Shown here piece after piece: positions 1-64,000 of a stretch of DNA of 64,000 bases (position 1 is its first letter; the number at the start of each line of letters is the position of its first letter). A program made the position numbers and the translations under genes. The DNA lies in assembly GCA_025617745.1 (NCBI GenBank), contig CM046867.1:30062705-30126704 (forward strand), given 5' to 3'. The notes under the pieces were generated by a model that saw nothing but the letters and a program-made list of their open reading frames with translations, was not told where the DNA came from and searched no databases. The DNA comes from Heliocidaris erythrogramma. Taxonomy: Eukaryota > Echinodermata > Echinoidea > Camarodonta > Echinometridae.

Positions 1-321
1 TCTCACCGGTCATCTTGGCCGCACACTGCAACCAGTTTGAAATCCTCCAACTCCTTCTGACCCGCGGCGCCACCATCTATAAGCCGCATCCGTGTGTCTG
101 CGCTTGCGCAGTTTGTGAGGAGAAACAGAAACAAGATAGCCTGCGGTACTCATTGGACCGTATCAATACTTACCGTGCCCTTGCCAGTCCAGCCTGGATC
201 TCGTTGACCAGTTGTGATCCCGTTCTCACTGCCTTTAAGTTGAGCTGGGAGCTACAGCGTCTAGCCATGAGAGAGAACGAATTCAAGGACATCTATCTCA
301 CGCTCAGTGAACAGGCAAAAG
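1..321 (+). CDS. TRPC: TRPC exon: last ankyrin repeat, zinc site, TRP_2 linker
   Basis: Reading frame starts at base 3 and is open from the window edge, so the exon is cut by the window, not by a start codon. The product begins with an ankyrin-like helix pair ([15 protein letters not shown]), then H at 87-89 and C at 99, 105 and 114 in the spacing H-x3-C-x-C-x2-C. That spacing is the conserved TRPC zinc site. The stretch ending ALASPAW...ENEF is the TRP_2 region. The donor is G|GTAAGA at 321/322, leaving phase 1. Confidence 0.93.
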
Positions 322-3300
322 GTAAGATCTTCTGATATATATGGCCCTAAAGTAGCATTTTTGAGTGAAAATAAAGCTTATTGGATTGAGGGGCCCTTTA
401 CTTTAGATTCCTTATCTTCATTAAAACTGTCATTAAAAAAAATCTCTGTCATTATACAACGTGGGAACTTTGTATAGCAGTGGCGTAAACAGGTTCCAAA
501 TTGTGGGGGTATGATTTCATGAATTCGGGCCGCAGTGTCTAGCAGTGGCGTATCTAGGGCTTTTTTGTCCAGGGCAAACAATAAAAATTTCTTTCCCCCA
601 CCCTCACACACACCTAAATTTATCAGCTCAAGAGTACAAACCATTTGTAATTAAGAAACAGGACTACGTAAAAAAAAACTTAATCCGGATCGAGTTGCTA
701 GCCAAAGTTAATGAAAAACAAGCGAAGGAGCAAAGCGACCACCGAGTAGTGGGGGTATGATTTCATGAATTCGGGCCGCAGTGTCTAGCAGTGGCGTATC
801 TAGGGCTTTTTTGTCCAGGGCAAACAATAAAAATTGCTTTCCCCCACCCTCACACACACCTAAATTTATCAGCTCAAGAGTACAAACCATTTGTAATTAA
901 GAAACAGGACTACGTAAAAAAAATTTCTTATGCACTTAGTTGCTAGCCAAAGTTAATGAAAAACAAGCGAAGGAGCAAAGCGACCACCGAGTAGAAATTT
1001 TGCATTTTCACCCCTCAAGAAACGCAAGTTCTTATGCAGCGGCCACGGAGCGTTTATGAAAGGGGGGGTCTGATTTCACTCCTTAATGACAATTTTCGAA
1101 TTTTTCCCCCCGATATTTTATAAACGTGTCTACTCAAAAAAAGTGTGCGGGGGGGGGGGGGGGGTTGCAGTGTAGACTTTCTTTTAATTATCAATTTGTC
1201 AAATTAAAGGAAACATGAAAATTATATCTGTATGTACTTATTTCAACAATATGCATGCATGGTTCAATCTGGGTTTCCTTTTTATTGACTAACACTGTAT
1301 AAGACACCTTGGGCTTGAAAACAGAAAATTTATTTATGCGATGATCTCACGCAGAGGGCCCCCTTAGATACCCACCTTTCTTTCTTTCAGTATTTGATTG
1401 TATAAGAAACAACATATTTGACATTTTCCAGCAAATCGGGCCAAAAGAGAGATTTATTATCCTTTTCCTTTTATTTTCCCTATTAACTTACATCTAGTTT
1501 TTGTTTGTTTGTTAGGGGTCATTATTTTCTTACTCATTGTCTAATTGACCATAACATTTTAGTTTTATTCTGTTTTTCTTTATTTTTGTAAACATTTTAT
1601 TTTTACATTTATATTTTTTTTGTATTATTATTTTTTTCTAAATTTCTCTTTTTTTTCTTTCTTTTTCTTTTCTTTTCTTTTCTTTTCTTTCTTTTTTCTT
1701 TTTTTTCTTTTTATTATTATTTTTTTTTTTTTTTTTTTTTTTTGGGGGGGGGGGCTTGCATTATTCTTAGCCCGAAACCATCCTCCCCCAAATAAATGGT
1801 GTAAATGGTTGTTCGTGCTGCTTTCCCGGTTGGATCTATCGATGCATATACATCATCGTTATGTTTTAAATGTCGTAAATTCACCAAGGTTCGAACAAAT
1901 ATTTATCAAATATTTTATTCCCCCTGTAGCACGCATTTTAACACACATGTACATCTTACAAGCTTTCATATTTCTCACCTCTTGTGACAATGCACTTTGC
2001 AATATATTGATCATCTCCACCTGTTTTCTGCCCAGTGGGAATACCTTGAACAGTGATAAAATACTCTACCTCACAGGTACCTTTTGCTTTAACCTGTTGA
2101 TTACTAAATTATCTCATTCCCATACGATTAATACAGGATCCACCAGATTCCCGTGGGCAATGTGTTAAGACAGTAATTACCCTTTCGGTGTTTGCCTTGT
2201 ATAGAACATGAAATATGTTTGTGTGACAACCCTTCGTTATATGATGGTGTAGAAGTGTCGTAGTCCAGTGGTTCAATAACTTGACTGGGAATGCAAAGGT
2301 CGTGGGTTCGAACCCCGGCACGGCACTTATGCCCTTGAGCAAGGCATTTTATCTACATTGCTCCTCTCCATCCAGGTGTTAAATGGGTACCCGGGAGGAT
2401 GCGAACGTCATTGTGGTTGGATTAGCATGTGCGCGCTTGGAAACAGGCGACTGGCTGGAATGCTCCCCAGAGGAGTGGAGAATGTGCACTGTAATGTGCA
2501 TTTCCGCTCATCTGCATTACTAACAACAACAACAATAATGATGATAATAATAATTACAATAATAATTATCACAATTATAATAATGGTGATAATAATAATA
2601 ATGATAATAATAATAACAAATTCCAACCCTTTGTTTATCGGCGCCGTGTTGCTATTGTCACGACTGTCCTCGTAAATTTTAGGCGAAGTAATATTCATTG
2701 GTAGTTCTAGAAAGGCGTAAGAACTTGATGAAAATGCATATATATCCTCAAAATACGAGGAGAGGGTACTGGTAAAGATGGAGGTGAAAGATGATTTCTG
2801 AGCTTTTTGACAAATACAATTCCTTGTGACTGATTGTCTCTTTCAATAAACATTAAACAAACCCTGTAATATCTGCGAATTTGTACCATGATCCTTCCAA
2901 GTAAAACTGACATTTAAACCAAACAATATGATATCCAAGTTTCTTTTTCTTTTCTTAAATCAGTTAATATATAATATAATTCCTTGTGACTGTTTGTCTG
3001 TCCGATAGACTGATTGTCTCTTTCAATAAACATTGTACAAACCCTATAATATCTGCGAATTTGTACCATGATCCTTCCAAGTAAAACTGACATTTAAACC
3101 AAACAATTTGATATCCAAGTTTCTTTTTCTTTTCTTAAATCCGTTCAACAACTTAGGTAAAGGTGATTTTCCTCTACAACTCAATAAAGAGACATACTGT
3201 AATTGGAAAAACTGTTCTCTAGTAGAAAACGACTTGCTAATGTCCATTCTCATATTGTAAATTGCATCGGAGAATTATCAAAGGATCCCACACAAATTTC

Positions 3301-6300
3301 AAAAGCAGTCTGATATTTTTTTTTTCGGATATCGGCTCTAGTCTTCGTTCAACATAAACCATAGATAGATAAAATAAATTATGTATGCTGGTTTTATCTG
3401 AAGCCCTGTAACTCTATTAATATTTATATCAAGTAACTAAACATAGAATAATGAATTTTGTCAAATCCTTCTAAAAAAATTCAGGCACCATACCGATTAG
3501 CCGTTAATATATATGGAAATCATCTTAATCTTCCAGTGAGCTGAGCAGAGCGGTAAAAATCGAAGTGCTGAGTCGAAAATAGATTCCCTTAATGCCCTAT
3601 TTTATATACACGATAACAGGGTAAAAGGAAATGAACTCTGTTAATAATCTGCGTTTTTGAGAATAACATGAACACAAACGGACAATTACCCCGGACAACT
3701 AATTCTGAGGACTTTGGATTTCTTAGGACTATTAAACCTCAGAAAACATTAACAAATTTTCTCTTTTATGTACTTTAGTTATTCCTTATTGGATTTGCCG
3801 GGAGGAGGGAGGGGAGGGGCACGGGTCAGCTAATGGTACTAGCATTGTGAAATTTAGTTTTTCTGGGTCTAACTCAGGTAACCTTATCGATGAAAAGACG
3901 TACTTACTGAGATAAGAGTCTGCGTACTCCAGACTCATTTCAGCAACAACACTAATTACAAGCAATGTAGTATACAATGTCATTTGCAGCAGGAAAAGAA
4001 CTCTCTACGCTTGGAAACAGGCTAAAGAGTTTGTGCTGTACTTGTCATGTATATACATCATGAGAGGGAGTACCATTGGCCCTATGTGATCATAATGCAG
4101 TGGCGTATCTACAGGGGGGCAGAGGGGGCACGTGCCCCGGGCGGCACATGAAGGGGGCGCAAAAAACGCAAAAGAGAGAAAGAAAAGGGGAGAAATACAA
4201 GAAATTTCATGGTCTTTGATGGTTATTTGAGCCCCAATCAAGGACAAAATGCGTAGGAAATTATGTTTTATATAGGGTTCAAATGCGAAAAATTTCTGAA
4301 GCTCGGTCGCTTTGCTCACTCGCATAATAATGTTCTAGATCTAGCTATTTCGCGCCCCAATGGCGTTTTTAAAGTGCTAACCATTAATTGCCTTGCCCCC
4401 CCCCCCCCCGTATAAGGCAGGAGCATGTTAAATTTTGCGTCCCCAGATGGAATATAAGTGCATGAAATACACTTTCAAAGCATAGAGCATTCGATAGAAA
4501 TCATGAATTTGCCTTGCAATCGCCTTACTAAATTCCTCATATATATTTCTTGTGGGTTTTCATTCATTTTGCGCCCCCAAAATAGGAATATTCAAAATTT
4601 CATTAAAAATCTATGGCTAGGTCGCTGTATTCCAATGGATTCTTTTTGTAAGGGTATAATACATATAAGAAATTTCAATTTGAGGGGTGAAAAGGACAAA
4701 AAATTCTGACGCTCGGTCGCGTTGCTCCCTCGCTTATACAATAACTAATAAAATTTTGGCTAACAACCCCGGGTTATGTGCATCAAAACTCATTTTCACG
4801 TAGTGCCATCATTTCAAAATTAAAAACGCTCATAAATCTGACTTTTGGCATGGGGGGGGGGGGCGCAGATTTGATAGTTTGCCCCGGGCACCAAGATACC
4901 TAGATACGCCACTGTCATAATTCATTGTACTTTTATTACAATCACCGGCGGATTTAGGGAGCAGAACCCCCCCCCCCCCCCCCCCCCCACTTAGAAACGC
5001 AAGTTGCATATTCTTATAGTACACAACCCAAAAATTGTGCCCCCGTAAAATTTTCGGCCCAAAACACATCCGAAAATGTGATAACCATGTTCTTTTTTCA
5101 TATCAGAATTTTTCGGAATTGTGTCCCCAACACCTCCCCCTTTACAATATCCTGGCTCCTCCCCTGATTACAACATCATGGCAAGCGTCGTCAGTGCGAG
5201 ATATTGCGAAAAATATGCTGTAAATATGATGAGATGTACAGGCGGGTATAGTGTTATACTACAGTATTGTACATATTTTCTCAAAATTGAACAAGTGCAA
5301 TAATTACTCTTCCTGCAGTTGTAGGCATAAAATATTTGATCGATTTTTTTTTGCAGATTTATTACATTTTTGTACCACCTATGTCATATTCCTTTAATTT
5401 TGTTCTTCAAGAAATTGTGATAAATAATGTTGGAGGCAAGTTTTGGACAGGAAAGCGAACGGTGAACGGATCATTTACGGATGACAATCATTTCTCAATT
5501 TCTCAGGGTTCTGGCATACTTTTAGAACAGATATGATATAGAACGCGTTTTGAAACTCCAGTTTTGTAATCACAGTATAAATTTAGCTAGCACAAAGCTA
5601 CCTACTCACCTACCTACTTACCATGCTTACCTGCAGGGGCGTCGTTAGACCATTTTTGATGAGGGTGTCGTACCAAATTTGACGAATTTCAGGTTTGTTG
5701 ACAAACGTAAACAATGATGGCCAGATTTACAAATTTTGCCGACAGGTCTTTATAATTTTTCCCAATAAGCAAGAAAAAAACGTGAAAATGTAATAAAATT
5801 GTATATATGAAACTATTTATTTTAGCGATTTACCAACAGCCTTTAAAAAAGGTGCCGACAGAATGTTTTAGGTAAGCGGGGGGGGGGGGGGGTCAAGGAT
5901 ACTGAAACGGCTCAAATATGTGTCAAATCAAATTATGATGTTTTAACGGGGTATAAGAGTATGAAAAATCATCAGGTTGTCATACCTCTTTAACTGACAG
6001 TACCGATTGTGCATTAGCATAGCTAGGCCTCTATATAAAGGTACTCTAGGCCTGGGGTTAATATACCGCCCCCTCCCCCCGAAAGGCTGGCTATCCCAAT
6101 TTGAACGCAACGCGGCGAAGGCGATATGCATGTGATATGGTACCCGTCCCTAATGGCTATTTCTTACGCCCTTTAATATCATAATATTGAAGTAGGAAGC
6201 AATTTCAGAATGTCCCAAAGACATTAAAGAGACGTTTGATTACGCCACTTGGTTTATAGCAAGTGGATGAGAGACGGATCATCATGTTCAAAGAAATTTG

Positions 6301-9300
6301 TTTCTCATAAATGATTAAAGTATAGTCTAAAAACACAGCCTCCATTCGCTTTTCGAGTGAATTGCAAATGGTAGCTGTTATGAATTTGTTTGCACGTGAC
6401 GAGCTTTTTGTCACTCTGGAGTTTCTCTGGAATGATTCAAATATTTATCGATAACACAATTAAGACATCATGTATTACAATGTTACTACATACGACAAGA
6501 TTAACACAGGCGTTAATGATTGGTGCAATGATAAGAGTCTACAAACGGTACAAATCAAATTAATTCCTCTTCAGACGCATGCAAGCATTCAGAAAGAATG
6601 TACACATTTTCAAGTATAGGCCTACTTCATACACAAAATACGTTTCAAATGCTTGGGCAATTTCTTAATTAGTAGTAGTAGTAGTAACAATGATCAAATC
6701 AATCGTGAGAATGTATACTTGGAGAATAGTGGCTGGACATCTTCAAGGGTGAAAATGCAACATGCGTGTATAGAATCCACCGTGTGCATTTCAATAATCT
6801 CAATCTCACAAGGCTTCAAACAGGCATTAAAGGACCAAGTATAGCAACTCGCGAAGAAAGTCCTTTGGCAAAATTGTTTTGGTATTGCGGTGTTATACTG
6901 ATAATAATAAAGATGAATATATAAAGCGCATGATAAACCGGAGAGTCTCTAAAGTATGCGCTTAAGAAAGTAACAACAACAGAATACTATTTCATGGTTA
7001 CAAGTTCTCAATTTACTTTTCCTATATCAAAGAATGAGATGAAGCACTATAATAATTTTTAAATAGCAGAGGAGAAATAAGTTAATTTCTTAAACTTATA
7101 ACATTATGGGAAAATTAACGAATAATATATTCGGAATATGACCACTAAAAGGACTTGAATGACATGCATGACGAGGGCATTAACTCCTCATCGTTTTTGT
7201 TTTTTTGTATTTTTTTTGTTGTTGTTGTTTTGAGCAGCATACGCCGTGGATCTTCTAGAACAGTGTCGGAGCTCAGAGGAAGTCATTGCCCTACTCGACA
7301 AGCAGAGCATGGAAGACGACGATGACGAAGGCTATGGTGCGGATGAGATGAACAGTGGCAAGCTGACTCTGTCAAGACTCAAATTAGCTTTGAAATATGA
7401 TCAGAAACAGGTTTGTGAGAAATGCAAGTAATTGGCTATATCCTCGAAATGTAGTTAGGAGTATAGGCATAAAATGCGTATACAAAAGCAAATAGTCGTT
7501 CAGAACAATTTGCCATAGGCCTATGGCAAAAAACACAAGAACAACAACTATGGAACGATGAGTTAGACCTATGCTCACGGGTTGTATTCTTTTAGTTATC
7601 TTATTTTGGGCCTAAGATTATTTTTAAAAATGGACGTAATATAGGCCTATGACTATTTAAAGCTAATATACGAAAAAGAAACGCACTCATGATCAATTCC
7701 TCTTTTGCGTTCAATTCTTTATCAATAAAAGTGATTAAATGCATACGATTGTACTTGCTCCCTTTTCCCCAGTGGCCCGTATTCTGAACTACGGTTTAAC
7801 TTAAACCTTGTATAAATGTGTGGTTTAACTATGGGCAGCCAAATGTGACACAAATCTCTAACAGTAGATATTCAATTTATCAGCATTTTTGGTACTCAAA
7901 CTATTAAAAACTGTCTGGGAATGGTAAGTACAATATTTTTTCTTGACCGTTAAAGCATGAGACCAGAATCCAGAAAACATAAGGAACATACAATATAAAC
8001 AAAGTTTTGACATTTTTGGCTACCCATAGTTAAACCACACATTTAGACCACGGTTTAAGTTAAACCGGCGTTCAGAATACGGGCCAGTATGTTTGAGTTA
8101 TTTTGAAGTATTCAAACTTCAGTGCAGCTTGAATGCACGGTAAGCATCCATAAGTGTATCAAACGAATCCCGTGAAATGTTTAGTTTAGTATGACAAATA
8201 TAACATTTTATCATACTCAAGTTTCATTATCTTATTTTGCTTTTACCTTCGTCCAGTTTGTGGCCCATCCGCACACCCAGCAGCTCCTTGCATCTATCTG
8301 GTACGAGGGTCTCCCGGGCTGGAGGCGGCGTAACTGGTTCGTCAAGAGCTTGATCTGTTGTGCCCTGATCTGCCTCTTCCCTCTAATGGCTCTCTACTAC
8401 CTGATATTCCCTCGGACACCGATCGGGACACTGTTGAGGTCGCCCTTCATGAAGTTCTTGAACCACAGTGCGTCGTTCATCTTCTTTCTCTTGCTGCTCG
8501 TCATGGCGTCATCGTCTGTTAGCGTGACGTCGAAGCGTGGTCGAACCCCGGACACCACAGAGATCTTCATCCTCATCTTCGTACTCGGTGAGTACCACGA
8601 AGATACTTTCAGAAAAGAAAAAATCTAAACAATTTCTTGACAGTGGGGTAGATCCGTTCTGAGGAGAAGGGTGAGAGGAAGGGATCGCAACCACGTGCCT
8701 ACATTTCTCAAGAATCAAGAATCGGATTCGAAATCGGATTCATTTCAGAACGTTCTAAACATATTTTTAGTATCTTAATAGCATTTTCCAAAGATGATAT
8801 CACTATTATAAGCGTCACTGTATTTATTTTGTCAAACTTTTAACTACTGATTGATTTTAGAATTATTTTTTCACTTAAAAAGTAGGGGTATGTTAATGCC
8901 TACAGGCCAGCCCTCCCCCTCCCTCAAAAGGTGGAGGTGTCGTGCTATAGTGGTTCATTCACTTGACTCTTAATCAGAAGGTTGAGGGTTCGAATCCCAG
9001 CCCGGCACTAACGTCCTTTGGCAAGACATTAATCCACATTTGCCACTCTCCACCCAGGTGTAAATGGGTACCCGATATGCTAGAGCGCTACATATTTGGC
9101 TGCTAAGCTATGACCGGGGTAATAATGAAGCGCCAGGAGCGTCACAACGTGACGGACATGAGCGCTATACAAGAAGCCACCATTATTTATTATTATTATT
9201 AAAAGTAGGGGTATGAATCTCCCCCGCCCCCGGGATTTACACCAGTGCAAAGATGGTTCTTGAAATAGTGCAGTGGTTCTAAAAAGAACCATACTTTTCC

Positions 9301-11225
9301 TATGAACCTTTAAAGTTCTACAAGTAGCAACTAAAGGTTCCTGAATGACATTTCCACCGTTTAATACATTTCTTATAATGTCCTTACTCTAAAAGTATCA
9401 ATTAATTTTCCTTAATCGACGCGAAAGGACTCTTAATTGTATAATGGTTCTTTTTAAAGCCCCATTATTTGGGGGAAGTGGTTGTTTTGGACTCAATTCG
9501 TCAAAAATGGAATTCATGTGCATCCTGGAAATAAACTGGTAAGTGAAGGCCGGAATAATTTTAGAGCTTGATGCATGCCTTCGTTTGGGGAATTTATTCA
9601 ATGATTTTACAACTTGTCATTCTTATTTTCTCTCCTTCGTTGCATATTAATTCTACCAGAATAACTGCGTGCGTAGCTTATCATAAGCTGTTTCACTCAT
9701 AATTCATGAAAAGGGATATGTAGCCACATTACTTTAATCGCAATTTTTTAAATAGGTAATGAGCTAAGTCTAAACAGTTCTCATCACCACTATAGAGTTT
9801 GTAGTATTATGTGAGTCGGGTGTTAAACACCCTTTATCGCCGAGTGTAAACGGCTCTCATTATCAGGCATCGACTTTTTGGCCAAGAAAGCATGACATGC
9901 TTGTAATTAAGAAACAAAGGGACCGATGGCTTTATTTCCTCTCCGAGGGACTTAATATGTTCTAACCCTGTTCCCCCCCCCCCCTGTTACGAGACTATTG
10001 CTCTACCACTGAGGCAGGTCAAGTATAAACATTTCTATATAATCGTCATTTTATTTGAATGGGCCGAATGTAAAAAGATCTTTGTCATTACTTCTTTCAG
10101 GTATGATATGGGCCGAATGTAAACAGCTCTGGGAAGAGGGACTAAGAGCATACATAAGACAATGGTGGAACTGGCTGGACTTCATTATGCTCTCCCTATA
10201 CCTTTGCACCTTCAGGTTTGGAAAAAAAAATCATCAAAAGTCAATAGGCCTAGTATACCATTATTTAGAACTAACAAAACTGAGTCGAGGAATAGAGTAT
10301 TTTCAAAACGATCATCATAAGCATCATATTCCCTGTTTTCACGAAGTGACGGGAGTGAGGAAAATCGCATATTTTTTCAAATTTGAGTTTTTTGCATTTT
10401 TGGACATCATTCACTAACATCTTGGACCTCACAAAGTTTCAGATCATAATAATGTCTAATTATGTAACTATGGCGATAACGTCAACAAGAAAAACCTAGT
10501 AAAAGGATTTTCTGTTTTCAAGAAGTGACGGCTTATAGCCGTCCCGTTTGTTTTACGTGCGCGGCTGAGAGCCGTCGCTTCGTGTAAACAAAATCAAAGC
10601 GTTTTCTTGAATTTGTATTTACACGAAATGACAGTTGTTTACAGCTCATCCCCCTCCCCAATATAAATGAAAAAAGGGAAATAATTGAAATATGATCTAT
10701 CCCAGGATATAAAATTTATTCACCCTTCATACATTAAAGAGGTTGAGATTATGGTTTAAACGTTTGAAAGCGATTTATTCAAAACTAACTTTCTTTTATT
10801 TGCGCGCTCAGCCGTCACTTCGTGAAAACAGTAACTGGTTATCTGAAATGATACTATATCGTAAAATTTTGAACATTGTAACTGCCGTTGTGAAAGTGAC
10901 CCTCGATTGCAAAGATGAAGAAGATAAATGGGAATTTTCCTGCTGGTATCTGATATCGTCTGTGAAGAAATAGAAATATTATGCTCTTTGTCTACGTCAT
11001 TACCTTCTCTTACTCTGAGTTTAGGCCCGTATTATTCGTATATTCAGAAAACAGATTATTATCAGTGATATTACACCGACTTTTCACAGGCGTTGCGCGC
11101 GGAACGGAAAGGAATGCTCGAAATTAGTCAATATGTGGGATTCCTGCATGATGGGGGGGGGGGGGAGCAAAGCTTCTTCTACCGTACTACTACAACAACT
11201 ACTAGTACTACTACTACTACTAGTA

Positions 11226-11264
<39 letters not shown>

Positions 11265-11273
11265 TTACTACTA

Positions 11274-11315
<42 letters not shown>

Positions 11316-11369
11316 ATGTATTACTACTATACTACTACTACTACTACTACTACTATACTACTACTACTA

Positions 11370-11404
<35 letters not shown>

Positions 11405-11780
11405 TACTACTACTACAACTACTACTATTGCTACTACTACTACTACTACTACTGCTACTACTACTACCATTACTACTACTAATAAATTTGTTTCGATATT
11501 GATATTACACCGACTTTTCACAGGCGTTGCGCGCTGAACGGAGAGGAATGCTCGAAATTAGTAAATACGTGGGATTCCTGCATGATGGGGGGGGGGGGGG
11601 GGGTCAAAGCTTCTCCTACCGTACTACTACAACAACTACTAGTACTACTACTAGTACTACCACCATGGGCGTCAATCCTCACAGGAATTATATTCAAGTG
11701 GGGGGACACACCTGGATGCAACAATAGGGTGTCCCCCCCCCCCCCTTGAATAGCATTCCTGTGAGGATTGGCGCCCATGA

Positions 11781-11811
<31 letters not shown>

Positions 11812-11857
11812 ATGTATTACTACTATACTACTACTACTAATACTACTTTTACTACTA

Positions 11858-11892
<35 letters not shown>

Positions 11893-12651
11893 TACTACTA
11901 CTACTACTAACACTACTACTACTACTACAACTACTACTATTGCTACTAGATGCTCAGGGAAGAAGCATCCATAAAATTTGAATTAATTTGCTCCGTCCCA
12001 TACGTCCAGTATCGAGAAAATAGATTTCTATTAAGCGAATATCGATTTTCAACAGAAATATATAAGGAAATCTTCAGTTTAAAAATAAATTGACATATCT
12101 ATTCTATATTTTTAATCTCAAATGGGTTTTTAATTTTGAAAAAGGCAATTGAGCATTTGGATTAAGAAAATCTTCTTGTACACATAAACAAAATGGCAGC
12201 CCCCATGTGCTGCTAGCAGACGATACATATTGCTAGCAGATGGTAAATTTTGCTCAGAAAAATTCGATTCGTATCGATCTCGTATATTTTGACGCGAAGC
12301 CATATAGTCTAACAAGTAGGAATTAATAACACCTTTGAACACTATCGTCTTTATTTTTGAGCGTAATTCTCCTTTTAACCAAGTAGAAGTCGGACCAATA
12401 CTTTGCTGATGAATAAGCAATATTTCAAATGGTTAGTGATTAACCAGTGAAATTGGAACATTGTGACCAACATATTTTTGGAAATAACCCATATGGTGTT
12501 GACCAATCGCATTGGTACATTTTTTGACCAGTCCTTTTTTAGAGTGCATTAAAATGACCAGTTTTTGCAAGGTCAAAATGACCACGCAAAAACTGGTCAT
12601 TTTAAGAGTGTACTACTACTACTACTACTACTATACTACTTCTACTACTAT

Positions 12652-12687
<36 letters not shown>

Positions 12688-15600
12688 CATTACTACTACT
12701 ACTACTCCTCCTCCTAATGCTACTACATGTACTGTTACTACTATTGCTACTACTAAACATAATCTTTGCTTTCTTCTTTCAATGTTTCTTTTTCTTTCAT
12801 ATTCTCATCTTTCTAATTTCGTAGTCTACGTTTAGTGGCGGCAATCCAACTCAATCGAGGGAAGTATGATGACGGTTTATCACGGGCTGAATGGCCAGCT
12901 GCAGACCCAACCCTGCTCTCTGAGGGGGTCTTCGCCATCGCCAACGTGTTCAGTTTCGCTAGGATCATCTACCTCTTTCAGGTATAACGTAAAGGGCCGG
13001 ATCCAGGATTGGGGGGGGGGGGTTAAAATAATAAAGGGTAGGGGCGTGGGGCACAAGTTCAGAAATTTCCTGACAAGCAAAAATCATCTAAAAAAGGCCT
13101 TTAATTTTTAGGTTGTGTATTAAAGGTATGCCGTTTGGGTTTCAGCATCGAGGGCGGGGAGGGGGGGGGGGTTATGGCCCCGTCATTTTGCCATGATGAT
13201 AGGTCAGGCATGGGGGTATACATCCCCCCCCCCCCTCATTTTTTATGGTGGGATATTGTAGAAATATGCCACCACTTTTCAAGGCAAAAAATCATTTGAA
13301 AATCAATCAGTTGCTGAAATTTTAGACGAAATTAATCTAAGTGACTCTTAAGGAGTGACAATTTCTACCTAAAATGCATTAAAGTACTCAAAGAAACTAC
13401 ATGTAGGTTTAGAATGTATGTAAAGTGTGTGTGTGGGTGCGTGTGATAATACGTGCTTGTGAATGGGTGTGTCCGTGTGTACCAACAGAGGTATACTTGC
13501 AGTCAGACCCAAGTTTGGAAAACCGAGCACAGGTATATACTCCGAAAAAGGGGTATGAATATAGGGCCCTCATCGTTCAGTGCGAGGCAGTGTGTACAAA
13601 AGGCATGGGGAAATCTTGCAAAGTCGACCTGTCAACGATATATATATTCTTAAAAATAATGCTGCGTGTCAATTACTTTCAAAATCCTTAAATGATTCGT
13701 CATATGAAATGACTTTCAAATGACAAACATTTGAAATAAATATATCCGCAGCATTATTTTTGAAAATTATATTATCAACAGCAGGTCGACATTGCAGGAT
13801 TTTCCCAATGCCTTTTGTACACACTGTCTCGCACTGAACGATGAGGGCTCTATATTCATCTTGCTCTATAAGCCGTTTTCGGAGTATAAACCTGTGCTCG
13901 GTTTTCCGAAGTTGGGTCTGACTGACTTGTGTGACTAATTGGACAGTCAAACACAATAGATGCCTTTATTCTGTCAGGCTTGTGTGGCTGTTTTTGCTGC
14001 TTGTGTGGCTATTTGAACAATAGAGAGAACAAAGGGAAAGACACACAAGTATATCTTCCTCTTCCTCTTCTGGCCTTCTCAATATACCCAAAGTATCTAA
14101 AACCTGGGGGGAACGATCATATTCATACACAAGCCCGACCTTTTGGAATTGCCTACCTGAAGACATAAAAAGTTGTTCGACCTCATTGTCCTTTAAAAAA
14201 CTTCTAAAAACTTTGCTATTCTCTTCTTAGCTACTTTTCTTCTTGAATGCGCCTTGAGCACTCCACAGAGTGGATTTGGCGCTATATAAATCACATTATT
14301 ATTATTATTATTATTATCTGCGTGAGTATGTGTGTGTGGGTGAGTGCGTGATCTGTGTGTATTCGTTCGAGAAATCTCGGCGCCTTATTGCGATCACCCC
14401 CCCCCCCCCCCCCCCAGAACGGATTTAAGGAACCGCAAGTCACATATCCCCCAAAGGAAAAACAAAACAGAACAAAACAAACAAAAACAAAACAAAACAA
14501 AAAAACAAAAACAACAAAAAACAAAAACAAAAAACAAAACAAAACGAAACAAAACAAACCCCCCAAAATCATAAGAGCAACATCAAGATTTAATTTTAAA
14601 AATCTTAGCTGAAAAGAAAAAAAATAGGAGTGGATTCCCACTAGTTTATTACCCACAAGCCAATACTTGCTTCCTCCGCCGTCAGGCAATCTTAAATCCA
14701 TGGTTTATGCACGTTTGGGCTAAAACCACTTGGTCTAATTTCCAGATGGGCTAGCTTCATTCGGGCTAAACCCTTTTGGTCCACTCTTCATTTGGCCTAA
14801 ATTGCACTTGGTGTAATAACCAGAAGGTCTAATGACCACTTGGGCTAATATCGTCTACTTTATTTTGTTGTCACTTGGTCTACTACCAGTTCGTCTAATG
14901 TCAGTTTGTCTAATTCCCAGTCAGTCTAAAACTAGTTGGTCTACAGGCATTTCGTCTAAAATCCACTTGGTCTAGTATCCATTTGGTCTACATGGCATTT
15001 ATATGGTCTAATGTGCACTTGGTCTAACTTTCATTTAGTCCATTTTCCATTTAGTCTAATTGTCAGTTGGTCTAAATGCCAATTTGTCTAAACATCACTT
15101 TGTCTAATTATCACTAAGGCTAATTGCCTGTTGGGCTAATCCCTTTTCGTCTACGCACCTACCATAACACTATGCGTCATTTTGTTGACCGTCCCCGTAA
15201 GAAAAAAAATCAACTAAATGTAAGTCAATTAGGCCTACCAAGGTTTGAAAAAGTTTTGACAGCTATCAAAACATATTATGATATGGAAAAGTATATATCA
15301 AAGATAAATCTTAAAGACGAATTAAGTTTGAGGAAAAAAAAATTTCATTTCACCAAATGTTTCGGAGAGTCTACGTTCTCTTTGCCTGTTTTGTATGTTG
15401 TACACAACGTGTATTTTGTCAAACTATCCAATACACCGCTGTGCGGCTGCATATTTTGTTATATTATGGTAAGTATTTACATGAAAAATCATGGGGGGAA
15501 AATATATATATATATATATATATATATACGATCTTTAGTAAGAATTGTTATATTGATGAATAAAGGAACTCTGTAGAAGGGTAAAAATATAATTGAATAA

Positions 15601-18600
15601 TAAAAAATGCTGCTCGGTCGCTTCGCTTCCTCGCATAACATAATTTGACTCGGGGGGGGGGGGGGGCGCAAATTCACTGTTTGCCCAGGGCGTCATAATA
15701 TACGCCACTGAAAAAGAAGGCAGTGAACAAGACTAAAAAGCGGCATTTTTGTGGGTAGCAGGAGACACTTTTTGGGTGCTTGAAAAAGGGGGGGGGGGTG
15801 ATTGTGCACCCCGCCAACAAGCGAGTTAATTTACGTTTTAGATGAACAAATAATAATAATGATGATGATAAGGATAATAATAATAATAATGATAATAATA
15901 ATAATAGTAGTTGCATACTCTTCTTTCTTCTTCTTTCTTCTTCTCCTTCTTTTGTCGTTTTTCTCACTTATTGTAACTCATGGCAGTAACATAAAGTCAT
16001 ATCTCTTTTATTGAGAGATTATGCTTGAAATTAAACGCTTCTGCGGCATCTTCGTCATGAAATCAATATAATGCAAGCATCATCTATTACCGTCAACAAG
16101 AACATAATATTTTTGGTCGCTCGCTTGCAAGTTAGGAGTAAGGCAGAATTGCATATTATGCAAAGATTAGAAAATATATCCTTAACATTTAATGCGTGAT
16201 AAGTACAATATAGGGGTACAGCAACGTATCAAAACGCCATTTTTCCATTCTTGTCTTCACCCTTTTTAATTAATTTACGGGCCTTTTCCAAAAACGGTAC
16301 CCAGTTCGTTGAAACCCCAAGTGCTTGGGTCGTCTTGCCCCTCATATGAAAATACCCTGGCACCGCTCCTAGCTTTTATTGACTACTTGCACAAACAATT
16401 TTGTACATTGGATATCAAATAAGAACCATGAATAACAGATTATCAAACCAACAAACATAATTTGAAGTGCAATACAAAATCAGGTTCTTCTACTTAAGTC
16501 ATGAAAGGAAGAGAAGACCTATAGGATTTTTTAATTACTAAAAAATAATACTAAATAACTGAGTTTAATAAATTAAATAATTAATATATAAAATGTAGGG
16601 ATTGACTTGATATAAGCAGCAGCAAGGTGAATAACTCTTTTAATGCACATTTACGTAGCCTATAGATGACTTCTTTGAAGTTTCATTTTTTAAAGTTTCA
16701 TTTCCCTTTCCTTTCTCAACTTGCTACTAAATGGCCAGATAGACCAAATGGTCATTAGACTATATGAAAATTAGACCAAATGATAAGTAGCCTAACTGGT
16801 TTTTAGACGAATTTGATATTAGACCAAATGGTCATTAGACCATATGACAGTTAGACTAAATGATAAGTAGTCCAACTGGTTATTAGACTAAATGGAATTG
16901 GACCAAATGATAGGTAGACCATATGGTATTAGCCAAAGTAGGTGTAGCCCAAATGGATATGAGACCATGTGGATTGTAGCCAAAATGACTGTTAGACTAT
17001 TTGGAAATAGACGAAGTGAAAATTAGCCGAGGTGAAAATTAGCCCAAATGGGTTTTAGACTAAATGGGGTTAGTCAATCTGTGTATTAGACGAATAGGTT
17101 ATTAGGCCAAATGGAAATTAGACGAAATGGTAAGTAGACAAACTGGTTGTAGACAAAATGAAGTTAGACCACGTGGAGTTCGACGAACTGATGATTAGAC
17201 CAAGTGGTGGCAGACCAAGCGATAGTGTACCAAATCGGTTAATGATGTGTTTTTTTTCCCCAGGCCAATCCATACCTGGGACCACTTCAAATCTCACTGG
17301 GTTGTATGTTGATTGACATCGCAAAGTTTCTCCTCATCTTCTTCCTGGTGCTTTGTTCGTTCGCTTGTGGTCTTAACAAGCTCTATTCGGACTACCTGAG
17401 TAGCTTCAGAGATGGATGCGTGGACAACGCAAAAGGAAAATACTGTGAATCGCTCAACAATAACGACTTCGATGGGTAAGTGACGTGCAGTGAAGTGGCG
17501 TAGCTACCGGGGACAGGCAGATGCACGCGTGCAAACAAGAGGGAAAGAAAAGAGAGAAAAGGAGAATGGAAAGGGGAGGAAAAGGAAGACGTCTACCACA
17601 CCCTCCCCATAATCAATGGCTTTATTAATTTGCATTTCGTTCTCCAAGGGATAGCGGTGCTCCTTCCTCATGAAGCTGGTGAATGTCCGGACACACGCTA
17701 CGCCAGATTTGCTACAGAACTCCTTTTGAAACAGACTGAAGTGATATGGCGTGTCTCGAATGGGTGGGTTGCGGGAGCGGGATGGGAGCGGGAACAGGCA
17801 CACCCTTTCGAGACAAGCCCCCCGGTTATCTCGAATGGACGCGTTCCCAGCGAGAACTTCAATGAACGCGCCACTTCGAGACAACCGGGGGGGGGGGGGT
17901 CCTCGAATGGGTGTGTAGAGTACACTTTTGTAACAGACGTTTTAGAAATTTTTGGAAAAATGTACTCTTGCTGGTTTTTTCGTTTTTCTTTTGTCTAAGA
18001 TGTAGAAAATATAATAAAACAGTATCTAAAAAAAGCTTTTGACAAGGAAATCATTATTTGTGCAAAATAAATAGGAGAATTGAATAATTATGCATTAAAA
18101 CACACGGGGACGAAAGGGCAAGTGGCGTAGCTAGGATTTTTTATTTATTTTTATTTTTTTGGCGTGACCTGTTAAATATTGTGAAATTGTGTTACAGACA
18201 TGTGCTGACATAAGCATAAGCATATCAAAAGGTCGTTTGTACCCGCCCCCCCCCCCCCCACCAACTCCCCATACAAGGGTAGGCCTATGCTCGTACCTCC
18301 TTTTCAAAATTGACCCCCTATCCCGGAGAAGTTGGAATTTGTTTTTCTGAATTTTCTGAGATATTGGACCCCCTATCCAGGCAATTTAGGAAATTAACCC
18401 CCCCCCCCCCCTCCTATCCCCAGGGAGGAAACCACCAGAGTCTGCGAAAATTGACCCCTATTTACATTTTCCCGGGAATATTTTTTCATCTTCCTCACTC
18501 ATCTTCCTATTTTCTTACTCACCCACCAATAAGGGTGGGGCATGGCCATCTTGTGCCCCCCCCCCCCCCGTAAAATTCTATTCTGGACTGTCTGCCCGAC

Positions 18601-21600
18601 CAGACCTTTGAATTTCAAATGAACATTCCATTATGAATTTGAGCAACCTCATACATTCATTTGATTCTAACCAAAAACAAAGACTAACAATATATTTGCT
18701 AATGTATTTTGTATGGTGTCTGTGAATGTCCTGTTGAGTACAATTACAACGACAGACAAAACAATGGGAAACATTTGTCCATGTTATATTCAGAAACAGT
18801 TTGAGGGTGTATGTATGCAAAAATTAATAACGATCGATCGCTATGAATCAAGCTCTAATAGCGTTTGATTGAAGGGGGGGGGGGCTTTGTGTCGCTAAAC
18901 ACTCTTTATGTTACGGGGCCCAGGTCACGCCAAACAAAAATAATAATAAATAAATAAATACAAAAATCCTAGCTACGCCACTTGCCCTTTCGTCCCGTGT
19001 GTTTTAATGCATAATTATTCAATTCTCCTATTTATTTTGCACAAATAATGATTTCCTTGTCAAAAGCTTTTTTTAGATACTGTTTTATTATATTTTCTAC
19101 ATCTTAGACAAAAGAAAAACGAAAAAACCAGCAAGAGTACATTTTTCAAAAATTTCTAAAACGTCTGTTACAAAAGTCAACTCAACAAACCCATTCGAGG
19201 AAAGCCCCCCCCCCCCCCCCCCGGTTGTTTCGAAGTGGCGCGTTCATTGAACTTCTCGCTGGGAACGCGTCCATTCGAGATAACCGGGGGGCTTGTCTCG
19301 AAAGGGTGTGCCCGTTCCCGCTCCCATCCCGCTCCCGCAACCCACCCATTCGAGACAAGCCAGGGTTCCTCCACTCTATAAGCAAAATGGAATAGTATAA
19401 ATGTGTTTTTAAGTGTTGAAAAGAACCTAGACGTATTTGAAAATTTGTAGTTAGATAAATGGTTTTGATGATTAGGCAGCAACCAGCCGAATTCCAATTG
19501 TTTTAAAAAAGATAAAGGCTCATTCAACCATTATGAAAACATAATTAGAGAAAAGACTGCGCAAATTATCAGGTACCTTAAAAAAAAGGAAAGGTAAATT
19601 TGTCTTTAGCACATTCAATGATCTTGCCCAAAATGTCCAGCTCTATGTTTTAAGATATTTTATGATACATTTCCAGACGGTTGATACCCGGTTTTTATTT
19701 TCTTTTGATTTTTTTTTTTCTTCAAGATAATAAGAAGCTACAACAATTCATAATTATGATTTTTTTTACGATGTGGGTAAATTAATTGCAGTGTTTTTCA
19801 TAATTATTTCGTTATCATTGTTTCTTTAATATTCTTTAATGCAGGCTCTCACGAACATTACTGACTCTCATGTGGGCCCTGTTTGGGTTGGTTCAGAACA
19901 CGGCGCCGAAATTCATCAAAGAGAACCAAGATAACCAAGAAAACAGGTTCTTTGTGGAACAAGTGGGAGAGTTGTTGTTCCTGGTCTATCATCTCATGTC
20001 CATTATTGTTCTTCTAAACATGCTGATTGCCATGATGAGTAACTCCTTTCAAATTATCGAGGTGAGGAAGAGAATGAAATAACAGTTCTGGGCCCTCTTG
20101 CTTAAAGAGTTGCGATTAAACGCAACTTGTTATGCAAGATGCAGCCCTGGACACAATCAACTGCGATTGATTCAAATCGATTGCAACTTGACATCAGTCA
20201 TTATTCTGTACTAAAGATATGAGAGTTAGTAACTTTACGATTGACTGGAGGACCTACAGGTGATCTATTCGGATCGATCACAACTCTTTTAACATGTTTT
20301 GTAAAGGGATCTGATATGGTTTACATTTGCATATTGAACTTCAATTGAAACAGACCACCATGGTATAAACCTGGTGGTTCCTCCTCTGGAATTTCAATTA
20401 ACTAGACATTAAAGGGATACGCCACCAGGCGGCCGTGGGGAAAGTCAGGATTGCGTATAAGCCCCATTCACTTGTACACAAATTTGTGCGTCGAACGCGT
20501 CCGTCAGACTACTGCGATTACATTTCGGACTGCACGAAGCCGACCGAATATCGCACGAGTGCTCGAGCTCAGGCGGAGCGTGCATGTTGCGCGGCGACCA
20601 GTCTTTCCGGAGTTTGCGCCCCGCGGGGCAACGGCATGATCGGGTAACGATCAAGGTGCCCCCTCGCGGAATAAAACGTCCACAATCTGCGCTTGAGTAT
20701 CCCTTTAAATGTTCCAATCTGCCCAGTGTGTATGTCCTTGGACAAGGCATTTCGTCTACAGTTGTCTCTCGATACCCAGGTAAAATAAATGGATATGCCT
20801 AGCAGGATGAGCTGTATGCTTTGCCACATAATGGCAGGAAATTTGAAAGCCATGGAAACAGTAGATAAAAGATAATGTTCGTTATAGAACTGAAACTGAA
20901 AGAGGCCAATATCTTTATGATCCCAGGCCCTACACAAATTACAGCCCCAAACTTTAAAATGTCAAAAGAATCAACATGATGCCTCAAATTATACTTACGT
21001 GGTTGAGCTATATAGAAACGATGGCCTAGCGATGTCTGATCCAGAGGGGGCATGCGCAAGTCCCTGTTTCATAAAACTTGTTATCAGCAACACCTGCTAC
21101 AGATCTATGTCACGTCAGCTGATAGCCAATCGAATTTAATGATTTCAGTAGCTTATATCAATTATCATAACTAGTTATTGATAACTAGTTTTAATAAACA
21201 GGGCCCGTCACCAATATCGACCTTCCACTGTCGCCAGAAATAGCGTTTTGTCACCATTTTCTGAGCACTGCCAACAGGGGGCGCACCGTCACCACTCTAT
21301 TCCATTCCATTTCCATCCAGGCCTACTTATAAACTACATATTTTCAGCATATGTTCAATAATAAATGAGTATTTCTTCAGTTTAACCATAATGTCCATTT
21401 TGTTGTGTGTATGGTGTCTAGGACCACGCGGATCGAGAATGGAAGTTCGCTCGCTCCAAGCTATGGATGAGTTATTTCGACGAAGGGTCTACACTGCCCC
21501 CACCGTTCAACCTGATCATCAGTCCCAAATCAATACTGTATGCCACTATGGCCTGCAGGCGGATATTCTCATCTAGGGTCATTAAGAGTAAACACAAGCC

Positions 21601-23831
21601 TAAACCTAGACGAGGATGTTCTATGAATGATTCAATGAAGGTTTGTGTTTAAATATCAACAAAGTAAGATTAATTCTTCCAGTCATTTAGTCCCACATTT
21701 TAAAATAATACAGAGTATTATTAATTTGCATGATGACACATGTTTGTAGGATTTTGTTAACAGAAATATGACGCCATATAATAAATGCTGTTAATTAATA
21801 TCATCATGATCATCACGATCTTTATCATGATGGGCCCAGGGGAGAAAGCATAGAATCATAGATAAAGCAGCTAGCTTACTTTAGGTATACCTGAATGAAC
21901 GAATAAATAGACTTGCCTGTAACTGTGACTTTGAATGTAAACGGGGTCGCTGTCTGTGACATCGACTATCCATTGCACCTTGTTCTCTGGCCTAAAGCGG
22001 CTCCCACAATCCATCAGTCTTGAAGTAATCCATCTGATTTTATGTTTTTCATTTCAGTTGTTGTTTTATTCCATGGGTGAAAATATGGCCTACTATGTGT
22101 TTACACATTTTGTGGCCACACTCCGAGCAACACAGTGAAATGAGAACGCTTTTTAATTTTTACTTTTTGAAGACACTGCGGTCACGCTATTTGACACAGT
22201 GAAGCACAGTGTGGCCAAAGCATGAAACACGATAAAAACTAATTTCAACTAAAAAATCAACTCAAGGGCACTTTCCAAAGCCTATGGTACTGCCCATATA
22301 AATCATGTTCGGATTACGTAATACGCCATTGTAATGTTCACATATTTCTAAAGGTCAGATAGGGCTCTGGAAATTTTTCGAAAGTATAGTTTGATCGTGT
22401 TATGAGTGCATTGTAGCGTGCACAGTTGATGTGTACAGGGGCTGTGTCAACACTATTTCCACACCATTTCACACTGCGGGACACTATTCTTTCTGGTACA
22501 AATGTTTGAGCTTGATATCCTGTTGATCTATCCTGTCAATTTATTGAATCATTTCGATCCAATCAGATCTAATATACATCATATTTTGCTTTCTGTTTTA
22601 GAACATGGATGGCTCAATAGGGCCAAACAACACACCTGAATACCGATATCAAGACGTCATGAAACGGTTGGTTAATCGGTATATCCATCAGTGTAAAGCT
22701 GCACGCAAAGCTGATGGTGTGAATGAAGACGATCTCAACGAAATCAAGCAAGATATTTCTAGCTTGAGGTGGGTTTTCTCTTTGTTCCCATCGTCTGTTC
22801 TTGATATTAAAACAATACTAAGATAACCCTCTTTCTCATACTGATTACAGTGATAGGCTTGGAAATACATTGATACGGCATGCCAAGTTTAAAATTATGC
22901 CAAAACAAAGTCTTCAAACAATGAATTCGCATCATTAACAGGAATGATAAGTGTTATGAGTTTCGATGAAATGTAATAGTTCAGTCTCTGAATCACTTGA
23001 AGTCTGTAAAATTAATCTGTACGTAATTGCCTCACATTTCTTCCATATCCTTTCATATCCTCTCGGATATGATTTTACTCACTACATAAAAATAAAGACC
23101 GTATTTGTACTGCTTAATAAAGGTGTTTCAATCAGTTTTAATAAGCCTACTGGAAACGAGTATAATGCAGTGTTCATTTCGTCTACCTTAGATATGAACT
23201 CCGTGAAGATCGGAAGAAAGAGGAAGCCCGTGGGAGCTCCAACATGCATAACATCCGACGAGATATTATCCGTATTGTACGAAGCACAAGCTCAACAACC
23301 GAGCCAAACAGCACAACAGTTGATGCCCGATCACAGCCCGGGAGTGCGGCCAGCACCGAATCGCTCCACAGCCCGAGTCAGGATACGACGAGTAGTGCGA
23401 GTACGTTGCGGCCGATTCTCCTCGGGAGCACTCAGGGGAGCGCGTTCAGACGACTCGATGGCGTGGGCGGACGAGGTGGAAGTAACGCGAATCAAGGCAA
23501 CGTCAATATAACATATACACGTGATGACAGTGAACTCGAAGAACTGGTTTCACGTGCCGATCTTGAAGGAATGAAGAGAGAAATTTTACAAGGGATACAA
23601 ACAGAAGTACAGCAGTGTTTGCGAGAGGTACTTCAAACCCACAGACATTTTGGTCACCGTCCGTCCATTGACGGGCCCACGTCGCCGCCTCCTCCCGTAC
23701 CGCCGCCGCCACTCGATGTCGAATTCACGGACATACCCCCAAACGATGAACAGTATTTTTCGTACAGGAACGCGGCGTTTGAGTATGATGAAGGGACGAT
23801 GACAAAGAATCCTACTTTAACTCAACTCTGA
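1..23831 (+). CDS. TRPC: TRPC-family cation channel gene (3' ten exons, TRPC4/5-like), partial at 5' end
   Basis: Ten exons (1-321, 7238-7410, 8257-8587, 10101-10215, 12825-12981, 17264-17475, 19845-20061, 21422-21640, 22602-22768, 23192-23831) join with GT-AG introns and matching phases into about 849 codons ending at a TGA. In order the product shows a last ankyrin repeat, the H-x3-C-x-C-x2-C zinc site, the TRP_2 linker, S1-S6 with pore, the TRP box EWKFAR, and a C-terminal helical region. TRPC proteins are tetrameric plasma-membrane, calcium-permeable channels gated downstream of phospholipase C. The sequence WMSYF after the TRP box and the terminal T-Q-L (class I PDZ ligand type) resemble TRPC4/5 more than TRPC1 or TRPC3/6/7. 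That subclass call is inference from motif memory. The 5' exons (start codon, first ankyrin repeats) lie outside the window. Confidence 0.95.
503..994. repeat. Tandem duplication, unit 246 bp
   Basis: The unit that starts GTGGGGGTATGATTTC at 503 restarts at 749 with few differences; both copies end near GACCACCGAGTAG. Each copy carries the phrase CAGTGGCGTATCTAGG, the end motif of the hAT-like MITE at 4098, so the duplicated block is probably a piece of that MITE family. Confidence 0.85.
1595..1755 (+). repeat. T-rich low-complexity tract followed by poly-G
   Basis: About 150 bases of T and TTTTC runs end in a T run of more than 20 and then a G run of about 12. The open frame running through it is composition only (Phe/Leu/Ser runs) and not a gene. 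Confidence 0.9.
2254..2630 (+). repeat. tRNA-derived SINE
   Basis: The left part has a pol III A box (TAGTCCAGTGG at 2261) and a B box (GGGTTCGAACCCC at about 2304) in tRNA spacing, followed by a non-tRNA body (CCAGGTGTTAAATGGGTACC). It ends in an (ATA/AAT)n tail at about 2530-2620. The body and tail show it is a SINE, not a functional tRNA. A sister copy lies at 8931. Confidence 0.88.
2820..3146. repeat. Imperfect tandem duplication of about 145 bp
   Basis: The block from TGATTGTCTCTTTC through TTTCTTTTTCTTTTC occurs at about 2830-2960 and again at about 3010-3140, with a handful of substitutions. A small insertion with TGTCTGTCCGATAGAC sits at the junction. No coding content. Confidence 0.85.
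4098..4914. mobile_element. hAT-like MITE with near-perfect 8-bp target duplication
   Basis: The ends are perfect inverted repeats: CAGTGGCGTATCTA at 4098 and TAGATACGCCACTG ending at 4914. The 8 bp outside are TCATAATG on the left and TCATAATT on the right, 7 of 8 matching, the length typical of hAT insertions. There is no transposase. Inside are two copies of a GCTCGGTCGC...GCTC...CTCGC motif, subterminal GCCCCGGGC, and C- and G-homopolymers. Fragments of the family occur at about 540, 790 and 15600 and possibly elsewhere. Confidence 0.85.
7238..7410 (+). CDS. TRPC: TRPC exon 2: linker helices, acidic stretch
   Basis: The first two bases complete an Ala codon (phase 1). It continues [15 protein letters not shown], the conserved TRPC segment that follows TRP_2, then an acidic run [12 protein letters not shown] and [11 protein letters not shown]. 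The acceptor is TTTTGAGCAG and the donor is CAG|GTTTGT, phase 0. The acidic run is longer than I expect for vertebrate TRPCs. Confidence 0.93.
7411..8256 (+). other. TRPC intron 2
   Basis: An 846-bp intron from GTTTGT to TTCGTCCAG. Its main content is the MITE at 7773-8086. Confidence 0.85.
7773..8086. mobile_element. MITE with GGCCCGTATTCTGAA termini
   Basis: The ends are TGGCCCGTATTCTGAAC and its inverse GTTCAGAATACGGGCCA. Further inverted blocks follow inside: GGTTTAACTTAAACC on the left against GGTTTAAGTTAAACC on the right, and GTGTGGTTTAACTATGGG against CCCATAGTTAAACCACAC. About 314 bp, no coding capacity. Target duplication is not clear. Confidence 0.82.
8257..8587 (+). CDS. TRPC: TRPC exon 3: pre-S1, S1 and S2
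   Basis: Starts in phase 0 with [18 protein letters not shown], the canonical TRPC pre-S1 motif. Two hydrophobic segments follow: S1 ([20 protein letters not shown]) and S2 start ([15 protein letters not shown]). It ends IFILIFVLG with donor G|GTGAGT, phase 1. Confidence 0.95.
8588..10100 (+). other. TRPC intron 3
   Basis: A 1.5-kb intron. It contains the SINE at 8931-9200, a run of AGAACC/GGTTCT inverted motifs at about 9250-9460, and a C10-type run at 9972. Otherwise nothing recognised. Confidence 0.8.
8931..9205 (+). repeat. tRNA-Lys-like SINE
   Basis: The A box region (TGCTATAGTGG) and B box (GGGTTCGAATCCC at about 8986) sit in tRNA spacing. The anticodon-arm sequence GACTCTTAATC matches a Lys-CUU tRNA. 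A shared SINE body (CCAGGTGTAAATGGGTACCC) follows, ending in (TTA)n at about 9183-9200. The body matches the copy at 2254, so this is one family. Confidence 0.9.
10101..10215 (+). CDS. TRPC: TRPC exon 4: S2-S3 linker and S3
   Basis: [25 protein letters not shown] is followed by the S3 core [13 protein letters not shown]. The acceptor is CTTCTTTCAG, the entering phase is 1, and the donor is TTCAG|GTTTGG, leaving phase 2. Confidence 0.94.
10333..10831. mobile_element. MITE with internal copies of its own terminal repeat
   Basis: Terminal inverted repeats CTGTTTTCACGAAGTGACGG (10333) and CCGTCACTTCGTGAAAACAG (ending 10831) match perfectly. Three weaker copies lie inside at about 10503, 10571 and 10615. 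No ORF of note and no clear target duplication. Superfamily not assigned. Confidence 0.8.
11067..11660 (+). repeat. Duplicated block with (TAC)n microsatellites
   Basis: The sequence ATTACACCGACTTTTCACAG at about 11070 recurs at about 11501. Both copies continue through GCGTTGCGCGC, a poly-G run and CCGTACTACTACAACAAC into (TAC)n. Between the copies is a (TAC/ACT)n array of roughly 300 bp. The Thr, Tyr and Leu repeat frames in it are microsatellite translation, not genes. Confidence 0.9.
11664..11779. mobile_element. 116-bp hairpin MITE nested in a (TAC)n array
   Basis: CATGGGCGTCAATCCTCAC at the left pairs with GTGAGGATTGGCGCCCATG at the right, and TATTCAAG with CTTGAATA further in, around a G run and a C run. 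(TAC)n resumes on both sides, so it looks like an insertion into the microsatellite. Confidence 0.75.
11780..11960 (+). repeat. (TAC)n microsatellite
   Basis: Nearly uninterrupted TAC/ACT units with occasional TATAC interruptions, the continuation of the array broken by the hairpin at 11664. Confidence 0.9.
12608..12755 (+). repeat. (TAC)n microsatellite close to an exon
   Basis: About 130 bp of TAC units, with CTC and TGC interruptions, ends about 70 bp upstream of the S4 exon's acceptor at 12824. Confidence 0.9.
12825..12981 (+). CDS. TRPC: TRPC exon 5: S3-S4 loop and S4
   Basis: The first base completes a Ser codon from exon 4. The product runs [20 protein letters not shown], then [20 protein letters not shown] and [15 protein letters not shown]...R is the TRPC S4 signature. 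The acceptor is TAATTTCGTAG and the donor CAG|GTATAA, phase 0. An alternative AG at 12834 would shorten the exon by nine bases in frame. Confidence 0.92.
13501..13921. repeat. Inverted repeat, arms about 170 bp, loop about 80 bp
   Basis: AGTCAGACCCAAGTTTGGAA at 13501 is mirrored by TTCCGAAGTTGGGTCTGACT ending near 13922. The pairing continues through CATCGTTCAGTGCGAGGCAG, GTCGACCTG and AATAATGCTGCG. Arms are about 13501-13667 and 13747-13921 with scattered mismatches and small indels. No ORF conserved in both arms, so it is probably a MITE or a local inverted duplication. Confidence 0.85.
13980..14330 (+). mobile_element. 3' end of a LINE (CR1/L2-like), 5'-truncated
   Basis: Reading frame 2 at about 14087-14230 encodes [20 protein letters not shown], then NCLPEDIK...[14 protein letters not shown] and a TAG. 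This matches the WN-x-LP-x-x-I...FK-x-x-LK-x-x-LF end typical of CR1/L2/Jockey-type reverse transcriptase ORFs. The 3' UTR ends GGCGCTATATAAATCAC and an (ATT)n tail at 14297-14318. The upstream part of the ORF is not visible, as expected from 5' truncation. Confidence 0.75.
15495..15530. repeat. (TA)n microsatellite
   Basis: A run of TA dinucleotides inside foldback element A. Confidence 0.95.
15600..15711. mobile_element. End fragment of the hAT-like MITE family
   Basis: GCTCGGTCGCTTCGCTTCCTCGC, a G run, GTTTGCCCAGGGCG and a terminal ATACGCCACTG at 15711 reproduce the right end of the 4098-4914 element in order. Only one end is present. Confidence 0.75.
17264..17475 (+). CDS. TRPC: TRPC exon 6: S4-S5 linker, S5, turret with cysteine pair
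   Basis: [20 protein letters not shown] is the conserved TRPC S4-S5 linker. S5 follows ([20 protein letters not shown]). The extracellular part has two cysteines in [12 protein letters not shown], eight residues apart; TRPC4/5 carry a disulphide at this place with closer spacing. Acceptor TTTTTTTTCCCCAG; donor GATGG|GTAAGT, phase 2. Confidence 0.95.
17476..19844 (+). other. TRPC intron 6 (long inverted repeat)
   Basis: A 2.4-kb intron dominated by the inverted repeat at 17752-19357. A one-sided AGTGGCGTAGCTACC hAT-like end is at 17493. The part from 19360 to the exon is AT-rich with nothing recognised. Confidence 0.85.
17752..19357. mobile_element. Long inverted repeat, arms of about 400 bp (foldback/MITE pair)
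   Basis: From TGTCTCGAATGGGTGGGTTG at 17752 the left arm is mirrored by the right arm ending ...CCATTCGAGACA at 19357. The pairing is nearly continuous to a central GTGGCGTAGCTAGGATTTTT / AAAATCCTAGCTACGCCAC pair (18122 and 18961). Outer arms hold several TCTCGAA/TTCGAGA subterminal motifs and a G or C run. The centre (about 18150-18950) carries unpaired sequence with C runs. No ORF is conserved in the arms. The transcript would fold into a long dsRNA. Confidence 0.88.
19845..20061 (+). CDS. TRPC: TRPC exon 7: pore helix, selectivity region and S6
   Basis: The entering phase-2 codon gives Gly. The pore helix reads [17 protein letters not shown], where other TRPCs read LFW at LMW. S6 is [20 protein letters not shown] followed by [10 protein letters not shown], strongly TRPC. 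Acceptor TTTAATGCAG; donor GAG|GTGAGG, phase 0. Confidence 0.95.
20413..20704. mobile_element. 292-bp GC-rich MITE with TTAA target duplication
   Basis: Ends AGGGATAC and GTATCCCT are flanked on both sides by TTAA (20409-20412 and 20705-20708). The interior is markedly GC-rich against an AT-rich intron. AGGG termini with TTAA duplications suggest Kolobok- or piggyBac-type mobilisation. A larger MITE with the same end type is at 34900. Confidence 0.75.
21062..21203. mobile_element. 142-bp hairpin MITE (CCCTGTTT termini)
   Basis: CCCTGTTTCATAAAACTTGT and the inverse ...ACTAGTTTTAATAAACAGGG form the ends, with GTTATC/GATAAC inside. A related copy sits at 31036-31147. Confidence 0.8.
21422..21640 (+). 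CDS. TRPC: TRPC exon 8: TRP box and proximal C-terminus
   Basis: [19 protein letters not shown] is the TRP helix with the EWKFAR box, followed by [18 protein letters not shown], the proline-rich TRPC signature. A basic tail rich in Lys/Arg follows ([14 protein letters not shown]), in the region where TRPCs bind calmodulin and phosphoinositides. Phase 0 at both ends (donor AAG|GTTTGT). Confidence 0.96.
21641..22601 (+). other. TRPC intron 8
   Basis: A 961-bp intron, AT-rich. A weak inverted pair TGTGGCCACACT (about 22113) and AGTGTGGCCA (about 22208) is the only structure seen. Confidence 0.8.
22602..22768 (+). CDS. TRPC: TRPC exon 9: C-terminal connecting helix
   Basis: [18 protein letters not shown] and [15 protein letters not shown] match the TRPC rib and coiled-coil helix region. 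Acceptor TTCTGTTTTAG; donor TTGAG|GTGGGT, leaving phase 2. Confidence 0.93.
23192..23831 (+). CDS. TRPC: TRPC terminal exon: coiled coil, disordered tail, PDZ-type end
   Basis: The first base completes Arg, then [20 protein letters not shown] continues the coiled coil. The rest is Ser/Thr-rich, then has a helical stretch [20 protein letters not shown], a proline run [10 protein letters not shown] and ends TKNPTLTQL before TGA (23829-23831). Thr at -2 and Leu at 0 fit a class I PDZ ligand, as TRPC4/5 have. Acceptor CTACCTTAG. Confidence 0.93.
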
Positions 23832-24258
23832 AAAGAGTTTCAAGAGGAACTCAGTTACTTGACTGGACAGCTATGACCAAAAAAGCGGGTCTAAACTTAA
23901 CAGATTAAACATTCGCTTTAATTTGTATTAATTTATATAAGTACATAGACTGATAAAATTTTGACTTCATTATCTATAAACAGCGGCAAACGCAGATAAA
24001 GGCCTAATTGTAGTTGAAAATCAGCCTACTTGTCATGAAAAAGCCTACAAGGTCATATATCATCAAGGCATGCACGAGAGGCCTAATTATTATTTAGTAT
24101 ATTGCAGAGTTGTTGCGCCTACTGCGCTGGTATCTACAGGCCTGTTCCAAGTTATCATATTAAAGCAGTGTATGAGAGTGCGTTTGTGGGGTCTGAGCTG
24201 AACATAATTATACAGGCATATTAGACCATTTTTGCTGCTTCAGTTTCATGCCCTCAAC

Positions 24259-24264
24259 AATAAA
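24259..24264 (+). promoter_or_regulatory. Candidate polyadenylation signal AATAAA for TRPC
   Basis: The first AATAAA I see after the stop codon, 428 bp downstream. Its use is not established; later AATAAA copies exist in this AT-rich flank. Confidence 0.3.
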
Positions 24265-24964
24265 ATCTGGTTTAGAATGCTTGTAGGCATAATCGTATCA
24301 CGTATGGCGTCGAAACTTCAAAGAGATTCTATGGAGAATAAAAGGAATCAGCTCGCGGGACGATGTCACCAATGGTGGAATACTGATGAAGTTAAATGGA
24401 GAAAGAAACGTGTGAAAATAATCTGACAGGGAAAGAAAATTTAGACGAGCCACATCTGAAGTTCATAGCAGAAAGAGGGATGAGAATAATGGGCGTATAG
24501 GCACACTAATAGTGTCTGAAGTGAAAAACGACGAAAAGTATCGGTCCCAGGATAGACAGATGAAAATTTAGACCGAGGTCTAAGTTTTCCTTTTCTTAAA
24601 TATGACTTTAGGCCGAGGGCCGGGTTTAATTGTTTAAGTATAATACCAACAAAAGTGTTTAATCCAGCAATATGAATTGTAATATTCAACATTTCGAAAT
24701 ACGCTGTAATTGTATGGATCTCTAATTTTGCAATTTACTGCTTTAGTTGTAGAGTGTAACGAAGGAATGAAACTTTAGATATCAAATTAGAAAAGGGGAA
24801 ATAACCATTCTTTTGATATGGATGGGCAAAAAAATCATAGCTCATACGGCGCGAGGTGAACAACTCGCGTGACATATCGGACATGTTCGTGATTTTGATA
24901 TAAGATCAAATGAAAATGAAATTAATATTTTTATTATATGCCTAGTCCTACGTACATCTTTTCA

Positions 24965-25204
24965 GTGGTGTATCGTTGGTCCAGCTGTTGAGGAGGCATT
25001 GACGTGGTGGGGGCGGCATCGAAAATATAAGGTGTATTAAATGTTAAGAGAAAAAGGCCATGCGATCGAGGAAGGGTGAAAAAAGGGGTCGCATCTCCTC
25101 CTTTTCACGTTTCTCTTCCCGTCACCTTGCTCTCTCTCTCTCTTTCTGTTTTGTTTTGCCTTTTAATAAGGGGCATGTGCCCCTCCCCGTAGCTACGACA
25201 CTGC
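24965..25204. mobile_element. Possible hAT-like MITE remnant
   Basis: CAGTGGTGTATCGTTGG at the left and CCGTAGCTACGACACTG at the right resemble degenerate CAGTGGCGTA...TACGCCACTG ends. GGGGCATGTGCCCC sits inside, as in the 4098 family. No target duplication. Confidence 0.45.
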
Positions 25205-26370
25205 AACATGGATAAAGTACATGAGCATGTGAATAAAACATGATTTTATGCAAGATGTACTTTTTCAAAATCCAACCTATAGCTGGTGATTTGTACATTG
25301 TTAAAATTACTTAGTATCGTTATTTCAGTTTCATAATCATCCTGTGTTCTGTATGTTGTTATGTAGTCACAGCGGAGTCACAGTAAGCGGCATCTGATAA
25401 GAAATGAGCAAAATATTCGTGCAGGTGCGAGCAGGAGCTGAGCCCCCCTTCTTCTCTTTATTTTTATTGTTTTGGTGTGTGTATGTGTGTGTGTGTTTTC
25501 ACCAATATGATGTTCGTTGGGCCACAAGGACATGTGCAATATGTTCTCAAATGTGAGTGCTTAGCGAACTCAGAATGAACAGCTCCAAAAAAGAGGATTC
25601 ACACTAAAGGGAGTGACACGAGGGATTTGACACCCGTCCTCCCTTCAAGATTTATGTAGGCGAAGCTTTTATTTTCCCCAACCTTTGTTGGCAGGTAAAC
25701 TATTTATTATCATTCCAATTTTGGGCTAATGAAGACTACATCTACGCATGTCGGCGTTGTAAATTTGAACTCAGCTCGTCACCCCCCCCCCCCCCCAAAA
25801 AAAAGAAGTTATTTCTAAGTTATTTCTAAAGTTATTTCTAAAGGTTGATATCAGGGTGTAGTAAGATATCAATGCATTTCGCTCACAAGCACAAATGGAT
25901 TTTAAATGATTCAGGAGGAGGATATATGCAGGCAAGGCATATATTGTAGGTTTTTTGGAGTGGTAATAGTTCCCGTCTGTTTCTCTCTCTCTCTCTCTTT
26001 CCCCCTCCCCCGTGTTTCTATCACCACCCTGTGTCTCTTTCGCTCCACTGCCCATGCTGTCTGTCTGTATATCTCTTATTCTGACTCGCAAGCTTTCTTC
26101 TCTTGAATTCTCTCTTCACTTCATTTTTATATACATACATCATAGTCTGATAGTTTATCAGGTTATCTGCACCGCTTAACATATTTTAAACAAAAGGCAT
26201 GCACGACTTGTGGAGGACCCTCATGTTTTTGCAACAAAACAAATAGCTGGCAAAGAGCAAGAAGAGAGAAAATGTATTCAAGTTGTGTGTCTTTTATTTG
26301 TTGCCATGATAATTTCAATCATGGGCTTCTAAATTTTCATTTCAGCACTAATACATATAAAACATGTTTT

Positions 26371-26528
26371 AATATGGCACGAAAAAGAGACATGATAACG
26401 AAGCTTTTCGACCTGCACTCATCAGGTTATCACGCAGGTATATAACAAATTACTTGAAATCAACTATATTATACTCGGTGAACCCGGACGAAAAGCTTCG
26501 TTATCATGTCTCTTTTTCGTGCCATATT
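26371..26528. mobile_element. 158-bp palindromic MITE
   Basis: AATATGGCACGAAAAAGAGA continues through CATGATAACGAAGCTTTTCG on the left, and the exact inverse occupies the right end up to 26528. The arms are about 40 bp and essentially perfect around an 80-bp loop. Confidence 0.88.
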
Positions 26529-29500
26529 GAAATTTTGCAGTACCAAGAAAACATGTTTTATTTGCCTTATAGTTACACATTGTCTTTTAACCAATTTGAT
26601 TTTTCTTGAGAAGTGTTGACTTAGTTTGTATATGTATAATTATGTCACTGACAGTGCATTCTAACTTTCCTGCCTTTTCACAATGTGTGTTATATGATTG
26701 CAAGTTATAAATGCATTAATGTATAATTAATTTAATGTACTGTTTTGTCATTATATTATGTTCACAGATCTTATTCTATCAATATGATTTAATCATTGTA
26801 AGTGGTAAATATTTGACGATGGTGTAAATTCATTTAATACGCTGATAAATTTGTATGTACTCAAGGCTGAAAGCAATGGTCTTGATGGAAAATGTGTTTA
26901 ACCCATATCACTTTTTAATATGTCCTGAGCGTCCCTTGGATGTCAGTATCAATTACTATATGAAGTGTCTTTTTTTCCTTTCATTATCAGAATACTGTGG
27001 CCTTCAAAATTTCTCAAAGTGCCCCAATTGAAGCCCCTGTCAAGTACACCTGTACAATGTTTAAAAAGAAAACTGTCAGGAGAGTAAAATCTGAAAGAAA
27101 ATTTTAAAGGTTAGACAATCTCCCTTACTCCCACATACATGCATGTTAGCAAGTCTGACTTCTGTGGTAACATTTTTATGTGCCCCATTCCACTCACTAT
27201 CCTTCTGACACTGCTCCACAATCCCTGTCTTACATAGAAGACTATGCAGGGTCATTCCATTTATGAATTATCAAATTTCTTCAGAGATATTTCAGTTTGA
27301 ATAATATTTTTCGCTAATCTCTTTTGCATGTTCATTGCTTTGCATTAGCAGGATCAAAGGATGAGGTGCATAACAAAATTGCATTGAAAATAGACCCTTC
27401 CATCACAAATAATTTCTTGGATCATTAAGAAAAACCTAAGGATATCCAAACATATCCAAGCATATTTGCCTCCCGGTGGGTATGTCTCATTGAGGCCTGC
27501 ACGGCATCCGCGTCCATGAAATTGAGTAAAAAGGGTTATTTTTTTTACCACCAGATGGGTAACCAGTCGATCTCGTTTAGGGTATCAAAAACAGGAAAAT
27601 TCTGAAAAAGGGGTATCAAATTCACTAGTAATGAGAAAAGATCCTCAAAAAGGGTAGGAAATTTGCTTTATAGACTAGCAAAATAAGCGGGATCTGAAAA
27701 TTTTCATGTGGATATTTTTTCATGAATCCAAAAAGGTTCTTTTCTATTCTTTCAATGAAAACATCATTCTGTAATTTGTTCCAAAGTAAAATAAATATTT
27801 GTATTTAACTCTTCCTTTTCGACCCCCCCCCCCCCCAAAAAAAAAAAAGAAGAAAAAAATCCTCGAAAAGGCCGGGTTTACAATACTCTGCAAGATCTAA
27901 AAATTCCCCGTTAAGGATCTAAAAATATAAAAAAAATTTCGCGGCTTTCCCTGAACAGGGTATCAAAAACCTCCTGACTTAAATCCTCACAGACCGTTTT
28001 TAATTACACCACATGGATGTAGTAATAAGTGTAAGTTTCATTGAACGGAGAAATGTTCTTTTCACTTAACTTAAGACAATTCAATATGACGTGACTTATG
28101 GAAATATTGTGACTGATAAAAAATTTGCCTTTTATTTACATGTATATTTGGGTTTGTAGGACACATGCTCCGGCAACAATCGCTCCATTGTAATTTTTTT
28201 ACACGAAATGAATTCTACATTTCAACCCTGGACCATACACTAACCGTAATGCTATATCTTTGACGAAATAAAGAACGGAGCACTTGTTGGCGGAGCATTT
28301 GTCGGACCAAGTGGAAAACAAAAACAAATGCAACATACCAGGTTATGTATTCAGCTTCTATTTACATGTATTACTAATACTTTTTCGTGAACAAGAAAGT
28401 TTATCATTATATCATTTCAATGTATTGATTTGAGCATCCTGTCATGATCGAAACATCATATCATAGTTCCCAGCCAATGTTAAAAAGGGGAAAATGAAAA
28501 ATAGAAAGAAAAAAAATTTCTAGGTATTTGCCATTTATTTTTCTATTCCATTAATGTTCTGAATAGATATCTATTTTCTATCTTCTACACAATATATACA
28601 TGTAAATAGAGCAGGGACGGAAAAGTGCTTATAATGAAACAGGATTTCAATATACATCTATATCATTGAAGTGCATTTTTTACTGTAAGAATAAATCTTA
28701 ATCAGAATTAAAGAAATTTTCAGATGAATTGACATAAATGTGTTGATACTTATTATGATACTTGCGCAAATACGTTTGAATAAACCACATATAGACTGCA
28801 AATTTCATTTTCACTGTTGGTATTTATTTGTTCCCATCATTTTTTTTAAATGCTACACAGTATGCAAAATATATGCAGACAAGGCAAAATATGGCTAATT
28901 CAATTTAAATACATACTGGAAAGAGTACAATTCATTGCTCCATTTGACATTTTTGTCTGATATTCAGTAGTGGAAATAATACATGTATGTAGACATTTTA
29001 CTCACAGCAAGGTTTGCATGATAAAAGATTTCACGGATTGAAGCAGCGACATAGTTAAACCATTAAAAAAGTTACCTATTATTATGCCACCCCCCCCCCC
29101 CTCCTCTTTTGACAAAAGAATTTATTTTTCTCTTTCACACCCTATTCTTCCTCCTATACCACCACACCCTGCCCATTAGCGAGACTAGGTTTTCAATCAA
29201 GATCATTTTATCCTCATTCTCCATTTTCTTTTTGTGAACAGCTTTTTAATCATTTTTAAAGTAAACCCTGGTAATTGATTTACTGACAAAAAAATTGACA
29301 GGGTGAGGGTAGACAAACGCTGCTGTAGTGATGGCCCTGTATAAAGCATGAGCTTATAAACACAACTTCTATCAAAATACCATAGGAGCAGGACATATTT
29401 AGAATTGAAAAATGTATACTCCAGTCTGCAATGCATTCTTTACAGAATTCACACTCACATATCAGTTTTTTCAATCACATTTTAAAGTACTATCAAATAT

Positions 29501-30672
29501 TTTTTGTAAATCTCTCCACGGTTGAATAGTGCATTATTTTCATTTTACATATTGTTATGAAATCATGCTGATAAATATGCTCTGGAATTCTTGAATGTTG
29601 AGGACATCACAATGTTGTGTTTAAAGTCTTTCATTTTCGGGCACTACAAAGTTATTGTGTAGTAATAATCAAATGTCTGGACTTCTAACGTAACTCTGTT
29701 CTGATTCTTTAAAGTAAATAGCCAGACTTAAAATGGATATCCTAAAAAAAATCTTCAAACAAACAAACTCAGCCGTCACTGTGGTTTATCTTCAATGTAC
29801 TGACAAAGTTGCCCATAACTTAAAAGAAATGTACCTTCACAACATGATGGTCACATTATTTCTAGGAAAAGAAAATAACCAAGTTTAGTTCTAAAAACTT
29901 CTTCCACTCTTAGATATGATTGTATGAATATATTTCACAGCATGTTAATTGGGAACACAATATTATGACACAATATAATATTTTTGTTTACCATACACGT
30001 ATTCCAAATATTATAAGTGTTTCCTCAGGCTTAAGAGGTATTTACACTTGAAGAACAGTGGTAGCCCCATAAAAAAAACTTTCATCAATTTGTTGTTGTT
30101 GATTTTTGGTGTAAAACAAATGAGAGGTGAAAAAATTATTTATATCCTGGGCCAGGATGTAACTTTTCCTACATGCGAAATGCGTGTGTACAACCCAAAG
30201 GAAGTTATCTGTCCGCAGCCTTGTACATTTTCGAACCTCTCTGATAGGCATAGCACAATATACAGTAGCCTCAACTCAGAGTTTCTCTCAAATGTTGACA
30301 CTAAAATTCATCGGAACTCTGGGACAGAATATAAAAATATCTGACACATTGATAAAAAAAACCCATGAGATCACATTTAACGTAACTTTCATTCCAATTT
30401 CTTTTTTGCTTCCAGTACTGTAAATGGGCTCCAAGCATAATGCACAACACTCAGATGTGGTCAAAATGAACAATTTTACAATGAACATGATGAATAATGC
30501 CACATCAATCAGATCAATCTTTAATTCTTGTGAACTTTAAGATATCTATTTACTGACAAGCAGTTGCACTGAGCATGACCAAGGGATTGCGCATTAAATT
30601 TCAATACCAGAACCGCCATTAAAAATCGGACGAATCTGGACGAGGCTTTACTTTGAATATTTGTACTTAATA

Positions 30673-30847
30673 CAGTGGAACCTCGTTATAAAGAACACTG
30701 TTATAACAAACTCTCAATATAACAAGTTAATTTCGCCGGTCCCACTTCTTTGTATTCTATTGTTTTTTAGCCCTGATATAACAAGGTTTTGATATAAAGA
30801 GGTAATTTCCTTGGTCCCAAGGAGTTTGTTACAACAAGGTTTCACTG
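30673..30847. mobile_element. 175-bp pogo/Tigger-type MITE with TA duplication
   Basis: Ends CAGTGGAACCTCGTTATAA and TTACAACAAGGTTTCACTG are flanked by TA on both sides (30671-30672, 30848-30849). Internal GATATAAAG/TATAACAAG motifs repeat. CAGTG ends with TA duplication are typical of pogo-group MITEs. A pogo transposase ORF lies 3 kb away at 33643, but no link is shown. Confidence 0.82.
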
Positions 30848-42210: not shown

Positions 42211-43575
42211 GAATAGATACCATAAACAACCAAAGCCGAAGAAAGATGGATCGTAACAAGTTAAAGAAGGAGTCTTATCATCAGGCTGATATGATTATCA
42301 TAAAAGGAAACAAAAGTAAAACCAAACTATAATGCAAAATATCTTAAACAATTTATGCAGCAGGGCAGACTGAAATCATTGAGCATGTTTTATAACCTTG
42401 CAAAAGTATTAACATTTCTTAAAACAGATTAAAATTAAATTAAGATTAAATTGTAGAGGTAAATGAATGAAATGCAGCATAGAATGCTGTAAGTAATGAC
42501 CTTGCTTACACAACTATACAGTATTTTGTTTATGATCTATGACGCAGATAGTTTTCAAACACTTTACAATTCCAACAGAACTTTACAAAAGCCCTGCAGC
42601 AGCTACTTCTTAAGACAACCAGATTCAAGAAAAGAAAGATAACAAGTGAGCAACAACAAAAATGTTAAAGCCACTGCTATGTAGCATACCGCATGATCTG
42701 AAGAATAAAAATAACTCTTTACACTGGCATATTATGTGTAAGTATATAGGTCAGGTGCAATCGCTAATTGAATATATAATGATAATGATTAAAAGCAACA
42801 TACAACCAAATTTGAAGAATAGTGGATCAAAATGTTAAGTTTTCTTTCAGTCGGGCTAAAATAATTATCATACAGGGAATAATCCTAACTATCTATGCCG
42901 CATAAATAGATTAAAATCATTGAACATGTTCTTTAACTTTGCCAAAATACCATCATTTCTAAACATGGATGAAAATCTTTCATTTTATACAGCTGCTTAC
43001 AGCATAATAAATTTGTACAGATTCTAATGAATTGCTTCATTTTACTGCACAGTCTGCGTTTTTAACAGTTACAACCGCTGACCTGAAGTTTAAAATAACT
43101 TTTACAAGCATAACGAATTACAAAACACTAAAAGACATTGAGAGTAAAACAATCCTCATCGTAAAAAATAGAAATAAGGAATTACACATGGAGAAGAAAA
43201 CATTCTGACCTAAATTAATGGCTTTCCAGTGCCCCGCCTTATAAGGAGTTGAAGCGATTTATTTGAAACAATCGCAAGTTAAAATCAATCGCAACTGTGT
43301 ACTTAACATAGGCCTAGGCATAGGCGTACGAGAAGGGGGGCTGCTGCAGCCAACCCCCTCCCCCGGATTTTGAAAGTGCCGATATTCCGGCAACTCACAC
43401 CTCATATTCAGGGAGTGAGGTGCCCGAATATCCTCATATTCCAGTCATTATATGCCGAAATATGTTATTTTTATGATTTTCACAACGGAAAGGCACAATT
43501 ATTTTTGGTCGCTAGCTACGCGCGCTCGTAAATAAAAAAAAAGGAAATTTGCTATCATATTTTTTACAACAAAAA
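42211..43575. other. Foldback B centre, no gene
   Basis: AT-rich DNA with two loosely similar segments (42340-42480 and 42890-43010 share TTGAACATGTT...TTAACTTTGCCAAAA-type phrases). Nothing else recognised. Confidence 0.6.
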
Positions 43576-43581
43576 GGCCAT

Positions 43582-43660
43582 AGGTGCCGTAACAGGGATC
43601 AAACCCCCAACCTTCGCGTTTCCAGTCAAGCGCTGTAAACCGTTCGACTACGACACCTCC
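43582..43660 (-). repeat. tRNA-derived SINE head (reverse strand)
   Basis: Read on the minus strand: GGAGGTGTCGTAGTCGAACG (A box), an anticodon-arm region CTTGACTGGAAACGCG and B-box-like GGGTTTGATCCC. It matches the heads of the SINEs at 2254 and 8931, but no SINE body follows. Mismatches in the stems argue against a functional tRNA. Confidence 0.7.
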
Positions 43661-43900
43661 ACACACGCACACACACACATAAACACTTATTCGATTTTTC
43701 TAATCTCGTCCTCTTATTTTCGTCTCTTTTCTCTTCTCCTCTCCTCTTTTATAAACCTTCCCAGTTTTGTGTCTCCATTTCATTTTTTTATTCATTGCGG
43801 GGGTGGGGGAGGTGCTTTTCGTCGAAAAGAGATCCCCTTTTTGAAGATGGCAATTAAAACCATAATATCCTATCGTTACCCTAAATTTTCCCTTTAACAG

Positions 43901-44145
43901 TGGCGTAGCTAGAGTCTAGCCATTGTGGGAGCACTGGCACCATTGGAGGCACAAGTCTTTTGGAATAATCTTAAAGCTAATCTAAGACACCGCTGGTGGA
44001 AGAGGGTTGGGGGGGGGGGATTGCCGGAAGGGGTCCAACCGTCTTCTTTCCTATTTTATTTTATTTCTTTTTTTCTTATTTTTTGCCATCCGATGAGGGA
44101 GGGGTGGGGCGTGCCCTGCCCCCCCCCCGTTGCTACACTTCTGCT
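43901..44145. mobile_element. Possible hAT-like MITE remnant beside foldback arm B
   Basis: CAGTGGCGTAGCTAGAG at the left and CCCGTTGCTACACTTCTG at the right look like degenerate ends of the CAGTGGCGTA family, with G and C runs between. No duplication. Confidence 0.45.
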
Positions 44146-44777
44146 CCTGATGAATTCGCCTTTTTTTTTTACCAGGAATTATGAACCCTATTTCATTTTT
44201 CGGAAATACGAACCCTATTTCATTTTCGGAAATACGAACCCTATTTCATTTTCGGAAATACGAACCCTTTTTCATTTTCGGAAATACGAACCTTATTTTA
44301 TTTTCGGAAATACGAACCCTTTTTCATTTTCGGAAATACGAACCCTTTTTCATTTTCGGAAATACGAACCTTCGGAATTATGAACCCTTTTTCATTTTCG
44401 GAAATACGAACCTTCGGAAATATGAACCCTATTTCATTTTCGGAATTATGAACCTTCGGATAAACGAACCTTCGGATAAACGAACCTTCGGAATAACGAA
44501 CCTTCGGAATAATGCAACAAATGTTCGGAATTACGAACCCTTTTTCATTTTCGGAATTATGAACCCCCAGGCATGGGAAATTAGTGTTTCGGAAATACGA
44601 ACCTTCGGAAATACGAACCTTCGGAAAAACGAACCTTCGGAAAAACGAGATGCCCCCTTGCCATCTACATGTATTGCCATCCAACTTGATAATAGTAGCA
44701 GTTTACTTGAAGCTACCTGACTTCAATTACTCTGTTGCCTGTGTAAAAGAAAAAACAAACTAACCTTTCTTTGACAC

Positions 44778-44994
44778 TGTTGTAAAAAGGTATATACATG
44801 CAAATGTATTCATTCCTCCTACTCACGGTTAACACCTGGGTAACATCCAATGGTGCGCGCGTACATACATAATTCAATGGACCTGGTTATACACCGGACC
44901 GGATGTGTATATGTATGTGTATCAAAGCCTACTCAGGCATGGTGCACGTACGTGTGCGCACGTGTGCGCATCCGCTGCTCCCCACCAAGAGGCT
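44778..44994 (+). repeat. 5' LTR (recognisable segment)
   Basis: TGTTGTAAAAAGG, CATGCAAATGTATTCATTCC, GGTTAACACCTGGG, GCGCGCGTACATACATAATT and GTCCGCTGCTCCCCAC-like phrases recur in the same order at 55076. Similarity ends near 44994. The full LTR end, with PBS, could not be placed. Confidence 0.8.
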
Positions 44995-46560
44995 TATTTT
45001 GCACTAAACTCAGAGTTTTGTGCTATTACTGCTTAAATTATTATTTTTCCGTAGTTTTATCTTTTGATATTAGTTTGTGAATGATTATTTCCGTATTACA
45101 TTATTGTTGTGTGTGATTTTCAGGCTTACTACCGTGTGATAATTTTCTTCGAGTTCGCACATGTGATTTGACATACGTGTATCTCGTGTGCATTGACAAT
45201 CGATGTCAATTTGTCTTGTGTTTTTGCATGCTTTTGGGGATTTTTCCATGCATATTACGATATTTTAACGGCTTTGAATAATCTTTCTTAACAATTCTAG
45301 ATTATTATCTGCGCTCGCTTCGCGAATTTTTGGCATTTTCGATAGCACGTGATTTTTTTCCACGATAAGGGTACGCCATTTTTTGCCTGGAATGCCTGCA
45401 TCTCATTACCATGCGAATATCTCTTTTTCTTTGCACAACGAACAGGCAATCCACAAGTTGTTTACGAAGCCTGTGTTGGAATTTGCCGCTCAGCTATTCG
45501 CTTATATGGCGTGATAGTCTGATAATTCAGACAATTTTTTAAATCGTGTGCTGCTATACAATTTATTGTGAAGTTCTTGATTGGTGTTTTCGAGTATCAT
45601 TCTTGAATTTTAGCTGCATAATTTTTGCTTTATTAAAGTCATTGCTTGAATATTTGAATGCAATAAGTGATACTTTTTGTTAGTCCTGAACTGATTTCAC
45701 TTCTAGTTCTGTAGACTTCAGCTAGTTATCATTTGCAGACCTTGTTCTTATTGAACTGGACAGTGTTGCATTTAGATATTCTGTGCTGCTTTAAAATTTT
45801 AGATTGCGTGTCTCTTGCAATTGCCAGTATTCCAAATATACTTGTGTTTATTCACTGCGCAATTTCTAGATATAGGTTTTTGGAATGCTATCACGTTTAT
45901 TTTGAGAAAAAAATTTGAACACAATATTGAAATTAATCCGCTATAAGATTGATATGGCTTATAGATTTGACTAAATCTTTGTGGCAAATATGTTTGCTGT
46001 TTGCTGATTTTTTTCTTTTTTGTGCGAGTGTGGTTTCTTCCTTTTAAAAAAAAAAAATAAAAAATAAAAAAATAAGAATAAATGATGGTAATAAAACAAA
46101 AGGATAGAAATCAATTGTAGTTGCTCATGTGTGTATGGTTGATTGAATATTTGCCTCAAGAATTTAAAGTTTTATATTAATATTCTCTTTTGCTTGCATT
46201 GACTTGCTCATTGTTACAGCTAATATTTTTGATCATTTAGTGCATTTGGTTTGAGTTGAGATCGGTCTGAATTTAACCAGATCTCTCTATTCGAATACAC
46301 TGTATTAGGAAATTGCGTTTAATCTGAATACAACCGGATTTATTAATCATTTTTTAGTTTTAATATTGCTTGAACTAACATCTCTTATCCATTGCATAGA
46401 TTTCCAAGTAAGATTAACCAGAACTCTTTACTTGGAGATTATGAAATTGTAAGTTAGTTGATCTGAAAATAACAGGTTTTCTGATTCAAGTTCTATTCTG
46501 GAAGACATATTTTCAGGAAGTTGATTAATTTTAGTTTCGGATACTAAAACCCACTTTGCC
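44995..46560 (+). other. Long AT-rich 5' leader of the retroelement
   Basis: About 1.6 kb between the recognisable LTR segment and Gag with no ORF of interest and no homologue at the 3' end. It ends TTTTATTTTAATTCTTAG at 46605, a possible splice acceptor, four bases before the Gag ATG. Part of it may be U5/R of a longer 5' LTR or an unrelated insertion. Confidence 0.5.
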
Positions 46561-46608
46561 TTTTCCAAGTAGGAGAGTTAGATTCATTTTATTTTAATTC
46601 TTAGAATC

Positions 46609-47034
46609 ATGGGAAAAATTAGGATTAATTATTGTACTGAGGAGAATTTGAGAAGGGTACCTGGCATTGGTCCCTCAATTTCGAATCAGATTATTGGGCT
46701 CCAATATGCAAAAAAGAATTTAACTCCATCCTGTTTTTTAGAAGTCTCCCATTTCAAGAAGACTCCTGAAGAATTGGAGGAGTTGTTTGATTTTTCTCCA
46801 TATCATTACTCTCAAGATTTCGAAATGCAAAACACTAAAGCTGACGCAGCACAGCAAATAGCTCAAGCTGATCACAAAGTTAGAGGCGCAAGACAGCAAG
46901 CGTCTCAGACAGAGTATACTGCTGAGATTGCGCCTTCTGTTTCCCCACCTATTTCTGGGCGGGAAATGGCACTAGCTGATAATCAACATTTTATGACGGA
47001 CAACCATGAATTGTATGCTAGTGTTTCTCGATAG
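46609..47034 (+). pseudogene. Gag N-terminal part with helix-hairpin-helix-like motif
   Basis: 141 codons, ATG at 46609. Residues about 4-45 (INYCTEENLRRVPGIGPSIS, then NQIIGLQ...SCFLEV) look like a ComEA-type helix-hairpin-helix: an IN-T-EEL start, a PGIGPS hairpin and an II helix. Such motifs bind the nucleic-acid backbone. This is unusual at the start of a Gag and the call is inference. After the TAG at 47032 the protein continues in other frames. Confidence 0.65.
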
Positions 47035-47940
47035 CCCACTAAACCTTCAGAGGGTGATGCCAAGATCAAGGCGGCGCAGTCATCTGCTGCACCTCTGAAG
47101 GAAAGGCATCAAGCCAATGTAGTGCTAAGAGGACACGATGCAGACAGGGCTCAAGCATCAGGGATTCCAGATACTCTGGAGACCAAACGCGAGTCCATTC
47201 GTGAGTCTGATCATACAAATAGAGAACAAAATTATACGCGTTCCCAAGATTCAAGCTGGGAAGAAAAACGATCGCGTTATCCCATGGAAACCAAACATGA
47301 ATTTGTTCGTGAATCCCAACGAGATTTGGGTCGGGATCCAAATTATAGACGATAGACGTCCCCGGGATGATAGTTGGGAGGAAGAAAAGAACTTGCTATC
47401 CGGCTGATGATCACTACAGATCAAGAGCCAGGAGTCCTTCTCCGTACTATAGCCCCTCTCATCGAGATCATAGGGAGTATAGGGAGTCAAGGGATATGCG
47501 CTCGCGTAAGGATTCGTACTATCAAAGGGATTCCCACACACGATGGGATTCACGATATAAAGTAGGATTTATGTCACCACCACCGATAAATAGGTCCCAA
47601 AACGATGGGTATTCTCGTTCTCATCAGGGGTCTAATTATAAAGATTCTCATTATCGAGATTCTCATTATCGAGATTCTCATTACTGAGAATCTTCGCCAC
47701 CAGTAGATAGATCATTTCCTTATCGTGATTCCCGGCGTTTGCATGATAGGGAATCGTCCCCACCATTGAACCGCGGTAGAACAGCGCAATCATACACCTG
47801 GGAGGAATACATGTTTTAGGTGTGGCACGTTTGGTCACTTTATCAAAGAGTGTCCACTAGCAAATCAAGATAAATCTGTTTCATTTGCTAGTATTGGAGT
47901 GGAAAACGATCAGGGATCAGAGGACGGGGCTCAACCCTGA
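47035..47940 (+). pseudogene. Gag C-terminal part: Arg/Ser/Asp-rich region and CCHC zinc knuckle
   Basis: Open segments 47122-47355 and 47367-47687 encode an RD/RS-rich region ending in three DSHYR-type repeats. After a TGA the zinc knuckle at 47812-47853 reads CFRCGTFGHFIKEC, an exact C-x2-C-x4-H-x4-C motif that binds packaged RNA. It ends with TGA near 47938. Several frame changes separate the pieces. Confidence 0.75.
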
Positions 47941-48161
47941 TCCCTGTAGATAAGGGCCATAGTGTAGATAGTGTAGATTTAAATACTGTTAATGTAAATT
48001 TAGATGTAACTAACACAGAACTTGCCAGGCCAGAACCAGTAATATCTGTAGAAGGGGAAACACCCCTGAAGACATTTCTGGATCTACCTTTCCTAAGATG
48101 GTTAAGTCTAATACAGGCAAGTCTTTGGGAAAGGAAACTACCCCCAAAAACTTGCCTAGAT

Positions 48162-49037
48162 TTGGTTCTCTTGAAGCCTTTCTTCCATTTTCAGGAGGGT
48201 GGATCGGTGTCTGATTTTCAGGCAGGTCTCCAATCTTCTCCCCTGCAGAGTCCTTGGTTTATTCCACCGTGGCTGCCCCCTCTGGGAGTTTCAAATGAAT
48301 CTCTAGAGAATCCCACAGAGGCGAGTGTGCCTTTTCAAGAGGCGTGCGCGGGAGATGAATTGCTTGTGGAAGTGGTTGTTTGTATGCTGAAAACCGCTTC
48401 TGCTTTGAGTGTTGATTTACTTTTTAGTGATCGCCATTTAAGAGCAGTAGTGGATTCAGCTGCCGAGGTCACGATCTTATCTGATCGAATTTATTCTACA
48501 CTTCATCCGAAACCACCAGTGGTTAAACATGTTATTCTTAATACTGCGGGCCGTGAGTTGAAAATGAAAGGTATGATTGTTGGACCAGTGAATATGAAAT
48601 TGGGGAAACATGAATTTATAGATATGGTTTATGTTGCCCCGAGTGATGACGACATGTTACTGGGACTAGATCTTCTCTTTAAACATAAAGCCAAAATAGA
48701 TATAGCAGGGTCAAAATTATTATTTCATGGCGAAGATATTCAAATGGTTAAGGGAAGACAAAAGAAAGGTCCAATTGTTCCGGTATTTGTTCAAGGTTCA
48801 ACAGTTATTCCTCCTAGATCCGTGGCGAGAGTACAATGTGGAACTGCTGTAGATCTAAAAGAATTTCTTATTGAGCCCTATACTGATCTGAGAGGATTGT
48901 TTCCGCGTTTACTACATAAATCTTCCAATTCTTTTGGATTATATGTGGTGAATCCTATGGATCAGAATCTACATTTGAGACACGATCAAATTATCGGGGA
49001 AGCTCAAGAGGCTATCATCGTTGACCCTGTAATGTAA
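48162..49037 (+). CDS. Retroelement aspartic protease region
   Basis: 291 open codons. Residues 96-105 (AVVDSAAEVT) are the active-site loop; the usual D-S/T-G is D-S-A here (D98). Residues 160-172 give PSDDDMLLGLDLL, the helix that precedes the protease C-terminus. It would cleave the Gag-Pol precursor. The glycine-to-alanine change occurs in some retropepsins. The segment is open but isolated from Gag and RT by stops. Confidence 0.8.
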   Translation: MVLLKPFFHFQEGGSVSDFQAGLQSSPLQSPWFIPPWLPPLGVSNESLENPTEASVPFQEACAGDELLVEVVVCMLKTASALSVDLLFSDRHLRAVVDSAAEVTILSDRIYSTLHPKPPVVKHVILNTAGRELKMKGMIVGPVNMKLGKHEFIDMVYVAPSDDDMLLGLDLLFKHKAKIDIAGSKLLFHGEDIQMVKGRQKKGPIVPVFVQGSTVIPPRSVARVQCGTAVDLKEFLIEPYTDLRGLFPRLLHKSSNSFGLYVVNPMDQNLHLRHDQIIGEAQEAIIVDPVM

Positions 49038-49088
49038 GATTCTTCTGAGGAAGGCAAGCGAGTTCAAGGAGTCGAATTATCGACTAAC

Positions 49089-49742
49089 TTGCAAATTCCT
49101 GCCCATCTTCAGGATCTATGGGAGCGATCCAAACAGAACGTATCACCCGAAGAAGAAGAAGTTCTTACAGAATTATTTGTGGAGTTTGAAGGGGTATTTG
49201 CAAAGGATGAATTTGACATCGGTAACTTTACAGATATTGAACATCCAATAGTTACAGGTGATGCTAACCCCATCAAACAAAAGATGAGGCGCACACCTAT
49301 GAATCTTGTAAATGAAGGACGAGCACATCTAAACAAGATGTTATCTGCTGGTGTTATTCAACCCTCAGTGTCAGAATGGGCATCTGCTCCGGTATTAGTA
49401 CGAAAACGGGGTGTGCGTTGGTGCATAGACTATCGAAAGTTAAATAAAATAACTAAAAAAGATGTCTACCCCCTCCCATGTATCGAGGAGTACTTAGATA
49501 CTTTGGCAAATAATACCTGGTTTTCTAAGTTAGATGCCAATTCTGCTTACTGGCAGATCAAACTCCGAGAAGCAGATCGAGAAAAAACAGCCTTCATAAC
49601 TAAACATGGGCTGTTTGAATTTGTTCGTATGGGTTTCGGTCTGTGCAATGCCCCACCTACTTTTTCTAGAGTAATGAATCTGGTTCTCAGAGGATTAAAC
49701 TGGGACACTGCACTCACTTTCTTTATTTCAACGATGTGTTGA
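49089..49742 (+). pseudogene. Reverse transcriptase, palm truncated before the YxDD box
   Basis: 217 codons. The finger motif is VRWCIDYRKLNKITKKDVYP; motif A is FSKLDANSAYWQIKL (D149); motif B is MGFGLCNAPPTF. After WDTALTF the sequence passes, with a frame change, straight to LFQRCVEFLGREV, which normally lies about 40 residues after the YxDD box. The catalytic YxDD is missing and the enzyme must be dead. The near-repeat GATGTGTTG at the joint suggests a short-homology deletion. Confidence 0.85.
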
Positions 49743-49758
49743 ATTTCTAGGCAGAGAA

Positions 49759-50285
49759 GTGGACGATTCAGGTCTTCATCTGAAGGAAGATCATATACAA
49801 GCCGTCAGGAACTGGCCCGTACCTACTAATACAAAAGAGGTTGAGCAGTTCCTTGGTTTGGTTAATTACCATAGAATCTTCCTTACAGACTATGCAAAAA
49901 CCGTGGGATCTCTCTATGGGTTAACCGGAAAACATGTCTTTTGTTGGGAGTCGGAACACCAGTTGGCTTTCAATCAGGTGAAGAAATTGATGACATCCGC
50001 TCCTGTTTTAACACTACCTAATTCAGTAGATCGGTTTATCCTAGATACTGATGCTTCTGCGACTGCCATTGGAGCTGAATTAATTCAACTTCAGAATAAT
50101 CAGGAGAAAGTGATTGCTTATGGTAGTCTTTCCCTGTCTCCTGAGCAGCATTGATATTGCGTCTCTCGGCGCAAGCTTCTAGCAATAGTTAGATTCACGC
50201 GCCAGTACAGACATTATCTTTTGGGTAAACCGTTTACAGGAAGAACTGACCATGGTAGTTTAACTTGGTTACTTAATTAATTTTA
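49759..50285 (+). pseudogene. RT connection and RNase H
   Basis: The open stretch 49759-50154 holds the thumb/connection (VEQFLGLVNYHRIFLTDYAK) and RNase H start FILDTDASATAIGAEL (first Asp). It continues after a TGA at 50152 with KLLAIVRFTRQYRHYLLG and GRTDHGSLTWLLN. The expected catalytic Glu before LLAI is Lys here. Stops and a frame change follow near 50275. Confidence 0.8.
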
Positions 50286-50345
50286 AGGAACCTCAAGGTC
50301 AACTGGCTCGATGGTTAGAAGAATTGGGCCAGTATGATATGAAAG

Positions 50346-50936
50346 TTGAACCAGGGAGGATGCATAAAAACGCGGATGCTCTTTCTCAGATACCCGAGAC
50401 GGACAACCGAGACGGACAACCTGTGTAATGAATACCGTTTAGGTATTGTACCCAAGGATCTCCCATGTCATGGTTGTGCTTACTGTACGAAAGCGCATGA
50501 TAATTGGTCACATATTTTGGAAGTGGTGGATGATGTAGTTCCACTACCAAGCAAATCAGAAAAGGTGTCAAAAATTAATTTAGAAAATCCAGTCAAATCT
50601 AGTCAAGAAGACATTGTGTTTAATTTAAGGCAGATGAAAATTTCTTCTTCCCAGGGCTTACCTGTTTTTTCCATTAATTTAATGAATCCCGAGGACGTGT
50701 CTCCGATCACTGATGAAAATCTTTCATCCTCAGAATTTCTCAAGAAAGAACAGAAGTCAGATGATCAGCTTGTACGTTTGTATGGCTGGTTCACGTCCAA
50801 AGAACATATTGACGAAGGTACATTATTATTATTGGATCCCGCTAGTAAGTTCTTATGGATTAATAAGGAATTATTTTTTGTTAAAGATGGACTTATCTGG
50901 AAAAAAGATCAGGAAAATGAAACAATGCTCAGATAG
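50346..50936 (+). CDS. RNase H-integrase linker region of pol
   Basis: 196 open codons beginning in the linker (upstream LARWLEELGQYDM is in another frame). It has CHGCAYCTKAHDNW, a Cys-rich motif found between RNase H and integrase in this Gypsy lineage as I remember it. Otherwise low-complexity acidic and helical sequence to FLWINKELFFVKDGLIWKKD, the usual start of the integrase zinc region. It is interrupted by a TAG at 50934. Confidence 0.7.
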   Translation: MNQGGCIKTRMLFLRYPRRTTETDNLCNEYRLGIVPKDLPCHGCAYCTKAHDNWSHILEVVDDVVPLPSKSEKVSKINLENPVKSSQEDIVFNLRQMKISSSQGLPVFSINLMNPEDVSPITDENLSSSEFLKKEQKSDDQLVRLYGWFTSKEHIDEGTLLLLDPASKFLWINKELFFVKDGLIWKKDQENETMLR

Positions 50937-51712
50937 TGGTGCCTCATTCACTCCAACGTGAAGTGATAAGACTTAATCATGATATTCCGTCAGCAGGTCA
51001 TGCTGGGATAAACCGGACCAGAAGTAAAATCAGGACCAGGTATTTCTGGTATGGTATGTCACGGGATATACAGAATTATATCAGGGAATGTGCACCATGC
51101 AACCAAAACAAGAAATTGGTAAGATATGGCAAGCACCCCCTGGTAAATTATCATGCAGGAGCTCCCATGGAACGAGTTCATCTTGATTTCATGGGGCCTC
51201 TACCTAAAACCTCCAGCGGGAATGAACATGTACTGGTAATGGTAGATCAGTTTACCAAGTGGGTTGAATGTGTGCCTTCTCAATCGGCAGAGGCCATGGC
51301 TCATGCGGCTGTGACAGAATTTTTCTGTAGATTTGGATATCCATTTCAAATCTTCACAGATCAAGGTAGGAACTTTGAAAGTAAATTATTTGAAAATCTA
51401 TGTAATCTCATGCAAATTCACAAAGCCAAAACTACTCCGTACAGGCCATCGTCCAACGGACAAGTTGAACGATATAATCGAACGGTTATGGATGCTGTAC
51501 GGTGTTATATTGGTAAATCCCAAAACCAATGGGATAAGTTCGTATCTCAGATCGCCGGGGCAATTCGATCTACGGTAAATCGAAGTACCGGTTTCACGCG
51601 GCCTAACCGATTGATGTTGGGTAGAGAAATCAATTTACCAGCTGACCTCATGTTCCCTCTTCCAACTTCCAAGCATCTTTACCTTCTATGGATGACTATT
51701 CAGGTCAGTTAA
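50936..51712 (+). CDS. Integrase: HHCC zinc domain and DDE core
   Basis: 258 codons. The zinc ligands are H15, H22, C52 and C55 (HDIPSAGHAG...CAPC). The catalytic core has D84 (HLDFMGPLP), D142 (FTDQGRNFES) and E178 (SSNGQVERYN), with the D-x35-E spacing of retroviral-type integrases. All three catalytic residues are present. The frame ends by drifting out at about 51670, where the C-terminal part continues in the next frame. Confidence 0.92.
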   Translation: MVPHSLQREVIRLNHDIPSAGHAGINRTRSKIRTRYFWYGMSRDIQNYIRECAPCNQNKKLVRYGKHPLVNYHAGAPMERVHLDFMGPLPKTSSGNEHVLVMVDQFTKWVECVPSQSAEAMAHAAVTEFFCRFGYPFQIFTDQGRNFESKLFENLCNLMQIHKAKTTPYRPSSNGQVERYNRTVMDAVRCYIGKSQNQWDKFVSQIAGAIRSTVNRSTGFTRPNRLMLGREINLPADLMFPLPTSKHLYLLWMTIQVS

Positions 51713-52197
51713 CTGAAGCTCTCCATTTGGCTCATGAGGCTGCCAGAGAGACATTACGTTCAACCCAGGAACGTATGAAGAGGGATTATGATGTCAGAGT
51801 ACATCAAAGAGCATTTCAGGAAGGAGATAGAGTGTATCTCTTGAACACGGCAGTTCCCAAAGGAAAGAGCAGGAAATTGTTCTCTCCTTGGAAGGGTCCT
51901 GCTGTGATAATCAAGAGATACTCCCCCTATCTTTATCGAGTTGTTTATCGGAACAAAGCTTTTGTGATAAACCACGATACACTAAAGAAATGCACCGATT
52001 CTAGTGCTCTTCCTGAAAAAGCAACGCGGAGGAAAGAACTATATTGCTTCTGTAAGAAACCAGATGATGGCTCCTTCATGATCCAATGTGATGACTGTGA
52101 CGAGTGGTTTCACGGTCATTGCGTTAAGGTCACCCCGGGGGAAGGAATGACTATTGACAAATATCATTGCCCGTTTTGTAAACAGAAGGGTAGATAA
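51688..52197 (+). CDS. Integrase C-terminus with PHD finger
   Basis: 169 codons in the frame after integrase. First the helical EALHLAHEAARETLRSTQER and a GPY/F-like module (LFSPWKGPAVIIKRYSPYLY). Then, at 52042-52188, a complete C4HC3 PHD finger: YCFCKKPDDGSFMIQCDDCD, EWFHGHC and YHCPFC. Tyr before the first Cys, Met before the third and Trp after CDDCDE fill the aromatic-cage places of H3K4me3 readers. In chromoviruses this position holds a chromodomain that guides integration. Histone binding is inference; the fold call is firm. Confidence 0.9.
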   Translation: MDDYSGQLTEALHLAHEAARETLRSTQERMKRDYDVRVHQRAFQEGDRVYLLNTAVPKGKSRKLFSPWKGPAVIIKRYSPYLYRVVYRNKAFVINHDTLKKCTDSSALPEKATRRKELYCFCKKPDDGSFMIQCDDCDEWFHGHCVKVTPGEGMTIDKYHCPFCKQKGR

Positions 52198-52302
52198 GTT
52201 TAATGATTTTTATTGTATGTAACTTGCATGTGCATGAAGTTATTTTTTTTTCACTTTGCATGTGAATTATTTGCATGAGATTGCATATAGTAATAGTCAT
52301 TT

Positions 52303-52325
52303 CTTTCCTTTCTTCCCCCTGCAGA
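52303..52325 (+). promoter_or_regulatory. Strong candidate splice acceptor before ORF3
   Basis: CTTTCCTTTCTTCCCCCTGCAG ends at 52324, one base before the ORF3 ATG (52326-52328). It looks like a textbook 3' splice site. A spliced message would move the third ORF next to the leader, as env messages of retroviruses do. Confidence 0.65.
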
Positions 52326-53480
52326 ATGGATGCAACAATCGACCTAGGGTTGGATAGTGAGGGGGAGCGGGATGCGCTCATGGATGTGGAGGGGGGGGGG
52401 GGGGTTGGTCGGGGGTTAGAGAGTTCAGTCGCTGATTTGATAGAGGAGTCAGCAGCTGCTCTTACCCAGGAAGTACTGGAGTCTGTGTGGACGGACCTGT
52501 CTAGTGTGGTACCAGTCGTAACGACGGGCCCATCTAGTGCGGGACCAGTCGCAACTTTCTCCAGTAAAGTTAGATTTGGCGGACCCGCTCATGGTGGGAC
52601 CAGCTACAGTCCCCCCATCAGGTGTCGCACAGGAGGACATGTTAAAGATGGGACCACCTGCTGCGATTCTTGAGGATGTTGCCATGGAGGTTCCACTGCC
52701 TGTGGAACCTACTGCAGCTCCTATGGGTGGGAGTGTGGAGACTCTGCCGGTTCTTGCGGGATCGGTAGTAGCTCCCCGTAAGAGACGCAAGCGTAAAAGG
52801 AAGCTCTCTAAAGGTGCTGCAGTGGCGGACCAGCCGTAGCCCGTGCGAAGGTTGCCAAGAGCAACTCGAAGAAGGGCGCTGCAATGTCGGACCAGCCAAG
52901 TGTCGGACCAGCCGCAGCTCCTTTGAGAAAGAAGAAAGGAGACCCCAGGTGGTGCCTCTTTAGGAAATCTAAGGGTGCTGTGGCCACACCTCCGAATCCA
53001 TATCATATGGGTTCTGAGGTAAGCCACGATGAAGCTAAGCCTCTTAATACAGGTGGTGTTAGCCCCCCTTTCGTGGGCCTCTCTATCGGTAAAGGTAGGG
53101 GACTTGCTGCCAGGATTCAACCGGTGGCTGCCCCAACCCCTTCAGCTACTTCGGGTAGTAGTGCAGGCTCCCATTCAGTGAGTTTCGCTTCTGGAAGAAG
53201 TAGGGGAATTGTCGCCCGGACCCTGCCCCTGGCCGTAAGAGGCTGCCAAGTCAGCAGCCCTCCACCATTAGGGTAAAGGAACCTGCTGCTCGGACCCAAC
53301 CAGCAGCGGATCCTGTTCCTTCTGCCAAGCAGAGTCTTGACCAGGGGACTGGAACTGGCAAGTCAAAGGCTACCAAAAGACGTCAGAAGTGTCCTGTGAG
53401 TGATTGCAGATATACTTCGGCAAGAATTCGACAGCATATCCTGCGTCACTGTCCGGAATACTTCCGGCCACAGGCTTAAA
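52326..53480 (+). pseudogene. ORF3 N-terminal part: Pro/Ala/Ser-rich, basic tract, zinc-finger-like motif
   Basis: Starts MDATIDLGLDSEGERDALMD behind the acceptor. A G12 run at 52390 and later frame changes (near 52530, 52840, 52880 and 53280) break it. The pieces include a nuclear-signal-like APRKRRKRKRKLSKG, Pro/Val/Ala repeats and, at 53390-53480, CPVSDCRYTSARIRQHILRH then CPEYF (C-x4-C...H-x3-H). A TAA at 53477 ends that piece. I do not recognise the N-terminal part. Confidence 0.6.
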
Positions 53481-53512
53481 ATACCGGTCCTCAGTGGGAG
53501 AGAATTCTGCGT

Positions 53513-54702
53513 TTGAGGGTGGATGCACTGTGTTTAATTGAACAGTTCTTGGTGGGAGCGGAGGCGACTTTAGATGAGCTAGTTCGTCTGGTGAATGCTC
53601 AGTGGCAGGCAGTCAATCCTCGTCTTACTTATGAGGATCTGCTAGAGATGGGAGCCATGATCAACCAGCAATCTTGGTTGAAAGTGAATCCCTCTCTGCA
53701 ACCAATAAACACCCTGGCGGCACTTGTTCACTTCAGGCCTCCGGTGTTCCTGGTGAATCAGCTCTCGGCCGATCAATTGAGACAATTGGTTGAGTTGGGA
53801 GAGGTTCGCCCAGGTAGACCTGCTCCTATGGTTCCAGAACCGGTTCCCCAACCTGAGCCACAGCCAGAGAGGGTTGAACGAACGGCGGAACCAGCCAATC
53901 CCGCTGAACAATTTCCCAGGGGTTTTGATGCTCACTATCATCAAGATCGTATGCAATGAATGATGCAGAGATCTAGAGGGCATCAACAACCTCTAGCTCC
54001 TGGTAAAGAACCGGAGCATTACGTTCATGTTGAAGGGGGGGGGTCAAGAACAACTGTGACCCTGAGTTCTTCACAACCCCTCAATTTGAGCAGGTGCTCC
54101 GAAACGAGTAGTGGGACTCCACTTGGAGGTTGGCGGTGGGAATCCACCCCAAGAAGGCTGTTTTCTTCACATCCCAACAATGGGATCAACTGGTGCAGCA
54201 CCTTGCACATCCCAGAGTTGTTGCCATGAGTGAAGTCGGACTCGACTTCACGGCACCCAAGAATCAATGGAGGTGTCAGGAAGACCTTCTGAACCGCCTC
54301 CTAAATCTTGGAACTCTGGGTCATGTTATGGTGATGCACCTGAGAGGTGTGCATTCTGATCACCTTAACCAGGTTCCATCTCGCCTGGCTCTGAGACTGC
54401 TTAGGCAGAAATGCTCAACTCACCAGAGAATACATTTGCATTGTTTCTCTGGTAATGTTGCTATGGTCAGATCCTGGACCGGAGCATTTTCTCACTGCTA
54501 CTTCGGGATTTCAGGCCTTGTAAAAGGCTTCTCCCAAGAGCAGTGCCAGGCAGTACGGGAAATTCCATTGGATCGGCTCCTTCTGGAAACCGATTCGCCA
54601 CATCTTAAGGTCCATTTCGAATTGGAATACAATACCCCACTATTTCTGGGTGATGTGGGCCAATTTGTGGCTCTATGTGTAAGCCTTCAGTTCATTGATT
54701 GA
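53513..54702 (+). pseudogene. ORF3 C-terminal part: TatD-like metal-dependent nuclease
   Basis: ORF 53513-53959 ends FDAHYHQDRM, the HxH metal motif that opens TatD domains, preceded by a helical region and a Pro/Glu linker. A frame then carries CDPEFFTTPQFEQVL (TatD-like CDP motif) with a TAG at about 54108. ORF 54130-54702 (190 codons) gives AVGIHPKKA, SEVGLDF (E35), VMVMHLRG (H70), IHLHCFSGNV (H104), GISGLVKGF and LLLETDSPHL (D155). All metal-site positions of the TatD DNase family are present. TGA at 53957, a G-run frameshift near 54040 and the TAG break it. Confidence 0.85.
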
Positions 54703-55057
54703 TTTTTTGGATTCAACCAAATCATTGCTTATTTTTCTGATTTGAAATATACATACCCTTGTTTATTTTGAGGTATTTGGTTCAGTATGACAGAATGAGT
54801 CCTCGTCGAAGGGGCCCTTCATATATACATTCCAATTTAATTTGCGGAATTTGTGTTTATTGAAGAAATTTTGATGAGTGCATTTTTTCTGAATATTGGA
54901 GTCCAGATCAGTCTATTTGAGAAGTAAATTTTTTTTTTTTCTGATATTCCGGTATCAGTTAGGATATTATAACCAAGATGGTTCCGTTCCCAATATCCTG
55001 ATACTAATTGGGGTTTTGGGAAGATTGCGCAATATTTGTTTTAATATATGCTGCAAT

Positions 55058-55075
55058 CTAAGGGACCAGGGGGAG
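55058..55075 (+). promoter_or_regulatory. Polypurine tract of the retroelement
   Basis: AAGGGACCAGGGGGAG directly abuts TGTTGTAAAAAG at 55076, as a plus-strand primer site should. It fixes the start of the 3' LTR. Confidence 0.8.
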
Positions 55076-55275
55076 TGTTGTAAAAAGTCATGCAAATGTA
55101 TTCATTCCTCCTACTCACGGTTAACACCTGGGTTACATCCAATGGTGCGCGCGTACATACATAATTCACTGGACATGGTTATACACCGGACCGGATGTGT
55201 ACATGTATGTGTATCAAAACCTACTCAGGCATGGTGCACGTACATGTGCGCGTCCGCTGCTCCCCACAAAGAGAC
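55076..55275 (+). repeat. 3' LTR (recognisable segment)
   Basis: Matches the 5' LTR segment in order with about a dozen differences, lacking a short piece after AAAAAG. Similarity stops after GCTCCCCACAAAGAG. The following sequence (GACTGGGGCGCGTACGG) has no match in the 5' copy, so the copy is recombined or truncated. Confidence 0.8.
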
Positions 55276-56990
55276 TGGGGCGCGTACGGTGACGGGACCT
55301 GGAGCAGGATGACTACTTTCTACCCACTCTTGTTCCTGACTTCCAATGCTTCAACACATGTTCGCTGACGACTTACTTCAACTTTGTGCAACTACTTGAA
55401 GCTTGCTGTGGTCTTGTAGTGGTTTTGTATGTGAGAGTTGAAAAATCAATTTTCAATCTTTAGGGTAACAGTGTTATAGTAAAATTGTAGTGATATTTGA
55501 TTTTAGTTTTATTAGAAAGGAGCTGATAGAGATTTATGATGTTTCTTTAAATAGAGTATTTAGTTGTTATTGGAATTATTTTTGTTTCTGTGTTATTACG
55601 TGTTTGTGAATGTTTTTTTTTTGTTCAAAATGTTGTGTGGAATTAGTTGTGGTAATGTTGAGTATGATATTGTAATTATGTTTTGTGGATAAATATGTAG
55701 ATATTAAACGTGTTGGTATTTCATGAGAATTTGTAGGGAAGTTTGTGTTTAGTATATTACAATTTGGATATTGAGTGTTTATATGTTTATTTTTCATTTT
55801 ATGTAGTTCTTTGAGATAAATAATGACATCTGAGACGACTTTGATCATCCACCAAAGGTCACTGTGAAGCAGGTCAAAGAGAGCCCTCTTTGACACACAT
55901 ATTTACCCCCCCCCCCTCCTAGAAGAAGACTGTGATACTATTTGTTCTTAGTTAACTGGATACAGACCTGAAATTGTCTTGGTGAAGACTTATCTCACTG
56001 CCTTCATGTAGATCTTTTAATGCGAACAATGTATTGTTGAACTCTTTGTCCAACTGAATACTCTGTTCTGTAGCACTTTGTACTTATTAGGTGATCTGTC
56101 GTAGTCGATAGATCACCTATTATATTCGTCAGAATTTTCTTTCTTTATTTCTTTATTTATTTATTTATTTTTATTTTCTCCCACTTTCTTGTTTCCACGA
56201 AATCTCAAAAACTTTTCAGTCAATTTTCATGACATTTCCGTCAGTCATCAGGTCATATAAGGTCAAGCTCCAAAATCGTGAATCTGTAACCTTTATTCCC
56301 AGCTATACTGTATATCCAATGGGGGTAGACCACTGCGGCAGAAGAAAATCCCAGCGAAGTACAAGGATTTTGTTCTTACTTAGTAAAAGCTTGTTGTTTA
56401 ATGCAGGGATTAACAGATGGATCACTGTTTGTTATTTGACACAGAGATAATCAGTTGGATCAGTGTGTGTTATTAAACGCGGGGATAATCAGACGAGTCT
56501 TCTGCGAGTGAGCGTTCGAGTTAGTTAGGCAACCTGAGCCACGACAGCGGGCAGAATAATCCCGAGGCTCATGGTTGGGGATTGATACCTTCACTCTATC
56601 ATCCCATATTGTTTTTTGTGTTCAGTGTTTGAAGTGTAATATAGCAAGATCAAGATCATCAAAATCATCAAGATTTGGAGCCACATGTATATATACCAAA
56701 AGGTCAACAGTCTGAACAGATATACGAAAAGAAATCAAGATCAAATATGACTCATAAAAACACTTGACAATATTCTGATAAACATATGTTTTATTCACAT
56801 TTATTTGAAAAAAAAAAAAAAAAGATGACTTACAAGTCAAATTGATGGAGCTAATTTCGGTTCATGTGACCTCTAAGTTCTCTGATAATTTTTTAGTTGT
56901 TTTTGGCATTCAGTTTTATGAGAAAGTGGTATTATGAAAAAAATCTGATTTTTAATCAAAACAAACAAAATTAAAATAAAGAAAGGGAGA
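55276..56990. other. Stretch with no gene
   Basis: AT-rich DNA with T-rich runs (55600, 56145-56175), a C run at 55905 and a 13-bp palindrome pair TAGGTGATCTGTC/ATAGATCACCTA at 56088-56120. It may include the rest of the 3' LTR. A purine run AAAGAAAGGGAGA (56978-56990) precedes the next LTR. Confidence 0.6.
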
Positions 56991-57262
56991 TGTTATGGGA
57001 TATTGAGGCTGGAACCTAGACTAGCACCATGAGTGACAGTATGCAAAACGTAGCGTCTCTGTAAGCAGGGCATATAGAGATATCCGATATAACATGACAT
57101 GACAGTGTTCTTGTGCGATCTCGTCTCCGTGTGATTTATTAGCTTATTGTGCTCCTTATAAGCTAACAATTACAAGCAGAAACTGAACTTCACACATCTC
57201 TGTGCTAAATGCTAATTATTATGTTGTCCTTATAAAGAACCCATTATGTTAGAACATAACAA
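56991..57262 (+). repeat. Short LTR (272 bp) of a second LTR retroelement
   Basis: Ends are TGTTATG and CATAACA, a perfect 7-bp inverted pair with TG...CA. A purine run abuts the left end and, 2 bp beyond the right end, TTGGCAACGAGGATGGGATC looks like a Gypsy-type primer-binding site (57265-57284). No coding region of the element follows before other sequence. Confidence 0.75.
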
Positions 57263-57496
57263 TTTGGCAACGAGGATGGGATCAAACTGATGCAAGTTTG
57301 GAATCGACAAAATGTGTGAAATGGACTACGGGACAACTTTGCTTTGGACATTGGTCGCGGATCGTAGCCCTCAGCCAATTAGAGTTGCCATGGTAGCTGA
57401 GCGTACCGTTATACGGCAAACGTATCACCCGCACAGTGAATAATGCAAGGCTGTGTGTGAAGGTAAATAAATGAACGCTTTGCGGCATTGCCGCAG

Positions 57497-57685
57497 ATAC
57501 CAGCAGCCTTGACAGCTCAGACAGTGACGAGGATGATGGAGAAATTGGTGATTTTGTTGAGGATAATTTGGAGGATGATCGCAGCGAAAGAAGAGCTGCC
57601 CAGGCGGACGCCCAGCCGAGAGCCTACCAGCATGAACCCGAGCCGCGACGGGTGGAAGCCGCTGACCCAGACCCGGAAGCGCGCG
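57497..57685 (+). CDS. Possible acidic exon of unknown gene
   Basis: Between an acceptor-like ATTGCCGCAG (ends 57496) and a donor CGCG|GTGAGC (57685/57686) one frame reads DTSSLDSSDSDEDDGEIGDF, then VEDNLEDDRSERRAAQADAQ and a Glu/Pro/Arg tail. The acidic DSSDSDEDD stretch resembles the start of piggyBac-type transposases, but it is too short to assign. Confidence 0.35.
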
Positions 57686-57827
57686 GTGAGCTAGCTGGTC
57701 ATATTTTCGATTTTCGAATTTGCTATTTTCGATGTCTTCTATCAAACATAGTGGGGCAAATATTCCTCCTAAGAAAATAAGATTATTCCCCAAAAGGCAA
57801 AGCCTTTTTAAGGATGATTTGTAAACG

Positions 57828-58116
57828 CAGCACTGATTTTCTTATTTACTATATAAATCTATATACCTACCTATTATGCCTGTAGTCTTGACTACGGGAC
57901 CCCTTCGAGAATTATCACACATGTGTCACAATATTGTGCGCACCCCCCGTAATCCTATTGTCCCCTTTGCCACTCACGCGCGTCAATACGCTACGGCCAT
58001 CTTCCTCTTTTGCGAGCAACCCCAAGAAGAAACATGTTGCTTGCAAGGAGCGGGGAAGGAGGGAGGGTCATAGGTAGGTATATAGATTTATATAGTAAAT
58101 AAGAAAATCAGTGCTG
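57828..58116. repeat. Inverted-repeat unit at the 3' end of the DIRS element
   Basis: CAGCACTGATTTTCTTATTT begins 47-bp arms that close at 58116. Between them (57859-58010) lies an inverted copy of the element's own 5' end at 63807-63955, including CTATTATGCCTGTAGTC and GCGCGTCAATACGCTACGG. This fits the internal complementary region of DIRS elements, which templates circle formation during replication, or a nested non-autonomous copy. Confidence 0.7.
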
Positions 58117-58123
58117 ATTTTAC

Positions 58124-58164
58124 AAATTTACTGCAATAAATCATATATACCTACCTATTATGCC
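58124..58164. repeat. DIRS left terminal inverted repeat
   Basis: AAATTTACTGCAATAAATCA runs on to CCTACCTATTATGCC; the exact inverse lies at 63935-63975. Confidence 0.92.
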
Positions 58165-58230
58165 AGACCAGCGCCAACTCAAAGACCGGGAGGCATGTTT
58201 CGAGCAAAGGAAATAGGATTACACCAAAGA

Positions 58231-59300
58231 CTACAAAGAAGACACAGCGGCCTTCAAGGTGGCTGACGCAAACAAAGCTTCACCTGCGGGAATATCCCTA
58301 AGGTAGCAAGAAATGAAGGAATTGGGCGAACGCCAATAAGCAGCCTTCAAAATATCAACAACCGCCACACCTTGAAACAGAGCCCAAGAAGTGCTGACAC
58401 TACGAGTATCATGAGCACGAGGCTTACTGTCGGATAAAAGAGCCTCTGTGCCAGCGGCCCTAATAGCTTCAACGATCCATCTAGAAATGGAATCAAGAGA
58501 GGCAGGAGAAAAAGGCTCTCTAGTGATCAGGAACAACTGATCATCCTTACGATAAGACTTAGTCTTATCAATATACCATTTGAGAGCCCTAACAGGACAC
58601 CAAACTTTGTCCTCACGCACCGAAGAAAGGTCAGAAAGCGGACAAAGAAAAATCTCAACAGGACCGGAGGTAGCTGTCTGATTCTTGGCAACGAAAGAAG
58701 CCCTAGGAATCAATCTAACACCTTTTCTCTCCCAGCGAACATGACCAGGAGTAAGACAGAGAGCATGAAGAGTACTGCGCCTCTGCCCAGAGGCAATAGC
58801 TACCAAAAAGAGCGTCTTAACCGTAAGATGATGAAGCGAAGCTTCACCTAACGGTTCAAAAGGAGGTTTCGCCAAGGCCTCCAGGACCTTAGGCAGACTC
58901 CAAGACGGCACTAACTTAGAAAACGAAGGTCGTTTCAGAAAGAACGAACGAATCAAACCGCTTAGTAGCGTGGAATTGGAAATCCCCGAACCATCCGAAA
59001 AACCCGAATGAATGGCCCCGATCGCCGAACGGTAGCCTCGGATAGTAGAAATAGATCTCCCTTTGTCAAATAACGAGATTAAGGAATCCGCAATTGAACC
59101 AATAGGAGCCTTAGAAGGGGTTTGATTTCTCTCTTTGCACCAAAGGAAAAAGACCGAGAGACGGGAATTGTAAATTTCCCTAGTAGAAACCCTACGACTG
59201 GACATTAAAAAGTCCGCGGCTCTATCAGAGAGACCCGACTGTCTTGCAGATTCCCTGACAGGGGCCAAGCAGTCAAATGAAGAGACTCCGGATTGTGGTG
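58231..59300 (-). CDS. DIRS tyrosine recombinase
   Basis: The frame is open for 941 codons from 61056, but only the last 330 or so (59260 to 58231) look like a real protein. Recombinase features: an N-terminal SAM-like part (VSTREIYNSRLSVFFLWCKE, ISTIRGYRSAIGAI), catalytic Arg in ASGQRRSTLHAL, H-x-x-R in RAHDTRSVSTSWAL and Tyr in YWRSPNSFISCYLRD. It circularises and inserts the cDNA. The start inside the overlap is unknown; ATG at about 59203 (MSSRRVS) is a candidate, just past the RT stop. Confidence 0.88.
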
Positions 59301-61208
59301 AAGAATCCCCGATAGGGGCTGTAACACCAGATCCGCTCTTAACGGGAGAACTAACGGTTGAGCCCTTAGAAGGCTCATAAGTTCCGGAAACCAATTCCTC
59401 CTGGGCCAAAAGGGAGCTATTACAAGCACCCTCGCCCGATCTTCCCTGATTTTCCGCAAGACACGCGGAATCAGTTGGAAGGGAGGAAAGGCGAATCCCT
59501 GAAGGTTCTCCCAGCTGAGGGAGAAAGCATCGAGAGCCCATGCTCCCTGATCGCGAACATGGGAGCAATACTTCGGCAGCTGGTGATTTAGCACCGACGC
59601 AAATAGATCCACTTCCAGTGGACCTAGGCAACTGCGAATGCGGCAAAATACCTCCGGATGGAGCATCCATTCCGATGGAAGATACCTGCCCCGGGACAGA
59701 AAATCCGCAATGAGGTTTTCCCGACCGGGGATGAAAGAGGCCACGGGTGTGATTGCCATGCGACGACACCACCTCCACAGCTGAGCTGCTAGGGCATTCA
59801 GGGCAACCGAACGAGTGCCTCCCTGCCGATTGATATATGCCGCCACAGTAACATTGTCCGTGAGAATCAGAACCGAACGACTGAGAAGTCGACTTCTGAA
59901 ATGGAGCAAGGTCAACAGAACTGCCATAAACTCCAGGACATTGATATGAGGAAGAGTCCCAAGATGAGACCAATCCCCCGCAACCGTGCTGCCGTTGCAG
60001 TGTCCTCCCCACCCCAACCGAGAGGCAGAGAAGGACCTGCCTCGCGCGAGAAACACCTCGCTCGTCCAACAAGCGAGAAGAGACTTGATCTTTACTGGTA
60101 CTGGAATCCAGACCAAAAGAGAGTCTTTTCCCGGCTTGAAGAACCTGAGGAGATGTCTCTGAAAGGGTCTCATGAGGAGCCGGCAGTCCTCTAAAACATC
60201 GACTAGACTGGCTAGATAACTTAGAAACTGAAGCCACTGTCTGGCCGAGACTCTTCTGGCCAGCAAGAGCTTGCGAGCCGCAGAGACAATGGTGAGAATC
60301 CTGTCTCGACTGGGCCGAGCTAACTGATTCCTTATGTCTAACACCGCCCCCAGAAAAACTGGGCTGCGAGTGGGGACTAACTCTGACTTTTCCCAATTTA
60401 TTAGGAAACCTAAGTCTTGAGTAAGAGAGACGAGCAAACGAGTCTCGTCCAACAAACGATCGCGCGACTCCGCAAGGAGAAGCCAATCGTCCAGGTAACA
60501 AAACAACCGCAGGCCGCGACGCCTCAGAAAGGCCGCTAGCACCGCTACAACTTGAGTAAAAATCCGAGGGGCCGGGCGCAGCCCGAAGGGAAGAGCCCGA
60601 AAACGATAAGTCTCCGAGAGGAAGGAGAACCCCAGAAGATCGCGAGATGCGCGATGAATGGGAATGTGAAAGTACGCGTCCTTGAGATCTATCGAGACCG
60701 CGTAGTCTTCCCTTTTTATCAACGGAAGAATGGAGGCAAGAGTCTCCATCCGAAAATGAACCGGAGGAATAAATTTGTTTATCCTTTTTAGGTTCAGTAT
60801 CAAACGAAGTTTTCCCGAGCGCTTGGGAATAACAAATATTGGAGAAAGGGAAAGAGACGGCCTGTCTCTTACCCTTTCTATAGCCCTCTTTTCCAGAAGA
60901 GACTCGATCTCCTTTGAAGCATGAGATCGAGACAGGGCAGACATGGGAGGTGACCGAATTCTTATAGCCCCTCCGGGGAGCGAATCGCAAAGATCTATGA
61001 AGAATCCGTCTCGCACGACGGAGAGAACAAACGCGTCCCCGGAGATGGCCTCCCAAGCGGGGAGAAACGCGTGAAGACGGCCACCTACCACATTCGGTTG
61101 AACAAGCGCTCGGGGAAAAACATCAAAACCCAGGCTTGGCCTTCTGCGAAGCCATCGCCTTACCACGAGTACCTCTCGAAATGCCCCTGCCACGACTCCC
61201 TCTCCCAC
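59205..61208 (-). CDS. DIRS reverse transcriptase-RNase H
   Basis: 667 codons. RT motifs: SIDLKDAYFHIPIH (D174), RFRALPFGLRPAPRIF (motif B, about 202-217) and FCYLDDWLLL (YLDD at 238-241). RNase H follows: INVLEFMAVLLTLLHF and VLILTDNVTVAAYINRQGG, then HxxRENLIADFLSRG-like sequence. It copies element RNA into DNA. The ORF start overlaps the end of the Gag-like ORF by 86 bp, and the end overlaps the recombinase frame by more than 1.8 kb of open sequence. All catalytic Asp residues are present. Confidence 0.93.
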   Translation of the reverse strand: MGEGVVAGAFREVLVVRRWLRRRPSLGFDVFPRALVQPNVVGGRLHAFLPAWEAISGDAFVLSVVRDGFFIDLCDSLPGGAIRIRSPPMSALSRSHASKEIESLLEKRAIERVRDRPSLSLSPIFVIPKRSGKLRLILNLKRINKFIPPVHFRMETLASILPLIKREDYAVSIDLKDAYFHIPIHRASRDLLGFSFLSETYRFRALPFGLRPAPRIFTQVVAVLAAFLRRRGLRLFCYLDDWLLLAESRDRLLDETRLLVSLTQDLGFLINWEKSELVPTRSPVFLGAVLDIRNQLARPSRDRILTIVSAARKLLLARRVSARQWLQFLSYLASLVDVLEDCRLLMRPFQRHLLRFFKPGKDSLLVWIPVPVKIKSLLACWTSEVFLARGRSFSASRLGWGGHCNGSTVAGDWSHLGTLPHINVLEFMAVLLTLLHFRSRLLSRSVLILTDNVTVAAYINRQGGTRSVALNALAAQLWRWCRRMAITPVASFIPGRENLIADFLSRGRYLPSEWMLHPEVFCRIRSCLGPLEVDLFASVLNHQLPKYCSHVRDQGAWALDAFSLSWENLQGFAFPPFQLIPRVLRKIREDRARVLVIAPFWPRRNWFPELMSLLRAQPLVLPLRADLVLQPLSGILHHNPESLHLTAWPLSGNLQDSRVSLIEPRTF

Positions 61209-63381
61209 GAGAAGGAGCTGGCTGTGGCTCAGGAGGCGGGACCCTAGACACGCGACTGCGTTGACCCGAAACGGGACCAGCAGGTCTACGCTGAACAGGG
61301 GCCCGCGTTGGCTTAGAGCTAGTGTGAAACTGCTTAGTCATATCCGAGATCTGCTTACGCGCATCGATCTCTCTCTGAAAAACCGTAGCGAATTTACCAC
61401 CAAAAAGCGAAGGACCCCGAGACGGAACATCTCGGAGAAGTTGAGCAATGCCCGACTCTCTAACACCCAGTGCCGAGAGAGCCGAGGTCCTGCGACGGAA
61501 CGTAGCCGAAGCAGCTGCGGTGGAAAGCTGCGACCACTGCAGACAAAAAAGAGTATGCAACAGGTCGTCAATAATCAGCTTGTCACCATCGGTAACATTC
61601 AACTCCTCCGCCCTGGACCTAAGGTCGGAGAGAAACCCTTGAAACGCCGACAAACGCATCCCCGACCTAACCTGGCTTTCAATATTAGACCAGATCTTAT
61701 CCTCCGCCTTGAAAGCGGCGGAGGTAAGCGGATTAGTCGCCCGTAAGCGACGACCAACCTCCAAAATCTCAGGAGACAGAGTCTTAGCCTTAAAAAAGCT
61801 GTCTTGGTCCTGAGAACAAAAGGCAAAGGCCTTACCCTTGACCGCATTAGAGCGCTTAATCAACAGCGCGGCCTCAATGCGGTCATACTCCAGCTTGAAA
61901 ACCTCCTCAAGAGCGATACCCTCAGAGGAATCCTGCTGCTTAAATTTCCAACGCGAAGTCGAACCCTGCGCGCGGGTTGACTGAAATTCAGGGAGATATT
62001 TGGACAACAAAGCAATCGCTTCTACCCCGCGAAGAGCAAGCGATTGAGACTCCGCCTGCCCAAGCGATTCGGGAACCGAAGCTTGAGAAGCCACATCCGA
62101 ATCTGGTTCCACCCGAGTGGAATGAGACAAAGGAGCACTAACAAAGGCCTCCGCAGGCAGAGCCTCGCATGGTTCAACAAAAGTCTCCTCGCCCGGCGGA
62201 GCCCCAAGGGCCGCGGGAATAGGAGGCACATGCGAATCCGACTCAGACAAAGAGGAATCAATCACAAAAGGCTGATTAGACTCAAGGCGAGATCCCTGAA
62301 TAGGGACAGAAGTCAGGGTTGAAGTAGCCGGTACAAAGGACCAACCCTGATTCTGAGCAAAAGCCCGCATCATACTGAACATATCAGCTTGAGAGGAGCT
62401 AGCTGGGTTAGCCAGGTCAGACGGGCAAGAGGCCGGCAAAGCCTTGCCACTTTTTGCCTTCTTCTTGGCCTTTTTCTTGGCTGGCTCGACAAAAGTCGTA
62501 GCCGAAACCCTTTTCTTAGAACGCTTAATCGGATTCGTTCGGGTCCCCGAAGCCTCTTCGGAAACACAAACCGATCCCTCCGCGGAGGGGCGTTCACTTC
62601 CCTTAAAGGGATTGGAGCGCTCATGGCGTAAGCCTAGAGAATCGCCCAAATCACCCATATTGGCTAAGCAAGAAGATGCAGTAGCCTTGGGTTGGGAGCT
62701 AAAAGCTCCCAGTGCGTGGGCAGACCGAGATGACTCGGTATGTGCCCGATGACTACTAAAGGCGTGTGAACCTGCTATTGGACCGCTCGAAAGCAGCAAT
62801 AGGGGAGCACTAGTAGTCACGCACTCAGGTGAAAACACCTGTTGCTCCGAAGAGCGTCCATAATTGTTAGCTCGAGCATTCCCATTAGCTGGCAATGTAG
62901 ACAGCCCAGGAAGTACTCGTTCCCCCATATGGCGTTTGCCGGGGGCTAGGGTTTGAGAACCCAGACCAACATGGACTAAGCCCGTGGGCTGCCCTGCAGT
63001 AGTGGGGCGCGTCTCCCCTAACGGATCAGAGCGAGTGAACGCTACCGTACGGGAAACAACAGCCCCCCCCTCTGGTCTCAGCGACCGGGGGATTGGATTC
63101 GAGATATCCAAACCACTAGAATCTGACGCCACCCACCCTGAAACCACGGGCTTCGGAGTTGACAATCCCGATTCAGTTAACGCCACCCGTCCCGAAGCCG
63201 CAAGCTCCGAGACTGGCAAACTCTGCAAGGAAACACCACTAGGCAACTTACCCTTAGCCCTCCTCCCTCCCCCGTGTACCGCAGTACTCGGGGGAGTTCT
63301 GGAAGGCCGAGTCGTCTTGCTAGACGACTCTTCGGAAGAAGCAGGTCTCCTTGACCTAGCTGCTTCTTCTTCCGAATCCAT
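61123..63381 (-). CDS. DIRS Gag-like ORF1
   Basis: The open frame starts at 63423, but I prefer the second ATG (63379-63381, MDSEEEAARSRRPASSEESS): it has a normal protein beginning, and a TTTTATTGCAG acceptor-like site lies four bases upstream. About 752 codons. Low-complexity Ser/Pro-rich N-terminal half with a basic cluster (PAKKKAKKKAKSG), a helical middle (SAFQGFLSDLRSRAEELNVT, LLHTLFCLQWSQL) and an Arg/Gly-rich end (PSRGRGSRGRGISRGTRGKA) that could bind RNA. Identity rests on position and composition. Confidence 0.8.
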   Translation of the reverse strand: MDSEEEAARSRRPASSEESSSKTTRPSRTPPSTAVHGGGRRAKGKLPSGVSLQSLPVSELAASGRVALTESGLSTPKPVVSGWVASDSSGLDISNPIPRSLRPEGGAVVSRTVAFTRSDPLGETRPTTAGQPTGLVHVGLGSQTLAPGKRHMGERVLPGLSTLPANGNARANNYGRSSEQQVFSPECVTTSAPLLLLSSGPIAGSHAFSSHRAHTESSRSAHALGAFSSQPKATASSCLANMGDLGDSLGLRHERSNPFKGSERPSAEGSVCVSEEASGTRTNPIKRSKKRVSATTFVEPAKKKAKKKAKSGKALPASCPSDLANPASSSQADMFSMMRAFAQNQGWSFVPATSTLTSVPIQGSRLESNQPFVIDSSLSESDSHVPPIPAALGAPPGEETFVEPCEALPAEAFVSAPLSHSTRVEPDSDVASQASVPESLGQAESQSLALRGVEAIALLSKYLPEFQSTRAQGSTSRWKFKQQDSSEGIALEEVFKLEYDRIEAALLIKRSNAVKGKAFAFCSQDQDSFFKAKTLSPEILEVGRRLRATNPLTSAAFKAEDKIWSNIESQVRSGMRLSAFQGFLSDLRSRAEELNVTDGDKLIIDDLLHTLFCLQWSQLSTAAASATFRRRTSALSALGVRESGIAQLLRDVPSRGPSLFGGKFATVFQREIDARKQISDMTKQFHTSSKPTRAPVQRRPAGPVSGQRSRVSRVPPPEPQPAPSRGRGSRGRGISRGTRGKAMASQKAKPGF

Positions 63382-63423
63382 ACCACTGCAATAAAACAGA
63401 CAATAAAGTATACTTTTTTTCAA

Positions 63424-63934
63424 AATAAGAAATACTTCAACTGAATGCAGTAAATAAGGGTAAAATTATTTGGGAGATATGCACTAAAGAAATTTTCACA
63501 GCCTAAAAACCGTAAGAATAAACGCCGAACCCGAAGGCTCGGTGACAAACGGAAACACCCGCAAACACGGAAATATCTACGTGGGGCTGACCGTGAAAGA
63601 GAAAAATAAATGCCAAGAAAGGGAATCAAAAAATCCCTTGCAATCGGCAAGAGTGACTATTAAAACACAAAGTACTATAATCTAAACGAATATAGGTACC
63701 TAAAAGTGCTTTAACTATGTGAAAAAGCGCACCAAAAAGATACTATACGACCTGATTTCAGGAGCGCTGTGACTATACGTCCTAACTCGTCGGGGGCGAG
63801 CAAGAAAGAGGGAGATGGCCGTAGCGTATTGACGCGCGTGAGTGGCAAAGGGGACAATAGGATTACGGGGGGTGCGCACAATATTGTGACACATGTGTGA
63901 TAATTCTCGAAGGGGTCCCGTAGTCAAGACTACA
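63424..63934 (-). promoter_or_regulatory. DIRS 5' leader region
   Basis: Between the terminal repeat and ORF1. It contains the sequence (63807-63955) that recurs inverted at 57859-58010. No ORF beyond short shadows. Transcription signals were not identified. Confidence 0.5.
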
Positions 63935-63975
63935 GGCATAATAGGTAGGTATATATGATTTATTGCAGTAAATTT
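63935..63975. repeat. DIRS right terminal inverted repeat
   Basis: GGCATAATAGGTAGGTATAT runs on to TTATTGCAGTAAATTT, exact inverse of 58124-58164. This is the 5' end of the minus-strand element. Confidence 0.92.
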
Positions 63976-64000
63976 TTCTTAGTTTTTGTTTTTTTTAATT

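What the first reader, a model, noticed from the sequence alone, without database searches (positions are those of the whole stretch)
52326..54702. Third ORF with a TatD-type nuclease in an LTR retroelement, in the env position
Downstream of integrase, inside the LTRs and polypurine tract, a broken ORF carries the HxH, Glu, His, His and Asp metal positions of the TatD DNase family (DAHYHQ, SEVGLD, VMHLRG, HLHCFSG, ETDSP), plus a Cys/His motif and a nuclear-signal-like basic tract. Retroelements normally keep env or nothing here. A captured host-type nuclease could trim cDNA ends or act on host DNA. I know of no described element with this layout, but my recall is not exhaustive.
Basis: partly seen in the sequence, partly recalled or inferred. 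Interest (0 to 1): 0.88.

Follow-up and report, generated by a model that had tools for sequence, protein, structure and literature searches.

The report
Jumping gene carrying a TatD nuclease
A family of virus-like jumping genes in an animal genome carries, where related viruses keep their envelope gene, a third gene for a DNA/RNA-cutting enzyme resembling an animal repair enzyme, and copies across the genome keep its active site intact, so the enzyme probably serves the jumping gene.

Summary
Between a PHD-ended integrase and the polypurine tract/3' LTR, the window holds a broken third ORF: basic tract, Cys/His motif, helical domain, TatD nuclease (PF01026, E 3e-29). It is not an accident of this copy. 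In the window's own genome 150 TatD matches were scored; 128 have no stop in the matched stretch. Of the 30 best loci, 25 have integrase and/or PHD upstream. One family is dispersed; two of its copies have 99.7-100% identical LTRs and 4-bp target duplications. TatD codons are under purifying selection (dN/dS 0.06-0.23 in unsaturated pairs; the window's piece 0.14, dS 1.16). Metal residues are kept, except in decayed L005, where covered. A strong splice-acceptor-like site precedes the ORF3 ATG in the window and 4 of 8 other loci tested, suggesting env-like expression. Acanthaster has the same order in one gene model; sea urchin, Lingula and Mytilus proteins are relatives. The clade is sister to animal TATDN2-like proteins with bacterial TatD as outgroup. 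Ten literature searches showed no description. What the nuclease does for the element is inferred: most likely it trims or clears RNA/DNA intermediates in the nucleus. Whether related elements lack TatD could not be tested.

The parts
44778..44994 (+). 5' LTR, apparently shortened
   Evidence: 193/217 identical columns with 55076 onward
46609..47034 (+). gag-like ORF piece with helix-hairpin-helix motif (weak)
   Evidence: PF12836 E 2e-4, below cut-off
48162..49037 (+). aspartic protease part of pol
   Evidence: PF13650 above cut-off, PF13975 just below it
49089..50277 (+). reverse transcriptase and RNase H parts, in several frames
   Evidence: PF00078, PF17919, PF17917; tblastn pieces
50933..51712 (+). 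integrase: H2C2 zinc-binding and core domains
   Evidence: PF17921 E 1.8e-21, PF00665 E 1.6e-10
52036..52188 (+). PHD finger that ends pol
   Evidence: PF00628 E 4e-10; nearest solved chains PHF2, BPTF, DIDO1, CXXC1
52299..52325 (+). splice-acceptor-like tract directly before the ORF3 ATG
   Evidence: 2 of 3708 plus-strand AG sites of the window score as high, this one included, under a home-made model
52326..53389 (+). ORF3 N-terminal part, broken; basic tract at 52777-52812
   Evidence: translations; comparable basic tract in P0121 and P0122
53390..53449 (+). C-x4-C-x9-H-x3-H zinc-finger-like motif
   Evidence: same spacing in P0121, P0122, P0123, P0128, P0129, P0135
53481..53806 (+). helical domain, shared by long ORF3 relatives (limits approximate)
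   Evidence: confident model
53927..54699 (+). TatD nuclease domain, in two frames
55060..55075 (+). polypurine tract
   Evidence: sequence directly before the 3' LTR
55076..55373 (+). 3' LTR; end taken from similarity to copy L005

Best explanation
This is a decayed copy of a Ty3/gypsy-type LTR retrotransposon lineage whose third gene, in the env position, encodes an accessory nuclease. Shown: ORF3 has a basic tract and (in the long forms) a zinc-finger-like motif and helical domain, followed by a class II TatD domain with its metal ligands kept; it sits inside the mobile unit and its codons are under purifying selection. Likely, from sequence: ORF3 is made from a spliced subgenomic mRNA, as retroviral env is, because a strong acceptor-like site lies just before its ATG in several families. 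Inferred: the protein enters the nucleus and, with the 3'-exonuclease, RNA-in-hybrid or abasic-site cleavage reported for its relatives, processes the element's own RNA/DNA intermediates (left-over RNA in hybrids, 3' ends, or damaged cDNA) before or during integration. I hold the architecture and constraint at about 0.95 and this mode of action at about 0.4; the figure below is for the whole statement.
Against: No activity, expression or splicing was measured. L004 (intact 693-aa frame) and L008 show no pol in the stretches read; L028 and L031 keep only an early pol piece. The Lytechinus protein P0123 has lost the last Asp, and P0031 and P0136 of the wider clade have changed metal positions. 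Donor-like sites in the leaders are unimpressive (best 3.9 in the window, 6.9 in L036; no control). Acceptor-like sites lie within 14 nt of the ORF3 ATG in only 4 of 8 other loci; L026, L040, L007 and L013 do not show this. L017 and L026 have near-identical integrase ends but diverged TatD, so parts recombine. Most between-family dS values are saturated; the finite but high ones give 0.16-0.39. Pol already carries an RNase H.
Confidence: 0.5

Rival explanations
1. ORF3 faces the host rather than the element's cDNA: it cuts host DNA or RNA, for example resolving R-loops at active chromatin where a PHD-guided integrase works, or removing host RNAs or repair intermediates that would silence or damage the element.
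For: Human TATDN2 is reported to resolve R-loops and medaka tatdn2 acts in germ cells (passages of PMC12709183); the pol PHD is closest to PHDs of PHF2, BPTF, DIDO1 and CXXC1, which are H3K4me3 readers by recall; ORF3 lies in its own frame and has a basic tract.
Against: No host target is known and nothing here separates host from element substrates.
Confidence: 0.3
2. ORF3 is an abasic-site endonuclease that repairs or clears deaminated element cDNA, comparable to the dUTPases of some retroviruses (comparison recalled).
For: Human TATDN1/TATDN3 and E. coli TatD enzymes cut abasic sites in duplex DNA (abstract and passages of PMC10085689); the class II ligands are kept.
Against: No evidence of cDNA deamination was sought; TATDN2, the nearest kin, is reported as an RNase.
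Confidence: 0.15
3. The TatD ORF is a passenger: a host gene caught by chance next to, or within, one insertion, without a role.
For: The window copy is broken; L004 is an ORF3 without pol nearby.
Against: Integrase and/or PHD upstream in 25 of 30 loci, TatD inside LTR-bounded units, constraint, and the same order in Acanthaster.
Confidence: 0.03
4. The TatD copies are mainly host genes (domesticated ORF3 or TATDN2 paralogues) and the selection signal is host selection.
For: Some relatives are annotated as genes (S. purpuratus LOC105438258); L004 is an intact frame without pol nearby.
Against: Several pairs with low dN/dS are dispersed copies with PHD upstream (L007/L009, L015/L016, L017/L025-L027). 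The pairs with L028, L031 and L004 are exceptions: these lack full pol.
Confidence: 0.07

Closest known systems
Human/medaka TATDN2 and animal TATDN2-like proteins
   Same: Class II TatD with the IHLHC-type His: present in 15 of 15 TATDN2-like rows (11 of them named animals), 29 of 31 rows of the retroelement clade and 0 of 11 bacterial-type rows (5 of them named bacteria); sister group when the bacterial rows are the outgroup
   Different: The retroelement clade (31 rows, 100/99) is separate; the window's member lies in an LTR element, and the long forms add a zinc-finger-like motif and helical domain
Ty3/gypsy LTR retrotransposons with env-like third ORFs (e.g. gypsy lineage)
   Same: protease-RT-RNase H-integrase order, LTRs, polypurine tract, target duplication, third ORF after pol
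   Different: The third ORF is a TatD nuclease; no envelope family was matched by Pfam in the pieces and relatives scanned
Gypsy elements with a chromatin-reading end on integrase (chromoviruses; recalled)
   Same: A chromatin-reader-like domain follows the integrase
   Different: Here it is a PHD finger, not a chromodomain
Non-LTR elements with an APE-type endonuclease (recalled)
   Same: A retroelement that carries a repair-type nuclease
   Different: Different fold, separate ORF, and the element keeps its integrase

Membership tests
TatD DNase family (PF01026) | Sequence match above the curated cut-off | tested here: met
   102.5 bits against a cut-off of 27
TatD DNase family (PF01026) | Metal ligands HxH, Glu, His, His, Asp | tested here: met
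   32 own-genome loci, the window's and its duplicate included: HxH 31 of 32 (not covered in L010), Glu and Asp 32 of 32, the other His 31-32 of 32; the two changes are in decayed L005
TatD DNase family (PF01026) | TatD TIM-barrel fold | tested here: met
TatD DNase family (PF01026) | Nuclease activity | not testable with these tools
   needs an assay
Class II TatD (TATDN2/TATDN3 type) | Both active-site His of HxH present | tested here: met
   DAHYH in the window; 31 of 32 loci. That class I lacks two active-site His is from passages of PMC10085689; that these are the HxH pair is my reading
TATDN2 orthologues | Grouping inside the TATDN2-like clade | tested here: not met
   Window falls in a separate 31-row clade, 100/99
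LTR retrotransposon, Ty3/gypsy order | PR-RT-RH-IN order between LTRs, polypurine tract, target duplication | tested here: met
   Order and tract in the window; 100% LTRs and duplication GGCC in copy L017; the window's own duplication was not found
Ty3/gypsy Mag lineage / C-clade | Grouping with SURL or Mag in an RT tree | not tested
   no reference sequences fetched
Env-bearing retroviruses/errantiviruses | Third ORF encodes an envelope glycoprotein | tested here: not met
   Pfam finds TatD and no envelope family in two ORF3 pieces of the window and in whole P0121 and P0122
Env-bearing retroviruses/errantiviruses | Third ORF from a spliced subgenomic mRNA | tested here: inconclusive
   Acceptor-like site 2-14 nt before the ATG in the window, L004, L015, L017, L030; not in L007, L013, L026, L040; no clear donor in the window

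The most novel reading that the evidence does not exclude
A multi-phylum class of animal LTR retroelements has a nuclease as its standard third gene, expressed env-style by splicing and working with a PHD-guided integrase: a self-made R-loop, hybrid or abasic-site nuclease required for the element's life cycle and derived from the TATDN2 stem.
Probability: 0.35. Interest if true: 0.88.

Novelty: new variant of a known kind. Interest (0 to 1): 0.77.

Why it matters
By recall, the third gene of an LTR element, where there is one, is usually an envelope. A conserved nuclease there, kept under selection in several families of one genome and with relatives in several phyla, gives a defined protein with which to ask what a retroelement needs that its own RT, RNase H and integrase do not supply. 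It also warns that some invertebrate 'TATDN2-like' or uncharacterised gene models may be retroelement ORFs, and gives a natural comparison for the poorly understood TATDN2.

Full report
What is in the window. A Ty3/gypsy-type element runs from a 5' LTR match (44778-44994) to a 3' LTR beginning at 55076. Its pieces read gag-like ORF, protease, RT, RNase H, integrase and a PHD finger that ends pol at 52188. ORF3 begins at 52326 and is broken by frame changes and stops. The intact relative P0121 (708 aa) aligns collinearly over its zinc-finger/helical and TatD parts: 53375-54040 at 50% identity and 54037-54672 at 66%. PF01026 scores E 3.3e-29.

It belongs to the element. The genome holding the window (1.06 Gb, 26 contigs) gave 150 scored matches to the 190-aa TatD piece out of 245 candidates, a lower bound; by my count 128 of the 150 rows have no stop in the matched stretch, and a few loci fill two rows. 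Of the 30 best loci, 23 have the PHD within the 1.5 kb read upstream, most of them with the integrase end; the window has both and L005 has integrase, making 25 of 30. L002 is a segmental duplicate of the window (flanks shared) and its pol was not read. L028 and L031 keep only an early pol piece in the same frame as TatD, and L004 and L008 showed no pol in the stretches read. One family has nine copies on several contigs, 97-99.6% identical between pairs; eight end at the same base and the ninth about two bases before it, each followed by a different flank. In L017 the LTRs (317 bp) are 100% identical, with target duplication GGCC, and in L021 99.7% with GATA (duplications read by eye). L040 shows a pol frame of at least 883 aa ending in PHD and then an 824-aa ORF3 frame. 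Acanthaster LOC110990915 has integrase, PHD and TatD in one gene model.

It is kept functional. Pairwise dN/dS (Nei-Gojobori) for TatD in pairs with unsaturated dS: L031/L040 0.14 (dS 0.47), the L017 group against L025-L028 0.14-0.23 (dS about 0.12), L015/L016 0.06, L007/L009 0.15 (within-family pairs listed only above 8 differences). Fisher p: 2e-21 (L031/L040), 6e-8 (L017/L026), 8e-7 (L015/L016), 0.003 (L007/L009); the site totals for the last two were typed approximately, and recomputed the first two with like results. The window's piece against L004: dS 1.16, dN 0.16, ratio 0.14, p 8e-23. Other between-family pairs are mostly saturated at synonymous sites; those with finite dS between 1.5 and 3.1 give 0.16-0.39. 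Many within-family pairs share branches and are not independent, and four loci with stops inside were left out (L002, L003, L008, L014). Metal sites over 32 loci: Glu and Asp 32 of 32; HxH 31, not covered in L010; the other His 31-32, with both changes in decayed L005. Among relatives, P0123 has lost the Asp, and P0031 and P0136 have other changes. Over 11 paired sets, integrase-end/PHD and TatD distances correlate (rho 0.76, 54 pairs; 2 of 5000 permutations); two of the sets rest on equal contig lengths. Against simple co-descent, L017 and L026 show near-identical integrase ends with diverged TatD, so ORF3 also moves by recombination.

How it is probably expressed. In the window the ORF3 ATG follows an acceptor-like tract; 2 of the window's 3708 plus-strand AG sites score as high, itself included, under a simple home-made model. 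Of eight other loci, the best such site lies 2-14 nt before the first in-frame ATG in L004, L015, L017 and L030; L026 has the same site with the ATG 252 nt on, L040 a middling one 85 nt before, and L007 and L013 none suitable. L030 also has a better-scoring site elsewhere. Donor-like sites in the leaders are unimpressive. Spliced, env-like expression is thus likely and not shown.

How it probably works. Passages of PMC12709183 report human TATDN2 as an RNA 3' exonuclease and endonuclease that resolves R-loops, and medaka tatdn2 as needed in germ cells; the primary TATDN2 paper (PMC10711561) is not held. The abstract and passages of PMC10085689 give 3'-5' exonuclease mainly on single-stranded DNA and abasic-site cleavage in duplex DNA for TATDN1 and TATDN3, and say that class I lacks two active-site His of class II (TATDN2/N3). 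An LTR element makes RNA/DNA hybrids, free 3' ends and sometimes damaged cDNA, all within reach of such an enzyme. I therefore favour a nuclear accessory nuclease acting on the element's own intermediates; host-directed action is the main rival.

Known or new. PMC3286476, PMC8556966 and PMC6238403 were seen as passages around search words: they speak of env-like ORFs, the Mag lineage and the C-clade; the word nuclease was looked for in the last two and found in neither main text. Ten literature searches (listed under Tried and rejected) and four further papers opened at the words TatD/TATDN2 gave no description of TatD in an LTR element. I file it as a new variant of Ty3/gypsy-type elements.

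Noticed in passing
L035/L038 and L039 (C9:5766232, C14:25642008): Element copies that lack integrase and PHD have protease-RT-RNase H in one frame with the zinc-finger/helical and TatD parts (1,491 aa in L039); L028 and L031 keep only an early pol piece in frame with TatD (frames of 631 and 629 aa).
   Followed up: partly
52036-52188: Pol ends in a PHD finger closest to PHDs of PHF2, BPTF, DIDO1 and CXXC1, which suggests chromatin-guided integration; many of the 120 listed relatives of P0129 carry a PHD too.
   Followed up: partly
L004 (C4:15147471): An intact 693-aa ORF3 frame with no pol detected in 2.6 kb upstream, where tandem repeats lie; possibly a domesticated or solo ORF3.
   Followed up: partly
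window 38109-57820 and C15:29673500-29689500: The window's element lies in a segmental duplication whose twin is about 432 kb away on the same contig; window 40377-44657 is absent from the twin.
   Followed up: partly
44159-44650: Tandem array of TTCGGAAATACGAACC-like units just 5' of the element, with an inverted relative at 40386-40780.
   Followed up: no
60337-60863, minus strand: Second reverse transcriptase piece (PF00078 E 9.5e-23), only 24% identical to this pol.
   Followed up: no
proteins P0011, P0141: TatD fused to CCHC zinc knuckles, grouping with TATDN2-like proteins and not with the retroelement clade.
   Followed up: no
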